Source: Thermoplasmataceae archaeon (GTDB taxonomy: Archaea > Thermoplasmatota > Thermoplasmata > Thermoplasmatales > Thermoplasmataceae). From it: DNA of 64,000 nucleotides. Both the position numbers and the translations under genes were made by a program. This document shows positions 1-64,000 of this stretch, in pieces. The DNA lies in contig JAVYSB010000003.1 of NCBI GenBank assembly GCA_038729425.1, positions 137,192-201,191 of the forward strand. Direction: 5' to 3'. Below the pieces are notes generated by a model, which worked only from the letters and a program-made list of their open reading frames with translations, searched no databases and was not told the DNA's origin. Within the stretch, counting starts at the first letter, position 1. Every line of letters starts with the position of its first letter.

Positions 1-1604
1 ATGCTACCGACCGTGCCGAGTTTCTTTTCCAGAGCCTTCTTGACTAGGTGAACATGGACCTTCGATGGTGAAAGTGGCCGGGATTTGAATTCGCTGTGAT
101 ACTGTGTCGCAACAAAATTATCTCTGTCAGCAAGTTCAAGAATTTCCATCCGAATGCCATCGTCGTCGACGCCTGAAAATGTCATTCCTGCATCGGTAAG
201 CGCTTTGATATATGATGGATTGACCTCAAATCTGTGTCTGTGTCTTTCCACTATCTTGCTGGATCTGTAAATGTTCATTGCAAGGGTTCCCTCTTTTATG
301 TGAACCTGCTTTCCTCCAAGTCGCATTGTACCTCCCATAGACTTAACGTTTGCCTGCTCAGGAAGTATGTCGATCACGGGATAAGCGGTATTGAGATCAA
401 ATTCAGTGCTGTTGGCCCTATCTAGCTTCAGCACGTCGCGGGAAAACTCTATTACTGCAACCTGAAACCCAAGGCATATCCCAAGGAAAGGTATGTTCCT
501 CTCCCTTGCTATCCTGGCCGCAGCAACCTTTCCCTCAATTCCCCTGTATCCAAAACCGCCTGGTATCAGAATCCCATCAGCATCGTCAAATATAGAAGGG
601 TTGCCCGGCACCTCATCCGAGTCGACCCACTTGAGATTGACACCAATGCCGGTGGTGCCGCAAACATGCGAGAATGCTTCCTTGTGACTTATATACGCGT
701 CGTGAAGCTGAATGTATTTTCCAACAATAGCTATGGTAACTGTGCTTTTTGGATTTCTCAGATTTTCCTTGTAGGCCCTCCAGCTATCCTCCGCCGGGAC
801 AAGCTTTAGGGAAAGCCTCTCTGCCAGGTGTTTTACAAGACCTTGTTTTTCCATTAGTTCTGGCAGGAAATACACGTTTGAAACGTCTGAAACGCTAATG
901 ATCCCGGTTTCCGGAACGTCCGTAAAAAGTGAGAGTTTCTTTATTGTATCATTATGCAGTGGTTTCTTTGTCCGGCAAAAAAGCAGATCCGGTTGGATCC
1001 CTATTTCCCTCAACTCCTTCACGCTGTGCTGTGTGGGTTTTGTTTTCTGCTCTTCCACTGGACCAATAGCTGGTATGAGCGTAACATGTCCAAAAAGCAC
1101 GGATCCCTCTGGTTCTTCCCGCTTCAGTTGCCTCAACGCTTCAAGAAACGGCATTGATTCTATATCTCCTACAGTTCCACCAACCTCGATCATTACGACG
1201 TCGAAATCTCCCGATGCCGCAACATGCCGGATTCTGCGCTTGATTTCATTTGTAATGTGCGGAATAATCTGAACAGTGCTTCCCAGATAGTCTCCCCTTC
1301 TCTCCTTCTGGATTACTTCCATATACGTTTTACCCGTTGTAATATTGTTATCCCCATTTAGATCCGTGTCAAGAAAGCGTTCGTAATTACCAAGGTCCAG
1401 ATCAACTTCGCTTCCGTCATTAAGGACAAAGACCTCTCCGTGCTGATAAGGATTCATCGTGCCAGCATCATAGTTAAGGTAAGGATCAATTTTCATAGCA
1501 GTAACTTTCAGCCCGTTTGACTTCAATAAGTAAGAAAGACTGGAGGTAATCGTGCCCTTTCCGAGCCCTGAAAGGACACCGCCAGTAATTACAATATATC
1601 GCAT
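1..1604 (-). CDS. pyrG: CTP synthase, C terminus cut by window edge
   Basis: Makes CTP from UTP, ATP and glutamine, the last step of pyrimidine nucleotide synthesis. The protein starts [18 protein letters not shown], the hallmark N terminus of the synthetase domain with its phosphate-binding loop. The C-terminal class I glutaminase domain carries the nucleophile motif GICLGFQ near 465-485. About 534 codons lie in the window, close to the usual full length, so only the last few residues and the stop are missing. The start is the ATG at 1602-1604; no other in-frame start precedes the conserved first strand. It is transcribed away from tsr3. Identification is firm. Confidence 0.97.
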
Positions 1605-1879
1605 TATAGATAAGAAACATGGGACTAATTAATTTTTTCTCGCGGCTTCCATCTGGATCTGTTACCTATTATGATTGGCACATTGCATTACAGGAGAGTA
1701 TTTTCACGCATTCCTGAGCAACATGGCTACTCTGAAATTTTATCTAGGGAGGATCGTAGGACCCATTGGAAATCAGTATTGTTTATGATTAGGAAAGACG
1801 CAAAGGTTCTTTTCGCTTTAATGTATTTCTATTTGCAGGAACTTGTAAACCCCATCTGCCTGAGAGGGAAAACTCTAAC

Positions 1880-2410
1880 ATGCCTCAAAGAATTGAACTG
1901 ACATTTGTGTACCTGAGAGAGGACGACCCGTCAAAATCCACTATGAAGAAACTGGAACGATTTCACCTTGCAAGGAGAATCAACGGCAGAAATTTTGGCA
2001 GGAAAGTGACGCTGACTCCATATGCGGGCTCATATATCAGAAGAAATGACTCTGAGCTTGTATCAAGGTACGGCCTATGTGTGATTGACGGATCGTGGGC
2101 AAAGATAGAGGGGATAAAGAAATATAAAATAGAAAACGGCAGAAGAATCCCTGCCTTGCTGGCTGCAAATCCTGTTAATTTTGGCAAGCTTGAGATACTC
2201 TCCTCTGTGGAGGCACTGGCCGCTGCGCTTTTTATAATTGGTAACACGAATATTGCAGAAACTATTCTGAATAAATTCAAATGGGGACCGAATTTTCTGG
2301 TTCTAAACAGAAACCCTCTCCATGAATACTCGGAATGTAAGTCAGATGATGAAGTAAAAAGTGTAGAGTTGGAGTATTTTGCAACAAAAGAGAGCAAGAA
2401 AACTGGTTGA
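1880..2410 (+). CDS. tsr3: rRNA aminocarboxypropyltransferase Tsr3 family
   Basis: Archaeal homologue of Tsr3, which moves the 3-amino-3-carboxypropyl group of S-adenosylmethionine onto a modified uridine in the small-subunit rRNA. The 176-residue protein shows the family signatures: GLCVIDGSW (about residues 68-76), the loop around PALLAANPVNFGK, then SSVEALAAALFI and KWGPNFLVLN. The N-terminal region is short, as in archaeal members. It follows pyrG divergently after about 275 bases in which I see no gene. The product is a cytoplasmic rRNA-maturation enzyme. Length and motifs agree with an intact gene. Confidence 0.88.
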   Translation: MPQRIELTFVYLREDDPSKSTMKKLERFHLARRINGRNFGRKVTLTPYAGSYIRRNDSELVSRYGLCVIDGSWAKIEGIKKYKIENGRRIPALLAANPVNFGKLEILSSVEALAAALFIIGNTNIAETILNKFKWGPNFLVLNRNPLHEYSECKSDDEVKSVELEYFATKESKKTG

Positions 2411-2418
2411 ATTCTGCG

Positions 2419-3837
2419 TCATGTTTTCTCCGCCCATTCACCATTTCTGAGTTCAAAAATGCCTGAACTATATTGCGAGATAATTTTCATTATGCCATTC
2501 CTGAATTCAATTGGAATGAGTTGACCCGGACTCTTTTCCACATCCAGAAGGTGAATGCCCGTAACGTGACTCTTTGTTGGATTGCCGTGCTCAATAACCA
2601 GTTTCCTCAAGTATGCCATTTCGTCAGTGTCGAGGCGCATCCTGACTGATTCTACACGCTCCCTGAGGTCATCATCAGAAATTTTGCCATAGCAAATGTC
2701 GGCAGGATCCCCACCAGCACTATGCACAAACATAAGAATTCCGAGACATTTTGAACATTTCCCGCAAGGAACTATTTTTCCATTTTCATAGTGACATGAA
2801 TGACAAGATCTCTGCAGGGAAAAGAGTTCCGGATACCTGTTGACAAGTATCCTTTCAACAACATTGCCAAAAACTGGGTATACCACTGATGTCAGTACAG
2901 CATTTATGCCAATCTTTTTGAGATAATCACTCATAATACGGTTGAAGTCAGTACTCTGATCGAAAACACCAAAATAATGCTTCATACCGTGAAAATCTGG
3001 CATGTCCCTAGGATCATCAAACTCATCCCCGAGCAATATAGTGGATATGCCATGATTTATGACAATGGGTAGTAGGGAGAAGACGTAAACCGGAAATATG
3101 AACAGTTGAATAGGGTATGTGTCTGCCCATCTTGTGATTGCCATTTGGTCAAGGATCCTCACCCGCCTCTGCATGAACTTGTAAAAGCGATCCACGTTTG
3201 ACCATACCTTTACGGTGTCCGGAAAGTGACTGGAGAAATAATCGTATGATGTCTTCGCCGTTATCCAATGTCCGCCGGATTCGTTGAAGAAGAAAGAGAA
3301 GACCCGTGAACCTATCTCCTTCATCATTCCGTAGCTGAGGAGGCTTTCCTTGCCACCGGAAGATAGTACTACCGCATTTCCAGGCACAGGGTGGACATCG
3401 TATCGCTTTCTGGTGGTGCCAGCAATGAGAACCGTTATGCCGTCTGCATTGTGTTCATTGATATCCTCTTCTCCGGGAATATATTCTTTCCGGATGAATT
3501 CATATCTCCTGCGGCATATTTTGTTTATGAATATTTCCCTTGCATTGACCTTGAGAAAGGTTTCCAGAAGGCTCCTGTCCTCTTCTGTTATGGGGAAGTC
3601 GAGGTGAAGTTCTCTGGCAAAATATGTGAAATTTATCGCAGGCATTGTGAGGATGAGCCCTGCAATTCTTTCATCCAATTTCATTGATTCTGAATACGTG
3701 AAAATAATGGTAAACGATTCCGTCAAATTGTCAGACGTAACTGAGATTTTGCCTCTTATGCTCTTACCTGTGATCTCAGGCCTAGAGATCGAGATACGGT
3801 CAAAACTTATTACCCTTTCAGCATAGCTCTCGGGCAT
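2419..3837 (-). CDS. MurL-like PP-loop protein with Cys cluster
   Basis: A 472-residue protein with a PP-loop ATP-pyrophosphatase motif, SSGGKES (159-165), behind an N-terminal domain of about 150 residues. A cysteine cluster follows, CxxC at 345/348 and CxxCxxC at 358/361/364, likely binding metal. The order (N-terminal domain, SGGK[DE]S, acidic GDEFDD segment, C-terminal Cys motif) resembles MurL, the ATP-dependent epimerase that converts terminal L-Glu to D-Glu in a UDP-MurNAc dipeptide, more than asparagine synthetase or QueC. That match is by eye and distant. The start directly abuts the stop of the DUF1611 gene, so it is the last gene of a three-gene operon. Substrate unknown; adenylation of a carboxylate is the likely chemistry. 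Confidence 0.6.
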   Translation of the reverse strand: MPESYAERVISFDRISISRPEITGKSIRGKISVTSDNLTESFTIIFTYSESMKLDERIAGLILTMPAINFTYFARELHLDFPITEEDRSLLETFLKVNAREIFINKICRRRYEFIRKEYIPGEEDINEHNADGITVLIAGTTRKRYDVHPVPGNAVVLSSGGKESLLSYGMMKEIGSRVFSFFFNESGGHWITAKTSYDYFSSHFPDTVKVWSNVDRFYKFMQRRVRILDQMAITRWADTYPIQLFIFPVYVFSLLPIVINHGISTILLGDEFDDPRDMPDFHGMKHYFGVFDQSTDFNRIMSDYLKKIGINAVLTSVVYPVFGNVVERILVNRYPELFSLQRSCHSCHYENGKIVPCGKCSKCLGILMFVHSAGGDPADICYGKISDDDLRERVESVRMRLDTDEMAYLRKLVIEHGNPTKSHVTGIHLLDVEKSPGQLIPIEFRNGIMKIISQYSSGIFELRNGEWAEKT

Positions 3838-4866
3838 CTATCTCGCCAGGATCCTTGATATTACCTTATCAGTAGATCCCAGTGGATCAAAAACCGGGAT
3901 GCCATAACGCTTTTCCAGGCGTAATATTTCTTCTTCGACCTGAGAATCCGTCAGATTCTCCCTGTTCAAGGAAATTGCAATAACTTTTCTGTCTGAAAGA
4001 AGTTCCAGTATGGTTATGTATTTTGAAAGATCGGGAATAGGAAAACTCTCGAAGCCGTCAAAAAAGTGCCTTGCTGGTGCGTGTTGGAGAATTATAGCAT
4101 CGGGTCTGCACGCCCCAATGATCTCAAAACTTCCTGGATAAGCTGGATGCAGGACTGACCCCTGCCCTTCAATAAACATAAATTCTGGTTTCTCCTTTCT
4201 CCAAGCTTCCAGAGTTACGCTTTCCAAGCCGCCTGGAATAAAATCATTTATCATTGAATCTACAACTACAGTATATGGGAAACCCTGCATCCAGGATGTC
4301 TGCCCAGTTCCGATCATAACTGACTTTCTCCCGATGGCGTTAAGCTGGTTGTTAAGTATAATGGCAGTGGTTCTTTTTCCTATTGCGCTGTCAGTGCCCA
4401 ATACCGCGATCCTGAAAGCTGATACCTCTGAGATCCCTCCAGTGAATGGATCCTTGCGATCCCTGAACATTTTCCTTACGTCGATAATACTGGATTTTGA
4501 TTCTCCAGCAATCTTGGAAAATTCAGCGTCATCCGATATGAACTCGTGAAGTCCAGACACCACATCCATCCCAGACCTAAGGGCTTCAGCAATAAATGGT
4601 CTGTATTCATTTGGAAGGAACCCCCCGTCGGTTGCAGCTCCAACTATGAGCGTATCTGCACCTGTCTTCCTAGCTTCAGTGAGGGTTGAGATTATGGGGA
4701 TGCCGTTATTCCTGCCGGTAAGAACAGCCCCGGCATCCTTTCCTGCGTATTTAGAGTCGATGACCGATACGATCCTGTATCTTTTGCTATACCGAATGAG
4801 ACCGTTTGCTGTTTTCCCGTAGGTGGTTGAATATACCCCCTCAGCCAGAATTACTGCGTTACCCAT
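3838..4866 (-). CDS. DUF1611 / DgcN-like P-loop protein
   Basis: Two-domain protein: an N-terminal Rossmann-like part (about 1-125) and a P-loop domain with AVLGTDSAIGKRTT as Walker A, followed by GQTSWMQGF and an EGQGS acidic segment. This is the DUF1611 architecture. One characterised member, DgcN, N-acetylates D-glutamate in a D-Glu catabolic route; others are uncharacterised. I chose the ATG at 4864-4866, which overlaps the preceding gene by 16 bases. A GTG at 4899 is in frame but would overlap by 49 bases. It lies between a PLP enzyme and the MurL-like gene with no gaps, so the three products probably act together. Exact reaction unknown. Confidence 0.72.
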   Translation of the reverse strand: MGNAVILAEGVYSTTYGKTANGLIRYSKRYRIVSVIDSKYAGKDAGAVLTGRNNGIPIISTLTEARKTGADTLIVGAATDGGFLPNEYRPFIAEALRSGMDVVSGLHEFISDDAEFSKIAGESKSSIIDVRKMFRDRKDPFTGGISEVSAFRIAVLGTDSAIGKRTTAIILNNQLNAIGRKSVMIGTGQTSWMQGFPYTVVVDSMINDFIPGGLESVTLEAWRKEKPEFMFIEGQGSVLHPAYPGSFEIIGACRPDAIILQHAPARHFFDGFESFPIPDLSKYITILELLSDRKVIAISLNRENLTDSQVEEEILRLEKRYGIPVFDPLGSTDKVISRILAR

Positions 4867-5819
4867 AGTCTGTTTCGTCCGGTTATCACCAACACACACT
4901 CGCTGTCTCTGCCACGCTTAGACATTATACGAACTGCCGCAGCAAGCGTCGAAGCTGAAGCGGGGAGAGCCTGGACACTCTCTGTCATTTCTATCGTCCT
5001 AGCATACCTTATCATTTCCTCATCCGTGACGTATTCTGCGTATCCTTTGCTCCTGTATATGGCATTAAGTGCCTTCTGGCCGTCAAACGCTTTATAGGAA
5101 ATAAGCGGTTCGTTGACCGAACTTTCCCTCAGTATGGATGGGTTAAGGTCAACAACGCGTTTGATCTGCCTTTTCCATGAGTACACTATCGGGTTACCGT
5201 TAGCTGTGCTTGAAGCTATTAGGGCAGGAAGTGAATCTATGGATCCATGGTTGTACATTTTTACAAATCCGTTGAATACGCCAGACAGCGTAGTGCCGTT
5301 TCCTACCGGAATTGCAAGATACTTCGGAGAATGCCCCAGCTGTTGTACGATCTCGTAGGCGATTTTCTCATATCCCATTATATCCAGATCAGAATTAGCG
5401 GACCCTGGGCTCGAGTCATACCAAGCGTTGTCATTGGCCATGTCACGCATTGCTGATACAGTGTCTTCATATTTTCCTGAAAGCTCAAGTACTTCAGACC
5501 CGTTTGCGAGAATCTCACCCGCACGTTCGTGTGAATAATCCTGCGGCATTGCTACGACCGAATTCAACCCATAGAGTTTAGCATAATATGATATAGATGC
5601 TCCGTAGTTTCCACAGGTTGCCAGCGATATAGTTCTGTATCCCAGCCTCTTAGCCCTGAGCACATGCAACTTGGAAATCCTGTCTTTCTGCGAACCTGTT
5701 GCGTTTGCCCCTTCGAACTTGATAAAAAATTTCTTGAGGCGCAGGTTCCTCTCTAGGTTTACAGCCCTTAAGAAGGGCGTTGAACCTGGCGGTTCTTCCT
5801 CTTCACAAAACTCTTCCAT
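4851..5819 (-). CDS. Fold-type II PLP-dependent enzyme, threonine synthase-like
   Basis: 322-residue member of the tryptophan synthase beta / threonine synthase superfamily. The PLP lysine is K45 in GSQKDR, the substrate-side loop is TCGNYGAS, and the phosphate-binding glycine loop is VGNGTTLSG (about 172-180). It is shorter than true threonine synthase and has GSQK in place of GSFK. It may be a beta-replacement, elimination or racemase-type enzyme acting on a serine or threonine derivative. It is the first gene of the operon with the DUF1611 and MurL-like genes. A TATA-like box at 5871-5878 and a palindrome at 5831-5846 precede it. Fold is secure; substrate is not. Confidence 0.75.
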   Translation of the reverse strand: MEEFCEEEEPPGSTPFLRAVNLERNLRLKKFFIKFEGANATGSQKDRISKLHVLRAKRLGYRTISLATCGNYGASISYYAKLYGLNSVVAMPQDYSHERAGEILANGSEVLELSGKYEDTVSAMRDMANDNAWYDSSPGSANSDLDIMGYEKIAYEIVQQLGHSPKYLAIPVGNGTTLSGVFNGFVKMYNHGSIDSLPALIASSTANGNPIVYSWKRQIKRVVDLNPSILRESSVNEPLISYKAFDGQKALNAIYRSKGYAEYVTDEEMIRYARTIEMTESVQALPASASTLAAAVRIMSKRGRDSECVLVITGRNRLWVTQ

Positions 5820-5830
5820 TTTGTTTCACC

Positions 5831-5878
5831 AAGAACGTAAGTTCTTGTAATTGGGGTAGATACAGTGAGTATTTAAAG
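5831..5878 (-). promoter_or_regulatory. Promoter and palindromic operator candidate of the PLP/DUF1611/MurL-like operon
   Basis: Read on the minus strand, CTTTAAAT (5878-5871) is a good TATA box about 25 bases before a predicted start near 5849. The perfect inverted repeat AAGAAC-GTAA-GTTCTT (5831-5846) would lie just inside the transcript, 12 bases before the ATG at 5819. That placement suits a repressor operator or a small leader hairpin. The repeat is seen; the function is inferred. Confidence 0.5.
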
Positions 5879-5941
5879 GTTTAGTGATAAATCACAGAAA
5901 AAATTTCGCTCGCCGGAGCTAAGTTTTAAAGGGGCTATATG

Positions 5942-5959
5942 TATACTACAATTAGTATA
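5942..5959. repeat. Perfect inverted repeat TATACTA-CAAT-TAGTATA
   Basis: Seven-base arms (5942-5948 and 5953-5959) around a four-base loop, 23 bases after the dtdA stop and upstream of the next operon's promoter. It could end dtdA transcription or bind a regulator. The arms are A+T-rich, so chance is possible. Confidence 0.4.
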
Positions 5960-5982
5960 TATGTGTAATAATATTCATATAT

Positions 5983-6828
5983 TTATATTTCAATTATTTC
6001 CAGGTTCTGATCCCTGGCTATACTGGAAACCATTTCCCTGATGTTTGCTTTCATGCCCTTTCGATCCATGATAAACCCGGCACATTCTGGCGTCATGGAT
6101 ACAGCCTGCCTGATTATATCGGAATTTACTACTTCGCTCTGATATTTGGGAATCATATGCCCAATGTTGACATTATTTTCCAGCGCATAGGTTGTTATCT
6201 TAGGCATGTAGTGCCCCCCTCCAATACCTACGTAGTTCCTGAATTTGTTTCCCCGCCTTTGAAGAATCGAGTCACATACTGCTTTCAGCGCGCCACGATC
6301 TTCCCACTGATCCTTGGTCGTGCCAATCTCTACGAAATAATTCGGGGTTCTAATAAAAGGTCCGTGATGTGTTGCCTCAAAGGTCACGGAAAATGCGTTT
6401 CCTTTGTAGTTATTTCTTATATTCCTTAACGCTTCGGTCATTGCAATGGGATCTGTCATGGAGAGCATTCCCGGGGATCCACCGAGCTGTGCATCGCCGA
6501 AATTTCCTGTTGGATGGACGGTAAGTGACTTTATGTCGGCGGCCGAGGAATGTTTGGAAAGAATGATTATGCCGGTAGAATTTCCTGATCTCTTAGCATC
6601 TTCATCCATACCCTCATAATAGAGGTGTTTCTGTTCGATGAACTTGAGAAGGAAATCGCTCATTATAAATTCATCAGTTACGCTTTCTTTTGGCATAAAA
6701 TTATAATTCCGAACCAGGAAATCGCCCATAGAAGAACTGGCCGGGTCCTCTTTCGAGGCAATGATCAGGGTCACAAGAGGATATGTACTTAACCTTAATA
6801 TTTCTTGACTGTCTCCTTTGAAATACAT
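5983..6828 (-). CDS. dtdA: D-aminoacyl-tRNA deacylase, archaeal type
   Basis: Hydrolyses D-amino acids wrongly attached to tRNA. The archaeal DtdA/GEK1 family is clear from TVHPTGNFGDAQLGG, the metal-site-like FEATHHGPF, VEIGTTKDQW and VGIGGGHYMP. The 281-residue protein is near the family length. The core usually begins at a segment like LVTLIIASKEDPAS, so the first 18 or so residues are an extension. The GTG inside that segment, about 54 bases downstream, is an alternative start. It lies upstream of, and on the same strand as, the PLP/DUF1611/MurL-like operon, separated by 163 bases. Confidence 0.93.
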   Translation of the reverse strand: MYFKGDSQEILRLSTYPLVTLIIASKEDPASSSMGDFLVRNYNFMPKESVTDEFIMSDFLLKFIEQKHLYYEGMDEDAKRSGNSTGIIILSKHSSAADIKSLTVHPTGNFGDAQLGGSPGMLSMTDPIAMTEALRNIRNNYKGNAFSVTFEATHHGPFIRTPNYFVEIGTTKDQWEDRGALKAVCDSILQRRGNKFRNYVGIGGGHYMPKITTYALENNVNIGHMIPKYQSEVVNSDIIRQAVSMTPECAGFIMDRKGMKANIREMVSSIARDQNLEIIEI

Positions 6829-7258
6829 AAAATACTCTGAAATTAAGACTAATGTACACTATTTTCCTTATTTACGAGGGTTGACTGTAAGTAGATTAAA
6901 TAAAGTTCCTCTGGGCATTTTAATATTAACTAATCGACGAAAGGAGATGGTAATGTCCGCAACTATGGTTGTCGAGTTCACCGTATGGCTGAACTTTCAG
7001 GACCGGTCTACAGTTGTATATTCTCTCTGATTTTCATCTGGGCTATTTGCTCTATCAATTCTTACTCTGCTTTTTTAGAGAAACTACCTGTTCTATCTCT
7101 AATATTATCCATAAATTTTCAACCTGAATGATGTTGCAAGAGCAGAAAGGGCCTTTTTATTGACGGAATAGTAAAATAGGCCATGGAATATGCAGAACTG
7201 ACTTGCTTTTCGGAGTCGCCACTGAAAAAGTTCATTATGCATTTATGATAACCACCTG
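6829..7258. other. 430-base intergenic region between dtdA and valS
   Basis: Divergent intergenic stretch. It holds promoter-like A+T blocks for both flanking genes (for example GCATTTATGATAA about 20 bases before the valS ATG). It also contains one short reading frame with an unusually good ribosome-binding site, listed separately. I see no RNA gene or repeat. Confidence 0.5.
6953..7030 (+). CDS. Candidate 25-residue microprotein
   Basis: The frame MSATMVVEFTVWLNFQDRST... runs 25 codons to TGA. It is preceded by AAGGAGATGG (6941-6950), a close match to a Shine-Dalgarno site two bases before the ATG, and by an A+T block (TTTAATATTAAC, 6919-6930) that could be a TATA box. Such strong sites are rare in this window, where most genes look leaderless. 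There is no homology I recognise and the frame may be chance. Confidence 0.25.
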   Translation: MSATMVVEFTVWLNFQDRSTVVYSL

Positions 7259-9649
7259 ATGGATCTGGACATTGCCTCCATGGAAGCAAAATGGAGAAAG
7301 GTGTGGGAAAATTCAGAGGTATATTCATACAAATTCAGGGAAGATTACAAAAAGAGAAAATTTTACTGGATTGATACGCCACCACCCACGGTAAGCGGGA
7401 AGATGCACATGGGGCATGCCTTTTCCTATACACATCAGGACATAATTGCAAGATACAGAAGAATGAAAGGATACACAGTCTTCTATCCGTGGGGATTTGA
7501 CGACAATGGCCTCCCAACTGAGAGATTTACAGAAAAGACCATTGGCATGAGAGCTGAAAAAATGCCCCTTGGAGAGTTTATCGAAGCTGCAAAGAGGGTG
7601 AGTCTTGACTCTGAGAAGAGACTTCTGGATTCCTTCTCAAGGATCGGCCTTAGTGCCGATTTCAGGAACTATTATACTTCAGTTTCAGATGATTCCAAGA
7701 GAATTTCACAGAGAATGTTTCTTGACCTTGTAAAAAAAGGACGTTCCTATAGGAAAGAGGGTGCAATAATATACTGCACAACATGCCACACAGCAATATC
7801 GCAGATCGAAATGAAGGATGCTGAGGTAACGACCGATTTTGTCTATATAAGATTCAGAACCGATGCTGGACCCATGGTTGTCGCCACCACAAGACCTGAA
7901 ATGTTGGCTTCATGTGTTGCGATATTCGTAAATCAAGCAGACGGAAGATTCTCTGCTTTCGTTGGAAAAGAAGCTACCGTGCCTTTATACGGCCAGAAAG
8001 TGAGAATTTACGCAGATGATGCTGTGGATATGAACAAAGGTACCGGTGCCGAAATGGTCTGCACTTTTGGGGACCAGAATGACCTTGAACTGTGGAAAAA
8101 ATATAATTTCGGCCTCAGAATCATTGTGAGGAACGATGGCCGAATTGAAGATTCCGGGCTGCTTAATGGGCTAACAGTCCAGGAAGCAAGGAAGAAGATC
8201 ATGGGCGTCCTGCAATCCGAGGGGCTGGTCGAGAAGATTGAACGGGTGAAGCATTCCGTCAACACCCATGAAAGATGCGGAACTCCAATTGAAATTTCCA
8301 TCGGGAAGCAGTGGTTTGTGCGGTACCTGGACATGAAAGACCAGCTAATTGAAGCTGGCAGGAAGGTTAAATGGCACCCTGATCACATGAGAATCAGGTA
8401 TGAGACGTGGGTAAACGGCCTGAAATGGGACTGGTGTATTTCAAGGCAGAGATTCTACGGTGTTCCGTTCCCCGTATGGTACTGCAAAAGGTGCGGCGAG
8501 ACCATATTTGCCAATGAGGATATGCTACCAGTTGATCCTAGACTCGGATATTCCGGATTAAGATGCCATAAGTGTGGATCCGAAGACCTGCAGCCGGAGA
8601 CCGACATAATGGATACATGGGCAACATCATCGCTCTCGCCAAGGCTTTCTACGGAGAAAGATGGTGTATTTGACATGATAGACGAAATGGACATAAGATT
8701 TCAGGGGCATGACATTATCACGGCCTGGGCCTTCACAACCATGGTCAGGTCTCTAATACATGACTCCAGAATACCCTGGAGCAACATCTATGTCAGCGGT
8801 AATGTAAATGACCCTTATGGACAGAAGATGAGCAAAAGTAAGGGAAATATCTCCGAGCCGGAAGATTTCATATCTCAATTCGGGGCAGATGCTGTAAGGT
8901 ACTGGAGTTCGACGGCACTGCCGGGAGAAGATATTAAGATTAAGGAACAGGAATATGTAAGGGGGAAGAGAACGGTAATCAAGCTACACAATGCTACCAA
9001 GCTTGTCAGGATGCTGTCTGGAGAAATTGGCGGAACAGACTTTTCCTACCCAATATATCCGGTGAACCGGTGGATAATCTCGAAGATTTCAGATGTTGCG
9101 AAGAGTGTGGGGGATTATCTGAATCAATATGAGATCGCTAAGGCGAGGTCAATCTTGGACGATTTCTTCTGGAACGTATTCTGCGACAACTATCTTGAGA
9201 TCATAAAGGGAAGACTAAATTCCATTACAAAGAATAATGGAGATATCCGTGAGATCGAGGATACTGTAAGGGTTGCAAGATATTCCATGTACGCAATCCT
9301 CAGGCTCTACGCACCTTTCATGCCTTACATCGCGGAAGAATCTTATCATGATCTTTCGGGACTACCGGAAGAAGTAAGCATTCACAACCAGTCCACCACG
9401 GATCTGGATCAATTGGAACCTTACCTTGATGAATCTGCAGAGTTTGATTACATTTCCGAAGTTTTGTCCAGGATAAGAGCCTTCAAGAGCTCTATGAAGC
9501 TTTCGCTTTCTGCGCCTCTTTCCCTAATCATACTTGGCGGAACAAGATCAACCATAGAGGCACACCAAGACATCATAAGAGATGTCATGAAGATCGACAC
9601 TCTTAACGTCAAGGATTCTAACGAAATCACCGTTACCTTACCAGACTGA
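7259..9649 (+). CDS. valS: Valyl-tRNA synthetase
   Basis: Class I aminoacyl-tRNA synthetase that charges tRNA-Val. Motifs in order: the substrate-binding PPPTVSGKMHMGHAFSYTH with HMGH (HIGH variant, about residues 49-52), an editing (CP1) domain from about 150 to 340, Cys pairs CKRCG and CHKCG typical of zinc-binding archaeal enzymes, and KMSKSKGN (about residue 523). The DALR-type anticodon domain follows. At 796 residues it is slightly short, lacking the long C-terminal coiled coil of bacterial ValS. Start ATG 7259 opens directly on the conserved N terminus with almost no leader. Confidence 0.96.
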   Translation: MDLDIASMEAKWRKVWENSEVYSYKFREDYKKRKFYWIDTPPPTVSGKMHMGHAFSYTHQDIIARYRRMKGYTVFYPWGFDDNGLPTERFTEKTIGMRAEKMPLGEFIEAAKRVSLDSEKRLLDSFSRIGLSADFRNYYTSVSDDSKRISQRMFLDLVKKGRSYRKEGAIIYCTTCHTAISQIEMKDAEVTTDFVYIRFRTDAGPMVVATTRPEMLASCVAIFVNQADGRFSAFVGKEATVPLYGQKVRIYADDAVDMNKGTGAEMVCTFGDQNDLELWKKYNFGLRIIVRNDGRIEDSGLLNGLTVQEARKKIMGVLQSEGLVEKIERVKHSVNTHERCGTPIEISIGKQWFVRYLDMKDQLIEAGRKVKWHPDHMRIRYETWVNGLKWDWCISRQRFYGVPFPVWYCKRCGETIFANEDMLPVDPRLGYSGLRCHKCGSEDLQPETDIMDTWATSSLSPRLSTEKDGVFDMIDEMDIRFQGHDIITAWAFTTMVRSLIHDSRIPWSNIYVSGNVNDPYGQKMSKSKGNISEPEDFISQFGADAVRYWSSTALPGEDIKIKEQEYVRGKRTVIKLHNATKLVRMLSGEIGGTDFSYPIYPVNRWIISKISDVAKSVGDYLNQYEIAKARSILDDFFWNVFCDNYLEIIKGRLNSITKNNGDIREIEDTVRVARYSMYAILRLYAPFMPYIAEESYHDLSGLPEEVSIHNQSTTDLDQLEPYLDESAEFDYISEVLSRIRAFKSSMKLSLSAPLSLIILGGTRSTIEAHQDIIRDVMKIDTLNVKDSNEITVTLPD

Positions 9650-9753
9650 TGGACGTGAATGATATACCGCCGTTACCAACCTATCAGGAAAAGCATAATA
9701 AGCGGTCCTTAGTTAACATGAACACCAATACCCAAGAATGCGGAGTATGAGGA

Positions 9754-10287
9754 ATGAAGCTGCCAAATAGAAAGAGGATGCTGAAGATAGGGATTTCACT
9801 CCTGGTACTATCGATTGTTGTGTTTTCTGTCTCATCTTATTTTATAACGGACCATACGAGAAGCTACAATGAACAGCAAATTGCTGCGGGTGCGAGCAAT
9901 CCATATCGCCTTTCCCTGGTCGGTGTTTCCCAGGGGGACGATCTGGAGTATTCCATTTCCGCGTCTGCACCCAGCGTAAACCTGACTGTGTTCTGGTCCT
10001 CTCCCAGTGGCCAGCATTTGAGCGATCAGAAACTCAGTTCAAATTCAACTGTTACTTCGGTTATTATCGCTCCTGAATCCGGAAATTGGACTTTGAGTGT
10101 TGTAAATAATGGAAGCACAACCGTCAATGCAACAATATCAATCGGTGACATCAGCTATTCATTGATTTATTCGGTGGTCATTGGCTTTGTCCTGCTCCCT
10201 GCTGGAATTGCATTTATCGCACTGTTCTTTTACGTAAGGCGCATCGAAAACAAGATGAAACAAAAAATGGAGAGGGAATTAAGATGA
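9754..10287 (+). CDS. Membrane-anchored protein of unknown function
   Basis: 177 residues with an N-terminal membrane segment (about 10-30), an extracellular Ser/Thr/Asn-rich domain of roughly 100 residues with several N-x-S/T sequons, and a second membrane segment (about 132-158), then a basic tail KMKQKMERELR. This suggests a surface protein with a beta-rich outside domain. I do not recognise a family. The start ATG has GAGG three bases upstream. Its stop codon abuts the stop of the convergent glnA exactly (10287/10288). Confidence 0.7.
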   Translation: MKLPNRKRMLKIGISLLVLSIVVFSVSSYFITDHTRSYNEQQIAAGASNPYRLSLVGVSQGDDLEYSISASAPSVNLTVFWSSPSGQHLSDQKLSSNSTVTSVIIAPESGNWTLSVVNNGSTTVNATISIGDISYSLIYSVVIGFVLLPAGIAFIALFFYVRRIENKMKQKMERELR

Positions 10288-11622
10288 TCACAATAGCGGA
10301 AGATAGCGATTTATTTCCCACTCGGTCACATATGACCTGAAACTGTCCCACTCTCTCTGTTTCACAGTAATGAAGTTGTCAAAGATATGCTCACCCAGAG
10401 TTTCCTTCATTATTTTACTGTTTCTAAAGTGGTGAAGTGCTTCCCCCAAGCTCTCTGGCATCGATACAATGCCTTCATTTGTTCTCTCTTCCTGTGTCAT
10501 GTGGAAAATGTCCTTTTCTACGGGATCAGGGGGTTCAATTCTGTGATCTATCCCGTCAATCCCCATGGCAAGCATAGCAGCAAACTGCAGATAAGGATTT
10601 CCAGCGGAATCCGGGCATCTAAGCTCCATTCTCTTTCTCATTCCTTCACCTGCGGGTACCCTAACGAGTGCACTCCTGTTCTTGTTTGCCCATGATATGT
10701 AAACAGGCGCTTCATATCCAGGTATCAGCCTTTTATACGAGTTAACCCAGGAAGCCATTATGGCAGATGCTCCCTGTATGTTCTTGAGCAACCCGCCCAT
10801 ATAGTGCATTCCAAGATCACTGATCTCATATTTAGCACCCTTCTCATAGAAAAGGTTTACAGACTCATCGCTTGCCATGATGCTTTGGTGTACGTGCATT
10901 CCTGTTCCGTTCACGCCATTTATAGGCTTTGGCATGAACGTCGCGTAAAGGCCGTGCCTGAGGGCGACGTTTTTGATTATGTTCTTCAGCATAGCGACTC
11001 GGTCAGCCATAACCAGCGCCTTATCATAACGGAGATCTATCTCCTGCTGTCCGTAAGCCACCTCATGATGCGCTGCCTCTGGTCTGTAACCCATGGAATG
11101 AAGTATGAGCAGAATCTCCTGCCTTATCTCACTAGCCTTATCCATTGGGGTACTGTCAAAGTAACCTGCGTTATCACTGGGATTGTTCGTAGGGTTTCCA
11201 TTCTGGTCCCTCCTGAAAATAAAGAACTCAAACTCAGGTCCAACAAAAAAGTCCATGTGCCGTTTCTGTATTTTTTCCACAACTTTCTCAAGCACATATC
11301 TGGGATCTCCCGGAAATCTTTCGCCCTTTGGTGTGATGATCTTGCAGATGAATCTTGCCGATTTGACATGATCCGGTGTTTCCGGTATGATGGAATATGT
11401 AGAAAGATCTGGTACTGCCCTCATATCAGATTCCTCAATCTGTGCATATCCAGCAACTGAACTCCCATCAAAGACAACTCCTTCACTCAGAGCGCTCTCA
11501 AACCTGTTCATAGGCACGGTGAGGGTTTTTACCATGCCGAGAATGTCCGTGAACTGCATCTGCAGAAACTTAATCTCATCCGCTTTTATCCGGCTCAGAA
11601 CATCTTTTATAAGATCTTCCAT
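10288..11622 (-). CDS. glnA: Glutamine synthetase type I
   Basis: ATP-dependent ligation of ammonia to glutamate. The 444-residue protein has the N-terminal beta-grasp motif FTDILGMVKTLTVP, the active-site VFDGSSVAGYAQIEESDM, the PEFEFF metal-binding segment, NGTGMHVHQS with its catalytic histidine, and the ATP-site YISWANKNRSALVRVP. The length and the RCPDSAGNPYLQFAAML segment fit the GSI-alpha group, which lacks the 25-residue insertion of adenylylated enzymes. I did not see the adenylylation tyrosine context. It lies downstream of ppa on the same strand after a 56-base gap with its own A+T-rich promoter stretch. Confidence 0.97.
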   Translation of the reverse strand: MEDLIKDVLSRIKADEIKFLQMQFTDILGMVKTLTVPMNRFESALSEGVVFDGSSVAGYAQIEESDMRAVPDLSTYSIIPETPDHVKSARFICKIITPKGERFPGDPRYVLEKVVEKIQKRHMDFFVGPEFEFFIFRRDQNGNPTNNPSDNAGYFDSTPMDKASEIRQEILLILHSMGYRPEAAHHEVAYGQQEIDLRYDKALVMADRVAMLKNIIKNVALRHGLYATFMPKPINGVNGTGMHVHQSIMASDESVNLFYEKGAKYEISDLGMHYMGGLLKNIQGASAIMASWVNSYKRLIPGYEAPVYISWANKNRSALVRVPAGEGMRKRMELRCPDSAGNPYLQFAAMLAMGIDGIDHRIEPPDPVEKDIFHMTQEERTNEGIVSMPESLGEALHHFRNSKIMKETLGEHIFDNFITVKQREWDSFRSYVTEWEINRYLPLL

Positions 11623-11678
11623 GAGGAGTAATGGATTGATAAAGATAAAAAAGTTTAGTAATTATTATTGAATATTTT

Positions 11679-12224
11679 TCACTTCTTACCGTATTTCTTG
11701 TTGTACATGTCAATGGATTCAAGTATCTCCTTGACAGCCATGGCTTTATCTCCCCATCCGGTAACCTCGGTCTTCTTATTTTCCAGTCTCTTGTAGGTTG
11801 TGAAGAATTCTACGATTTCGTCTGCAAGATGTTTCGGGAGATCGTCGAGCTTCTGCACATTCTTGTAGTAAGGATCATCTTTAGCCACCGCGAGAATCTT
11901 ATTGTCCACCTCTCCCTTGTCCAGCATTTTCATTATCGCAATTGGCCTGGATGCCACGATAGTTCCCGGAAACGTGGGCTGAGATATCAGAAGAAGCACA
12001 TCCATTGGATCATTGTCGTAATATAACGTCTTGGGGATAAGCCCATAGTCCGTTGGATATACGACGGAGGAATGCAGGACGCGGTCCAGAACAATGCCTG
12101 GAAATTCTTTCGCGATCTCGTACTTATTCTTGGAACCCTTAGGGGTTTCCACTACGGTATAGAAAACCTCTGGTGGGTCAGGACCAACAGGAACCGAATG
12201 CCAGTAACTTCCGTTTTCTGCCAT
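11679..12224 (-). CDS. ppa: Inorganic pyrophosphatase, family I
   Basis: Cytoplasmic hydrolysis of pyrophosphate, pulling biosynthetic reactions forward. The 181-residue protein has the family I signature DNDPMDVL with the three metal-binding aspartates, followed by [10 protein letters not shown]-type residues (here [10 protein letters not shown]) and [10 protein letters not shown] near the C terminus. A TATA-like CTTTATATGC (12246-12255, minus strand) sits about 26 bases before the ATG, so the message should be leaderless. Confidence 0.97.
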
Positions 12225-12362
12225 GCAACATTATTTGAGCAGAGCATATAAAGTAGTCTCCTCACGCATAATGCATCAGAAGACAGGCAGCATAGTTTGC
12301 TGACAGATAAATAAATTTCCCTGTATAAGCTTTTAAGTCTGTAGAGATTAACCACAGGTTCT
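12225..12362. promoter_or_regulatory. Divergent promoter region, ppa / GHMP kinase
   Basis: Two TATA-like boxes face outward: CTTTATATGC on the minus strand for ppa and GCTTTTAAG (about 12329-12337) on the plus strand. Each lies about 25 bases before an ATG. This layout supports leaderless starts for both genes. Confidence 0.55.
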
Positions 12363-13376
12363 ATGTCACCAGTTCCTACGAGACTTGTATCTTACAGCCC
12401 GCTGAGAATCAGCTTCGGCGGTGGTGGCACTGATATCAGCCCCTTCATTGAAAAATACGGATCTGCTGTCCTGAACACTACCATAGACCGTGGCGTGATG
12501 GTCAGATATGTAAAGGATGATTTTCCACTTGAAATCTCGTCCAGAGACTTCGTCAAAAGCTACCTCATAAGTCATGAGCAGAGAACTGCAAAGAGCGTGT
12601 CCGAAAATATCATGAACCTTTTCGTTTCGAGAAAAATAGAGTCCGGAAGGGTTATAATGAACAGTGATGTCCCCCCCGGCTCTGGACTGGGTTCATCAAG
12701 TGCGCTTACCACAGCTGTAATTGGGCTGATTGATTCTCTCACTGGTAAAAGGAAGAGCCCCATTGAGCTTGCCAATGAATCTTTCCTGACCGAGAGAGAC
12801 CTGCTAGGCGTTACCCTTGGAAGACAGGATCCCTATGCGATCTCTGTAGGAGGCTTCAAATTCATGGAATTTGACGGTGATAAGGTGAAGATTGAGAAAT
12901 TCAATGCCGGAACATCTTTCCTGAATACGCTTGAAAATAGTATCCTTCTCGTATATACTGGCAAGACAAGGGAAAGTTCAGCTGCCCTTGCAGAACAAGT
13001 GGAAAAGGCAAAAATTGGGGAAGGGAATACGATTGCCAGACTCCTCTATTTGAAGGAGCTAGCATATGATATGAGAGATGCCGTCAGGCAGGAAGATGTC
13101 CATGCACTTGCTTCACTAATAAACAGAGGGTGGGAAATAAAAAAGTCCCTAGGAAAAAACGTATCAAATGACAGAATCGAAAGGATAGAGAAAAGAGCAT
13201 TTGCCTCAGGTGCAGAGGCTGTAAGGCTCCTTGGAGGTGGCTCGCAGGGATTTGTTCTGGCGCTTGCTAATGAGGGAAAACTTGAGAAATTGCAGGAGGC
13301 CATGGTGAAGTCGTCACGATTCGTTGTGAGGGTATCTTTTGATCCGATGGGAACGAGAGTGATCGACGGGCAGTGA
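12363..13376 (+). CDS. GHMP kinase, candidate mevalonate-3-phosphate 5-kinase
   Basis: 337-residue GHMP-superfamily kinase. It opens with SPLRISFGGGGTDISPF, carries the ATP-loop motif PPGSGLGSSSALTTAV (about 102-117) and ends with LLGGGSQGFVLALA, the C-terminal glycine motif. The N terminus is of the sugar-kinase (heptose-7-phosphate kinase-like) type, as is the Thermoplasma acidophilum mevalonate-3-phosphate 5-kinase. In Thermoplasmatales that enzyme acts after mevalonate 3-kinase in the acid-adapted mevalonate route to archaeal lipids. The organism context favours this over a sugar kinase, but no other isoprenoid gene is nearby. A promoter box about 30 bases upstream supports this start. 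Confidence 0.6.
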   Translation: MSPVPTRLVSYSPLRISFGGGGTDISPFIEKYGSAVLNTTIDRGVMVRYVKDDFPLEISSRDFVKSYLISHEQRTAKSVSENIMNLFVSRKIESGRVIMNSDVPPGSGLGSSSALTTAVIGLIDSLTGKRKSPIELANESFLTERDLLGVTLGRQDPYAISVGGFKFMEFDGDKVKIEKFNAGTSFLNTLENSILLVYTGKTRESSAALAEQVEKAKIGEGNTIARLLYLKELAYDMRDAVRQEDVHALASLINRGWEIKKSLGKNVSNDRIERIEKRAFASGAEAVRLLGGGSQGFVLALANEGKLEKLQEAMVKSSRFVVRVSFDPMGTRVIDGQ

Positions 13377-13377
13377 C

Positions 13378-13833
13378 TCAATCAAGCCCGAAATATTTCC
13401 TGATTATTCTATATGTCAGACCCCATATTACCCATCCTTCGTTTACGTATGCGGCGCCATGACTTTCAGGGCCAGATGAATATTCAAGATCCTTGATCCC
13501 TATCAGACGAACTTCCGCAACTTCATCTCCGGGACTGTAGGCCGGAAAATTTTCCAGGGAGAAAGCGATTGGGTAGATTGATATTTTGGGATTCGCCTTG
13601 CTGTGCATGATACCCATGCGGGCTGTAATCTGCCCTTCGTTTATACTTACAGAAGTTTCCTCAAGAGTCTCGCGGATAGCGGCCTCTTCCGGCGTCTCTC
13701 CTTTTTTAAGAAACCCTCCAGGCAGAGCTATATTTCCAGACCATGGGTCGTCTTCCCTGTCTTTCCTCTTTATGAAGAGTATTGATTTAGAATCCGTGAT
13801 AAGAGATACAGCAGCAGATCCTGTACGTAGCAA
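13378..13833 (-). CDS. Nudix hydrolase
   Basis: 151-residue Nudix protein with a complete box, GGFLKKGETPEEAAIRETLEE (residues about 38-58), where the glutamates bind Mg2+ for pyrophosphohydrolysis. The preceding DDPWSGNIALPGG recalls coenzyme A or nucleotide-sugar pyrophosphatases, but the substrate cannot be read from sequence. The start is a TTG at 13831-13833, 14 bases after the stop of the DUF1805 gene, so the two are probably cotranscribed. Its stop is one base from the convergent GHMP kinase stop. Confidence 0.9.
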   Translation of the reverse strand: MLRTGSAAVSLITDSKSILFIKRKDREDDPWSGNIALPGGFLKKGETPEEAAIRETLEETSVSINEGQITARMGIMHSKANPKISIYPIAFSLENFPAYSPGDEVAEVRLIGIKDLEYSSGPESHGAAYVNEGWVIWGLTYRIIRKYFGLD

Positions 13834-13847
13834 CTCTATTTCCTACC

Positions 13848-14135
13848 CTAAAGAAGTGAGATTATCTCGTCAACTTTCTGCCCTTCACTAAGACCCATTG
13901 ACCGTGCTTTGCTTGTAACTCCAACCACATTGGCTTTAAGAAGTGTTTCCAGGTCTTTCACCCCTGTAACCCTCACAGCGGTATCGCCAAGTTTTTCAGC
14001 GGCTTCAAGATTGAGGTACCCGCACATTGCATATCCTTTCGTACCCCTCAGTATGAGTAGCGGCGCAGTCCCCACAGAGTAGGAGAAGAATTCATACTCT
14101 TTGCCCCTTATGTTTACAGTCTCGAACCTGAACAT
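13848..14135 (-). CDS. DUF1805 family small protein
   Basis: 95-residue protein matching the archaeal DUF1805 pattern: GTKGYAMCGYLNLEAAEKLGD followed by AVRVTGVKDLETLLKANVV and a C-terminal ARSMGLSEGQKVDEI helix. No biochemical role is established for the family. It heads a probable two-gene unit with the Nudix gene. Start ATG 14133-14135. Confidence 0.75.
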   Translation of the reverse strand: MFRFETVNIRGKEYEFFSYSVGTAPLLILRGTKGYAMCGYLNLEAAEKLGDTAVRVTGVKDLETLLKANVVGVTSKARSMGLSEGQKVDEIISLL

Positions 14136-14639
14136 GTATTCCTTATTATTGATGAAGATAAAACCTTATCAGCATCTCCATGGATGTTACATCTGCGACA
14201 AGTTTAGCAGTGCTCAGCCGCTCAGTTGGGCTGGATTTAATAGTTTTCAGCCTCTATGCGTAATGCAGATCGCCAGGTCAATTCAGAAAATGCCTCATAG
14301 ATTTGTGCGAAGTTATGCACATTCCGAAGTTGTTACTTCCAGCAAAGAGATAAATTGAATTTCTCAGTGACTTTACACTTTATTAAAAATACTTGGTCTC
14401 ATCAAGCGCCGATATCAATTACATGACAATCTCATGTCTCATTTTTATAGTAAATGTGTCTAACAGCCATTCCGAACCACCTAATTTGAGATGGCTACAC
14501 AACTGCTTTATTCATAATGCCTCATTCACTGACATTTCCAGATAAGCAGCTCAGCCATAAAAATATAGGTCGAGAGGGTTATGAAGAGAGATTAGCAATA
14601 CTTATATAGAAGTTTATTTTTACTTACTCGGGATCATTA
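14136..14639. other. 504-base intergenic region with thermosome promoter
   Basis: Long divergent region upstream of the thermosome gene. CTTATATAG (14601-14609) is a good TATA box, placing the start about 8 bases before the thsB ATG. The rest has no open frame with coding character, no repeat array and no RNA I recognise. The size leaves room for heat-shock regulator sites, but no clear dyad was found. Confidence 0.5.
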
Positions 14640-16268
14640 ATGATAGGCGGACAACCAATATTTATACTTAGGGAAGGCACAAAGAGAGAATCCGGAAAGG
14701 ATGCAATGCAAAATAACATTGAAGCTGCAAAGAGTATCGCCCGTTCAGTGAGAACCACACTTGGCCCGAGGGGAATGGACAAGATGCTGGTAGATTCACT
14801 CGGTGACATTGTCATAACCAATGACGGTGTGACTATTCTGAAGGAAATGGACGTTGAACACCCCGCGGCAAAGATGATGGTGGAAGTCTCCAAGACACAG
14901 GATAGTTATGTCGGTGACGGAACAACCACTGCAGTGGTGATTGCAGGCGCACTGCTTCAGGAAGCAGAAGGGTTGATCGCGCAGAACGTGCATCCTACTG
15001 TGATAGCTGAAGGCTACAGGATGGCAGCTGCAGAAGCCCAGAAGATACTTCAGGGATCGTCAAAACCAGTCAAGCCGGATGACAAGAAACTTCTGATGAA
15101 AATGGCGGGAACTTCGCTCAGCAGCAAGAGCGCTTCAGGAAGCAAAGAAATCCTTGACGAGATTTCATATGAAGCGGTTCACAAGGTTGCTGAGGTCCAA
15201 GACGGAAAAGTTTCGGTCGATTTTGATAATATACAGCTGGTGAAGAAACAGGGAGAAGATATAGACGCCACTGAACTCATAGACGGCATAATAGTTGACA
15301 AGGAGAAAGTCCACCCAGGAATGCCCGACTATGTGAAGAATGCAAAGATAGCCCTGATGAACGCAGCTCTTGAGATCAAGAAGCCAGAATTTGACACGAA
15401 CATCAGGATTGATGACCCATCCATGATCCAGAAATTCCTCTCTCAGGAAGAAGATCTCCTGAAAGAAATGGTCAAAAAGGTTAAGGCAACCGGGGCCAAT
15501 GTTCTGATAACCCAGAAAGGTATTGACGACCTGGCACAGCACTATCTTGCCAAGGAAGGTATATACGCCGTAAGAAGGGTGAAGAAGAGCGATGTTGAGA
15601 AACTTGCCAAGGCAACTGGCGCATCTATTGCTTCATCCATAGATGAGATAAGCGAAACCGATCTCGGAAAGGCCGATCTTGTTGAACAGAAGAAGATAGG
15701 TGAAGATTACCTGACGTTTGTAACAGGGTGCAGCAACCCCAAGGCAGTAAGCATACTTGTGAGAGGCGGAACTGAGCATGTTGTCGACGAGATTGAAAGA
15801 TCCCTTACAGACTCGCTGCATGTTGTAGCTGTTGCCGTTGAAGACGGTGCATACGTATCCGGGGGAGGATCATCAGCTGCCGAGATCGCCTTCAGGCTCA
15901 GGGAATATGCATCAAAGGTCGGGGGAAGACAGCAGCTTGCCATTGAGAGATTCGCAAACGCCATGGAGGAGATCCCCAGAGCTCTTTCGGAAAATGCCGG
16001 CCTCGACCCCATAGACGTGCTCATAAAGATAAGAAGTAAGCACGCTGAGGGAAAGAAAACTTACGGAGTTAATGTCTTTTCAGGCGAAGTAGAGGATATG
16101 GATAAGGCTGGCGTAATAGAGCCGATCAGGGTGGGAAAACAGGCCATAGAGTCTGCAACAGAAGCTAGCGTGATGATACTGAGGATCGACGATGTCATTG
16201 CTACGAAATCAAAGGGCGGAGCTACTCCCCCAGCACCATCACCAGGTGGGGGAGCTGGCGAAGACTAA
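14640..16268 (+). CDS. thsB: Thermosome (group II chaperonin), beta-type subunit
   Basis: Subunit of the archaeal double-ring folding chaperone. The 542-residue protein begins [20 protein letters not shown], nearly the Thermoplasma beta-subunit N terminus rather than alpha. ATPase motifs [25 protein letters not shown]-type ([12 protein letters not shown]) and the GDGTTTAV nucleotide site are intact. The apical helical-protrusion region lies around 240-280, and the flexible C-terminal tail ends in Gly/Pro repeats and GAGED. It is monocistronic, with a strong TATA box upstream and a T-tract downstream. Confidence 0.97.
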
Positions 16269-16280
16269 ACTTATTCCAAC

Positions 16281-16295
16281 TTTTTCTTTTTTTTT
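16281..16295 (+). terminator. T-tract terminator after thsB
   Basis: The run TTTTTCTTTTTTTTT begins 13 bases after the thsB stop. Archaeal RNA polymerase ends transcription at such T-rich tracts without a hairpin. Confidence 0.65.
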
Positions 16296-16339
16296 ACGAT
16301 TAGGGTCAAGATTAATTATTTCTTTTTCCATTTACATCC

Positions 16340-17650
16340 ATGAAATTTGTTGTGATAGGCGGCGGGGCCGCCGGAATGTCTGCTGTCTCCAAGGCAAAGA
16401 GGCTTGACCGGAACATAGAGGCAACCGTAGTGGAGGGGGGATCTTATGTTTCATACGCTCAATGCGGTATTCCTTACTATATTGAAGGGTTGGTCAGAGA
16501 CAGTTCGGAGCTTATTCACTATCCCATCACCGAGTTTACCGAAAAACGGGGAATAAAAATAGTAACCGGGAAGCGAGTAAGAAAAATTGACCGTACATTG
16601 AAGGAAATAGAGCTTTCAGACGGTTCAAGGCTGGCATATGACAAACTTCTTATAGCCACTGGAGTGCACCCGAAAGTGCCGGTAGAATTTGCGAATTCGG
16701 GCGCATTTGCCATTAGGTCGCTTGAAAGTGGCATTGAGGTCCATGATCGGATATCCACTGCGAGAACTGTTACTGTTATTGGAGATGGAGTCCTCGGGAT
16801 GGAGCTGGCAGATTCACTGCAAAAGCGTGGCTTAAAGGTAAGGATTGTGTCGAAACACAGCAGGCCGTTGCAGGCCCTTGATAATGACATTGGTGGGGAC
16901 TTCCTGAGTGAAATCTCATCCAAATTCAACTTTGAGTTCAACTCTTCACTCAAGGGGATAGAGAAGCTGGATCATTCCTACAGGATTACCACCGAGAAGG
17001 GAACGCATGAATCGGATGTTGTCATCTTCGCGACAGGCGTGCTGCCCAATAGTGAGATTGCTTCGCAGGCCGGGATAGAAGTCTCCAAGGGCGGTTTCAT
17101 CAGAACCGATAAATTTCTCCGGACCTCAGATCCAGATATATTTGCCGCGGGTGACGTAGCTGAGTGCACGAACGTCGTGACAGGAAAACCTGGTAATTTC
17201 CCCCTTGCTCAGATCTCTAACAAAATGGGGAGGGTTGCAGGTGCCACAGTGGCCGGTGCTGTAACGGAATTTCCCGGATCTCTGGGTACAACCCTTCTCA
17301 AGATTCTGGATTATGAAATTGGATATACCGGACTTAATGAAAAGCAGGCATCCATGGACGGAATCGCCTGGTCCTCGACCTATATTAAAGCCCCCAGCAG
17401 AGCCAGATATTACCCGGGAGGCAGTGAAGTCCTAATGAAGATTGTCTATGAGAAAGGATCAGACAGGATTATCGGGGCACAGGTGATCTCTAAGGACGGT
17501 GGAGCGTGGAGATTGAATGTTCTTGCAACTGCCATACAGGCCAGATTCACCCTAGACGACCTATTTTTTGATGACATAGGCTATTCACCTCCATTTGACC
17601 CTGTCTGGGACCCTATCATAGTTGCAGCCAGCGTTGCAAAACGAATTTAA
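16340..17650 (+). CDS. CoA-disulfide-reductase-like FAD/NAD(P) oxidoreductase
   Basis: 436-residue two-dinucleotide-fold flavoprotein. The FAD-binding GGGAAGMSAVSKAKR is at the N terminus, a redox-type cysteine sits in SYAQCGIPYY (residue about 43), the second pyridine-nucleotide fold has VIGDGVLGMELADSL, and the FAD motif FAAGDVAEC follows. The single cysteine in this position marks the CoA-disulfide reductase / NADH oxidase / NADH peroxidase group. It may reduce CoA disulfide, polysulfide or oxygen in an organism exposed to acid and metals. The C-terminal dimerisation domain is complete. Function within the group is uncertain. Confidence 0.85.
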   Translation: MKFVVIGGGAAGMSAVSKAKRLDRNIEATVVEGGSYVSYAQCGIPYYIEGLVRDSSELIHYPITEFTEKRGIKIVTGKRVRKIDRTLKEIELSDGSRLAYDKLLIATGVHPKVPVEFANSGAFAIRSLESGIEVHDRISTARTVTVIGDGVLGMELADSLQKRGLKVRIVSKHSRPLQALDNDIGGDFLSEISSKFNFEFNSSLKGIEKLDHSYRITTEKGTHESDVVIFATGVLPNSEIASQAGIEVSKGGFIRTDKFLRTSDPDIFAAGDVAECTNVVTGKPGNFPLAQISNKMGRVAGATVAGAVTEFPGSLGTTLLKILDYEIGYTGLNEKQASMDGIAWSSTYIKAPSRARYYPGGSEVLMKIVYEKGSDRIIGAQVISKDGGAWRLNVLATAIQARFTLDDLFFDDIGYSPPFDPVWDPIIVAASVAKRI

Positions 17651-17734
17651 TGGCTGGCTATATGAAGCAATCATGTCGAAATTGAAGCTGGATAATATAA
17701 AAAATAGTTAAATAGCCCGTACATTTATTGTGTC

Positions 17735-18715
17735 GTGGAAAACAGGTATGCCAGCGTCTACAGAAAGCAACATTACGGCCTGGTAGGTAAACATTCAGCA
17801 GTCAAGGTATGTCACTGGACCAAGAAAGAGCTGTCGGGCGAAGAGGGATGCTACAAGGGAACATTCTACGGCATAAAATCTCACCAATGTGTCCAGATGA
17901 CTCCAGCATTAAATTCCTGCACGGAGAACTGTACGTTTTGCTGGAGGTTCCAGGGATTTGACAGCATGCACATTTCGGACGAGGATGATCCTGAGTTTAT
18001 ACTGGACGAAAGTATCAAAGCCCACATAAGACTCATTTCAGGCTTCAAGGGAAATTCAAAGGTTACAAAGGAGAAATGGGAGGAAGCCGTGAATCCTAAG
18101 CACATTGCCATTTCACTTACTGGAGAACCAACGCTATATTCGAGGCTTGGTGAGTTTATTGCGATCGCCAAGAAGCGCGGCATGACAACATTCCTCGTGA
18201 CCAACGGAACCTTGCCCATGGTTCTTGAAAAACTGGACCCGCTTCCAACCCAGCTATATGTCACAGTCGCTGGCCCAACCAGAGAAGTCTTTAACGATGT
18301 GCTCAACCCCGCTATTGGAAATGCATGGGAAAATTTTAACCGGACACTCGATCTCCTGCCTTCACTTGATACCAGGATAGTCATAAGGCACACGCTGGTC
18401 AAGGACGTCAACATGCCATACTTGGATGAATATGCCGCTATGGATAAAAGAGCAGATCCGGACTTCATTGAGTGCAAGGGATATGTGCATGTGGGGCAGT
18501 CGCTGGCAAAGCTCACAATGGACAATATGCCATCTCATGACATGATACTTGACTTCTCAAAGTCTCTGGCTGATAAAGTAGGATACAAGTTCACTTCTGA
18601 TCGCAGGGACAGCAGGGTTGCCCTCATAAGCAAGGACCCGCTGACGGCAAAGATAAATTTTGATGAGATATTCAACCCTACATTGGATGGGGAGAAAACA
18701 GTTGTCTTGGCATGA
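17735..18715 (+). CDS. taw1: tRNA 4-demethylwyosine synthase
   Basis: Radical SAM enzyme that builds the tricyclic wyosine base at G37 of tRNA-Phe. The cluster motif is C62/C66/C69 (NSCTENCTFCWR). A second iron-sulfur cluster is supported by C26, C39 and C52, the same spacing as in the Methanocaldococcus jannaschii enzyme. SLTGEPTLY is the SAM-binding GEP motif. The 326-residue length is typical; archaeal Taw1 lacks the flavodoxin domain of eukaryotic TYW1. The start is GTG at 17735, about 25 bases after GTTAAATA, consistent with a leaderless message. Confidence 0.97.
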   Translation: MENRYASVYRKQHYGLVGKHSAVKVCHWTKKELSGEEGCYKGTFYGIKSHQCVQMTPALNSCTENCTFCWRFQGFDSMHISDEDDPEFILDESIKAHIRLISGFKGNSKVTKEKWEEAVNPKHIAISLTGEPTLYSRLGEFIAIAKKRGMTTFLVTNGTLPMVLEKLDPLPTQLYVTVAGPTREVFNDVLNPAIGNAWENFNRTLDLLPSLDTRIVIRHTLVKDVNMPYLDEYAAMDKRADPDFIECKGYVHVGQSLAKLTMDNMPSHDMILDFSKSLADKVGYKFTSDRRDSRVALISKDPLTAKINFDEIFNPTLDGEKTVVLA

Positions 18716-18720
18716 TTATT

Positions 18721-19026
18721 TCAGAGCTTGGTGATAAGTGAGGTTGTTTCCCCAGCCGCTTTTTCTATGTCCTTGTACTTTACCCTCATTTCCTCTCTAT
18801 ACTCTTCTGATCCGGAAGTTCTCGCGTTGAGAAGGTTTAAGAGGTGTTCAAGTTCAGATTCAAGGACGCTGCTCAGAATCCTGAGCCTCGGTATCTTATC
18901 CTCCGATATCTCATCTCTCTTGTCGGCCACAAAACAGTCAAAATGCACTGCACCTTTTGCCGTGAATGTGAATTTTTCGCCAGTAACTACAGGTTTGCTG
19001 CAGGAGTAACATTTGAATTCCGCCAT
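18721..19026 (-). CDS. DUF2175 zinc-binding small protein
   Basis: 101 residues. The N-terminal half has CYSCSKPV and later HFDCF, a CxxC...HxxC pattern likely to bind one zinc ion, as in archaeal DUF2175 proteins. The C-terminal half is helical and charged (about 50-100). Role unknown. It converges with taw1 (5-base gap) and diverges from the acyl-CoA dehydrogenase. Confidence 0.75.
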   Translation of the reverse strand: MAEFKCYSCSKPVVTGEKFTFTAKGAVHFDCFVADKRDEISEDKIPRLRILSSVLESELEHLLNLLNARTSGSEEYREEMRVKYKDIEKAAGETTSLITKL

Positions 19027-19134
19027 GGTTCCTTATTGCGAACTTGTATTAAATCAGTATCGTTATAATTCACTTCAACACCATTTTTCTCCATAACAAA
19101 ATTATACGCTCTCGTTATTGTGATAGCGATTATA

Positions 19135-20322
19135 ATGGATTTTAGTTTCAATGAAGATCAGGAAAACCTAAGATGGTCCGTGAGGGAGTTTGCATCAAGA
19201 GAGATCGCACCAAGGATCAAGGGGATGATCAAGGAAAGGAGAATACCAGATGAAGTGTTCAAAGGCCTTGCCAGGATGAATTTACTTGGCATGACTGCAT
19301 CAGAGGAGTATGGTGGGCTTGGAGCTGACGCCATGACCACCGGAATAGCGGCAGAGGAAATAGCGAGAGCTGATCCCACAATGTCAATACCTGTAATGTT
19401 TCTCGTTGATAATGCTTGGGCAAACCTCATAAATAAATATGGAACCGATGAACTCAAATCTGAGCTGCTGCCAAAAGTTGCCCAGGGCAAGGAAATAGTC
19501 GGGATTGCTTCCACCGAGCCGAATTATGGATCCGATATAGGATCGATGAAGACAGTTGCCAGGAAGGACGGAAACGAATACGTTCTTGAAGGAGAAAAAT
19601 CTTTCATATCCCTGGTCAGGGACATCAAGGAGAGGGGTGGAGGATACGTCACGGTCGCCAAAACAGATCCAGGGAAGGGGACCGGAGGAGTCTCACTGTT
19701 TTTCCTTCCTTATAGTGAAAATCTAGAAATTTCTTATCTGGAGGAAATGGGCAGGGAAGGATCCTCGTGGGGTACCTTCAGGTTTTCTGGCATCAGACTC
19801 CCGCCAAAATACCTCCTTGGGAAGGAGAATGGTGGATTCAAGATTGTTCACGAGGGTTTTGAGTTTGCGAGGGGGCTCATAGCGGTGATAAGCGCTGGAG
19901 CAGCCTTGAAATCGATTGACAATGGCGTGGAATACATGAAGACCAGAGAGGCGTTCGGCAGCGAGATTGCGAGGTTCCAGGGACTTCAGTTCCAGGTCGC
20001 AGATGATGTTGCAAAGATGGATGCTGCCCTTACAATGGGATACAGGGCCCTATGGACATATGACCAGGAACAGAAATTCGGGAAATTCAGCAGGTTCCAG
20101 GTTAGCCGTCAGATCGCTGTGGCAAAACTTATCTCAACCACATGGGCATTTGATGCCATAAGTGATGCCCTTCAGTGGCAGGGGGCGTATGGATACTCTA
20201 AGGACTGCCCTGAGGAGTGGGCACTCAGGGGAGTAAGGTCATTCCAGCTGGCTGAAGGATCCAGAGAAATCATGAAGATGATAATTGCCAGGGAAACAAT
20301 AGGAAAGGAATATCTGAGGTAA
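19135..20322 (+). CDS. Acyl-CoA dehydrogenase family protein
   Basis: FAD enzyme introducing a 2,3 double bond in an acyl-CoA. The N-terminal helical domain begins MDFSFNEDQENLRWSVREFA, the FAD-site EPNYGSDIGSM lies mid-protein, and the C-terminal part has GAYGYSKDCPEEWALRG and QLAEGSREI. The glutamate in that last segment fits the catalytic base of the medium-chain enzymes. I prefer ATG 19135 over the GTG at 19120, because an ATTATACGC box (19101-19109) lies about 28 bases upstream. No beta-oxidation partner or ETF gene is nearby, so the substrate is unknown. Confidence 0.9.
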   Translation: MDFSFNEDQENLRWSVREFASREIAPRIKGMIKERRIPDEVFKGLARMNLLGMTASEEYGGLGADAMTTGIAAEEIARADPTMSIPVMFLVDNAWANLINKYGTDELKSELLPKVAQGKEIVGIASTEPNYGSDIGSMKTVARKDGNEYVLEGEKSFISLVRDIKERGGGYVTVAKTDPGKGTGGVSLFFLPYSENLEISYLEEMGREGSSWGTFRFSGIRLPPKYLLGKENGGFKIVHEGFEFARGLIAVISAGAALKSIDNGVEYMKTREAFGSEIARFQGLQFQVADDVAKMDAALTMGYRALWTYDQEQKFGKFSRFQVSRQIAVAKLISTTWAFDAISDALQWQGAYGYSKDCPEEWALRGVRSFQLAEGSREIMKMIIARETIGKEYLR

Positions 20323-20324
20323 CC

Positions 20325-21863
20325 CTAATTTTCTCTTGATCTCTCATCCTTCAATCTTCCGCCAATTTTCATGGGGTTAAGGCCTTTGGCAAAGAGGATC
20401 AGGTCCTTTAGGGAGATCTCTCTCATCATGACGGCTACCCCGGTAAAAAGCGCAATTCCCGCGATGGAGGCGGGGAGCAGTATTAGTATGTCCTTTACGC
20501 TTGTGATCATTTCCACTGTGACCAGAAAAGCAACCTCTATCGCTGCTGGAATAAGGTGTTTTACGAGATGAACATTGAACCCAGCGCCATGAGATCTGTA
20601 CAGCAAGGTCTGAAGGATCACATAATTCGCCAAGGTTACGATCAGTGAACTCACTGCCGCACCGTTTACACCTAGGGAGAATATTCTCGTTCCAAACAGA
20701 ATTGGCGGAACCAAGATAAAGTTCAGGACAATGTTAGCCGAAACCGATGCCAGAGAAAGAATGCCGAGGGTGGGGGTCTTGCCCCTGGCCACAAGCGCTG
20801 AGGAGTATGGGGCAAGCGTTACGGAGAAGTAGGTATTCACGGCAAGGATGGCAAGGATGGCTGAATACCGGATATAGGAAGCGCTGAATAGATTCACTAT
20901 ATCTACCGAGTAAACGATGAACAGGACAACAAATGGGAGAGTAAATATGGAGATGAACCGTTCATATTCCTTCACAGATGAGGAAAAATTCTCTCTCGAC
21001 CCACGTGAATGTATTCTGGAAAGCATCGGGAGAAAGAATACTGTCACTGTTCCCGATAGAGTGCTTATCAGCGCCACGATCTTCTGGTCAGCGTAGAAAG
21101 CTCCAGTGGCAGTCGCCTGCCAGAAGAACTGTATGATAACTTTGTCGATGTTTCCATTCACTGTGCCGATCACGGCAGAAAAAGCCAACGGAAGCGCTAA
21201 TATACCGTATCTCCTGAGCGCTGAGAAACTCGGTCTGCCTATTCTCCACGGACGTCCCAGATAGAAAGAGAGCAGGAAGTAGATGGAATAAGTGAAGCTA
21301 TACGTGAGAGAGAGTTCGATGGCACCGTTTATGGACTCATGCCCGGGAAGATTGAAGTAAAATGCGAGCCCAAGAAAAATGAAGATGGAGTTCCTCAGAA
21401 CCGCTTCAATCATTGAAGGTAAGGCTATCCTGCTCGCGGAGAGTTTCGCCTGGTAGAATGAGTTCGTGAACCCCACCAAACTGTTGAAAAAATAGTAGGG
21501 TACTAGAGCAATTATGGCCCAGTATTCAACTGGACTCTCAAAACCCCTGTGCAGAATATCTGTCCAGACAAACAGAACGGAGAGCGTGAGAACTACAAAC
21601 AGAATGCCAAGGGATAATTTTATCGCAAGAAATGTTCCGGTGTTTTCAGCTACATTTTCTCCCTCTGATTGCAGTTTCGTATTGGCCGTGGTAAAACCAA
21701 GATCCATTATGAGCGAGGTGGTGCCAGCAAAGCCCATGGCAAAGGCAAGGAATCCATAGTCCTGAACACCAATAAACCGGGTTATGAAAAACAGTCCCAC
21801 GTACCCGAATATAGCCCCTATGAAATTCTGGAACACCAAGACTGCCGATCTCTGACTGAACAA
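20325..21863 (-). CDS. Polysaccharide/lipid-linked oligosaccharide flippase (MOP superfamily)
   Basis: 512-residue polytopic membrane protein with about 12-14 hydrophobic segments and short charged loops. The N-terminal pattern (FQNFIGAIFGYVGLFFITRFIG then DYGFLAFAMGFAG) is typical of Wzx/RfbX-type flippases. These move lipid-linked glycans across the membrane. A role in N-glycosylation of surface proteins is plausible here, given the nearby agl3 and Asn-rich secreted proteins. The TTG start at 21861-21863 lies about 27 bases after a TATA-like ATATTTATTT, fitting a leaderless message. Confidence 0.85.
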   Translation of the reverse strand: MFSQRSAVLVFQNFIGAIFGYVGLFFITRFIGVQDYGFLAFAMGFAGTTSLIMDLGFTTANTKLQSEGENVAENTGTFLAIKLSLGILFVVLTLSVLFVWTDILHRGFESPVEYWAIIALVPYYFFNSLVGFTNSFYQAKLSASRIALPSMIEAVLRNSIFIFLGLAFYFNLPGHESINGAIELSLTYSFTYSIYFLLSFYLGRPWRIGRPSFSALRRYGILALPLAFSAVIGTVNGNIDKVIIQFFWQATATGAFYADQKIVALISTLSGTVTVFFLPMLSRIHSRGSRENFSSSVKEYERFISIFTLPFVVLFIVYSVDIVNLFSASYIRYSAILAILAVNTYFSVTLAPYSSALVARGKTPTLGILSLASVSANIVLNFILVPPILFGTRIFSLGVNGAAVSSLIVTLANYVILQTLLYRSHGAGFNVHLVKHLIPAAIEVAFLVTVEMITSVKDILILLPASIAGIALFTGVAVMMREISLKDLILFAKGLNPMKIGGRLKDERSREN

Positions 21864-22038
21864 CTGGAGGTCATTGTAAACTGGAAAAATAAATATTGCC
21901 CCGAAATCCTCCGGGATGTAACTAGTTCAAGGTGTTGTTACTTTGAATGGTTTACCTGCTTTAAATATATAATTCAGTTTATGCTGTCACATTAGAGAAG
22001 GGAAAACATCTTAATTCAGGGTCTCATCTCATGCCACC

Positions 22039-23325
22039 ATGCCTTGGGTTGAGAAGTACCGCCCCAGATCGCTCAATGATCTTATAGTGAGCGATGAAAT
22101 CCTTTCGCAATTAAGCAAGTGGGTAGACTCCTGGAAGGACGGGGTACCGACAAAGCCAGCCCTGATACTCCATGGCAAACCTGGTATGGGAAAAACATCC
22201 TGCGCGTATGCCATAGCTGAGCATTCCGGCTGGAAGGTCGTTGAAATGAATGCTTCAGAACAGAGAAACAGGGATAGCGTGAGGAGGGTTGCACTTATGG
22301 CATCCCTTTATTCGGATATTACAGGGTTTGAAACCGGGACTGAAAAAAGGAAACTCATCCTTGTGGACGAGGCAGATAATATGTTCGAATCGCGATCTTC
22401 TTCGACAGGCGGTGACGCAGGTGGGACAGGAGAACTCGCAAGGGTAGTTCGGGAAACCATGAATCCTATTATCATTACCATGAACGACTTTTATGAGTTC
22501 AGGCGGAGAGGACAGAACAGGGAGATAGCTGACAATTCAACGGTCATTGATTTCTCTCCATACAAGAGAAAGAACACCAATGAATACAAACAATTTCGCC
22601 TTAAACTCATGAAGCGCATAAGGTTCATACTTGACAGCGAAAGGGTTTCGCTCCCACAAAAACTGATTAATGACATTTTGGACCGGGATAACATGGATCT
22701 AAGGAGTGTGATAAACGATCTTGAATCCTTTTCCGGAGGTGTGGACAGCACGACCTCAGATTTCGAGATTTCCGTTAGGGACAGAACTGAGACACCCTTC
22801 AATATAATGATGTCGACCTTCAGGGCAATGAGCTATGATGATGTCCTTGATGCTTTGCTGGATAAGGAGGGTGACTTCACCACCGAGGATTACATGATGT
22901 GGATAGACAAGAACCTCCCAGAAGAAGCAAAGGAATTTGAGGACCTTTCCATGGCATTTGATCTCCTGTCACTCGCGGATGTGTTTATAGGAAGAGTGCT
23001 GAAAAAGCAGCATTATGCTTTCAAGCGGTATTCTGAGGAACTGGCCGCAGGAATGATGACACGAATTGAAAAGAGGAACAGGAGCTTTGTCAAGTACCAG
23101 TTTCCGTCATACATCACTACGATGGCCAGGACGCGGGGATCAAGGCTAAGCAGAAATTCACTGGCGACCAAGCTTGGAAGATTAACGCATTCCAGTTCTT
23201 CCACTGCGATGGATTATATGTGGTTCTTCTCATACATATCAAAGAAACAGAAAAAGAATTTTTCAAAGACAGCAGACAGGATCGTAATCTCTGACAAGGA
23301 GGAGGAAATCCTGAAAAAAGGATGA
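22039..23325 (+). CDS. rfcL: Replication factor C large subunit
   Basis: Clamp-loader subunit that opens PCNA during DNA replication. The N terminus WVEKYRPRSLNDLI is the RFC box. Walker A is GKPGMGKTS (about 46-54), Walker B LVDEADN, and the AAA+ fold is followed by the all-alpha collar domain. The C terminus ends in a lysine-rich stretch around KKQKKNFSKTADR; no clear PIP box is seen. The 428-residue length is usual for archaeal RfcL. The small subunit is not in this window. Confidence 0.95.
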   Translation: MPWVEKYRPRSLNDLIVSDEILSQLSKWVDSWKDGVPTKPALILHGKPGMGKTSCAYAIAEHSGWKVVEMNASEQRNRDSVRRVALMASLYSDITGFETGTEKRKLILVDEADNMFESRSSSTGGDAGGTGELARVVRETMNPIIITMNDFYEFRRRGQNREIADNSTVIDFSPYKRKNTNEYKQFRLKLMKRIRFILDSERVSLPQKLINDILDRDNMDLRSVINDLESFSGGVDSTTSDFEISVRDRTETPFNIMMSTFRAMSYDDVLDALLDKEGDFTTEDYMMWIDKNLPEEAKEFEDLSMAFDLLSLADVFIGRVLKKQHYAFKRYSEELAAGMMTRIEKRNRSFVKYQFPSYITTMARTRGSRLSRNSLATKLGRLTHSSSSTAMDYMWFFSYISKKQKKNFSKTADRIVISDKEEEILKKG

Positions 23326-23345
23326 AGTGTTCTGGAAATCTATCT

Positions 23346-23639
23346 TTATGCTGTGACCTGTTCTTTTTTGGTGCCTGTTTCTTCTACAATAACCTTTTTG
23401 CATTTTCTGATAGTCCCGCTCACTGTAACGATACGGACATCCCCATAGTATTCTGACATGTATTCAGATAGTTCCAGTTTTCTGAACTGATCTGTCAGGA
23501 ATATTGCATACTGTCCTTCGTTGAACCTGAGCCTGCACCTAAACGAATGAAAAAGATCATCTGCAAGGGTCTTCAGGAACTGATCCATTTCATTGTGCTG
23601 AAGCAGAAAATATCTCTTCCTGTACGGTGACCCTTTCAT
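23346..23639 (-). CDS. rnp2: RNase P protein component 2 (Pop5) candidate
   Basis: 97-residue basic protein. The start YRKRYFLLQHN and the end VTVSGTIRKCKKVIVEE match the beginning and the conserved VSGTIR segment of archaeal Pop5, a protein subunit of the tRNA 5'-end processing ribozyme. The middle is divergent, so this rests on short motifs, length and basicity. Its stop is 20 bases from the convergent rfcL stop, and it diverges from the L15e gene. Confidence 0.6.
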   Translation of the reverse strand: MKGSPYRKRYFLLQHNEMDQFLKTLADDLFHSFRCRLRFNEGQYAIFLTDQFRKLELSEYMSEYYGDVRIVTVSGTIRKCKKVIVEETGTKKEQVTA

Positions 23640-23713
23640 CTATTCCAAAGCAGAATTAACGATATTTATCTATCGTTTATCATGAGTGTAAGGTACAGCA
23701 ACCAAATGGTGCC

Positions 23714-23763
23714 AAAATATAAATATCGTAAAACGCTTAAGAAAAACTACGTCATCAAGGTAG
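23714..23763 (+). promoter_or_regulatory. Promoter and ribosome-binding site of rpl15e
   Basis: AAAATATAAAT (23714-23724) is a strong TATA box. The predicted start near 23745 leaves a leader of about 25 bases containing AAGGTAG (23757-23763), a Shine-Dalgarno-like site, unlike the leaderless genes around it. Confidence 0.5.
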
Positions 23764-23769
23764 AGCAAA

Positions 23770-24366
23770 ATGGCAGAAACTATTACCACTTACAGTCTGG
23801 TCAGAAATGCGTGGAAAGATCTGAAGAAGTCTGAGATTTACGGCATACACAAGCAGAGAATGGCAGAATGGAGGGATAGCCCTGCGACTGTAAGACTGGA
23901 TAGGCCGACCAGGCTTGACCGGGCTAGAGAGCTCGGATACAAGAGCAAGGACGGCTACATTATAGTAAGGTCCAGAGTCAGGAGAGGCGGAAGCAACCGC
24001 CCAAAGATCATGGGTGGAAGAAGACCCAGAAGGATGGCATACAGCAAGCTCACAAGGAAGAAGAGCATCCAGTGGATTGCTGAAGAGAGGGTCGCTGGCA
24101 AATACCCCAACATGGAAATACTGAATTCATATTACGCTGGAGAGGATGGAAAATACAAATATTATGAGATTATAGCAGTAGACAAATCTCACCCTGCAAT
24201 TGTTAATGATAAGCACATTTCGTGGATAGCCGAACCCCAGAATAATGGAAGGGTATACAGGGGTCTAACTTCTGCCGGTTATAAAGGCAGGGGCCTGAGA
24301 ACTGGCAGGAAGAACAGCAGCAAGAGCAGACCATCCATAAGATCTAACGGCAGGCTCAGGAGATAA
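23770..24366 (+). CDS. rpl15e: Large-subunit ribosomal protein L15e
   Basis: 198-residue very basic protein of the archaeal/eukaryotic L15e family. It has the N-terminal [17 protein letters not shown] helix, [17 protein letters not shown], the [20 protein letters not shown] rRNA-binding stretch and the C-terminal [18 protein letters not shown]. It binds 23S rRNA. A tRNA-Ser gene begins 12 bases after its stop in the same direction, so the two are probably cotranscribed. Confidence 0.97.
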
Positions 24367-24378
24367 TTCGACATTTCT

Positions 24379-24459
24379 GCCGAGGTGGCCCAGCGGTACG
24401 GCGCCAGACTTGAGATCTGGTTCCCTTGTGGATCGGGAGTTCGAATCTCTCCCTCGGCG
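24379..24459 (+). tRNA. tRNA-Ser (anticodon TGA)
   Basis: Cloverleaf seen directly: acceptor GCCGAGG/CCTCGGC, anticodon stem CCAGA/TCTGG around loop CTTGAGA (anticodon TGA), a long variable arm typical of serine tRNAs, T-arm GGGAG-TTCGAAT-CTCTC, discriminator G. CCA is not encoded. There is no intron. Confidence 0.93.
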
Positions 24460-24619
24460 CTTATAACTCGGACCCGCTCATAAACACGGGAGTTTTCGGT
24501 CCTGAACTCATATCAATACATGCTTGATTATTTTCTAAACTCACTTTCCCTCTTTCGAGTAATTTCTCATCACAGGGCTTATAATTGTCCCAAGAACGTA
24601 TGGAGGAGCTTTTCTTTCA

Positions 24620-25351
24620 CTATTCCAGATACTTTGTGAGTTCAGAAAGTGAGTCAATTGTAAGGAAGGGGCATCCGGAATATCCTCTGGAATCGACAAC
24701 GTGCCTATTGCGAATCCAGATCCCCATGATACCCAGTTCCTGTGGAGCCAGCACATCCCATACAATGTTATCCCCTACCATCCACGTTTCCTCAGCACTG
24801 ACCTGCAATTCTGAAAGGGCAAGCTTGTAAATCCTTGGATCAGGCTTTCCAAATCCCCGCTCCCCTTCGATGAATATATGATCAAAGTGCCCAGCAAGGG
24901 AAAAGCGTTCAAGTTTACTTCTCTGTGATTCCGAACTCCCATTCGTAATCAGTGCAGTTATGATTCCGTGCTCTCTTGCTGCGTCAATAGTCTCGATTGA
25001 TCCCGGGAACACGTATAGAGATTCCCATTTCATCTTTGAATACAGTCTTGCGAAACTCTCAGCAAGCTCCAGATCATTAATGCCCAGATCCGCAAATGCC
25101 AGCTCAACTATTTTCCTCCTTGCGGCATCCAGATCCTGCCGCCATCTTCTGTGCCTGTCGGGATCGGCCCAAAAAGACTTTGAGTGATCCAGAACAGCTG
25201 TGGCAAGGATTTCCGGATCCACTGAATTGATCTCTCCGGAAAACAGGCGGGCGGCTTTCCTCCAAGTTTCCTTGGTGAGAACCTCAAAGGCGATAATTGT
25301 GTCGTCCAGATCAATCAAGAGTGCATTGGGAGGGTTAAGTGACTGAACCAT
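24620..25351 (-). CDS. HAD-superfamily hydrolase
   Basis: 243 residues with all four HAD motifs: LIDLDDTII (nucleophile Asp and acid/base Asp), LITNGSS, GFGKPDPRIY (lysine) and MVGDNIVWDV (metal-binding). The long helical cap between motifs I and II makes it a subclass I phosphatase, like archaeal phosphoglycolate phosphatase or house-cleaning haloacid-type enzymes. The substrate cannot be told. It stands alone between tRNA-Ser and a membrane-protein gene. Confidence 0.88.
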   Translation of the reverse strand: MVQSLNPPNALLIDLDDTIIAFEVLTKETWRKAARLFSGEINSVDPEILATAVLDHSKSFWADPDRHRRWRQDLDAARRKIVELAFADLGINDLELAESFARLYSKMKWESLYVFPGSIETIDAAREHGIITALITNGSSESQRSKLERFSLAGHFDHIFIEGERGFGKPDPRIYKLALSELQVSAEETWMVGDNIVWDVLAPQELGIMGIWIRNRHVVDSRGYSGCPFLTIDSLSELTKYLE

Positions 25352-25521
25352 ATATCACGATGTGGGAATCTAAAATAAATTTTTAGAACACGACACTTTC
25401 AGAAAATCCCAACGGAGGCGCCAAATTTCAGCCGCTGATCAGTTTTCGCAATGTATTTGAACTATGTTGCCCATGACTAGAACAAGAGACTTTTGCAAGC
25501 CCCTTAAATGGAGATGAATTA

Positions 25522-26043
25522 TTGGCTTCTAGAGAAGAGAAAATCCAGTTCTTGGAAAATCGGATTATGAATAACAAAGCTTCAATGGGAGCAGGTGGCG
25601 ACTGCATGAAAATCGCCAGAGAACAGCTTGAGCTATCCAGGCTATACAGATCCGTTGGCAACACTGCGAAATCGGATGAGGTCCTGAACGATACGCTGAA
25701 AACACTGGAAGATCCGATGTGTGTACAGACAGCCCAGACCACAAGATTGATAAGTGCAATAAAGTCTTTTCAGAGCAACCCAAATCTTGCAAATGCACAG
25801 AGGATGCCTGCAATTTACAGGTATGCGGGACTTATCTTTCTTCTTGTTGGGTACGGCGTACTCTACGTGGTTTTTGATTTTATAAAAATTAACCCGAATT
25901 ATTTTCTTGCAGCGATCCTGGTAATGTTTGTGATCAGCATCTGGATCAGTTCCGCACTAAGAAGAAGCTTCATAAGGTCGGTTGCACAGTCGAATTCCTC
26001 GACCATAGATGGCACACAGGAACCTCGAAACAAGAGCCCATAG
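25522..26043 (+). CDS. Small membrane protein of unknown function
   Basis: 173 residues: a helical cytoplasmic N-terminal part of about 90 residues with an amphipathic, TPR-like look (AREQLELSRLYRSVGN), two adjacent membrane segments (about 100-120 and 128-147), then a polar tail rich in Ser and Asn. Start is TTG at 25522-25524, supported by GGAGAT seven bases upstream; nearby ATGs are out of frame. No family recognised. Confidence 0.6.
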   Translation: MASREEKIQFLENRIMNNKASMGAGGDCMKIAREQLELSRLYRSVGNTAKSDEVLNDTLKTLEDPMCVQTAQTTRLISAIKSFQSNPNLANAQRMPAIYRYAGLIFLLVGYGVLYVVFDFIKINPNYFLAAILVMFVISIWISSALRRSFIRSVAQSNSSTIDGTQEPRNKSP

Positions 26044-26099
26044 ACAATTGTCGAATCATATTTCGGCAGATTTTTAAATAAACCCCACATGTCTTTTTC

Positions 26100-26786
26100 G
26101 TGGAGATTTACGAGAAAATTGCAGGAGAGATAGCTATATCTGAGAACCCGGGAGAAACCATAAGAAAATGGAGAGAGGAATTCGGGATTACACAGCAGGA
26201 ACTTTCCAGATATCTCGACATTTCGCCCTCCGTTATCAATGATTACGAATCTGGACGGAGGAAGTCACCTGGTGTTTTCTCAATCAGGAAAATAGTATAC
26301 GCCCTCGTTGAAATAGATAAGAAACGCGGAGGAAAAGTCATCAGGAAGTACTCAAGCGGAATGCCCTCAGATGCTCTGATTGATCTGAAGGATTATGATC
26401 ACGACGTTATGCTTGACAGGATAGTTCCCCAGATAAGGGGCAGGAATGTTTCAAGCGTCGACCTCAGGCGAGCGGTAAGGGGATATACCATTGTCGACGG
26501 AGTGAAGGCGATTCTGTCCTTTTCGTACTCAGAGTACAGTAAGCTTTATGGTTGGTCAAGCCAGCGCATAATTTTCTTCACTGAGGTAAAGATGGGTCGC
26601 AGTCCGATGATTGCCATAAGGGTACATCCCCTGAAACCTGCAGCGGTCATATATATTCAGCCGGACAGGATAGATGAGCTTGCCATAAAGCTAGCCGAGA
26701 TTGAAAATATTCCCCTTATAGTCACAGATATGCCTGTGCAGGACATTTCCAGGATAATGTCGGCCCTGCGTATATCCATCGCCTAA
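26100..26786 (+). CDS. Archaeal Xre-family transcription regulator
   Basis: 228 residues with an N-terminal helix-turn-helix of the Xre/Cro type (about 20-65): WREEFGITQQELSRYLDISP then INDYESGRRKSPG. A C-terminal domain of about 140 residues follows, resembling archaeal proteins of the COG1709 group and possibly binding a ligand. The start is GTG at 26100, 24 bases after the centre of TTTTTAAATA (26071-26080), a textbook leaderless arrangement. Targets are unknown; the adjacent secreted-protein gene 30 bases downstream is one possibility. Confidence 0.82.
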   Translation: MEIYEKIAGEIAISENPGETIRKWREEFGITQQELSRYLDISPSVINDYESGRRKSPGVFSIRKIVYALVEIDKKRGGKVIRKYSSGMPSDALIDLKDYDHDVMLDRIVPQIRGRNVSSVDLRRAVRGYTIVDGVKAILSFSYSEYSKLYGWSSQRIIFFTEVKMGRSPMIAIRVHPLKPAAVIYIQPDRIDELAIKLAEIENIPLIVTDMPVQDISRIMSALRISIA

Positions 26787-26817
26787 CAATTTATATCCGG
26801 AATTGCATGATCACGGG

Positions 26818-28260
26818 TTGAAGAGAAAGGGCCTCACAAGATCCTTCGTGCTTATCGTAGCATTTATAGTGCTGGTAGCTGGAACCCTGTACTACATTAA
26901 TTCTGGAAAACAAACTGCGGAATTACAGGGTCCGTATATTTCTGTATCTGCCTTTGATCTCGGTCCTTCGGTGCCATCCAGAATCAATAATTTTTCAGTT
27001 TATATTTACGGTACGACGTCAAACGCGACGAACGTTTCCAATGATCAATTACTATTCAGTGACTATTCCAGTTCCTCTTCTATGACTGGGTACCTGAACC
27101 GGTCTTTCTACTCCATTTCCAGTGAATGGGGGAAAATAGTTCCGGGTAAGAATATCTCACTTTCCCTTTACGCTTTCCATAATATATATGCCAATGGTAA
27201 TGTGACTGTCTACAGTTTCTACAACAATCTGCCATATGATCCTTCCTCACCCGTCAGCGTATCATTCACGACCAAAGTGATATTCAACACGTCTCAACCT
27301 GCACTGCGGATTCCGGTAACTGGCATTTCAACTGCTGCAGTGTTCCTGGAAAAGATGCAACTCACGAATACCAGTACGCTGCAGAATTCAAGCATCGTTC
27401 TTGGGGCATACCTGAATTCCACTTACACACAAGCATCTGCATATAACTCATTCTCTCCCTCTTCGAAAGTACGTAGCTCTGTTGGGTATCTGCAATTCCG
27501 CGGAATTTCATACCTTAGCACATCAAACTACCTTCAAGAAAGCATTAATCCTTCGTTTTCTAACGCGTCTCTTGACTTCAAGTCAATTAAGCCAGGTGTA
27601 AGCATGAATTCTGAACTTGTTGCTGGACCAGTGGAGCTACATGTTTCCAATTTTATGGTGGAGACGGGCTATACCATTGGCAGCGCTTATTACTCAGTTT
27701 CTAACAACACCGACACCACAATCAAGGTTCTGGCTTCTTCAAATAGCCTTAGTGCGAGTGTGAGAAGCTTTAATGGAAGTACATTTCTTTCCCTCTTCAA
27801 TGAGTTCATTTCCTCTCGGTCACAATCAACCGTCAAGACCGGTGCCAATGCGGGAAACTTGACCATCATCAATGACCAGAACTGGACCCACATTAATCCA
27901 CAAGTCCAATCCGACCTGTCCACCCTTTCCCAAAGGAACACAACTAATACTCTGCTTGTACTTAGCCTAGGCCTGTCAGTCATTTCCTCTGATTACAAGC
28001 TATATGGCAGCAACAGCAGTCAGAGCCTGCCAGAGATTATAAGCAACCAGATGGGAATCAATTTACCACACCTTTCCGACTTCAATACCCTAGATATCGC
28101 TCAAACGGAATGCCCATTCTCAGAGACAAACGATATAATTAGCTCAGGACCTGGAAATCTCACCGCTTCTTTCTATTTCAGCAATTTGAATGTCTCTGTC
28201 TCGGTCTTCTCTGGAACGTACAGCGGCCCTCTGCCGATCACGGCGACCATCGTGGGCTGA
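26818..28260 (+). CDS. Secreted or membrane-anchored Ser/Thr/Asn-rich protein
   Basis: About 480 residues. A basic start and one hydrophobic segment (FVLIVAFIVLVAGTLYYI) form a signal anchor, and the rest is an outside domain very rich in Ser, Thr and Asn with many N-x-S/T sequons, so probably heavily glycosylated. No C-terminal membrane segment or known domain was recognised. Two TTG starts are possible: 26803, and 26818, which I prefer because TTTATATCC (26790-26798) lies about 25 bases upstream. It belongs in style with the 986-residue surface protein at 49.9 kb. Confidence 0.7.
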   Translation: MKRKGLTRSFVLIVAFIVLVAGTLYYINSGKQTAELQGPYISVSAFDLGPSVPSRINNFSVYIYGTTSNATNVSNDQLLFSDYSSSSSMTGYLNRSFYSISSEWGKIVPGKNISLSLYAFHNIYANGNVTVYSFYNNLPYDPSSPVSVSFTTKVIFNTSQPALRIPVTGISTAAVFLEKMQLTNTSTLQNSSIVLGAYLNSTYTQASAYNSFSPSSKVRSSVGYLQFRGISYLSTSNYLQESINPSFSNASLDFKSIKPGVSMNSELVAGPVELHVSNFMVETGYTIGSAYYSVSNNTDTTIKVLASSNSLSASVRSFNGSTFLSLFNEFISSRSQSTVKTGANAGNLTIINDQNWTHINPQVQSDLSTLSQRNTTNTLLVLSLGLSVISSDYKLYGSNSSQSLPEIISNQMGINLPHLSDFNTLDIAQTECPFSETNDIISSGPGNLTASFYFSNLNVSVSVFSGTYSGPLPITATIVG

Positions 28261-28393
28261 TGATCTAACATATCCCTGCTGAAAATGCATACGAAGTTTA
28301 TTTCATCTATATATATGCAGCCGAAGAACGGAACGAGGGGGTTGTTATTTTGAGAATTTGTTGCAAACCGCCATTGCAGATCTATTTGGATAT

Positions 28394-29266
28394 TTACGAG
28401 AATATTTTGTCCAAGTACCACTCCGGATCAAACCGAATTATACTGCCCATTTCCTGACCTGTACATAGAAACATCACTGGTTTGTTCATTGACGAGACTA
28501 TGCTTAGCAACGATCCCCCCTTTGCATCGGTATCCAGTTTTGTCAGTATTATGGCGTCAAATCCAGTTTCCTTCAAGAACGTCTCTGCCTGATTCAATGC
28601 ATCCTGACCAACCATGGAGTCAAGAACAAGGACCGTCAGGTTTGGTTTGGACACGCGTTTTATCTTCTTCATCTCGTCAATAAGATTTTTGTTAGTCTGC
28701 ATTCTTCCTGCAGAGTCTATAAGGACGTAATCGAGCCCCCTAGCTTTTGCATGTTCTATTGCATCATATGCAACTGCCGAAGGATCACTTCCGTGGTCAT
28801 GCCGGATTACTTTCACTCCTATGCGATCCCCCAGTATTGAAATCTGATCTATGGCTCCTGCCCTGAATGTATCTGAAGCGGATATTACTGATCTTTTTCC
28901 CGCCTCCTTCAGATAATTTGCGACTTTAGCTATGGTGGTAGTCTTCCCGGTCCCATTTATTCCTAGAAAAAGGATCACATATGGCTTTTCTTTCACGTCA
29001 AGGATATCAAAGTTCAACTGATTTGATTTCAGGAGGTCTCCAATTGATTCCCTGACGATCCCCATCAGGCCAGCTTTGCTGATCCTCTTTGTGTTCTCCA
29101 GCCTTTTCCCAATGTTCTCGGAGAGAGTCTCAACAGCTTCCAGTGAAACGTCGGACTCCAGAAGAACTGTCCTTATTTCGTCCTCAATCTCTCCCCTCTT
29201 CGCCCTGAGGATCTCCTCGTTATCAGGTATGCTACGCTTGAAAAGAGCTTTCAAACCTTCAAACAT
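28394..29266 (-). CDS. ftsY: Signal recognition particle receptor FtsY
   Basis: GTPase that docks ribosome-SRP complexes at the membrane. The NG domain is complete: four-helix N domain (about 1-85), P-loop GINGTGKTTT, ASDTFRAGAIDQ, DSAGR and TKLDTDAKGG. At 290 residues it lacks the long acidic A domain of some bacterial FtsY, as is usual in archaea. It follows pfdA by one base on the same strand; the pgk-pfdA-ftsY run looks like one operon. Confidence 0.96.
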   Translation of the reverse strand: MFEGLKALFKRSIPDNEEILRAKRGEIEDEIRTVLLESDVSLEAVETLSENIGKRLENTKRISKAGLMGIVRESIGDLLKSNQLNFDILDVKEKPYVILFLGINGTGKTTTIAKVANYLKEAGKRSVISASDTFRAGAIDQISILGDRIGVKVIRHDHGSDPSAVAYDAIEHAKARGLDYVLIDSAGRMQTNKNLIDEMKKIKRVSKPNLTVLVLDSMVGQDALNQAETFLKETGFDAIILTKLDTDAKGGSLLSIVSSMNKPVMFLCTGQEMGSIIRFDPEWYLDKIFS

Positions 29267-29267
29267 C

Positions 29268-29687
29268 TTAAGTCTTGCCTTTCTGTTCCTGCCGCGCCTG
29301 ATCCACGATAGATAACATGGATTCGTATCTGTTGAAGAGCTCAGTTCTCCTGGCGTCTAGAGCACTTATGGTGTTCTGCAGTTCCAGAAGATTATTTTCC
29401 AGTCTTCCGGAGACCCTCTCCGGATTCTCCTCTAAATACACATCCGATCCAATGGGCACAAGCATTTTCGATTTTACGTCTATATTCCCAAGTGCAAAAA
29501 TTCCTGAGCCAATGGCAATGCGCCTGTCCTTTGCCTCCGATATCCCTGTATCCTTGAGGATCGCCTGAACTCTCCTTATTTCTTCCATTCCCCTCAGGAG
29601 GCTGTTAAGCTGATTATCGAGTGAGTCTATCAGGGATTTTGTATAGTTTATTTCGTCAACAATGTTGACCTGGGTATCTTCAGCCAT
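29268..29687 (-). CDS. pfdA: Prefoldin alpha subunit
   Basis: Subunit of the hexameric co-chaperone that passes unfolded proteins to the thermosome. From MAEDTQVNIV the protein is 139 residues with N- and C-terminal coiled-coil helices flanking the beta hairpins (IGSGIFALGNI, LVPIGSDVYLEE). I start it at ATG 29685-29687, one base after the pgk stop. A longer in-frame start at 29750 would overlap pgk and add an unrelated leader. Confidence 0.9.
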   Translation of the reverse strand: MAEDTQVNIVDEINYTKSLIDSLDNQLNSLLRGMEEIRRVQAILKDTGISEAKDRRIAIGSGIFALGNIDVKSKMLVPIGSDVYLEENPERVSGRLENNLLELQNTISALDARRTELFNRYESMLSIVDQARQEQKGKT

Positions 29688-29688
29688 T

Positions 29689-30936
29689 TCAATTACCTTT
29701 GAACAGCGAGTGACTTTCGCTGAGTGCTTCCAGAACTGGCATTGCCTCACCGGATAAATAACTTATCAGGGCTCCTCCACCGGTAGAAGCATGGTCAATG
29801 GTCTTGAGCATCCCGATCTTTTCCATTGCACTGAGAGTGTGACCGCCTCCAGCAATTCTCAATGCCTTAGATCTTGATATAGCATTCAGTATTTCAAACG
29901 TTCCAGAGGAATATTCCGGTACCTCATACATACCCATAGGACCGTTCATGAAGATTGCCTTAGACTGCCTTATTTTCTCTGTGAACATAACTATGGATTC
30001 CACTCCGATGTCCGCCAGAAGTTCGTCGTCCGGGATCTTTTCATCTGACGATATTCTCCTGCCTGACGGGTTTAGGATGAAGTCCACGGGAATGATCACT
30101 TTTTCTCTATGCCTTTGAAGCATTTCCGTGCAGGTCTTGATGAGATCCTCATGATTCTTGTTATTCTTGATGATGAAGTCCCTGTTCTTCTTTCCTATAT
30201 CTTTCCCAGAACCCCACAGGAAAGCATTTGCCACAACACCACCAACAAGGATGGAGTCCACAATTCCCTTGTCAAGGAAATTCTTTGAAACAGAGATTGA
30301 GTCGTCAATCTTTGATCCGGCAAGTATGGCGACTTTTGGTCTTTCGTTTCCGTCCTTGAACCTGCTGAGCATTGATATCTCCTTCTCAATCAGCCTGCCC
30401 GCTATGTTGGGCTTGAGCCGCCTAAAACCTACAAGTGTGGTCTGTGCACGGTGAATTGCAGGGAAAGCGTCAATTACGTAGTAGTCCATTAGTGGAAGCA
30501 GTTTCCTGACAATGTGGCTCTTTTCCATTGTATCGATATCATCCGGAGCTATCTCGGTCTCTTCGGAATAGAATCTGCTGTTTTCAAGCATTAGAATGTC
30601 ACCATTCTTCATTGATGATACCGCTTCTTCCACCTCGCTTCCGAAAAGAGAGTCAACAAATCTTACGTTACGCCCAAGTACGCGCCTCAGGTACATCGCG
30701 TGTTTGTCCAGACTTGTAAAATCCTCCTTTCCCGGTCTGCTCTGGTGAGCAACGATAACAACCTTGGAATTCGAGAGGGAGTTTATCGTATCAACATGGG
30801 ACTTGAAGCGTGATCCCCCAAGAATCTCTCCATTTATGGGGTTGATTGGGGAGTTTATATCGAGTCTGAGAAACACCGTTTTGCCTCTCAGGTCAAAAGA
30901 GTCCAGTGTGAAGAAAGACTGTGAACTGCCAGTCAT
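29689..30936 (-). CDS. pgk: Phosphoglycerate kinase
   Basis: Glycolytic and gluconeogenic transfer of phosphate between 1,3-bisphosphoglycerate and ADP. The 415-residue protein has the N-domain TVFLRLDINSPIN and HQSRPGKEDF (substrate arginines), the hinge region, and the C-domain nucleotide-binding GGVVANAFLWG and STGGGALISYLSG. It heads the probable operon with pfdA and ftsY. Confidence 0.97.
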   Translation of the reverse strand: MTGSSQSFFTLDSFDLRGKTVFLRLDINSPINPINGEILGGSRFKSHVDTINSLSNSKVVIVAHQSRPGKEDFTSLDKHAMYLRRVLGRNVRFVDSLFGSEVEEAVSSMKNGDILMLENSRFYSEETEIAPDDIDTMEKSHIVRKLLPLMDYYVIDAFPAIHRAQTTLVGFRRLKPNIAGRLIEKEISMLSRFKDGNERPKVAILAGSKIDDSISVSKNFLDKGIVDSILVGGVVANAFLWGSGKDIGKKNRDFIIKNNKNHEDLIKTCTEMLQRHREKVIIPVDFILNPSGRRISSDEKIPDDELLADIGVESIVMFTEKIRQSKAIFMNGPMGMYEVPEYSSGTFEILNAISRSKALRIAGGGHTLSAMEKIGMLKTIDHASTGGGALISYLSGEAMPVLEALSESHSLFKGN

Positions 30937-31359
30937 GAAGAGTGATCTGCTAGGGACTTCATATTGGTTTCGATGACTTCCGCGAGACAGCAGAAGTTCA
31001 GTGCAAAAAGGTAAAAGCTAGATCATTGTTCATTTGCGAGCGGTCGCATAATCTTTGCAATGCCAGAACTGCCTTGTATATATGATGAAAATAAACTCAG
31101 CTGTATTGCTTTTCCTGCAATTCACAATTTCATCCGGTAAATTACTGGTCTCGACCTTCCCTTGGGTCACGGAGAAGCATTTATATTTCTTAATCTCACA
31201 GGTTCAAAGAGGTGGGCTTAAACGACAGTAAGCCTAATAATTGACGTCGGGAAATAGAAAGGGTGACCTGAAGTCGAAAACTAATGAAATTAAACCTGTG
31301 TTCCAGGTACGGGAAAACCGAAAATAATATTATGAGAAATGAGGTAATGTGAAAAGTCC
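30937..31359. other. 423-base intergenic region with possible structured leader RNA
   Basis: A TATA-like TTTATATTT (31180-31188) predicts a transcript starting near 31208, about 150 bases before the nucleotidyltransferase ATG. The stretch has short perfect stems: GGCTTA/TAAGCC (about 31215-31233), ACCTG-TGTTC-CAGGT (about 31294-31308) and CGG-GAAAA-CCG just after. It may be a regulatory leader or a small RNA gene. There is no match to a known RNA family by eye. The first half of the region looks empty. Confidence 0.35.
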
Positions 31360-32103
31360 ATGAAAGCACTCATAACTGCAGCTGGTCAGGGTTCACGTTC
31401 CGGCCTGGATGGAAAGATGCGGAAGGAGATGCTACCGATCTACACTAAACGCGACGATAGGGTTGTGCTGAGACCTATTCTTGACTGCGTGATATACGAA
31501 ATTCGGAGGACGGGAGTTGGGGAGATTCATTTGGTCCTCGATTGGGAGGACACATTTACTCGAGAATACATAGAGAGAGAGTATCCAAGTGTTAACATCA
31601 TCTTCCAAGGTGAGAGGAGAGGATTTGGATCAGCAGTATTACTGGCTAGGGAATACATCGATGACGAGAATTTTATACTTAACGCGGGTGATGGCATAAT
31701 ACTTGATCCCTCCCATATGGAGGCGGTAGCGAAAAGGATGGAAAAGTTTCCTGCCCAGAATACACTCACTCTGATGCGGGTCGATAACCCCCAGAAATAC
31801 GGTGTGGCGTCTGTAAAAAACGTGGGAGACGAACTCAGGGTAACCGGAGTGGTGGAGAAACCACAGAATCCAGAGAGCAACTACGCCTTATGTGCATTCT
31901 ATGTTCTCGTTCCGGAAATATTCAGGTACCTCAATGAGGACAGGTCTCCAGAAAGGGAGTTGACCCCTGCTATTCATAGATCTATTGAGGAAGGCACAGA
32001 AACCATTGGAATGGCAGTTGACAGCAGCGACTGGATAAGCGTTGGAGTAGCCACTGAATACGTAAACATACTGAAACGCAGCTTGGAGCGCTGTGACCAG
32101 TAG
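31360..32103 (+). CDS. Sugar-1-phosphate nucleotidyltransferase
   Basis: 247-residue protein of the NTP-transferase family that makes NDP-sugars from a sugar 1-phosphate and NTP. The N terminus MKALITAAGQGSRSG is the nucleotide-binding signature; KEMLPIY, the GDGIIL metal-binding Asp and VVEKPQNPES also fit UTP-glucose-1-phosphate uridylyltransferases. It is short, lacking the C-terminal beta-helix. It converges on agl3 (5-base gap), whose substrate is UDP-glucose, so a UDP-glucose role is likely. Confidence 0.85.
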   Translation: MKALITAAGQGSRSGLDGKMRKEMLPIYTKRDDRVVLRPILDCVIYEIRRTGVGEIHLVLDWEDTFTREYIEREYPSVNIIFQGERRGFGSAVLLAREYIDDENFILNAGDGIILDPSHMEAVAKRMEKFPAQNTLTLMRVDNPQKYGVASVKNVGDELRVTGVVEKPQNPESNYALCAFYVLVPEIFRYLNEDRSPERELTPAIHRSIEEGTETIGMAVDSSDWISVGVATEYVNILKRSLERCDQ

Positions 32104-32108
32104 CAGCT

Positions 32109-33266
32109 TTATGCCTTCCAGAATGTTCTCGGCATTATTACTCCGGAAACCTTGTTTATCCTCGATGTGTGCTTGCTGAGATCTTCCAGCATGTGAAGTA
32201 TCTCTTCCTCGAGGGTCTTTCTGCTCCGGTATCCAAGTTTTTTCAGGTTTTCATTGGTTGGATTGTAGTAATGAGCCTCCATCTCGACCCTTGGATTGTC
32301 AACATGCTTTATTTCAGCCGGCTTTCCAAACTCCCTCTCATAAATTTCTTTCACTTTTTCTGCCAAGAAGTTCACGGAATATGCCCTGTCAAACTGATTG
32401 AATACCCTGTATTCACCATCAGCAGGTGGGTTGTCAATGGCAAGTGTCAGGCAGGTAACGCTGTCCTCAAGTGGCAGGAAACCGCGCGTCTGCCCTCCCT
32501 TTCCATATGGCGTTATTGGCATGCCAGCCACCGCTTGTGCACAGAATCTATTGAGGGCGGTTCCCCACACCTCATCCACGTCATACCTGGTATAAAGACC
32601 GGTTTCAGAGACCTCCTCAATCCTAGTGCCATATACCACACCTTGCATAACATCCGTCACCCTCGTTTTCCAGACCCGATTTGCAAACATCAGGTTATTT
32701 GAGTCATGCACCTTGGTCCAGTGGTACCAGCTTCCAGCGTTCTTGGGAAATGGCAAACGATCTTTCCTGCCGTTGTATTCTATCTCGAAGAATCCCTCCG
32801 GGATGTCAATGTTTGGAGTGCCGTATTCTCCCATTGTGCCAAGCTTTAGAATGTGTGTTTTCGGAGAATTGTCTTTCAGTGCATAAACCAGGTTGATTGT
32901 GCTTACGATATTCTTGGTCATGGTTTCGTTGGCCTGCTTGAGACCTATCATGGAATATGGCGCGGATCTCTGCTCCGCAAGATGCACAACGGTATCCGGT
33001 TTCGTTTCCCTGATGATCTTGTACATGAAATCCGGGTTGCTCACGTCTCCCCTAAAAAATCTCAGGTTGCCGTATCCAGCTGATTTGAGGTCCTTTATTC
33101 TAGTCTCCATCGAAGCGACTGGCAGTACAGACTGGGATCCAACTTCCCTCACCCTCTTTCTGGTTATAAAATTGTCAGCGCCAGAAACGGAGTGCCCCCT
33201 TTTCATTAGCCTTAGTGCGAGAGCCCATCCGATATAACCATCTACGCCTAGTATAAGGACTTTCAT
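32109..33266 (-). CDS. agl3: UDP-sulfoquinovose synthase
   Basis: Converts UDP-glucose and sulfite to UDP-sulfoquinovose. The 385-residue short-chain epimerase-type protein starts MKVLILGVDGYIGWALALRL (NAD-binding), has TMGEYGTPN and the YHWTK catalytic pair (GSWYHWTKVHDSNN), and ends with the SQD1-like QTRGFLPLEDSV and NQFDRAYSVN segments. In Sulfolobus, Agl3 supplies sulfoquinovose for S-layer N-glycans; Thermoplasma glycans also carry a sulfonated sugar. It is flanked by a nucleotidyltransferase and an SsuB-like ATPase gene. Confidence 0.93.
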   Translation of the reverse strand: MKVLILGVDGYIGWALALRLMKRGHSVSGADNFITRKRVREVGSQSVLPVASMETRIKDLKSAGYGNLRFFRGDVSNPDFMYKIIRETKPDTVVHLAEQRSAPYSMIGLKQANETMTKNIVSTINLVYALKDNSPKTHILKLGTMGEYGTPNIDIPEGFFEIEYNGRKDRLPFPKNAGSWYHWTKVHDSNNLMFANRVWKTRVTDVMQGVVYGTRIEEVSETGLYTRYDVDEVWGTALNRFCAQAVAGMPITPYGKGGQTRGFLPLEDSVTCLTLAIDNPPADGEYRVFNQFDRAYSVNFLAEKVKEIYEREFGKPAEIKHVDNPRVEMEAHYYNPTNENLKKLGYRSRKTLEEEILHMLEDLSKHTSRINKVSGVIMPRTFWKA

Positions 33267-33314
33267 GGTTTTCTAAATTAGAGGCATGGGATTAATCTTT
33301 GTTTATGCGAAAAT

Positions 33315-34070
33315 TCATTCTGACATTATTGTAAGCACCCGATCCACGGTTTTGTAAAATTCATCGCTTCTGGTGTTTCTCGGTCTTTTGAGGGAAACTG
33401 GCATTTCCTGAATTACCTTGCTCGGCCTGTGGCTCAAAATAACGATGCTATCGCTCATCTGCACAGCTTCGTCCACATTATGGGTGACCATGAGGATCGT
33501 GTTGGGATTATCTACTGGTGACTCCCATAGATCAAGAAGCTCTTCCCTCATCGCTTGGGCCGAAAACACATCAAGGCCGCTGAATGGCTCATCCAGGAGA
33601 AGTACATCTGGTGATGTGGAAAGTGCCCTGGCAATGGCCACGCGTTGCTTCATACCGCCCGAGAGCTCCTTGGGATAGGCGTTCTCAAATCCATCAATTC
33701 CAACGAGTCGTATGTTATTCAGAGCAATCTCCCTTCTCTTTGATCTGTCCTTAATCATTGGCTCGAGAGCTAGTTCGACGTTATCAAGAACGTCCAGCCA
33801 CGGGAACAGAGCTGAGTTCTGGAAGACAACCGAAACCCTGAAGTCACTTCCCATCTCCTCCTTGTCACCATAAAGGATCCTGCCAGATGTGGGTTTGGTT
33901 AGCCCGAGTATCATCCTAATCAGAGTGGATTTTCCGCAGCCGGATGGGCCTATGATCGATACAAACTCATTCTTCCTGACCTTGAAGCTAATATCCTCTA
34001 TGGTTTTTATTGAACTCTTAGCATATCTGTACTCCATAGCCACATGATCAACTGTGAGGACCTCATCCAT
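33315..34070 (-). CDS. ABC transporter ATPase, nitrate/sulfonate/taurine type, without local partners
   Basis: 251-residue ABC ATPase of the SsuB/TauB/NrtD group. Motifs: Walker A GPSGCGKST, Q-loop VVFQNSALFPW, signature ELSGGMKQR, Walker B VLLLDEPFSGLD and H-loop VTHNVDEAV. Such ATPases drive import of sulfonates, taurine, nitrate or thiamine precursors. No permease or binding-protein gene lies next to it, so it either works with subunits elsewhere or is left over. It lies 48 bases downstream of agl3's start side on the same strand. A TTTTATATTA box 24 bases before the ATG suggests its own leaderless message. Confidence 0.85.
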   Translation of the reverse strand: MDEVLTVDHVAMEYRYAKSSIKTIEDISFKVRKNEFVSIIGPSGCGKSTLIRMILGLTKPTSGRILYGDKEEMGSDFRVSVVFQNSALFPWLDVLDNVELALEPMIKDRSKRREIALNNIRLVGIDGFENAYPKELSGGMKQRVAIARALSTSPDVLLLDEPFSGLDVFSAQAMREELLDLWESPVDNPNTILMVTHNVDEAVQMSDSIVILSHRPSKVIQEMPVSLKRPRNTRSDEFYKTVDRVLTIMSE

Positions 34071-34154
34071 CGTTGCAGTATTTAAAAATAATATAAAACA
34101 TTGCCCTGTTCACAGCGGAATATATTTCGCATATAATGCTGGAAGTTCACATTT

Positions 34155-34171
34155 CAGCACCTAAAGTGCTG
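34155..34171. repeat. Inverted repeat CAGCAC-CTAAA-GTGCTG
   Basis: Six-base perfect arms around five bases, in the 160-base gap between the beta-CASP RNase and the ABC ATPase, upstream of the latter's promoter. Its position suits an operator for the ATPase gene. Confidence 0.35.
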
Positions 34172-34215
34172 CATTGCGGAAAATATTGATTGTTTGTTTT
34201 AGTTTCATGAGTGAT

Positions 34216-34243
34216 AAAAATGTTGCGAGGTTATGAAACCTCG
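34216..34243 (-). terminator. Hairpin plus T-run overlapping the RNase stop codon
   Basis: On the minus strand CGAGGTT-TCAT-AACCTCG (34243-34226) is a perfect seven-base stem whose 3' arm contains the stop codon. It is followed by CAACA and TTTTT (34220-34216). This resembles an intrinsic terminator, uncommon in archaea. It could instead protect the 3' end. Confidence 0.45.
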
Positions 34244-35457
34244 AATTCATGTCCGTTGAATGGCAACATGACGTCAAATTCCGCAAGATCTTCCAGCAGG
34301 TTTTCCCGGTTTTCTCCGTGGCACAGGATGATCTTTTCAGGATCTACCTGCTTCACAAAGTCTATCAGTTCATCATGGCCAGCATGCGCAGAAAGGTCGA
34401 AGAATTCCATCTTCATGTTCGGTTTGACCGTTGCGCCAGCTATCTTCATTGTGCCGTTTTCCATGAGGCTCCTTCCATTAGTGCCTTCTACCTGGTATCC
34501 AGTCAGGAAAATTGCGCTTTTTGTATCATTCATCAGCTGTTCTATATAGCCGAGTACGGGTCCACCGTCCAGCATACCTGAAGTTGTTATTATTACATCA
34601 TTCTCAAGTGCTTGCTCTCTCATCCGCCTTCCCCTGATCTGCGTTACCCGCCCAACAGATCTTGAAAAGTCCTTCTGAGATCTGAGGAACCCAGGTGTAT
34701 TGAGGTATATCCCCGTAATTCCATTGCCCATTCCATCCACAGCGATGTTGAAGCCCATGTCACTCAGTATCATTACCAGCTCCTGAGTTCTGCCCATGGC
34801 AAATGATGGCAAAATGGCTTTACCTCCGTCCTCAACAACTTCCTTTATCCTCTGCTTGAGTCTCTTTACAACCTGATCCCTCTCCTCATGGTTCTTGCCA
34901 GCGTATGTACTCTCCATTACAAGTATATCAGCTTTTTTCGGCTTTGCACCGTTCAGGAGGAAGGTATCCTTTGTATACAGATCGCCAGTCACAAGAATGG
35001 ATCTGGAATTCTCAAAATTCCACATCGTTGAGCCGGGGATGTGCCCCGCTGATTGCGCAGTGACTTGGAATGGCCCATCCACAATAGTCTCCCCGAAATT
35101 TGCTCTCTGGAATGCACTATATAGAGATGCTATGTCATCCGTATTGAACCTGGAAGGATACCCCTCAATGTTTGTGACCTTGATTGAGTCCTCAAGCATC
35201 GGACGCATACTGTTTGCTGTCATTATTGTTGAATAAAATGTTGCTTTATATTCATGATAATACACTGGCAAGGCACCCATGTGATCGAGATGTGCATGCG
35301 TCAAGTATATACTCTTCACGGGATCGGGATGCATCGGGAATTGTGGTGGCTTTTCTGGTATTACACCGTAATCAATCATTATGTCGTAATCCTTCTCGCT
35401 TATCTTTATTGCTAATCTGCCTACTTCTTCTGCTCCGCCTAAAAATTTTACTTTCAT
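34231..35457 (-). CDS. Beta-CASP metallo-beta-lactamase ribonuclease (aCPSF2-like)
   Basis: 408-residue ribonuclease of the CPSF73/RNase J superfamily. Metal ligands are in HAHLDHMGA (about 54-62), SAGHIPGST and LVTGDLY. The beta-CASP motifs follow: VMESTYAG, a histidine in LSAHAGHDEL, and LCHGE near the C terminus. There are no N-terminal KH domains, which separates it from aCPSF1 and points to aCPSF2 or archaeal RNase J-like enzymes acting in RNA decay. It is 12 bases downstream of mtnP, so probably cotranscribed. Confidence 0.88.
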   Translation of the reverse strand: MKVKFLGGAEEVGRLAIKISEKDYDIMIDYGVIPEKPPQFPMHPDPVKSIYLTHAHLDHMGALPVYYHEYKATFYSTIMTANSMRPMLEDSIKVTNIEGYPSRFNTDDIASLYSAFQRANFGETIVDGPFQVTAQSAGHIPGSTMWNFENSRSILVTGDLYTKDTFLLNGAKPKKADILVMESTYAGKNHEERDQVVKRLKQRIKEVVEDGGKAILPSFAMGRTQELVMILSDMGFNIAVDGMGNGITGIYLNTPGFLRSQKDFSRSVGRVTQIRGRRMREQALENDVIITTSGMLDGGPVLGYIEQLMNDTKSAIFLTGYQVEGTNGRSLMENGTMKIAGATVKPNMKMEFFDLSAHAGHDELIDFVKQVDPEKIILCHGENRENLLEDLAEFDVMLPFNGHEFEVS

Positions 35458-35469
35458 TTCCTATTTTCC

Positions 35470-36243
35470 TCAAGCTTTTGCGTTTTCAAGTGATCTTGAA
35501 CAATTGCAGTTCCTCTTTCTGCTGAACCCTCTGACGGAATGCTCAACAAGTGAGGAAACCTTTTCTTCGTTTTCCTTCATAATCTTCATGACTTCTGACG
35601 CATCCACAGGCTTATCAGACCATACATCAAAATCCGTTACCGTGGCAATCATGGAATAGCACATTGCCTGCTCAATTGCAAGGTTTATCTCTGGGACGAG
35701 GGTCATGCCAATTATGTCTCCGAACTGCCGGAACATCTTTGATTCTGCCCTGGTGGAAAATCTAGGTCCCTCGATGCACACGTATGTTCCCCCATCGTGG
35801 TGGTCGTATCCTGACTTCTTCGCAGAACTTACAAGTTCAGCTGTCATGTCTGGGCAGAAAGGATCTGCGGCTGAAATATGATAAACCTCTGGGCCGTCAA
35901 AGAAAGTCAGCTTCCTCGACTTTGTGAAGTCTATGAACTGGTCGGGAAAGACAATGTCTCCCGGCTTGTAATCTTCCTTCAGAGAACCAACGGCATTAAT
36001 CGCCAGCACACGCTCAACGCCTATCTTCTTCAGTGCCCATAAATTGGCCCTGTAATTTACCAAGTGCGGCGGAAAAGAGTGTTTCCTACCATGCCTTGGA
36101 ATAAATGCAACCTCAATTCCATCAATCTCTCCGATCTCTATTTTGTCGGAGGGCCTGCCATAAGGTGTTTCCATATCGAGCGACTTCCCGCCATTTAAAA
36201 GGCTGTAGAGGCCACTCCCTCCAATTATGCCTATCTGCGCCAT
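35470..36243 (-). CDS. mtnP: S-methyl-5'-thioadenosine phosphorylase
   Basis: Splits methylthioadenosine (from polyamine synthesis) into adenine and 5-methylthioribose 1-phosphate. The 257-residue protein shows [50 protein letters not shown] and the substrate-site TDFDVW. The C-terminal CNC motif is the CxC disulfide pair of hyperthermophilic archaeal enzymes. Likely in an operon with the beta-CASP RNase. Confidence 0.95.
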
Positions 36244-36325
36244 GAAATCACGTTAATGCTTGTTCAACAAACTCCTTGATGTGTGGTTGATGCTCAATTG
36301 GTATTTAACCGAATCGGAATAATAA

Positions 36326-37048
36326 TCAATAAGAGCCAAGGATCTTTCTTATATAAGGTTGTATGCCGGACCCGTACTGTGCGGCTTTTTTTCTAAATGA
36401 CCAAACATCCTCAGGCAGTTCGATCTCTTTGGCAAGAGTCCTGAGCATTATCTTGTTTGTACCGCCACTAACATTAAGATCTCTGGGCAATCCTGAGAAA
36501 ATTCGTACCAGTTCCGGGTCAAGATAAGGAGTTACCAGTCTTTTAGACTTTTGATTCGCAATTTTAATTTCTCTAGGAAGCGTAAAATGAAAGAGCTTGT
36601 CCAGATGGCTTGCGTTTGTTAATCCCGGATCCTCCATGAACCTCCGGTATCCATAAAAAATTTCATCCGCTCCCTGTCCAGTGACCACGGTATCTTCAGG
36701 ACACCTCTCAAGCAAATGATACAGAACAAGCTCGTATCCCATCTCTGAATGCGTAATATTAGGGTCCAAAGCCCTCAGTGCGGGAATTGAGTACTCCAGG
36801 TCCTGTCGATCGAGAATAATCTCCCTGAGACGAAATCCAAGTTCGTCGGACACATACCTGGATCGTTCCAGGTCATGGGAACCAGGAAACCCTACGGTGA
36901 ATGGCTTAAGCTTGAAGTCTGATAGGGCAAGTATGATAGTGCTGTCAAGTCCACCGGAAAACCCGATTGCGGAATTTCCAGCTTTTAGGATGCTTGCCTC
37001 CAGATTTTTCTTCAGGAGTACTATTTTCTGATCCAGTTTATTCCCCAC
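36326..37048 (-). CDS. Stand-alone asparagine-synthetase-like ATP pyrophosphatase
   Basis: 240 residues carrying only the synthetase half of AsnB: PP-loop FSGGLDSTIILAL (about 28-40), GQGADEIFYGYRRF, LVTPYLDPELV and the C-terminal ELPEDVWSFRKKAAQYGSG. The N-terminal glutaminase domain, with its Cys1, is absent, and no amidotransferase gene is adjacent. It may use free ammonia, borrow ammonia from another protein, or activate a different carboxylate. Start is GTG at 37046-37048. Such short forms recur in archaea without a known substrate. Confidence 0.78.
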   Translation of the reverse strand: MGNKLDQKIVLLKKNLEASILKAGNSAIGFSGGLDSTIILALSDFKLKPFTVGFPGSHDLERSRYVSDELGFRLREIILDRQDLEYSIPALRALDPNITHSEMGYELVLYHLLERCPEDTVVTGQGADEIFYGYRRFMEDPGLTNASHLDKLFHFTLPREIKIANQKSKRLVTPYLDPELVRIFSGLPRDLNVSGGTNKIMLRTLAKEIELPEDVWSFRKKAAQYGSGIQPYIRKILGSY

Positions 37049-37384
37049 CTGGTAGTGACAGACTGCCTAATTGTTTTTTCTTTGCCCCGAGAGACAGAAA
37101 GTTGTACACTGAAGATCGTATAATTGGGAATGCACTGCCATTTCACATTTTCATTCCGATTTCGGATTCATTCGAAAAACGTATCATTTCAGACCTTTCT
37201 CTCATAATTTTCAGCCACAGAACAAAAATATGCTTTTCCTTGCCATCAACATTTTCATCGTATGGACATGAAATTGGTGAGCTAAGTAAATACAGCATGG
37301 ATTTGAATAATGCTTACAGATAAGGTAGCCCGTCTATTTGCTTCATTCAGATGATTAAATGAAGGTAATGAAAATGGTAAAAAT

Positions 37385-37549
37385 ATGGCTATTGTTGTCT
37401 TTAGCGGTGCTGTAGATCGGCTCACCGGCCTTGCAGTCCTGGTAGGTGGAGCAGCAGCATCAGATATCCTAGTAGATTTGTTCCCACAGCTTTTTGGCGC
37501 CCACCCAATGAAGAAGGACATTATAGAGAACAACATAGAAATCAGCTAA
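37385..37549 (+). pseudogene. DsrE-like N-terminal fragment, 54 residues
   Basis: The frame begins MAIVVFSGAVDRLTGLAVLV then GGAAASDILVDLF, the N-terminal strand, helix and strand of DsrE/DsrF-like sulfur-relay proteins. It leaves that pattern at LFPQLFGAHPMKK and stops. Complete DsrE-type proteins are about 110-160 residues, so this looks truncated. GAAGGTAATG upstream offers a ribosome-binding site, so a short product is possible. Confidence 0.45.
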
Positions 37550-37602
37550 TTCCTAAAGCTTAAATCCAAGGTTCACGAAGGTCTTATGGTAGTCAAAACT
37601 CC

Positions 37603-37808
37603 TTTAATAACCAACCTTTGATCAGCAGTGCTGTTCAATCATTCCTGATCTGGAATCTCGTTTTTATGAGAGTTCCAAACTTTTTGATCGGACGGATACC
37701 GGAATAAGCTTAAGAGATCACGAAGGTAATGTAAAATATGGTTTTTCCTTCATCACAAGAGATATGGCAGAGGGAGTGGGGGCTTATGCAGCCTTTTACT
37801 TTCCTTGA
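37603..37808 (+). other. Open frame without start, possible gene remnant
   Basis: Between a TAA and the TGA at 37806-37808 runs an open frame of about 67 codons with protein-like composition, including LFDRTDTGISLRDHEGNVKY and YGFSFITRDMAEGVGAY. No ATG, GTG or TTG begins it sensibly and I recognise no family. It sits between the DsrE fragment and the PIN-domain ATPase. The remaining parts of the 37049-37841 gap (about 340 bases before and 50 between) show nothing. Confidence 0.25.
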
Positions 37809-37841
37809 ATATCTTAAATAGTAATTATCACATGTTCTTAC

Positions 37842-39629
37842 GTGGATTACGTTCCGGATACGTCCGTTATTGTTGACGGCAGGTTCAGCGCTTTCATATC
37901 CTCTAAGGAGGGGTCGCATGTCATACTTTCTGAGGCTATGCTGGCAGAAATAGAGCACCAGGCAAATGAGGGCAGGTCCATAGGCCATGCGGGGCTTGGT
38001 GAACTGAAAGCTCTCAGATCCTTGGCCAATGAAGGGAAGATATACCTGGACATTTATGGGAAGCGCCCCGGCGACTGGCAAATACGGAGAGCAAAAAGCG
38101 GAGAAATAGATGAGATCATAAGGAATACCGCTATGGAGAATGACGCAATTCTGGTCACTGGAGATAACATACAGAGGGACCTCGCCATAATTAAGGGCAT
38201 ACGGGTGGAATACCTTGAGGCTTCACAGAAAGCTGTAAGGAATATAGAGGATTTCTTTGACAGCGAAACCTCATCTGTGCACCTGAAGGCAAACCTGAGA
38301 CCGGTACTGAAGAAAGGCATGCCAGGATTTGTGAGGATGGAGCGGCTTGAATCGGCTTCAACAAGGCAGGAGCTTGAGACAATTGCGTCGGGCATTATCA
38401 AGCGTGGGAAATTTGAGGATGAATCCTTTGTGGAAATGGACATGTTCGGGGCAACTGTGATACAGTTGAAAAACATCAGGGTCGTTATTACCAGACCTCC
38501 ATTCTCCGATGACCTTGAGATCACTGCTGTCAGGCCCATAAAGAAACTAAGCCTCGAGGACTACCATCTTGATCCGAAAATCATAGACCGCCTCACAGTG
38601 GGCGCAAATGGCATTCTTGTAGCCGGTGCACCCGGAGCTGGAAAAAGTACGTTTGTTCAAGCTCTCGCAGAGTATTTCAGCTCTCTTGACAAGACGGTGA
38701 AGACCATGGAGAAGCCACGCGACCTTCAGCTAATTAATGATATTACACAGTACACGGGTCTCGAGGGATCCATGGAGAAGACGGGGGATATTCTTCTGCT
38801 TGTGAGGACTGATTACACGGTTTTTGATGAGATGAGGGTGACCTCCGATTTCCACGTATATTCCGACCTGCGCCTGGCTGGCGTTGGAATGGTCGGCGTG
38901 GTTCATGCCACCAGGCCAGTTGACGCATTCTACAGATTTATCGGTCGCATTGAATTGGGGCTTATCCCACAGGTCATAGATACTATACTATTCATAGACG
39001 CTGGTAGGGTAAGGACAGTCCTAGTTACCGAGTACACGGTCAAGGTGCCCAGCGGGATGAGCCAAGAGGATCTTTCCCGACCGGTCATCGTTGTCAAAGA
39101 ATTCCCTTCGGGAAAACCCCTGCATGAAATATACACATTCGGGGACCAGATTGTAATGGTGCCAGTACAGAGAGAGGATTCTTCACTATTTTCCCTTGCA
39201 GCTGACCGCATAAGGGAGGAGATTTCAAAATACCTCAATACATCGGATGTGCAGGTGAAGATGACAACCGCAAGCAGGGCAGTGGTATCCGTACCGGAAA
39301 AGTACATCCCGAGGCTCATAGGAAAAAAGGGATCCAATATTTCAGAACTGGAAGAGCGTCTGAAGATCAGGATTGAGGTGGAGCCAATATCTGGTGGATC
39401 AGCCCTCCAGAAGAGACCAGTCGATGTTCAGGTAAAGAACAAGATAATGTATCTTTCAATTGGAGAGAAGAACAGGAACGTGAAAATCTTTCTCGACGAC
39501 ATAATGGTGCTTCAGGCAAGAAGTTCCGCAAAGGGAATCATACGACTGAAACTGGACAGCGACACGGGTTCAGCCATTTACCAGCAAATGAAAAATGGGA
39601 AGAAACTGGAATTCCTCCCGGAAGAATAA
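37842..39629 (+). CDS. PIN-domain ATPase with KH domain (PINA)
   Basis: 595-residue archaeal protein with three parts: an N-terminal PIN nuclease-like domain (about 1-140; YVPDTSVIVDGRF and VTGDNIQRD hold the acidic residues), a VirB11/PilT-like hexameric ATPase (Walker A GAPGAGKSTF near 262, then TVFDEMRVTSDF and a VGVVHATRP segment), and a C-terminal KH RNA/DNA-binding domain (IPRLIGKKGSNISELEERL, near 490). Sulfolobus PINA forms hexamers, unwinds and migrates Holliday junctions and binds Hjc. The GTG start at 37842 is 26 bases after CTTAAATA, fitting a leaderless message. Confidence 0.88.
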   Translation: MDYVPDTSVIVDGRFSAFISSKEGSHVILSEAMLAEIEHQANEGRSIGHAGLGELKALRSLANEGKIYLDIYGKRPGDWQIRRAKSGEIDEIIRNTAMENDAILVTGDNIQRDLAIIKGIRVEYLEASQKAVRNIEDFFDSETSSVHLKANLRPVLKKGMPGFVRMERLESASTRQELETIASGIIKRGKFEDESFVEMDMFGATVIQLKNIRVVITRPPFSDDLEITAVRPIKKLSLEDYHLDPKIIDRLTVGANGILVAGAPGAGKSTFVQALAEYFSSLDKTVKTMEKPRDLQLINDITQYTGLEGSMEKTGDILLLVRTDYTVFDEMRVTSDFHVYSDLRLAGVGMVGVVHATRPVDAFYRFIGRIELGLIPQVIDTILFIDAGRVRTVLVTEYTVKVPSGMSQEDLSRPVIVVKEFPSGKPLHEIYTFGDQIVMVPVQREDSSLFSLAADRIREEISKYLNTSDVQVKMTTASRAVVSVPEKYIPRLIGKKGSNISELEERLKIRIEVEPISGGSALQKRPVDVQVKNKIMYLSIGEKNRNVKIFLDDIMVLQARSSAKGIIRLKLDSDTGSAIYQQMKNGKKLEFLPEE

Positions 39630-39632
39630 GTT

Positions 39633-41072
39633 TCACTGGCTGGATTTCGCAAACTCTACCAGCAGCCTTGTTCCGAAACCCGTAGCACCTTCTCCCAGAT
39701 ATGATCTTTTCGTCGATTTCTGCTGCTTCCAGGCAGTCCCTGCGATATCCAGGTGAACCCACGGTACATCGCCAACAAAGTGGCTGAGAAATGCTCCTGC
39801 TGCTTCTGCTCCAGCCTGCCTTCCGCCTGAGTTCTTTATATCCGCCACATCGCTCTTAATCTGTTCCTTGAATTCATCATCAAGCGGAAGTGGCCATAGC
39901 TTCTCCCATGAATTCTTTGAAGCTTCAGATACCTTTGCCTGCAGGACGCCGTCGTTTCCCATCATTCCGGCAATGTTATTCCCCAGTGCGACAATGCAGG
40001 CTCCAGTAAGCGTTGCAAGATCTATGACTGAGGATGGGTTATACTCCTTGATCCCATATGCCAGTGCATCTGCCAGAACAAGCCTTCCCTCGGCATCTGT
40101 GCTGATGACTTCAGATGTAACGCCGTTGTAGTGTCTCAGGATTTCGCCCGGCTTGTATGATCCTCCGCCCGGCATATTTTCAGTCAGCGGCATAAGACCG
40201 ATGATATGGACTTTGATCTTCAGTTCCGATATGGCTTTAATCGCTCCAAGCACGGCAGCTGCACCACATTTGTCAAATTTCATCTCTCCCATGCCTTCTG
40301 CCGGTTTGATTGAAATACCTCCGCTGTCAAAGGTGATTCCCTTTCCCACAAACATAATTGCGGGCATTTTTGGATCTCCGTACTCCGCTATGAGAAGCTT
40401 AGCAGGTTCATGTGCTCCTCTTGAAACTCCTTCCAGCCCACCCATTCCAAGTTTTATGAAATCTTCTCTGCCCAGTGCAGTTACCTTCAGACCCTTAATT
40501 TCTCTAAGATTTTTCTCGAAAACGGAGGGGGTACCCACCGCTGACGGTAGATCGGAAAGATATCTTGTCAAGTTCGTCGCTCTTCCCAATATAATCCCGG
40601 TTTCAACTGCGCCATCTATACTTGAATCTGAAAGGATTCTGATTTCATCGACGCCTTTTTTCTTTTCTGACTTGAATTCATCGAAAGAATACATGGTGAG
40701 CTCTGCGATATAAGAAACTTCCTTTGCTTCCTTCTCAGCGGTATCCATTCCGGGCAGCAGGATTCCAATATTCCTGTATTCCTTGGTGGAAAGTTCACAC
40801 AGTGCAGAAGATACTGCCATTCTCAGTGCCTCCAGTTCATAACTTTCCTTCTTTCCAGCTCCAGAGACAAGTACGGCTCTCACGGCTTTCGCGGACGGTA
40901 GAAGCAGTGTTTTCCCCTTTTTGGGTGAGAATCCCAGTCTCTCTGAGTGAGACCTTACGCCGAGTCCGTCCATAGCCTCGCTGGTGGAAGCTGGCTCAAA
41001 GTCTTCAAACTTCAGGCAAACGACCGCGTCGAGGCCTGCGTATTCCTCTGATTGTCCTGTGGTTACATTCAT
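39633..41072 (-). CDS. pepA: Leucyl aminopeptidase, M17 family
   Basis: Metallo-aminopeptidase that trims N-terminal residues from peptides in the cytoplasm. The C-terminal catalytic domain is complete: GKGITFDSGGISIKPAEGM holds two metal ligands and the catalytic lysine region, and NTDAEGRLVLADALAYG is the family signature. The N-terminal domain (about 1-170) is divergent, as usual. 479 residues is normal. It converges on PINA with a three-base gap. Confidence 0.96.
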   Translation of the reverse strand: MNVTTGQSEEYAGLDAVVCLKFEDFEPASTSEAMDGLGVRSHSERLGFSPKKGKTLLLPSAKAVRAVLVSGAGKKESYELEALRMAVSSALCELSTKEYRNIGILLPGMDTAEKEAKEVSYIAELTMYSFDEFKSEKKKGVDEIRILSDSSIDGAVETGIILGRATNLTRYLSDLPSAVGTPSVFEKNLREIKGLKVTALGREDFIKLGMGGLEGVSRGAHEPAKLLIAEYGDPKMPAIMFVGKGITFDSGGISIKPAEGMGEMKFDKCGAAAVLGAIKAISELKIKVHIIGLMPLTENMPGGGSYKPGEILRHYNGVTSEVISTDAEGRLVLADALAYGIKEYNPSSVIDLATLTGACIVALGNNIAGMMGNDGVLQAKVSEASKNSWEKLWPLPLDDEFKEQIKSDVADIKNSGGRQAGAEAAGAFLSHFVGDVPWVHLDIAGTAWKQQKSTKRSYLGEGATGFGTRLLVEFAKSSQ

Positions 41073-41122
41073 GATACGAAGAGCCCAGCATCAAGCTTAA
41101 AATTTGCGTCACCTTAATTAAA

Positions 41123-42103
41123 ATGAATGGAATGTGTCGGTATATGCAGTGTTCACTCTGCGGCGGAAAGGCTGTCTACGAAGCTAAGTATAATGGCACC
41201 TACCTTTGCCGGCACCACTTCAGTGATTCCGTAGAAAGAAGGTTCAAGCATGAGCTCCCAAGGCAGATCGACCTCAGTAAACCTGAGATAAAGATATCTG
41301 TTGCAATTTCCGGTGGGAAGGACAGCTCTGTAACCCTGTACTTGTTGAACAAATTCCTGGGTAAAAGAAAGAATGTCTCATTGACCGCCTTCACCATTGA
41401 TGAGGGCATCGCGGGATACAGGAATTCAGGGCTGGAATCTGCGAGGACTCTTTGCAGTGATCTGGGGATTTCTCACAGCACGGTTTCATTTGAAGAAGCC
41501 TTTGGCAGGACCATGGACGAGATTGTCAAGATTGATGGGAAGATCACACCGTGTTCACATTGTGGTCCCATGAGGAGAAAGCTCATGAACCTTCAATCCC
41601 TTGTAAACGGCAGCGACTACGTTGCTCTTGGTATTAATCTGGATGACTATGCCCAATCTATTCTGATGAATGTCGTTAAAGGAGATTACGAAAGAATGAT
41701 AAGAATGGCACCACACAAAATAAAGAAAGATGGGCTTGTAAGGCGGATTGTCCCATTGCGCCGGGTTCCAGAGAAGGAGGTGGCACTATACGCAGTCCTT
41801 AATGGAATCAAGTTTGACGGGGGATGGTGCCCGTATTATGAAAGGGCCCAGAGAAATATCTACAGGGATATAGTGACAGACCTGGAGGAAAGAACTCCTG
41901 GATCAAAGTTCGCCATCTCGAATTTCCTTGATGAGCTGAGGGATCATGTCGCGGATAACAGGTTACCAGCAGAAATGAAGAGATGTGTTAGATGCGGGTC
42001 GCCAACAACTGGAGAACTATGTGCTGTGTGCTCCCAGATCGAAAACATTGATCTGGTTTTACCTGAGAATGAAGCGGAAATGAATCAGAAAAGATCGCGA
42101 TAA
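41123..42103 (+). CDS. tRNA 2-thiolation ATPase, NcsA/TtuA family
   Basis: 326-residue PP-loop tRNA-thiolation enzyme. Zinc-type ligands at both ends (CSLCGGKAV with CRHHF; CVRCGSPTTGELCAVC), PP-loop SGGKDSSVTLYLL (about 64-76), and the central PCSHCGPMRRKLMN with the catalytic cysteines, plus a later cysteine in GGWCPYY. This suits NcsA (thiolating U34 of Lys/Glu/Gln tRNAs) or TtuA (s2T54 in thermophiles); sequence alone does not decide. An internal ATG at 41144 could be the true start, beginning at MQCSLCGG. Confidence 0.87.
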   Translation: MNGMCRYMQCSLCGGKAVYEAKYNGTYLCRHHFSDSVERRFKHELPRQIDLSKPEIKISVAISGGKDSSVTLYLLNKFLGKRKNVSLTAFTIDEGIAGYRNSGLESARTLCSDLGISHSTVSFEEAFGRTMDEIVKIDGKITPCSHCGPMRRKLMNLQSLVNGSDYVALGINLDDYAQSILMNVVKGDYERMIRMAPHKIKKDGLVRRIVPLRRVPEKEVALYAVLNGIKFDGGWCPYYERAQRNIYRDIVTDLEERTPGSKFAISNFLDELRDHVADNRLPAEMKRCVRCGSPTTGELCAVCSQIENIDLVLPENEAEMNQKRSR

Positions 42104-42242
42104 GTTGGGACGCCTGCTGGCACCGAACCCTCCTGCAAGAAGATTTAATTTTCATTAGAAAAATGCTGATTTTCGAAATATTTAATACAAACATGAATAT
42201 TTAGATTGGCTTCGCCATACGTTCTGGATCGCTTGCTTGTAA

Positions 42243-42317
42243 GGGGCTGTAGCTTAGCTTGGTTAGAGCACCCGGCTGATAACCGGGAGGTCACCGGTCC
42301 GAATCCGGTCAGCCCCA
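42243..42317 (+). tRNA. tRNA-Ile (anticodon GAT)
   Basis: Acceptor GGGGCTG/CAGCCCC, anticodon stem CCCGG/CCGGG around CTGATAA (anticodon GAT), T-arm CCGGT-CCGAATC-CGG, discriminator A. CCA is not encoded and there is no intron. The region just downstream holds decayed genes. Confidence 0.95.
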
Positions 42318-42341
42318 TTTAGAAATGTAAGCAAGTCCGCT

Positions 42342-42376
42342 AAAAACTTCGGAAACCACGTAGGAAGTTTTTTTAT
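42342..42376 (+). terminator. Hairpin and T-run after tRNA-Ile
   Basis: AAAAACTTC (42342-42350) and GAAGTTTTT (42364-42372) form a perfect nine-base stem with a 13-base loop, and the T-run continues to about 42374. It lies 25 bases after the tRNA and is the best hairpin terminator in the window. Confidence 0.6.
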
Positions 42377-42636
42377 CTCATGGATAAAGTAAAGCTTCAG
42401 CACGCATGTTGGGCAAGGGGTCACAGGCATAAAAAGAAGTATGCAAAACACTCTCTGGATTGACAACAAAGCAGTCGAAAGGCGGCAAACCTGCCGAGAT
42501 GATAATATACAGATCTAATGAGTAAAAATACCTATTGGATCTATGCAGGAAGTAGTGCATAACTGAGTCCATATTGTAGTTAAGAGCATGTAGGAGTTTG
42601 TATTCAAAAGGCCGTCATACTATAAATTAGGAATAT
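42377..42636. other. 260-base stretch without recognisable gene
   Basis: Between the tRNA-Ile terminator and the methyltransferase pseudogene. Short frames here lack coding character, and I see no repeat or attachment-site copy of the tRNA 3' end. Confidence 0.4.
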
Positions 42637-43456
42637 TTATTGCTTCTTCAGAAGTAGCATGTAATGTTCGCTCACTCCTATAGTCTCAGGTTCTTCACAA
42701 ATACTAAAGTGTATGCTGAGCCACTTGTTCCATCTAATTTTATTCTTCCTTAATTTGGCAATCTAATTGCCTCTATAAGATGCAAAGTCTTCAAACGCCG
42801 TCTTTGCCAAAACCTTTACATCGCTTCTGAAAAACCCTCCGAATTCATTTGGATTTAAGCCATGGAAGGGCATGAAGCCAAACCCACCGGAGTAATCTCC
42901 GGTACTTGCCCATTTGCGTATATAATTGGAATCCAAATCCGCTTGATAAATGCTAACGGTTCCACCAAATAGCATAAGACGTCCTATTACGGATACAAAG
43001 ATATTTTTATCATGCCTGGCTATCCTTTTCAATTCTTTAGCTGCAGCAGTCTTTTAACATTAGACATAATATGCGACATAGATCCGTCTAAGCATACAAC
43101 AGCATCATACTGAGCGTCTTTGATCATATTAAGGTCCTGGCGCAAATCCTACGTATGCGCCTTTAAGCTCTGAAGATAAACCTTCGCGTTTGAATCTTGC
43201 TACCAAAGACCTTATGTTCTCTTCTACTTGATCCACTGCCATTATGTCATAGCCTTGCTTGGCAAACCATAAAGAATATCTTCCAGCCCGCATCCTATGT
43301 CCGCGATCAAGCCATGTTTAGCAGATATTCTTTCATGTAATGTACTGTTGTGGTATACTCCATTATCCCAGTGCTTTTAGTAAGTCTATTCCATTCGTGT
43401 TCAACACTAGTGGAGTAACCTTTTATAATCTCTTTCTTGTACTCGTTTATTTGCAT
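42637..43456 (-). pseudogene. Class I SAM methyltransferase, decayed
   Basis: Reading four frames in turn on the minus strand rebuilds a methyltransferase of about 270 residues. Pieces in order: an N-terminal MQINEYKKEIIKGYSTSVEHEWNR, motif I LIADIGCG, then YSLWFAKQGYDIMAVDQVEEN (motif II), YDAVVCLDGSMSHI (motif IV) and FVSVIGRLMLFGG. After an amber codon at the GN position (42763-42765), the same frame continues to WNKWLSIHFSICEEPETIGV. At least three or four frameshifts plus one stop break it. The 62.75-63.5 kb remnant is a relative. Confidence 0.8.
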
Positions 43457-43499
43457 AGCCACTCAAGCACTGTTTTTAGTTCAAGCACAGTATCCCATA

Positions 43500-43716
43500 C
43501 TACAGATATTTTTTAAGATGACTTTTTGCCTCGTTAATCCATCTCTGATTGTTCTTGAGATGATATTCTGTCCAACCTAATTCATTATTGCATTTTTTGT
43601 GTAAGATGCCCAGGATGCAGCCAGCTATGTGGCTCATAACTGCCCTGCCATCTTGATGTTGCCTTTCTCAACAACCTGTCCATTTCTTCCTTATTTGGGA
43701 CTCCCTCGTTTTCCAA
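43500..43716 (-). pseudogene. Small gene of unknown family broken by one frameshift
   Basis: From a TTG at 43716, about 28 bases after a TATATAAATC box, the frame reads MENEGVPNKEEMDRLLRKA. A shift then gives the frame DGRAVMSHIAGCILGILHKK, continuing to NELGWTEYHLKNNQRW and ending KSHLKKYL at 43502. The joined product would be about 70-75 residues. It is 44 bases upstream of the methyltransferase pseudogene on the same strand, so they were probably one operon. No family recognised. Confidence 0.5.
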
Positions 43717-43891
43717 GGTAAGATAAAGATTTTCCCCCTGTTAAGATTTATATATGTATCGCCCTGTGCACAGTGACCCGTGATTTTAAGGGATAAATCC
43801 TTAAGTTTCCAGATTTACACCGTCTGGGAAATGCCTAGCATAAACATATGTATTGAGGTCAGATATTCTGTCATGGAACAGGTCAGAAATA

Positions 43892-44680
43892 ATGTATCCG
43901 CTGACTGATTTGCAGATTATATACTCAATAATTTCTGGTTTCTTGGTTGGTTTCACTCTGGGTTTAATAGGCGGTGGTGGATCAATACTTGCAATTCCAC
44001 TTCTAATATATTTTGTCGGTTTTGATCACCCTCATATGGCGATCGGTACCACTGCACTCGCTGTTGGAATCAATGCCTATCTGAATTTGATTCCCCATAC
44101 TCTTAAGAAGAATGTGAACTACAGCATCGGCACCATTTTTACCATACCCGGAATAGTAGGCGTTCTCATAGGGTCTGAACTAGGGCTTTTAACTCCTGGA
44201 ACTTATATTCTTTTCTTCTTTGGTTTCTTGATGATAGCTATCTCAGTATACATGCTCAACAGAAAAGGCGTAGAAATGTCCACTGCACAGAGATTGGATT
44301 CCATCTCCTATCCAAAGCTCGTATTTGTGGGACTTCTGGTAGGCTTTGCGTCTGGATATTTTGGCATAGGCGGCGGGTTCCTCATCGTCCCTGGTTTGCT
44401 GTTTGGCGGCGGCCTTAACATAATTCAGGCAGTGGGAACCTCTCTGATGTCTGTTGGAACATTCGGTATAGTGACGGCTATCCGTTATTCGATCGGTGGT
44501 GAATTGGATCTTCTGATCAGCGGGTTCTTCATCGCTGGAGGGGTCGTTGGAGGTTGGATGGGTGCAAGATTCGCGAGCAGGGTTCCAAAGAGAAGATTGA
44601 CCCAAATGTTTGCTGTCATCGTCCTAATAGTTGCAATCTACATAATTTACCAGAACTATACAGTAGTATTGCACTTCTGA
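43892..44680 (+). CDS. TauE/SafE-family membrane permease
   Basis: About 262 residues with seven or eight membrane segments in two repeats, each starting with a glycine-rich loop: FTLGLIGGGGSILAIPLL and FASGYFGIGGGFLIVPGL. This is the TauE/SafE (TSUP) family, which exports or imports sulfite, sulfoacetate or related organosulfur anions. I start it at ATG 43892 (MYPLTDLQ); a TTG at 43853 is in frame but adds 13 polar residues. It sits beside decayed foreign genes but is intact. The sulfur link to agl3 is only suggestive. Confidence 0.87.
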   Translation: MYPLTDLQIIYSIISGFLVGFTLGLIGGGGSILAIPLLIYFVGFDHPHMAIGTTALAVGINAYLNLIPHTLKKNVNYSIGTIFTIPGIVGVLIGSELGLLTPGTYILFFFGFLMIAISVYMLNRKGVEMSTAQRLDSISYPKLVFVGLLVGFASGYFGIGGGFLIVPGLLFGGGLNIIQAVGTSLMSVGTFGIVTAIRYSIGGELDLLISGFFIAGGVVGGWMGARFASRVPKRRLTQMFAVIVLIVAIYIIYQNYTVVLHF

Positions 44681-45067
44681 TCGGTAATTACATTACTGCA
44701 ATATGGCTTAAATTTACCTCAGTGCAACGTTGCAGGGGTTTCAATCTGTAAAGGGTATTTGCCTGCAAGTACAAGAGCCACTTCCAGATCGTTGATCCTG
44801 ATGATTATCATGGCTATACTGGAAATCCAAAAGTAAAATAATACCCTTAACGCCACTGTTTTAGATTTTGCATCTCCGGAAACCAATACTGTTCATATTT
44901 ACCTGCAAAGTTTAGGGTGTTGGACCTGAGAGAGGACACACTTTACTGAGGTCAGTAAGTTTCCTGGAGATTAGATTACCCGAAAGAACTGTCAGATCAA
45001 TTCCTGGCATGATAGAAGTGTGATCGGTTTTAAATGCAGGGTTAGATTCGCAGATTGATCAATAAGC
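44681..45067. other. 387-base intergenic region, possible short remnant
   Basis: Nothing certain. A frame of 29 codons at 44752-44841 (plus strand) ends CKYKSHFQIVDPDDYHGYTG then NPKVK and stop. It looks protein-like but has no start, so it may be the end of a lost gene. A TTTTAAATG box at about 45029-45037 probably serves the DUF2203 gene. Confidence 0.3.
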
Positions 45068-45436
45068 ATGGCTGCCGAAATCTTTTACGATCTTACAGGT
45101 GCCAGAAAAACTATGAAATGGCTTAGAGGCCAGATAACCGAGATCAGGAAGCTTCTACGCATGGGAGAGGAGGCCATGTCCTCTTATGATCTTGACTCAG
45201 CAGACACCTACACGCGGAATATGCAGGACATACTAGACCGGATCAAACGGAAGAAGATTATCGTAAGAGACCAGGCGTTCACCCTAGTTGATTTTCCAGC
45301 GCTGATCAATGATATGCCAGCCTACCTTTGCTGGAAAGAGGGAGAGGATGATGTGACATACTGGCACTATGCGGATGAGGGTTTTGCGGGAAGAAAAAAA
45401 ATAACTGGCGAAGAGAAGATCCTCAGCTATCTCTGA
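45068..45436 (+). CDS. DUF2203 family protein
   Basis: 122-residue protein matching DUF2203: an N-terminal helical region around ARKTMKWLRGQITEIRKLL, then VRDQAFTLVDFPALI, PAYLCWKEGEDDVTYWHYAD and EGFAGRKKI. The conserved Cys, Trp and His cluster near the C terminus suggests a ligand site, but no function is known. It stands alone, with a TATA-like box about 30 bases upstream. Confidence 0.82.
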   Translation: MAAEIFYDLTGARKTMKWLRGQITEIRKLLRMGEEAMSSYDLDSADTYTRNMQDILDRIKRKKIIVRDQAFTLVDFPALINDMPAYLCWKEGEDDVTYWHYADEGFAGRKKITGEEKILSYL

Positions 45437-45483
45437 CCTTTCAAGGGTTACTGGATTTAATCTTTTACAAAACCCTGGCCTGG

Positions 45484-45954
45484 TTATGTTTGGGGTGAAT
45501 TAAGATATTCTACTTTTATCTGCCAGTCTCTCTTGTTCTGTATTACTGAGGCGGTTAGGCCGGAAGATCTTATGATTGAGAGGTTCCTTTCGGCTTCAGC
45601 CTCGGACTGACAGTGAATGAAGAGTGAGTCAAAACCTAGTTCCGGCATTTCTGACTGGTTTCCGAGTATAGCTCGTATCCTGTCTAGGGATTCTATGAAA
45701 CTCCTCTCGTCCACATGCATTTTCCCTTCCCTTATTCGGTCTATACCTCTTTCCCTCAGGCTCTTATAGATGAGACTGTTGATCTTCCCGGAGATCTGTC
45801 TTCCGGACGGTGTGGTAAAACCAGTTGCTGACATGAATGCACCAAATATAAGGGCAACTCCGCCAACGATAAAAGAGCGTGCGAGAACTGCGTACACACC
45901 GATAGCCAGTGCGGCTATGCCCAGTGCCGTTCTATACAAATGCACATCGACCAT
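45484..45954 (-). CDS. Membrane protein with soluble C-terminal domain, unknown
   Basis: 156 residues: two close membrane segments (about 8-25 and 29-48), then a cytoplasmic domain of about 100 residues with SLRERGIDRIREGKMHVDER and a C-terminal part like LFIHCQSEAEAERNLSIIRS. No family recognised. Start ATG 45952-45954; it is followed upstream by the GNAT gene on the same strand at a 39-base distance. Confidence 0.6.
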   Translation of the reverse strand: MVDVHLYRTALGIAALAIGVYAVLARSFIVGGVALIFGAFMSATGFTTPSGRQISGKINSLIYKSLRERGIDRIREGKMHVDERSFIESLDRIRAILGNQSEMPELGFDSLFIHCQSEAEAERNLSIIRSSGLTASVIQNKRDWQIKVEYLNSPQT

Positions 45955-45993
45955 AAATAGAACCTGTCTAAAAGCTTTATGAATGTGAGTCTT

Positions 45994-46509
45994 TTAACCA
46001 ATCCAGTAGCTCATAAGGACATCATCGACATAATTCCCGTCTATTATGAACTGCTTCTCCTTGTTTCCTTCGACGATGAAGCCTATTTTTTTATAGACCT
46101 CTATTGCCCTTGTATTAGTTGAGAACACCTCAAGCCAAATTTTCTCTATCCCCTTAGACTTTGCCCATTCTACTGCACTTTTTATCAATCTTGTACCGTG
46201 CCCCATTGACCTGTGGTTTTTCTTTATGGCTATTCCCAGGGAGGCCGTATGGTGGTTTTTCTTGAACATGCCTCTTTGGAGAGTCAGGACGCCCACGATC
46301 TCTGGTCCATACTCAAGAACCAGCGTAAGGTCCTCAATGTTCCTGAGCCTGTCCTGCTCGCCCCTTTCAGTGAGCAGATAATATTCACTGACCAAGAATG
46401 TGTGCTCATCCATTACAGACTGCATGCATTCAATTATCCCCTTTGCATCCGATATCCTTGCTTCTCTTATTGCATATTCCTGTGGATCGATTGATTTCTT
46501 CCTAAGCAT
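45994..46509 (-). CDS. GNAT-family acetyltransferase
   Basis: 171-residue acetyl-CoA-dependent N-acetyltransferase. The acetyl-CoA loop is NHRSMGHGTRLIKSAVEWAK (R/Q-x-x-G-x-G/A pattern), followed by IWLEVFSTNTRAIEVYKKIG and FIVEGNKEKQF. The pattern resembles archaeal and bacterial YhhY/RimL-like enzymes; the acceptor could be a small amine or a protein N terminus. It is the middle gene of three small minus-strand genes. Confidence 0.87.
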   Translation of the reverse strand: MLRKKSIDPQEYAIREARISDAKGIIECMQSVMDEHTFLVSEYYLLTERGEQDRLRNIEDLTLVLEYGPEIVGVLTLQRGMFKKNHHTASLGIAIKKNHRSMGHGTRLIKSAVEWAKSKGIEKIWLEVFSTNTRAIEVYKKIGFIVEGNKEKQFIIDGNYVDDVLMSYWIG

Positions 46510-46527
46510 CTTACAACACTGACAGCC

Positions 46528-46857
46528 CTATTTTTTAGACAGCATGTTCTTCAGAGTCTGGTGCAGGTTGTTTATCTCCCCCACAACTTCTTCAGATTCG
46601 GCTAAAACGCGTTCTTTGTTTCCCACGAATTCAGGAGATATTATGGCTCCTTCCTTAGATGCGAGAATTATGTTGTCATGCTCAAGCATTCTGAGGCTGT
46701 ACCGGATCTTATGTCTTGGTATGCCCGTTTCCTGTGAGATCTTTATGATGCCCTGAGGTTGTTCCTTAAGAAGATTCTCGATAATTGATATGTGTCTTCG
46801 CAGGTTTTGTATGTCTCTTCTGATTTCCCTGAAAATTGACTGGCCTTCCTCGACCAT
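46528..46857 (-). CDS. Winged-helix DNA-binding protein, small
   Basis: 109 residues. A coiled-coil-like N terminus (about 1-30) is followed by a winged helix (about 30-75): GIIKISQETGIPRHKIRYSL with the recognition helix, then RMLEHDNIILASKEGAIISP as wing. A C-terminal helix (EEVVGEINNLHQTLKNML) may dimerise. It is a probable archaeal transcription regulator. AAGGGAC just before the ATG may be a ribosome-binding site. It is 18 bases upstream of the GNAT gene. Confidence 0.65.
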   Translation of the reverse strand: MVEEGQSIFREIRRDIQNLRRHISIIENLLKEQPQGIIKISQETGIPRHKIRYSLRMLEHDNIILASKEGAIISPEFVGNKERVLAESEEVVGEINNLHQTLKNMLSKK

Positions 46858-46953
46858 GTCCCTTCAGTTTAAGATGGAATATTAAGATATTGCCTCACCA
46901 TTTGTCCTTCCATTGCCGTTCATTTAAGGGCTTACTTGTACTGTGAATACTGT

Positions 46954-47175
46954 CTACGGATAAATCTTCTTTTCCCCGTCAAAAATTTCAATTTCACCAG
47001 CAGTCCCAACAAGCTCCCTTATTTTGGAATCCCGCTGGGAAATGTATTCATCGAACCTTTCAGGGTGCTTTGACTGGGCTTTAATCTTAAGTGCATTTGA
47101 TCTGAGTGATGCCTGCAGTTTTATCTCAAACTTCTTCCTTTCTTCAAAAATGGTCAGATTAATGGTCTTCACCAT
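46954..47175 (-). CDS. Small hypothetical protein, 73 residues
   Basis: Charged protein with the start MVKTINLTIFEERKKFEIKL and end AGEIEIFDGEKKIYP. The composition looks coding (Lys/Glu-rich, no runs), and the frame lies alone in the gap between the winged-helix gene and rtcB. No family recognised; function unknown. Confidence 0.45.
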   Translation of the reverse strand: MVKTINLTIFEERKKFEIKLQASLRSNALKIKAQSKHPERFDEYISQRDSKIRELVGTAGEIEIFDGEKKIYP

Positions 47176-47258
47176 CGGAGAATTGATTCCGGTTCACTTA
47201 ATAAAAGTTTTCCGAAAACACCAAATGGTTATTTGAAACGTAACCATGGTCCAGCGTT

Positions 47259-48707
47259 ATGCAGATCGACCTGGTCAAGGAAAACGAATTCACTTACAAG
47301 ATACCTGTGCAGAAGGAAAGAGGCATGAGGGTACCCGGTATAATTTATTCAACTGAAAAAATGATGGACACAATGAGGGATGATCCCTCACTGGCGCAGG
47401 TCATGAATGTTGCTACACTTCCCGGCATCGTCAAGGCTTCAATTGCAATGCCCGACATTCATCTGGGTTACGGTTTTCCCATTGGCGGGATCGCTGCGTT
47501 CGACAGTGAGACGGGCATCGTTTCTCCTGGAGGCGTGGGATATGATATCAACTGCGGTGTCTCGCTGATGAAGATAAACGTATCATATGGAGAAATTTCT
47601 CTGAAAATGAAGGAAGTTGTTGATGCCGTGTTTCAGGCCGTGCCTTCGGGCATGGGATCAAATTCCAGGATAAGGATAGGCAAAAGCGAAATGGATGACA
47701 TATTGCAAACTGGGCTGAAGTGGGCGCTGGAAAAGGGATATGCAACTTCAGAAGATATTGAATCCACCGAGGAAAACGGAACAATGGAAGGATCTGATCC
47801 TGCGGACGTTTCAAGCGAGGCAAGATCTAGAGGGATGAAACAAATTGGAACTCTAGGAGCAGGGAATCATTTCCTCGAAATTCAGAGAGTACAAGAAATC
47901 TTTGACGGAAGTGTCGCATCCTCATTCGGTATAGAGTCCGAGGGCCAGATAACTGTTATGGTGCATACAGGGTCAAGGGGCCTCGGCCATCAGGTTGCCA
48001 CTGATTACCTTAAGAGACTGAACGAAAGTGTTCCTGGTCGGGTGATATGTCAACATGACAGGCAGCTCATTTCGGCAGAGATCAACTCAAGAATTGGCCA
48101 ACAGTATCTCTCGGCGATGAAGGGAGCAGCGAATTTCGCTTTCGTAAACCGCCAGATCATACTTAGCAGGGTCAGGGAGGTCTTTGCGAAGGTTCTCGGA
48201 AGACCGGAGGATGATCTGCAAATGAAGCTTGTATATGGGCTCGCGCATAATATAGCAAAGGTCGAAAAACACACAGTAGACGGAGAAAAGATGATTCTCA
48301 TGGTTCATCGGAAGGGTGCCACCAGAGCTTTTCCCGCTGGCGCTCCTGGCGTTGGCGCCAGATTCATGAAAACCGGTCACCCCGTTCTTGTACCGGGGGA
48401 CATGGGAAGCGCCTCGTACGTGATGGTTGGAGCAAAGAAATCACTCGACGCAAGCTTCGGATCATCCTGCCATGGCGCAGGTAGGCTATTGAGCAGACAG
48501 AAATCCCTGAGGAATTTCAGCGATACATATGTGCAGGGAAAACTGTCCGCGGCCGGCGTCATCGTTAAGTCAGCCTCCAGGAGGGTACTCATTGAGGAAG
48601 CCCCGGGAAGCTACAAGAACATAGATGAGGTAGTATCGGGTGTTGTCGGAGCTGGCCTCGCAGAAAGAGTGTCGAGGCATGTTCCGGTCGGTGTGGTGAA
48701 GGGATGA
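47259..48707 (+). CDS. rtcB: RNA-splicing ligase RtcB
   Basis: Joins 2',3'-cyclic phosphate or 3'-phosphate RNA ends to 5'-OH ends with GTP and Mn2+, as in tRNA exon ligation. The 482-residue protein has the metal-site GGVGYDINCGVSLM (cysteine) and GAGNHFLEIQ, HTGSRGLGHQ, and the guanylylation site SSCHGAGRLLSR. No intein interrupts it, unlike many archaeal rtcB genes. Its last bases overlap the amidohydrolase start (ATGA), so the two are translated together. Confidence 0.97.
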   Translation: MQIDLVKENEFTYKIPVQKERGMRVPGIIYSTEKMMDTMRDDPSLAQVMNVATLPGIVKASIAMPDIHLGYGFPIGGIAAFDSETGIVSPGGVGYDINCGVSLMKINVSYGEISLKMKEVVDAVFQAVPSGMGSNSRIRIGKSEMDDILQTGLKWALEKGYATSEDIESTEENGTMEGSDPADVSSEARSRGMKQIGTLGAGNHFLEIQRVQEIFDGSVASSFGIESEGQITVMVHTGSRGLGHQVATDYLKRLNESVPGRVICQHDRQLISAEINSRIGQQYLSAMKGAANFAFVNRQIILSRVREVFAKVLGRPEDDLQMKLVYGLAHNIAKVEKHTVDGEKMILMVHRKGATRAFPAGAPGVGARFMKTGHPVLVPGDMGSASYVMVGAKKSLDASFGSSCHGAGRLLSRQKSLRNFSDTYVQGKLSAAGVIVKSASRRVLIEEAPGSYKNIDEVVSGVVGAGLAERVSRHVPVGVVKG

Positions 48708-49738
48708 CTGTCAGGAATGCTAAAACTATCTCTGGAAACATATTCTGGGAAGGGGAATTCCGGAATGGAACGATTATAGCTGACGGGGGCAGGCTGGTAT
48801 TTGAGGAGGGAGAATCTGCCGAACATAACACCATTCTTCCTGCCCCAGTGAATGCACACACCCACATTGGAGATTCATTTATAACTCGCGAACCGACAGG
48901 AACACTTGCTTCCATAGTCGGACCCGGTGGGTTCAAGGAAAACGAACTTGGAAGAGCCAGTTCTGGTACAATTGCTGCAGGTATGCGCCGTACCATTGAC
49001 TACCTGAAAAGGATCTGTTCCCCGGTGATCATAGATTTCAGGGAATCGGGGGCAAGCGGTGTGATGGCAATGAGAAGCGCACTCACAGATTCCGTAATGC
49101 CAATAATCCTTTCCAGAGGTTCAAGCAGTGAAGAGTTGATCTCTTCAATCAGGATTTCAGATGGTATTGGCATAAGTTCCGAGAAGGATCTTGACCATTC
49201 CCTCATAAACCAAGCCTCAAAAATTGCCAAGGACAACGGCAAAATATTTGCCATCCATGTGAGCGAAGTCGAGAGGGAAAACATGGACTATGTCATATCC
49301 TTACAACCAGATTTTGTTGTTCATGGCATCAATGCATCAATAGAAGATCTTGAAAGTCTGGCCGATAGGAAAATTCCCTTGGCCATAACACCTCGGTCCA
49401 ATTATTTTTATGGAATGCGCCCAGATTATTCACTTATGACAGACAGCGGCATTGAAATGATGCTTGGAACAGATAATGCCATGATAACTGCACCTGATAT
49501 CTACGCTGAGATGGATTTTCTCTATCGGATCCAGAAAAGCGTCAACAGAATCTCTCCTGATGACATAATTAATATGGTATTCATGAACCCATACAAGCGC
49601 CTTGAAAGGTATCTGTCTGAGCAGTCGCGGTTATTCCTGCAGTTCCCCCATGTAAGAATATCAAGTTATGAAATAGTTACGAGAGCAAGCCAGTTTGAGA
49701 AGAAATTAGTCAGGATATCGGACGTTACTCACTCATAA
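48704..49738 (+). CDS. Amidohydrolase-superfamily metal hydrolase
   Basis: 344-residue metal-dependent hydrolase of the cytosine deaminase/chlorohydrolase type. Metal ligands: HxH in NAHTHIGDSF, FAIHVSEVE, VVHGINAS and GTDNAM (Asp). Short beta segments at both ends form the usual composite domain. Substrate unknown; a deaminase of a nucleoside or purine compound is typical. The four-base overlap with rtcB (ATGA) is the only hint of context, and might mean an RNA- or nucleotide-repair role. Confidence 0.85.
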   Translation: MTVRNAKTISGNIFWEGEFRNGTIIADGGRLVFEEGESAEHNTILPAPVNAHTHIGDSFITREPTGTLASIVGPGGFKENELGRASSGTIAAGMRRTIDYLKRICSPVIIDFRESGASGVMAMRSALTDSVMPIILSRGSSSEELISSIRISDGIGISSEKDLDHSLINQASKIAKDNGKIFAIHVSEVERENMDYVISLQPDFVVHGINASIEDLESLADRKIPLAITPRSNYFYGMRPDYSLMTDSGIEMMLGTDNAMITAPDIYAEMDFLYRIQKSVNRISPDDIINMVFMNPYKRLERYLSEQSRLFLQFPHVRISSYEIVTRASQFEKKLVRISDVTHS

Positions 49739-49862
49739 CCTGTTCAGCTTCCACTTTTAAGCTAACATATATTTCCGGTAATATCCTGACCAGTCTCATT
49801 AACAAATAAAAAACTGGTATAGCGGTGATTCTGCAGGAATGAATTTCCTGTCTGACACAAAC

Positions 49863-49906
49863 TTTTATAAGAAAAAATTTCCTTAGCCCTTACCGCAAGA
49901 GGAAGA
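49863..49906 (+). promoter_or_regulatory. Promoter and ribosome-binding site of the large surface protein
   Basis: TTTTATAA (49863-49870) is a strong TATA box. A leader of about 20 bases carries AAGAGGAAG (about 49898-49906), a Shine-Dalgarno-like site before the GTG at 49912. This fits a highly expressed gene. Confidence 0.55.
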
Positions 49907-49911
49907 TTAGA

Positions 49912-52872
49912 GTGAAAAAGATTCAGGTACTAGCTGTATTCGTAGCAATTGCAATGATTGGAAGTGCTTTCCTGGCCATGGGTTCGGCCGGTGCAACCAG
50001 TCCACAGACAGGTTCTCTCAGTTTCAGGATATTGTTTGTCGGCGGTGGAAACTCCGCGCCCGCGAACTCAAGCACTGTTGTAATGCTTGAGACCCCAGAT
50101 GGGCACGTGCTATCAACACAGTATGGACCAACAGTAACGTTCAGCTCCCTGTATTATGGGAATTATTCGGTGGTGGTTCCGGCACAGTACCTCCCAGGTT
50201 TCTATGGAGCTCCGGTAGTGTTAAACCAATCTTACTACCCAGTTGCGCTTGATTCCAGCACCAACGGAAAAGCATTTACAGACACCCTATATGTTTCTCC
50301 AACGTATAAGGTGAATGTCTCCGTGAGCAATATTGCCTCCGGGAGCGCTTCCATTTCGTTCAGGAGTGTTCAGGGGTTCGCTTTCAAGAGCGTCTCCGTT
50401 ACCGAGACAAATAATTACACTTTTGTCTATCTTCCGTCGCAATATTATGCCGTGTTAGGCTATAATGGAGCTACGTACGCGTTTCAGGAATTCAATGTTG
50501 GCCCCAGTGTCAAGCTCGATCTTCGATCGGGATCTCCGGTTTCCGGTTTTGTTTCCACCACAAATGGTGCAACTCTTTCACCGGTTGATGTAACTGTAAT
50601 TAACGGGGCATACCACAATTACACCGTGTCCACATTCCCAGGAAGTACCTTCTCCGTTTACGAACCAAGCTGGTCTGGATATACACTGCTGGTAAGTTCA
50701 CCTGGCTACAATGTCAGCAGCTATAGCGGATCAATGCTTACTTCAGGTAAAGTCCTCGATGTCATACTCCAACCTTCCAACAGCACCGTAACTTACAATT
50801 ACAACCTGAGCCACAACCTGCAGTATCTTAACCTTACTGTAAAATACAGCATAACAAATGATACTACGATTCCCCAGTTTGCAAACGCCAGTGTCGGTTC
50901 TCTGTACTGGCAGCTTCTGCTTGATAAGGCCAGCTCAAGCAACATTGACAGATACGTTAACTCCACAATTGTCAATTATACTGCAAACACCTTCCTTGTG
51001 AATGGGGTATATTATTACATTTCGTCTCCACTAACCTTGTCTAAAGCTGTCCAGACCTTTAACGCGGGAAGCCCCCCGACCAATGGTTTCACAGCTGAGC
51101 TAACGGCACAGTACAAAAACATTAGCTCGATAAAGACCTCGATTTATAACGGCGCATTCAACATCAATGTTTACGCCATCGGTTCCCAGTATCAATATGG
51201 AAAGCTAGGTTACCAGTATAACATCACATATAACAATACGGGCATCGCCCTCAATTCATCTTCCTCCAGCAATGTCAGGCTCTCCAATAGCCCAATTATC
51301 ATTCCGGCGCAGTCCTCCAGTGGCTTAGTCACCCTGACTCTGCAGCCCGTAAAAAATGCAACGGTTACAAACTCCCTGATACAGTTTCAGATAGCTGGAA
51401 AAATTGTAAACAATATATTGAACTCATCACAAGGCAATACTGTATTTGCTTCCCCTATCAATTCCCCTGTGACCATGAACGTTTCCAACGCTTTCTATAA
51501 CCCAGTCACCGGGCGCGATGATTACCAGAATGCAATTTTCAATTGGGCGGTTGTTAATGCCACAGGCAAAACAACCAATACAAGTTCCAACATAATAACT
51601 AAATTTGCCAATGGAAATAACACCATCTACCTTAACTGGACAAGTGGCTCTGGGGCACATGGAAGCACGATGTTCTATGTCTACGGATCCTCTGGCAAAC
51701 CCACTGTGGTTTACAATATAACCTCACAGGGAAAGACCATTGAAAATAATACGGCATCATCGTCGCCAGTCAAAATATTTGTGAACCAGACACAGACCAC
51801 AGACTACTCTTCCTATTACTCACATCTCAATTTAACCGCGGGAGGCAGAACATATCAGGTCCCACTCAGCTTCAACTGGTCATTCCCGACGTCTGTAAGC
51901 CTTTCTGCCAATACAAGCTATGTGTTCCAGAAGCCCAACCTCACTCAGGGATACCAGTACATTTACCTTAACGTATCCTCTGTTTCTGGGAATGCTTCCA
52001 TAGTGTTCGTAGTGACAGTTAACGATACGACTCCACCGGTACCTGTTGTAACAATAAAAAACCCTAAGGGGCAGGTTGTGAACAGCCCAATAGCAGGACA
52101 GAATATCACTCTTTCTGCGGCGTCTTCCTATGATCCATACTACAATTCCACATACTTCTCCAACCATCCCAGCCAGAGCCTCAACTATACGTGGAAAATA
52201 GAGAGTGCCAGTGGCACTGTACTTTCCCCGTCATCCACAACTTATACAAGCCTTTATGGCAACAGCCATTCAATGACCTGGAACGTTCAGTTTAACAACG
52301 TCAGCAGTGTTCGCATAGTCCTGTCAGTCAAGAATCCGTCACAGATATCCGGAGTGTCAAATCAGACCTACTCAATGGTTATCGACTCCCCGTACATCAC
52401 GGTAAACAACATATATCAATTATCCGGCCTTCAGCAGGGCATCTCACACACCATATACGTGAACTTCACGAACACAGGTACAGTGACGGCTAATAACGTC
52501 ACCATTGTAGTAACCGTGGGTGGATCTCAGGTGGCAAGCAAAACGTTCACATACCTGAACCTGACCCCAGGATCTTCCGCCAATGAAAGTCTGTCCTGGA
52601 CTCCGAGTTCCTCTGGTTCATTCCAGATTGTTGCGGCTGGCCATGCAAACGGAGAGCCCAGCTTCATGACCTCCCTCGGAGAGATGACAGTGTCCGCATC
52701 CATAGCCACTTCTCCATACACTACGCCGCTTATAATAGTCGGAGTTATTGCTGTCATCGTAGTAGTAGGGTTCGTGTATTACAGGATATCCTCAAGGGGA
52801 AGCAGAACCACGGCGATAAAGAAGAGAGAAGATCAGAAAAAGCCGCCTCAACCCCCAGAGAAGAAGAAATAA
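49912..52872 (+). CDS. Large surface protein, S-layer-like
   Basis: 986 residues. A cleavable signal peptide (about 1-29, ending GSAGATS) precedes a long outside region rich in Ser, Thr, Asn, Tyr and Gly with dozens of N-x-S/T sequons. A PKD-like domain lies around 690-790 (TPPVPVVTIKNPKG then SYDPYYNST), followed by a CARDB-like domain about 820-920 (VNFTNTGTVTANNVTIVV). One membrane segment (about 942-963) and a basic proline-rich tail QKKPPQPPEKKK end it. The layout is that of a membrane-anchored S-layer glycoprotein or a large adhesin. Start GTG 49912 is supported by the promoter and ribosome-binding site. Confidence 0.82.
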   Translation: MKKIQVLAVFVAIAMIGSAFLAMGSAGATSPQTGSLSFRILFVGGGNSAPANSSTVVMLETPDGHVLSTQYGPTVTFSSLYYGNYSVVVPAQYLPGFYGAPVVLNQSYYPVALDSSTNGKAFTDTLYVSPTYKVNVSVSNIASGSASISFRSVQGFAFKSVSVTETNNYTFVYLPSQYYAVLGYNGATYAFQEFNVGPSVKLDLRSGSPVSGFVSTTNGATLSPVDVTVINGAYHNYTVSTFPGSTFSVYEPSWSGYTLLVSSPGYNVSSYSGSMLTSGKVLDVILQPSNSTVTYNYNLSHNLQYLNLTVKYSITNDTTIPQFANASVGSLYWQLLLDKASSSNIDRYVNSTIVNYTANTFLVNGVYYYISSPLTLSKAVQTFNAGSPPTNGFTAELTAQYKNISSIKTSIYNGAFNINVYAIGSQYQYGKLGYQYNITYNNTGIALNSSSSSNVRLSNSPIIIPAQSSSGLVTLTLQPVKNATVTNSLIQFQIAGKIVNNILNSSQGNTVFASPINSPVTMNVSNAFYNPVTGRDDYQNAIFNWAVVNATGKTTNTSSNIITKFANGNNTIYLNWTSGSGAHGSTMFYVYGSSGKPTVVYNITSQGKTIENNTASSSPVKIFVNQTQTTDYSSYYSHLNLTAGGRTYQVPLSFNWSFPTSVSLSANTSYVFQKPNLTQGYQYIYLNVSSVSGNASIVFVVTVNDTTPPVPVVTIKNPKGQVVNSPIAGQNITLSAASSYDPYYNSTYFSNHPSQSLNYTWKIESASGTVLSPSSTTYTSLYGNSHSMTWNVQFNNVSSVRIVLSVKNPSQISGVSNQTYSMVIDSPYITVNNIYQLSGLQQGISHTIYVNFTNTGTVTANNVTIVVTVGGSQVASKTFTYLNLTPGSSANESLSWTPSSSGSFQIVAAGHANGEPSFMTSLGEMTVSASIATSPYTTPLIIVGVIAVIVVVGFVYYRISSRGSRTTAIKKREDQKKPPQPPEKKK

Positions 52873-52893
52873 AATTAGTACACTACCAACATT

Positions 52894-52904
52894 CTTTTTT
52901 TTTG
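52894..52904 (+). terminator. T-tract terminator after the surface-protein gene
   Basis: TTTTTTTTTG begins 21 bases after the stop codon, in the narrow gap before the convergent argS. Confidence 0.6.
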
Positions 52905-52925
52905 TTTGAGGGTTTTGATATATAT

Positions 52926-54590
52926 TTACATTTCATCAACGTTAGATATTCCTATTATTTTGCATGCGTCATCTAGAATTGTTCGAAACCCCTTTACAAG
53001 AGATATTCTACGGTTCCTGTCCTCCGTGGGAGAGTTTAGTACCGGGCACTGCGTGTAGAAATCATTGAACGCCTTTACAAGACCGAGAAGATAGTTTGAA
53101 AGCGTATCCGGCCGGAGAGTCTTTGCTGCCTCCTCCAGAACGTAAGGATAGAGATACAGCCTGTGAACAAGTGTCTTTTCCGCATCGTTGCTGAAATGCA
53201 GATCTGAAACATCGACCTTGTTTGTCTTCGCAAGTATGCTGGAAGCCCTGGTATGCGAATACATTATGTACGGGGCAGAATCTCCTTCAAAATTCAGAGC
53301 CTCACTCCATCTGAAGACCATGGCCTTCGAGGGATTTACCCTGATGATATTGAACCTGATTGAAGACCTTGCCACGCTCTCGGCAATGGTTCTCAATTTT
53401 TCCTCCGGAAGGTCCGTTCGCTTTTCCCTTACAATGGAGAGAGCTTCTTCCTCAGTACGTGCAATGAGATCCCAGGCTGATACTACATTTCCTTTCCTAG
53501 TGGACATTTTTCCGGTGTCAAGAGAAATGAACCCATAATAGACGAAATCTATCTGCTGCTTCAAGCCCATGAGGTTTTTCAGCACATATGTCAAGTGCTC
53601 GCCGTGGTTTTTGTGATCTTCACCCAAAACGTCGATGAAGCGATCAAAATTCAGAGCCTTGAACATGTGGTATGCGACATCCCGCGCAAAATAGAGAGAA
53701 GTCCCATCTTTTCTCTTCAGGAAAACCTTGGTTCCGTCTTCCATGGTGATGTACTTTGCTCCATCCTCGTCCTTGAGGTTTTCTGAGAGATCCTCCATTA
53801 CGCGTTCGACGTCTCCTCCCAGAAGGAAATCTGACTCCCAGATATAGTCCTCAATGTTAATATCCAGCTTGAGCAGAGATTCCCTGATGTTATGAAGCAT
53901 TATCGAGGCAATTTCCCTTATCTTCATTATAATGGATCTGTTTCCACTTTCATATTCAGACACCAGCTTGTTCACTTCTTTCGCGATTTCTGTGTCTTTC
54001 TCCATGTCCCTGTAGATATCCTGGTATCCTTTCAACAATGATTCTGGCGTCGCTATTTTGTTTCCATTTCTCAGGTAAGCATCATAGAGTGTGATCACCT
54101 GCTTTCCAGAATCGTTAATGTAATATTGGGTTGAAACCCTGTAACCGTACCGCTTGAGGAGCCTTGCAAGTGAGTCACCTATTATGGGGTTTCTCACCCT
54201 TCCAACGTGAAGGGGCCCTGTAGGGTTTGCGCTGGTATGTTCAACAAGTATTCTCTCCGGGTCCTGGAATGTGTCTGGATATTGACCGGTTCTTTCAATA
54301 CTCTCTTGTATGGCTAAGAACATGCTTTCCGTACGCACCATGAAGTTGATATACTGTCCGGAAAGATCAATGCTTTCTATGTAATACTCTCGCTGAAGGG
54401 CCTCTTTCAACGTACCGTATATTTCCTCTGGCGTGGTCTTCCTGTCCTTTACGATCCTGAAAAGCCTGAGCGTGAAATCCCCATGTCCACTATTATCCAG
54501 CAGGAGGTCTTTTTCATTCATGCCTGGTAACAGGGAAGTAAGTGACTTGTGAAGCTTTGATTTAAAGTCTTCAAATAATAACACAGGCAA
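52926..54590 (-). CDS. argS: Arginyl-tRNA synthetase
   Basis: Class I synthetase charging tRNA-Arg. The N-terminal additional domain is followed by ANPTGPLHVGRVRNPIIGD with HVGR as HIGH-type motif, YYINDSGKQ, and KMSTRKGNVVSAWD as the KMSKS-like loop. The C-terminal DALR anticodon-binding domain (from about 425) includes LNFEGDSAPYIMYSHTRA. 554 residues is typical. It is 13 bases downstream of aroA and is probably the last gene of the aro operon. Confidence 0.97.
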   Translation of the reverse strand: MPVLLFEDFKSKLHKSLTSLLPGMNEKDLLLDNSGHGDFTLRLFRIVKDRKTTPEEIYGTLKEALQREYYIESIDLSGQYINFMVRTESMFLAIQESIERTGQYPDTFQDPERILVEHTSANPTGPLHVGRVRNPIIGDSLARLLKRYGYRVSTQYYINDSGKQVITLYDAYLRNGNKIATPESLLKGYQDIYRDMEKDTEIAKEVNKLVSEYESGNRSIIMKIREIASIMLHNIRESLLKLDINIEDYIWESDFLLGGDVERVMEDLSENLKDEDGAKYITMEDGTKVFLKRKDGTSLYFARDVAYHMFKALNFDRFIDVLGEDHKNHGEHLTYVLKNLMGLKQQIDFVYYGFISLDTGKMSTRKGNVVSAWDLIARTEEEALSIVREKRTDLPEEKLRTIAESVARSSIRFNIIRVNPSKAMVFRWSEALNFEGDSAPYIMYSHTRASSILAKTNKVDVSDLHFSNDAEKTLVHRLYLYPYVLEEAAKTLRPDTLSNYLLGLVKAFNDFYTQCPVLNSPTEDRNRRISLVKGFRTILDDACKIIGISNVDEM

Positions 54591-54603
54591 TGATTAACGG
54601 TTT

Positions 54604-55890
54604 CTATAAAGCTTTTTTGACCTGCCCGTCAGTAGCGCCCTCTATCCCCACTTCTCGCAAATCTCTGATAAACCCGGGATAGCTCTTGTTGATGACACCA
54701 AGGTCATGAAAAAGGGTACGACCATTTGCGGCGACAGCCGCAATGATTGCACTCATTAACATCCGGTGATCAGAACCTGTATATTCCTGTGGTGTTTTCA
54801 GGCTCCCTCTAGCTATTGACAATGATCCGGAGAGTGACGTTACGCTGGCGCCAAAGAGCTCTCCCATCTTTGCAATTCCAGATAGTCTGTCCGATTCCTT
54901 TGTCCTCAGGCGATCAGGATTCAGGATGGAAATACCATTGGAAGAGAATATACCAATCACGCCTGCAGGAGGGCAGCTATCAGGTACTTCAGAAGCATCT
55001 ATGCTGATGGCATCGTACTCTGAGGTGGCGGCTATCACTTCGAATTTCTCGCCAGATATTGTTTTTATTCCCCCCGCGGAATGGGCAACAAGAAGATCGA
55101 GTGTTTTCCTGTCTGCCTGCAGGCTGTCTGATTTCAGCCCAAGTATTTTGATTCCAGCATCAGATGAAAGAGATCCAAGAACCACAGGAAAGAGCGCTGA
55201 TGAGTAATCTCCTTCGATCCAGAACTTCCTCGCCGGCGATCGTCTCCCGATATATTGATATCCTTCGCAGCTCGATAATACCTCATATCCAAACTGCTTC
55301 AGCGCGTCCACCGTGATTTTCACATATGAAATCGAAACGGCATTCCGGGTCTCCAGATACTGGTCACTTTCCGTCAAAGAATTGAAGAGGATCATGGAGC
55401 TGACAAACTGTGAGCTAACAGACTGATCCATCAGCACTTTGGCCGGGTGTCTCCCGGTGGCGTCCATCACTGTGAAACCGTCCTGCTTAATGGTGAAGCG
55501 CACCCCACATTCCGAAAGACCTCTTATCAGGGGATCTATTGGTCTCATTGCCAGTCCAGTAGACCCCGTGAATTCCGTCCTGCAGCCCATGGCAGCCAGG
55601 ACACCTATTGATAGCCGGTACAGTGTTGCCGATTCTCCAACATTCACCTTCACAGGACATTGAAAGTCCGGATCGATAATGACCGTACTACCCTTCAGGG
55701 TGACAGTTGAGCCGCAAGACCTCGCGAGGTTAATCGCAGCATTTTCATCATCGCAGAACGATATATGATCCAGGATCACCTGTTCACGCCCAACCATTGC
55801 CAGGAGGATCATCCTCTGAGAATAGCTCTTGGACGATGGGACTGTAAGCGATCCCCTTATCTCTCCATGGAAAAAGCTCATTCCAGTCAT
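54604..55890 (-). CDS. aroA: 3-phosphoshikimate 1-carboxyvinyltransferase (EPSP synthase)
   Basis: Sixth step of the shikimate pathway, joining phosphoenolpyruvate to shikimate 3-phosphate. The 428-residue protein has SKSYSQRMILLA near the N terminus, GNSATLYRL-type GESATLYRLSIGVL, LRTKESDRLSGIAKMG and DHRMLMSAIIAAV. All active-site segments are present. It overlaps aroK by four bases (ATGA), so translation is coupled. Confidence 0.96.
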   Translation of the reverse strand: MTGMSFFHGEIRGSLTVPSSKSYSQRMILLAMVGREQVILDHISFCDDENAAINLARSCGSTVTLKGSTVIIDPDFQCPVKVNVGESATLYRLSIGVLAAMGCRTEFTGSTGLAMRPIDPLIRGLSECGVRFTIKQDGFTVMDATGRHPAKVLMDQSVSSQFVSSMILFNSLTESDQYLETRNAVSISYVKITVDALKQFGYEVLSSCEGYQYIGRRSPARKFWIEGDYSSALFPVVLGSLSSDAGIKILGLKSDSLQADRKTLDLLVAHSAGGIKTISGEKFEVIAATSEYDAISIDASEVPDSCPPAGVIGIFSSNGISILNPDRLRTKESDRLSGIAKMGELFGASVTSLSGSLSIARGSLKTPQEYTGSDHRMLMSAIIAAVAANGRTLFHDLGVINKSYPGFIRDLREVGIEGATDGQVKKAL

Positions 55891-56717
55891 AGTTTTTCGA
55901 CTCTCATTCCCTCGTCAGTGAAAGTCGTTTCCACGCACTTGAAACCTGTCGATGGAGGAAATTGGCTGATAGCGTCATCCTTTCTTTTTCTATCCTGAAA
56001 CACAGCGAAAATAGCTGGTCCTTTGCCACTCTGTGAGACAAACCTCGCACCCATGTTCCTGAAATATGAAATGATATCGCCGTTCAGACCTGTGTATTCA
56101 CCCACGAACATGCCGTTCAGAGTTGCGGCTTCAAGAATATAGCCGCCGGAAACAAGTTTTTTAAGAGGCTTCCAGGACTCTTCTGCCCTTTTCATCTCTC
56201 CTGTATCAATAGACCTGGTTTCCCTGTATTTCTCGGGGTTATACGCAATTGCAAGATACCCGGCCGGTGCCCTGATCCTTTTCAGGATCTTCATTGTCCT
56301 GTTGTTGGTGAGGCATGCCCCCCCATAGTATGAAGAGCAGAGATCGTCGTATGCCCCTGTCAGAGAAGTGCCATTTACTAGGGACGCCTGAGCCGATAAT
56401 TGAAGGAGTTCAGTTTCCGAAATCTTGATGTTGTTTATGGACAGGAAACCAGCTACTATAGCCAGAGTGAAAGCGCTACTGCTCTTCAACCCCTGTGATT
56501 GCGGGATATTGCTCTCAATAGTGAGTGACGGCGTCTGGGAGCCGGGATATTTTGCGCTAATAAAATCAAGCGTCTTCCTCGCTTCTCTTGATATCCCGTC
56601 CGGCGAAAGAGACAGTGAAAATCTCACACTGAGATCCAGGCCAATCGCAGCAGATGAACCCACTTCCTGAGAAAAAGCGGATATAACTGATATACCGCCG
56701 TGGCATCTTACTTCCAC
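55887..56717 (-). CDS. aroK: Archaeal shikimate kinase, GHMP type
   Basis: Phosphorylates shikimate at O3. This is the archaeal GHMP-superfamily enzyme, unrelated to bacterial AroK: SAAIGLDLSVRFSLSL near the N terminus, the ATP loop PQSQGLKSSSAFTLAIV, LTGAYDDLCSSYYGG and the C-terminal SGKGPAIFAV. At 276 residues it is complete. It lies one base from aroE and overlaps aroA by four bases. Confidence 0.93.
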   Translation of the reverse strand: MEVRCHGGISVISAFSQEVGSSAAIGLDLSVRFSLSLSPDGISREARKTLDFISAKYPGSQTPSLTIESNIPQSQGLKSSSAFTLAIVAGFLSINNIKISETELLQLSAQASLVNGTSLTGAYDDLCSSYYGGACLTNNRTMKILKRIRAPAGYLAIAYNPEKYRETRSIDTGEMKRAEESWKPLKKLVSGGYILEAATLNGMFVGEYTGLNGDIISYFRNMGARFVSQSGKGPAIFAVFQDRKRKDDAISQFPPSTGFKCVETTFTDEGMRVEKL

Positions 56718-56718
56718 T

Positions 56719-57537
56719 TCACTCGTAACTCATTACCTCTCTGAGGATTTTCCTGACATCATCCAGGTTCACTTCGTTTCCGAAAAGGATCTTCATTGTT
56801 TCAAAGGCTTGGTACACAAAAAGATCTTCACCAGTAACGATCCGGGAACCGTTGGCGGCCATCCGGGAGAGGAATTTTGTCACTGCCGGATTATAAACCA
56901 CGTCTATGCCTATCTTCGCACTGTCTATGGTACGATCGGTGAAGGGACTCGCAGAAACCTGCGGAAAAGTACCTATGGGAGTGCAGTTGATTAGGACGTC
57001 GTACTGGTGAAGTGACGCCTCAGTCATGGATATGATTTTACTAGCCCCTGTGACTGGGGTTCCGGCAAGTTCCTTTCTCGCGTTTCCTGGTTCCCTGGAG
57101 GCTACATGAAAGGCTTCCGGCCTGGATGTGTTGAGGATGTGAAACCCCACCGTCCTGAATATACCACCAGTGCCAGCCACGAGGATGCGTTTTCCGTTGA
57201 AATCCAGATCCCTCACCGCAAAAGAAAACCCAGCAAGGTCTGTATTATAACCGACGGCTTCTCCGTCTGTAATCCTGACCAGATTCACTGATCCTATTTC
57301 CCGCGCCTTAGGGTCCATAGAATCCAGATGCTGCAAAATGGGAATCTTGTGCGGGGCAGTCACATTGTATCCGCAGAAGTGTTCCCTGGAAGCCTTAACG
57401 AAGATCCCCAGCTCCCTGCTCTTTATATCAAGGGATGCGTAGAAAGCGTCTATATTGTGTTCAGAGAAGATGCGGTTAAAAATAGCGGAACTTTTTGAAT
57501 GGGTGATTGGGGACCCTATGACACCGCAAAGCTTCAT
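56719..57537 (-). CDS. aroE: Shikimate 5-dehydrogenase
   Basis: NADPH-dependent reduction of 3-dehydroshikimate. The 272-residue protein has the substrate-binding SPITHSKSSAIFN, the catalytic lysine in NVTAPHKIPIL, NTDLAGF, the nucleotide fold GTGGIFRTVGFHIL and NCTPIGTFP. Overlaps aroB's end by four bases. Confidence 0.95.
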   Translation of the reverse strand: MKLCGVIGSPITHSKSSAIFNRIFSEHNIDAFYASLDIKSRELGIFVKASREHFCGYNVTAPHKIPILQHLDSMDPKAREIGSVNLVRITDGEAVGYNTDLAGFSFAVRDLDFNGKRILVAGTGGIFRTVGFHILNTSRPEAFHVASREPGNARKELAGTPVTGASKIISMTEASLHQYDVLINCTPIGTFPQVSASPFTDRTIDSAKIGIDVVYNPAVTKFLSRMAANGSRIVTGEDLFVYQAFETMKILFGNEVNLDDVRKILREVMSYE

Positions 57538-58670
57538 ATGGATGTTCTCGCGATAGACTCATTGCTGTCCATATAGGACCGGATGTGGCTCCTTATGGCT
57601 TCCTGATCGATGGATACGTCCGTCATCACGCCAAAGTCGGATGGTATTCTCATGGCTATTCTGCCGTCTGTCGCTTTCTTATCGTTCCTGATGAACGATA
57701 CAAGGCTATCCAGGCCAAGCGATCGCAGCTGTATTCTGGGTATGGAATACTTATTCATCAGCGCGGTAAGGGAGGATCTTACTGCCCTGTCTGTCAGTCC
57801 CATCGTCTCTCCCATGTAAAGTTCCACAAGCATACCGGTCGCGACTGCAATTCCGTGATGGATCGAATTCTTGGATACGGATTCAATAGCGTGGGCGATG
57901 GTATGCCCAAAATTCAAGTCCCTTCTTTCACCATGGGTTTCTCTGAAATCCCTCGAGACCCTGTCAGCTTTCAGTTTTAGAGAGAGAGATATCAGTCTCT
58001 GCAGCTGCTCGCTCTTCTGCAAACTCTCAAGATCGTCAGCATTTTCCAGAAGATTGAGCATGGTGTGGTCTCCGATGATCGCGTGTTTGACAATTTCTCC
58101 AAGGCCGTCTCTTATGGTATCCGGTGGTGAGGCCCTTACAAATTCCACATCCACTATGATCTCCTTAGGATTGTAGAATGTTCCTATGGCATTCTTCACT
58201 CCGGAGAAATTGATCCCGTTCTTTCCACCGAGACAGCTGTCAGCCTGAGACAGAAGCGTGGTCGGAATCGCCATGAGGTCAATTCCCCTCTTGTATGTAG
58301 ATGCCACAAAACCAGCTATGTCACCGACGGTTCCCCCGCCAATGTATACAAGCAAGGAATCCCTGGGTATCCCCCTTTCTATGAGGACTCTCATGATCTT
58401 CTGGTAGTTTCTGATACTCTTCAGCGCCTCCCCATCATTCAGGGTTATCTTTGTCAGCTCCCCGCGAATTGACTTCAGTTTAGGAATGGTATCGGAGAAC
58501 AATTCTTCCACAGTTTTGCTGACCATCAGCACAACATGGCTGTATCTGTCGACCTCGTCGACCATATGAGAAACGGTTTTTTCTCCAACTATCAGGGATA
58601 TTTCATCACCATTAACACTCAGAATGGAGCGCTCAGCATTACCCGTAATCTTCCAACACCCGTGTATCAA
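57534..58670 (-). CDS. aroB: 3-dehydroquinate synthase
   Basis: NAD- and metal-dependent cyclisation of DAHP to 3-dehydroquinate. The 378-residue protein has NDGEALKSI, GGGTVGDIAGFVASTYKRG, TTLLSQADSCLGGKNGIN, and the metal-binding HAIIGDH and NFGHTIAHAIE with HHGIAVATGM. The presence of classic aroB implies the DAHP route rather than the aminodeoxy-hexose route of some archaea. The start is TTG at 58668-58670; no in-frame ATG precedes the conserved part. A+T-rich TTATATTTCC lies about 20 bases upstream. Confidence 0.95.
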   Translation of the reverse strand: MIHGCWKITGNAERSILSVNGDEISLIVGEKTVSHMVDEVDRYSHVVLMVSKTVEELFSDTIPKLKSIRGELTKITLNDGEALKSIRNYQKIMRVLIERGIPRDSLLVYIGGGTVGDIAGFVASTYKRGIDLMAIPTTLLSQADSCLGGKNGINFSGVKNAIGTFYNPKEIIVDVEFVRASPPDTIRDGLGEIVKHAIIGDHTMLNLLENADDLESLQKSEQLQRLISLSLKLKADRVSRDFRETHGERRDLNFGHTIAHAIESVSKNSIHHGIAVATGMLVELYMGETMGLTDRAVRSSLTALMNKYSIPRIQLRSLGLDSLVSFIRNDKKATDGRIAMRIPSDFGVMTDVSIDQEAIRSHIRSYMDSNESIARTSI

Positions 58671-58703
58671 TAATATAAGGAAATATAATTTTTCGTATCT
58701 GCC

Positions 58704-59480
58704 TCATGTTCCTGGTTTTATTCTGCCGTATAGGGGCATGGATATGGCAAAGAAAATGACAGTGAGAGCCAGAACCAGCTCGAGATCGAACATTGTGCTC
58801 GAGGTAATGCCAAACACTGTGGCGTCTCGCAGGATGTTTGAAACATAGCTGAGAGGGTTTGCATCGGACAGGATCCTCAAGGGTTCTGGTGTCAGGCTGG
58901 TCACGCTATAGAACGCAGTACTGGCAAAATCGAGTATAAAGAAAAGGAATATTGTGATGGTCTGATATGCCTGCATCGTTCTGACAAGAATGGATAGTAT
59001 CAGGAAAATGGATGAGAAAAGTATGGTGGCTAGCGTGATGGTGAGGATGACTATCCAACTGTTGGCCGCAGTGATCATGAGATTCCCCGTGGTGAAGTAT
59101 GACAGAGCAACCATAATGAGGCTCCCCGCAAGTGAGAGAATCACTCCAAGAAATACTATGCCGAGCAGATAATCAGATCTCCTGAACGGTCCGGTCATGA
59201 GCTGTTCAAACATACCCCAGCGCCTGTCTGCCCATAGCATTCCACCCCCGATGTTTCCGGCAGTAAAGGTCTGAATGGCAATGATGCCGGGAGCAACAAA
59301 AACTGGGTATGATATCTCTAATGTTCCCACTGGAATGGCATGGATGAGTGATTCAAACATATTTCCCATCACCAGCAAGTACAGAGCTGGCAGCCCGAGT
59401 AAGAAAACGAGCGTGCCCGGATCTGTGTTTACGAAAAGGTTTCTTATGGTCAGCCTCACAAACGCAGGCATCCTGATCAT
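58704..59480 (-). CDS. ABC-2 type transporter permease
   Basis: 258-residue integral membrane protein with about six membrane segments and the ABC-2 conserved region near FAPGIIAIQTFTAGNIGG and PLSYVSNILRDA. It pairs with the ATPase immediately upstream (four-base overlap). Such DrrAB/NodIJ-like exporters move drugs, lipids or glycans out of the cell. The cargo cannot be predicted. It lies 33 bases upstream of aroB on the same strand, probably without functional connection. Confidence 0.85.
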   Translation of the reverse strand: MIRMPAFVRLTIRNLFVNTDPGTLVFLLGLPALYLLVMGNMFESLIHAIPVGTLEISYPVFVAPGIIAIQTFTAGNIGGGMLWADRRWGMFEQLMTGPFRRSDYLLGIVFLGVILSLAGSLIMVALSYFTTGNLMITAANSWIVILTITLATILFSSIFLILSILVRTMQAYQTITIFLFFILDFASTAFYSVTSLTPEPLRILSDANPLSYVSNILRDATVFGITSSTMFDLELVLALTVIFFAISMPLYGRIKPGT

Positions 59481-60427
59481 TTGCTGACCACTTCCAGAAA
59501 CACGTCGTCAAGGGTGGATTCCCTCAGGCTGATCCTGTCTGCCCTCAGGCCCTTGCGGTTCAGATAGAGTATCAGGTTTTCAAGAACACGGTCCATGTTC
59601 TTACCCACCGCCGTGATTTTTGATCCGTCCAACCTGAATTCGCGTGATCCTGAAAGATCGTCCACACCTGAAAGGAGATCCTCCTTGGTGATCTCTGAAT
59701 GGTTTGATACTTCTACTTCCAGCGTCTTAAGTTGGCCAAAATTCTCCTTAAGATATTGGGAGGTGCCTTCTGCAAGAATCTTTCCTTTGTCTATGATGGC
59801 TATCCTGTCACAGAGATAATCCGCCTCCTCTAGAATGTGTGTGGTGAAGAATACCGCGAGCCCGTCTCTTGCCCTTTTTGCAACATAGTCTAGAATTCGG
59901 CGTCTCACTATGGGATCCATACCCACGGTCGGCTCGTCGAGAAACAAGAGGTCCATATCGTGCAGGAATTCCCTAGCCACCTGCAGTTTCTTCTTCTCAC
60001 CACCAGATATTTCAAACGCTCTGTGTTTCCTGATCCTTGCCAGGTCGAATAGTTCGATTAACTCTTCCATCCTTGCAGACAGCGTTTCTGATGGTACCTG
60101 CCAGAGCATCCCGTAAATTTTCATATTCCTCTCAACAGAGGCAAAATCATAGGATTCGTGCTGTGCAACAACGCCTATGCGCTTCCTTATCTGGGTCGCC
60201 CTGTGCACGACATCCATACCCAGAACCTTGACAGAACCCGATGTCGGTGGGACAAGGGTCGTCAGAACTCTTATTGTGCTGGTCTTTCCTGCACCGTTTT
60301 TTCCAAGGAATCCGTAGACTTCGCCCTTCTTCACATGAAAGGAGATGTCGTCAACGGCGTTTGGTCCCGATCCGTAATTTTTAACGAGATTGTCCACAGA
60401 GACTGTATAATCGTATTCCTGATCCAC
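59477..60427 (-). CDS. ABC-2 type exporter ATPase
   Basis: 316-residue ATPase of the DrrA/CcmA group. Walker A GKNGAGKTST, Q-loop VVAQHESYDF, signature ISGGEKKK (with lysines instead of the usual QR), Walker B LLFLDEPTVGMD and H-loop TTHILEEAD. A C-terminal extension of about 90 residues is typical of this group. Start GTG 60425-60427, with AAGGGAAC just upstream as a plausible ribosome-binding site. Overlaps the permease gene by four bases. Confidence 0.92.
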   Translation of the reverse strand: MDQEYDYTVSVDNLVKNYGSGPNAVDDISFHVKKGEVYGFLGKNGAGKTSTIRVLTTLVPPTSGSVKVLGMDVVHRATQIRKRIGVVAQHESYDFASVERNMKIYGMLWQVPSETLSARMEELIELFDLARIRKHRAFEISGGEKKKLQVAREFLHDMDLLFLDEPTVGMDPIVRRRILDYVAKRARDGLAVFFTTHILEEADYLCDRIAIIDKGKILAEGTSQYLKENFGQLKTLEVEVSNHSEITKEDLLSGVDDLSGSREFRLDGSKITAVGKNMDRVLENLILYLNRKGLRADRISLRESTLDDVFLEVVSK

Positions 60428-60509
60428 GTTCCCTTAGAGTCGGCGGGAATATAGTTGTTTTCTCCAGACATGTGAGAAAACGAATAATACGAGCTTCAGA
60501 TACTGACAG

Positions 60510-61103
60510 GTGAAAATTGGTGTGCTTGGTTTCCAGGGGGATGTTCAGGAACACGTGAACGCTCTTGAAAGGGTCTTTTCCTCCAGGGAGGGTTCCATCG
60601 TTCAGATACGGAAGTCAGGTGATCTGGACGGCCTTTCCGGGTTAATAATTCCAGGAGGGGAGAGCACCACAATTTTCAAGCTCATCAAGATGTATGACAT
60701 ATATGATAAAATTGTTCGCCTTGCAAAAAAGGGAATGGCGGTGATGGGCACCTGTGCCGGCCTCATAATAATATCAAGAGAAACAAATGATGATCGCGTA
60801 AAAGGGATGGGTATCATCGATGTTGAAATCATGAGGAATGCTTATGGCAGGCAGATAGATTCATTTATTGAAGTTGTTGACATAAAGGGAATTGGCAAAT
60901 TTCCCGCTGTGTTCATAAGGGCTCCCATAATTGAAAGGGCAGGGAATAGTGACATAATGGCAGTGTATGGAGGAAGGCCCATTATGGTTCGCGGGGAAAA
61001 TATCCTTGGACTGACATTTCATCCGGAACTCACTGAGGATCTGAGGATCCATGATTACTTCGTCTCCATGGCGGAGAGAGGTGGAGTTCCAGTGGAACTT
61101 TAG
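60510..61103 (+). CDS. pdxT: Pyridoxal 5'-phosphate synthase glutaminase subunit
   Basis: Supplies ammonia to PdxS for deoxyxylulose-independent vitamin B6 synthesis. The 197-residue class I amidotransferase has GFQGDVQEH at the start, GGESTTIFKL, the nucleophile Cys in GTCAGLII, and the His/Glu pair in FHPELTED. pdxS is not adjacent, unlike in many genomes. Start is GTG at 60510. It is followed by gcvT after 11 bases. Confidence 0.95.
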   Translation: MKIGVLGFQGDVQEHVNALERVFSSREGSIVQIRKSGDLDGLSGLIIPGGESTTIFKLIKMYDIYDKIVRLAKKGMAVMGTCAGLIIISRETNDDRVKGMGIIDVEIMRNAYGRQIDSFIEVVDIKGIGKFPAVFIRAPIIERAGNSDIMAVYGGRPIMVRGENILGLTFHPELTEDLRIHDYFVSMAERGGVPVEL

Positions 61104-61114
61104 AAGGTGGTAAG

Positions 61115-62200
61115 ATGAGAAGAACATGTCTGTATGAAGAACATACAAAACTTGGTGCAAAGATGGTAGACTTCCATGGATGGGAAATGCCGCTGCAGTA
61201 TACCAGAATTCTTGAAGAACACATGGCTGTCAGGAAAAACGTAGGTATATTCGATGTTTCACACATGGGAGATATTGTAATTGAAGGAAAAGACGCTGCA
61301 AAATTCGTTGACTATATTTTTCCAACGAGAGTATCAAAACTGAATAATGGCGAATCCCTTTACACAGCGTTTCTGAATGAAGATGGGATCATAATCGATG
61401 ATACAATAGTAAACAGAATGACTGAGAACAAATTCTTCTTTGTTCCAAATGCGAGTACAATAGATCTCATATATAATTGGGCTGTGAAAAACAGCAAAGG
61501 ATTTGACATCAAACTGAATAACGTATCTTACGATATAGGATGCATAGCAGTCCAAGGTCCAAAGGCTGAAGAGATCATAGAAGGAACGAATTATCATTTT
61601 CCAGAACAGTTTAAATTCTCCTATGAAAAATCCAATCATATGAACAAAATAACTGGAAAAAATGATCTAATAATATCTGGAACTGGGTATACTGGAGAAA
61701 GAGGGGTTGAGATTATTGGTAGCAATGAGGATATTGTTCACATATGGCAGTACCTCATAAAGAAAATAAAGGAATACAACGGTCTTCCATGTGGTCTTGG
61801 TTCCAGAGACACACTTAGGATGGAAAAGGGCATGCTCTTATCTGGCACTGATTTTTCAATGAATCGTGATCCATTTGAGTGTTCTATTTCATTTATTGTT
61901 GATGAAGATCATAACTTTTTAGGAAAAGAAAAACTTATGAAAAGGAAAGTCTCAGATATGGAAATTTTCAGGGGATTTGTTCTTGAAGACAGGTCAATTC
62001 CAAGAGCTGAATGTATTGTGACATTTGGTGAGAAACAAATTGGAAAGATAACCAGTGGAACACTCTCGCCGGTGCTTGATAGAGGTATAGGACTTGGGTT
62101 TGTTAACAAAAAATATTCTAAAGCAGGAAATGAATGCCAAGTAAAAATACGGGATGCAGATCACAGGGGCATCATATCAAGGCCAAAAATAGTTCCATAG
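61115..62200 (+). CDS. gcvT: Aminomethyltransferase (glycine cleavage T-protein)
   Basis: Transfers the methylene group from lipoyl-bound glycine to tetrahydrofolate. The 361-residue protein has HTKLGAKMVDFHGWEMPLQY, VGIFDVSHMGDI, VQGPKAEEI, SGTGYTGERGVEI and GLGSRDTLRMEKGM, and a C-terminal barrel domain. AAGGTGG (about 61105-61111) is a strong ribosome-binding site. Its third positions are clearly more A+T-rich, with more Lys, Asn and Ile, than the aro genes and pdxT, which may mean recent acquisition. No gcvH or gcvP is nearby. Confidence 0.95.
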   Translation: MRRTCLYEEHTKLGAKMVDFHGWEMPLQYTRILEEHMAVRKNVGIFDVSHMGDIVIEGKDAAKFVDYIFPTRVSKLNNGESLYTAFLNEDGIIIDDTIVNRMTENKFFFVPNASTIDLIYNWAVKNSKGFDIKLNNVSYDIGCIAVQGPKAEEIIEGTNYHFPEQFKFSYEKSNHMNKITGKNDLIISGTGYTGERGVEIIGSNEDIVHIWQYLIKKIKEYNGLPCGLGSRDTLRMEKGMLLSGTDFSMNRDPFECSISFIVDEDHNFLGKEKLMKRKVSDMEIFRGFVLEDRSIPRAECIVTFGEKQIGKITSGTLSPVLDRGIGLGFVNKKYSKAGNECQVKIRDADHRGIISRPKIVP

Positions 62201-62219
62201 GAAGTCTATCCCCCCCTCA

Positions 62220-62531
62220 CTATTTATCATATTTTGAAATAATGAGTTTGAGCCCTTTATTACCTATTATTTTGACTTTTTCATCAACAGAGAAAGTATC
62301 TGCTTCAGAAGGTATCGCACTCCATATCTGGGAATCGTAAGATATCTCGTATTCGTCATTTTTCACAGTCTTAACAACAGCCAATTCTCCAACCATGGAC
62401 TCCTTCCCTGTATATGGGCCATGACCAAATGGGTATCGAACAAAAAGCCTGCCTAGCCACGCCCCTATGAAGAAGAATAATATTGCAACAAGAATTATTG
62501 TCAGGTCAAATGTGGTATTGGAAACAGCCAT
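62220..62531 (-). CDS. Short NfeD-like membrane protein
   Basis: 103 residues: one membrane segment (about 8-28) and a C-terminal OB-fold-like domain of NfeD type, with KESMVGELAVVKTV, IWSAIPSEADTFSVDEKVKI and the end GNKGLKLIISK. Short NfeD proteins partner with stomatins or stand alone; no stomatin gene is present here. I start it at ATG 62529-62531; a TTG nine bases earlier is in frame. The family call rests on pattern only. Confidence 0.55.
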   Translation of the reverse strand: MAVSNTTFDLTIILVAILFFFIGAWLGRLFVRYPFGHGPYTGKESMVGELAVVKTVKNDEYEISYDSQIWSAIPSEADTFSVDEKVKIIGNKGLKLIISKYDK

Positions 62532-62644
62532 AACCCTCAATTGTAATCTATATTAAATATGTTATTGGATATAGAACAATCATAGAATTGACCAGATAAA
62601 TTATTACGAATTATTTTATACGGTCTGGAGTTATAACCGAAAAA

Positions 62645-62716
62645 GGGCCGGTAGATCAGCGGTAGATCGCCTGCTTTGCAAGCAGGAGGCCTCGGGTTCA
62701 AATCCCGACCGGTCCA
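62645..62716 (+). tRNA. tRNA-Ala (anticodon TGC)
   Basis: Acceptor GGGCCGG/CCGGTCC (one G-U pair), anticodon stem CCTGC/GCAGG around TTTGCAA (anticodon TGC), T-arm TCGGG-TTCAAAT-CCCGA, discriminator A. CCA is not encoded. TTATTTTATA (62611-62620) is a promoter box. A methyltransferase pseudogene lies 34 bases downstream. Confidence 0.95.
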
Positions 62717-62749
62717 TCACTCCTTCTCTGATAAAGATTATTAGCAGGC

Positions 62750-63490
62750 TTATGCATTCACAGGATGATTTAAGGTACCCGATAAGTGAAGGTGCGACTC
62801 ATTCTTTTTTTCCAACATAAGGATGTGCACGCTAGCCCTTACAATTTCCGGCTCGGTACAGAATGCATGGTGCATTCTCATCCAGTTGTCCCACGCCTTC
62901 TTGTTTTTGTTGAGATCGTTGATCCCCCTTTCAGACGGAGTTTCGAGTCCTTCAAGTCCCGCCATTGCCATCACTCTTGCACCAGTGGATGAGATGAATT
63001 CCTCTTTTAGCTCCGCTGGAGAAAAATAATGACAATAATAACAGGTTACCCAAGTTCTATCTTCTCCTCTGGCTGCAAGATTGATGAAGTTGTTAGTTCC
63101 AATATCATCCGGCGATTTGTTTAGAAGTAGCGCAATTCTACCATACCTGTCCATTACTGAGATGAAAATGGTGGCCACGTCTTTAGCGACCCTGGGTAAT
63201 TCCACCATGGCTTTTTGCCAGTTTTTCTTCCCACATACTAAAAACAATGGCCCACCCAGACAAAACACCGCGTCAAAGGTGTTTGCGGCAATTTCCGAGA
63301 GATCAGTTATCGCGCCTTCAACCACTCGTTTGATCTTTCCGCTTACTCAGCTTTTTCTATCTCTTCTCTGTTAGCTTTCAGATTCTCCTTTGAGTAGTCC
63401 AAGAGAATCACATCACATCCACGCTTTGCAAGCGCTATGGTATAGATTCCCGTCCCACTCCCAGCATCAACTATCAGCCTCCTTTTGGAA
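62750..63490 (-). pseudogene. Class I SAM methyltransferase, frameshifted
   Basis: The motif I part (RLIVDAGSGTGIYTIALAKR, then VILLDYSKENLKANREEIEK) ends in TAA near 63347-63349. The rest continues in another frame from GKIKRVVEGAITDLSEI through FDAVFCLGGPLFLV, the cysteine-containing CYYCHYFSPAELKEEF and WMRMHHAFCTEPEIVRASV to the stop at 62750. One frameshift separates the halves and no good start lies before motif I, where a stop occurs. The later half (191 residues, GTG start 63325) is intact and might be expressed alone. It is related to the remnant at 42.6 kb. Confidence 0.7.
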
Positions 63491-63748
63491 GGCATCTATC
63501 CAAGAATCTGAAAGTGGTGTTGAATTCCAGGGAATGGTGTGGATCTATGTTAAGCAATTAGGTTCATGCTTCCAATGGCTAGAATAAAGATCCTCCCCAC
63601 ATAATCACCACCATGTACTCTTCTATGTGCGTAATTTCTGACACACAAGCATAGGAAAGCATTACCAATTCGGCTATTTTTTGCTTGTTACCGCGACCCA
63701 CATGTTTTCAGGAATATTGACATTTATCGTTGTATCAGTCTCTGCAAC
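63491..63748. other. Remnant stretch between pseudogenes
   Basis: No intact gene. On the minus strand a short frame reads AETDTTINVNIPENMWVAVT and SKK before a stop, protein-like but unassigned. The area appears to be eroded foreign DNA. Confidence 0.3.
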
Positions 63749-63753
63749 CTAAC

Positions 63754-63987
63754 CTACAGTGAGTTTGTAGTGAACCGAAACATAGAAGTCAACGAGGTCG
63801 AAGCCAGCATAGAATTTTCCATCCACCCATCCTCCAATCCATGCTGTCGCTTGAATGCTGTCCTGATCTTCTTGTTTATTCCTTCCGCTACGGCATTGCT
63901 TATGCTGTACCTGATGAGCCATGGCTTTTCCACGCCCTGAGCCTTGCAAAATGCCCCCGTCTCTTTCATAGGTGAGAACGGCCACAT
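63754..63987 (-). mobile_element. Transposase C-terminal fragment
   Basis: About 77 residues including IRYSISNAVAEGINKKIRTA and FKRQHG. The segment (S)NxxAEGINxKIRxxxRxxxG is the conserved C-terminal part of DDE transposases of the ISL3-like group, where the glutamate is the third catalytic residue. The sequence after it falls out of pattern, and a second frame gives an alternative ending, so a frameshift is likely. The upstream part may continue beyond the window edge; terminal repeats are not seen. Confidence 0.6.
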
Positions 63988-64000
63988 TCTCTTACATACC

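Follow-up and report, generated by a model that had tools for sequence, protein, structure and literature searches.

What do three closely packed genes of an archaeon of the family Thermoplasmataceae do together, and does the D-aminoacyl-tRNA deacylase gene beside them belong to the same set? All four genes lie on the minus strand of the window, the 64,000-nucleotide stretch of DNA analysed here. A fold-type II PLP enzyme gene (4851..5819; 322 residues; Pfam PALP, 3.2e-53) is followed by a DUF1611 gene (3838..4866; 342 residues from its ATG, with a GTG at 4899 as a possible longer start) and by a gene for a PP-loop protein (2419..3837; 472 residues, ATG start). The PLP stop and the DUF1611 ATG overlap by 16 bases, the DUF1611 and PP-loop genes abut end to end (TAG directly followed by ATG), and a gap of 163 bases separates the PLP start from the end of dtdA (5983..6828; 281 residues). 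The DUF1611 protein scores above the gathering scores of both of its Pfam domains (DUF1611_C, PF07755, 8e-60, 202.1 bits against 25; DUF1611_N, PF17396, 6.9e-27, 94.1 bits against 22.6), as does the dtdA protein (tRNA_deacylase, PF04414, 3.4e-65, 219.9 bits against 33.6), which also reaches 266 bits with NF003072 (cut-off 272). The coordinates, gene order, overlap and gaps given in a preliminary description of this DNA were all re-found in the open reading frame positions, and its types for dtdA, the PLP gene and DUF1611 agree with the Pfam matches.

The same description had proposed that the four genes form one set, and a neighbourhood survey bears this out for three of them. Of 150 genomes sampled from the class, 24 encode the PP-loop protein, among them all 18 from the window's family; in the phylum sample 58 of 293 do, and there the protein extends into a second class (families f38, f45, f46 and f58). 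A DUF1611 gene adjoins every PP-loop locus of the class sample (24/24), with the PLP gene also present at 23, and it adjoins 38 of 39 close PLP homologues; the exception is G096, whose PLP gene is found away from DUF1611. The three-gene order, which goes far beyond chance, recurs in the second class, and at 15 loci of family f9 the PLP-DUF1611 pair stands without a PP-loop gene. Because the junctions are short or overlapping in nearly all loci, the core genes are probably co-transcribed; PLP, DUF1611 and PP-loop form a real operon. By contrast with these three, dtdA lies directly upstream of the operon in many genomes of family f1 and only within that family; in Thermoplasma it is convergent and two genes away, and it was not adjacent in the f3, f14 and f46 loci. 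As it probably also has a promoter of its own, we ruled it out as a functional member of the operon.

A probable archaeal TATA box of the three-gene operon, TTTAAATA (5870..5877, minus strand), sits in the gap that separates the PLP gene from dtdA, and many relatives have a TTTAAAT-like box about 55–60 bases ahead of their PLP start. Just 5' of the PLP start the window carries a hairpin (CAAGAAC-TTAC-GTTCTTG, 5830..5847, minus strand; z = -2.3). When the predicted 5' leaders of relatives were compared (window 5830-5847 with L034, L001, L036, L037, L041, L044 and L138), other stems were seen in Thermoplasma (ACCAGT/ACTGGT, z -2.1 to -5.9) and no hairpin in Ferroplasma; the stem sequences thus differ strongly between genera. 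The hairpin is possibly a regulatory leader. At the other end of the operon, the immediate neighbour of the PP-loop gene at ten f46/f38 loci (L129 7065-7535 and nine others) is a convergent gene for a RimI-like GNAT acetyltransferase; in the window this position is taken by a Tsr3-type gene (1880-2410, plus strand). In one genome (G148) a degraded second PP-loop copy with in-frame stops (C43:10758-11266, L033) accompanies an intact copy of the operon.

The PP-loop protein itself has no significant match to a Pfam or NCBIfam family, and with QueC (PF06508) it scores 10.8 bits (E = 0.33; gathering score 22 bits). An AlphaFold2 model built from a 26-sequence alignment (pLDDT 92.2, pTM 0.91) retrieved Cap9, QatC and QueC from the PDB with Foldseek (E 2.7e-5 to 6.6e-4, probability 1.00), which predicts a QueC-type fold. 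Akin to these proteins, it has an SGGK-type PP-loop, SSGGKES (residues 159-165; 3343..3363, minus strand), of which S160, G162 and K163 are invariant even in distant homologues, and a C-x(n)-C-G-x-C-x2-C motif of the QueC metal-binding type, C345/C348/C358/C361/C364 (2746..2805, minus strand). The Cys cluster pointed out earlier is thus well conserved: C345, C358, C361 and C364 are invariant across 24 aligned relatives and C348 is nearly so. The protein differs from QueC, QatC and Cap9 in an extra N-terminal domain of about 150 residues, in its score below the QueC gathering threshold and in its operon context. We rejected it as the QueC of this genome, since a true QueC (249.5 bits) is encoded elsewhere, and as an anti-phage QatC/QueC-type defence protein, since PADLOC gave no match for the window protein. 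Searches of plasmids with this protein and a distant homologue found no relatives, and searches of viral contigs found none either.

Its description as MurL-like can be kept in part. MurL (NF041275) is weakly matched by 10 of 24 members of the PP-loop family, is the one NCBIfam family that draws matches from many of them and is favoured over QueC there; the predicted QueC-type fold is compatible with it. The protein is similar in length to MurL (472 against 447 residues), and in intermediate homologues the PP-loop and Cys-cluster regions are collinear with those of MurL (residues 146-355 of L123 align to model positions 132-334). However, the best match, that of the distant homologue L124, has 25 bits (E 5e-6) against a cut-off of 700, no family member comes near that cut-off and the window protein gives no match at all, so that we call it MurL-like and not MurL; moreover, its host lacks murein and no MurD2 neighbour was recognised. 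A second, rarer PP-loop subfamily (LLSCGKDSLL; L123 437-1855 and L124 2916-4151), seen in two f46 genomes only, comes nearer the MurL model than the PP-loop protein of the operon. MurL consumes ATP with Mg, forms AMP and acts one way, from L to D (PMC5808125, PMC8788868). Taken together, the modelled fold, the conserved motifs and the weak MurL signal suggest that the PP-loop protein plausibly adenylates a carboxylate as MurL or QueC does, and that it represents a new enzyme family, predicted to lie between QueC and MurL, that carries no family name.

The DUF1611 protein, with a P-loop GTDSAIGKRT (4369-4398, minus strand) and solved homologues (2g0t, 7xrj, 2obn), is predicted from homology to be DgcN-like and to carry out an N-acylation: it reaches 165.7 bits with the DgcN model NF041892, under the equivalog cut-off of 480. 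In the DgcN-DgcA pathway (NF041892, NF042940), which inverts an N-acylated acidic amino acid, DgcN is annotated as the N-acetyltransferase of D-Glu. Both systems have the same two-domain DUF1611 family in a tight operon, whereas the partners differ, a fold-type II PLP enzyme and a PP-loop protein standing here in place of DgcA; at all sampled f1 loci the neighbours of DUF1611 are the PLP and PP-loop genes, with no adjacent dgcA. Elsewhere DUF1611 adjoins dgcA in Pseudoalteromonas, a dipeptide epimerase in Haladaptatus, an alanine/ornithine racemase on plasmids of Aliiroseovarius and Vibrio (the closest plasmid homologues, 43-45% identity) and an Orr-type racemase (417 bits) in the archaeal genome G037. 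Among 99 DUF1611 loci, an MR_MLE gene lies within 5 kb at 16, against about 1 expected by chance on a rough estimate, and 44 lack all three of the partners searched for in their vicinity. These neighbourhoods are evidence for DUF1611 proteins teaming up with racemases or epimerases of unrelated folds, and they support the earlier proposal of a D-amino-acid or N-acyl-amino-acid theme. The pairs with alanine/ornithine racemases (L187 8848-11219; L188 8869-11207; archaeal L068 5306-6442) appear to be undescribed; like the present operon they place a DUF1611 gene beside one for a PLP enzyme, in their case a racemase in a two-gene operon, and they differ from it in that the racemase is of the Ala_racemase_N (fold III) type and no PP-loop gene was recognised. 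Family f9 has a further DUF1611 gene, which faces an MR_MLE gene and a GHMP gene of the beta-RFAP-synthase family in convergent orientation (TIGR00144, 138 bits, cut-off 113.5; L073 5322-8398, L083 5429-7482 and others).

In light of these neighbours, the reading that we prefer, tentatively and at somewhat less than even chance, is that the operon is a D-amino-acid module of Thermoplasma-type archaea. The PLP enzyme would racemise a small and probably acidic amino acid, or the module would accept one that is already in the D form; the DUF1611 protein, judging from its homology and partners, would N-acylate the D form as DgcN does D-Glu; and the PP-loop enzyme, as its fold and motif reasonably suggest, would use ATP to adenylate the carboxylate that N-acylation leaves free. 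Adenylation would acidify the alpha-proton and lead to a one-way inversion as in MurL, or the activated carboxylate would be coupled to an amine. Against this reading count the lack of a MurL match for the window protein, the 44 of 99 DUF1611 loci without any of the partners looked for, and the coexistence of the PP-loop protein with a nearby MR_MLE epimerase in f46; on the last ground, strict replacement of MR_MLE by the PP-loop protein was rejected as a general rule.

The coupling outcome also figures in the strongest alternative, a route of small-molecule biosynthesis free of epimerisation, in which a non-protein amino acid would be produced by the PLP enzyme and modified by the DUF1611 protein, and the PP-loop protein, acting as QueC or QatC do, would join its adenylated carboxylate to an amine. 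Cap9, QatC and QueC, the top structural matches, form amide-type products; the presence of two nucleotide-binding motifs points to anabolism, and the 15 PLP-DUF1611 pairs that lack the PP-loop gene would fit a detachable tailoring step. We nonetheless regard this alternative as unlikely, since the NCBIfam signal favours MurL over QueC and racemase or epimerase partners of DUF1611 recur.

That the host lacks murein had been taken to mean that the substrate must be new. The argument is weakened because these heterotrophs could obtain D-Glu peptides from the murein of other organisms and because related loci hold an epimerase beside an M14-like gene. In such a salvage route the DUF1611 protein would N-acylate D-Glu, the PP-loop enzyme, in the place held elsewhere by DgcA or an MR_MLE epimerase, would invert it with ATP to N-acyl-L-Glu, a hydrolase would free L-Glu, and the PLP enzyme would take another dietary D- or hydroxy-amino acid. 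Five f46 operons face a convergent set of MR_MLE, M14-like and GNAT genes, in which the MR_MLE gene is L-Ala-D/L-Glu-epimerase-like and the M14-like gene has an HxxE motif, reminiscent of the E. coli MpaA/YcjG route for murein tripeptide (PMC2954226), and an M14 carboxypeptidase gene lies near dgcN-dgcA in Pseudoalteromonas. On the other hand, the f46 gene was assigned to M14 from its motifs, with a Pfam E of 0.18 and a structure model too poor to use (pLDDT 44.7), neither an MR_MLE nor an M14 gene was recognised beside the Thermoplasmatales loci, and recovering Glu at the expense of ATP seems uneconomical, so that we consider this route rather improbable.

The first enzyme of the proposed module is by score a threonine synthase: it reaches 429 bits with NF004996 (equivalog cut-off 266) and shares the fold and PLP-binding motifs of the canonical ThrC encoded elsewhere in the same genome (L096; NF005035, 467 bits). 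It differs from ThrC, however, at residues that are invariant among the operon enzymes (C69, N174, T177, S204, P238, D246 and G247), including an invariant T/S-C-G-N-Y/F-G motif, here CGNYG, that canonical ThrC lacks. Plain threonine metabolism, with a second threonine synthase beside unrelated genes, is in spite of the NF004996 score a very improbable reading given these family-specific residues, the canonical ThrC present both here and in G082, and the almost absolute linkage of the PLP gene to DUF1611 (38/39). The alignment hinted at a loss of the phosphate-binding Arg of threonine synthases, which was dropped as evidence because that column is poorly aligned. The predicted Schiff-base Lys45 (codon 5685-5687, minus strand) and Cys69 (codon 5613-5615, minus strand) are each invariant in 39 of 39 relatives. 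Human serine racemase uses Ser84, paired with Lys56, as its re-face base (PMC6424897, PMC6333871), and Cys69 corresponds to this Ser84 when positions are matched via the xGN motif only. A role of Cys69 as re-face racemisation base is thus suggestive only, because the canonical ThrC of this genome has a Ser at the same position.

Which amino acid might be racemised? Measurements in archaea, Thermoplasma acidophilum included, have shown free D-amino acids, whose physiological role is described as unclear (PMC6047364), and D-amino acids together with a PLP-dependent aspartate racemase have been reported in this species (Long 2001, as cited in PMC6047364). The operon offers a candidate gene for this racemase activity of 2001, which is not known to have been assigned one. 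In G082, which we take to be the T. acidophilum genome, no match was found to PF01177 (Asp/Glu-racemase) or PF01168 (Ala-racemase), the two racemase families covered by the search; racemases of other folds exist, such as the fold-type I Ala/Ser racemase of Pyrococcus. Its five fold-type II PLP genes are threonine ammonia-lyase-like, ThrC-like (L209), TrpB-like, the operon enzyme (C1:23449-24390) and one unannotated gene; in the absence of an Asp/Glu- or Ala-racemase-family gene, the operon enzyme is the leading candidate for the aspartate racemase. The fullest version of the module is an undescribed pathway of archaeal cells without murein: the PLP enzyme would be the aspartate racemase, DUF1611 would N-acylate, the PP-loop protein would stand for a new adenylating family, and together they would make or invert a D-amino-acid conjugate. 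This version we think doubtful as a whole. Either way, the operon, which each of the family's 18 sampled genomes contains, names three testable genes for archaeal D-amino-acid chemistry, including the new PP-loop enzyme family. In G096, the PLP gene that has parted from DUF1611 is convergent with a gene resembling APC-type amino-acid permeases (L099 884-2476 and 2494-3423).
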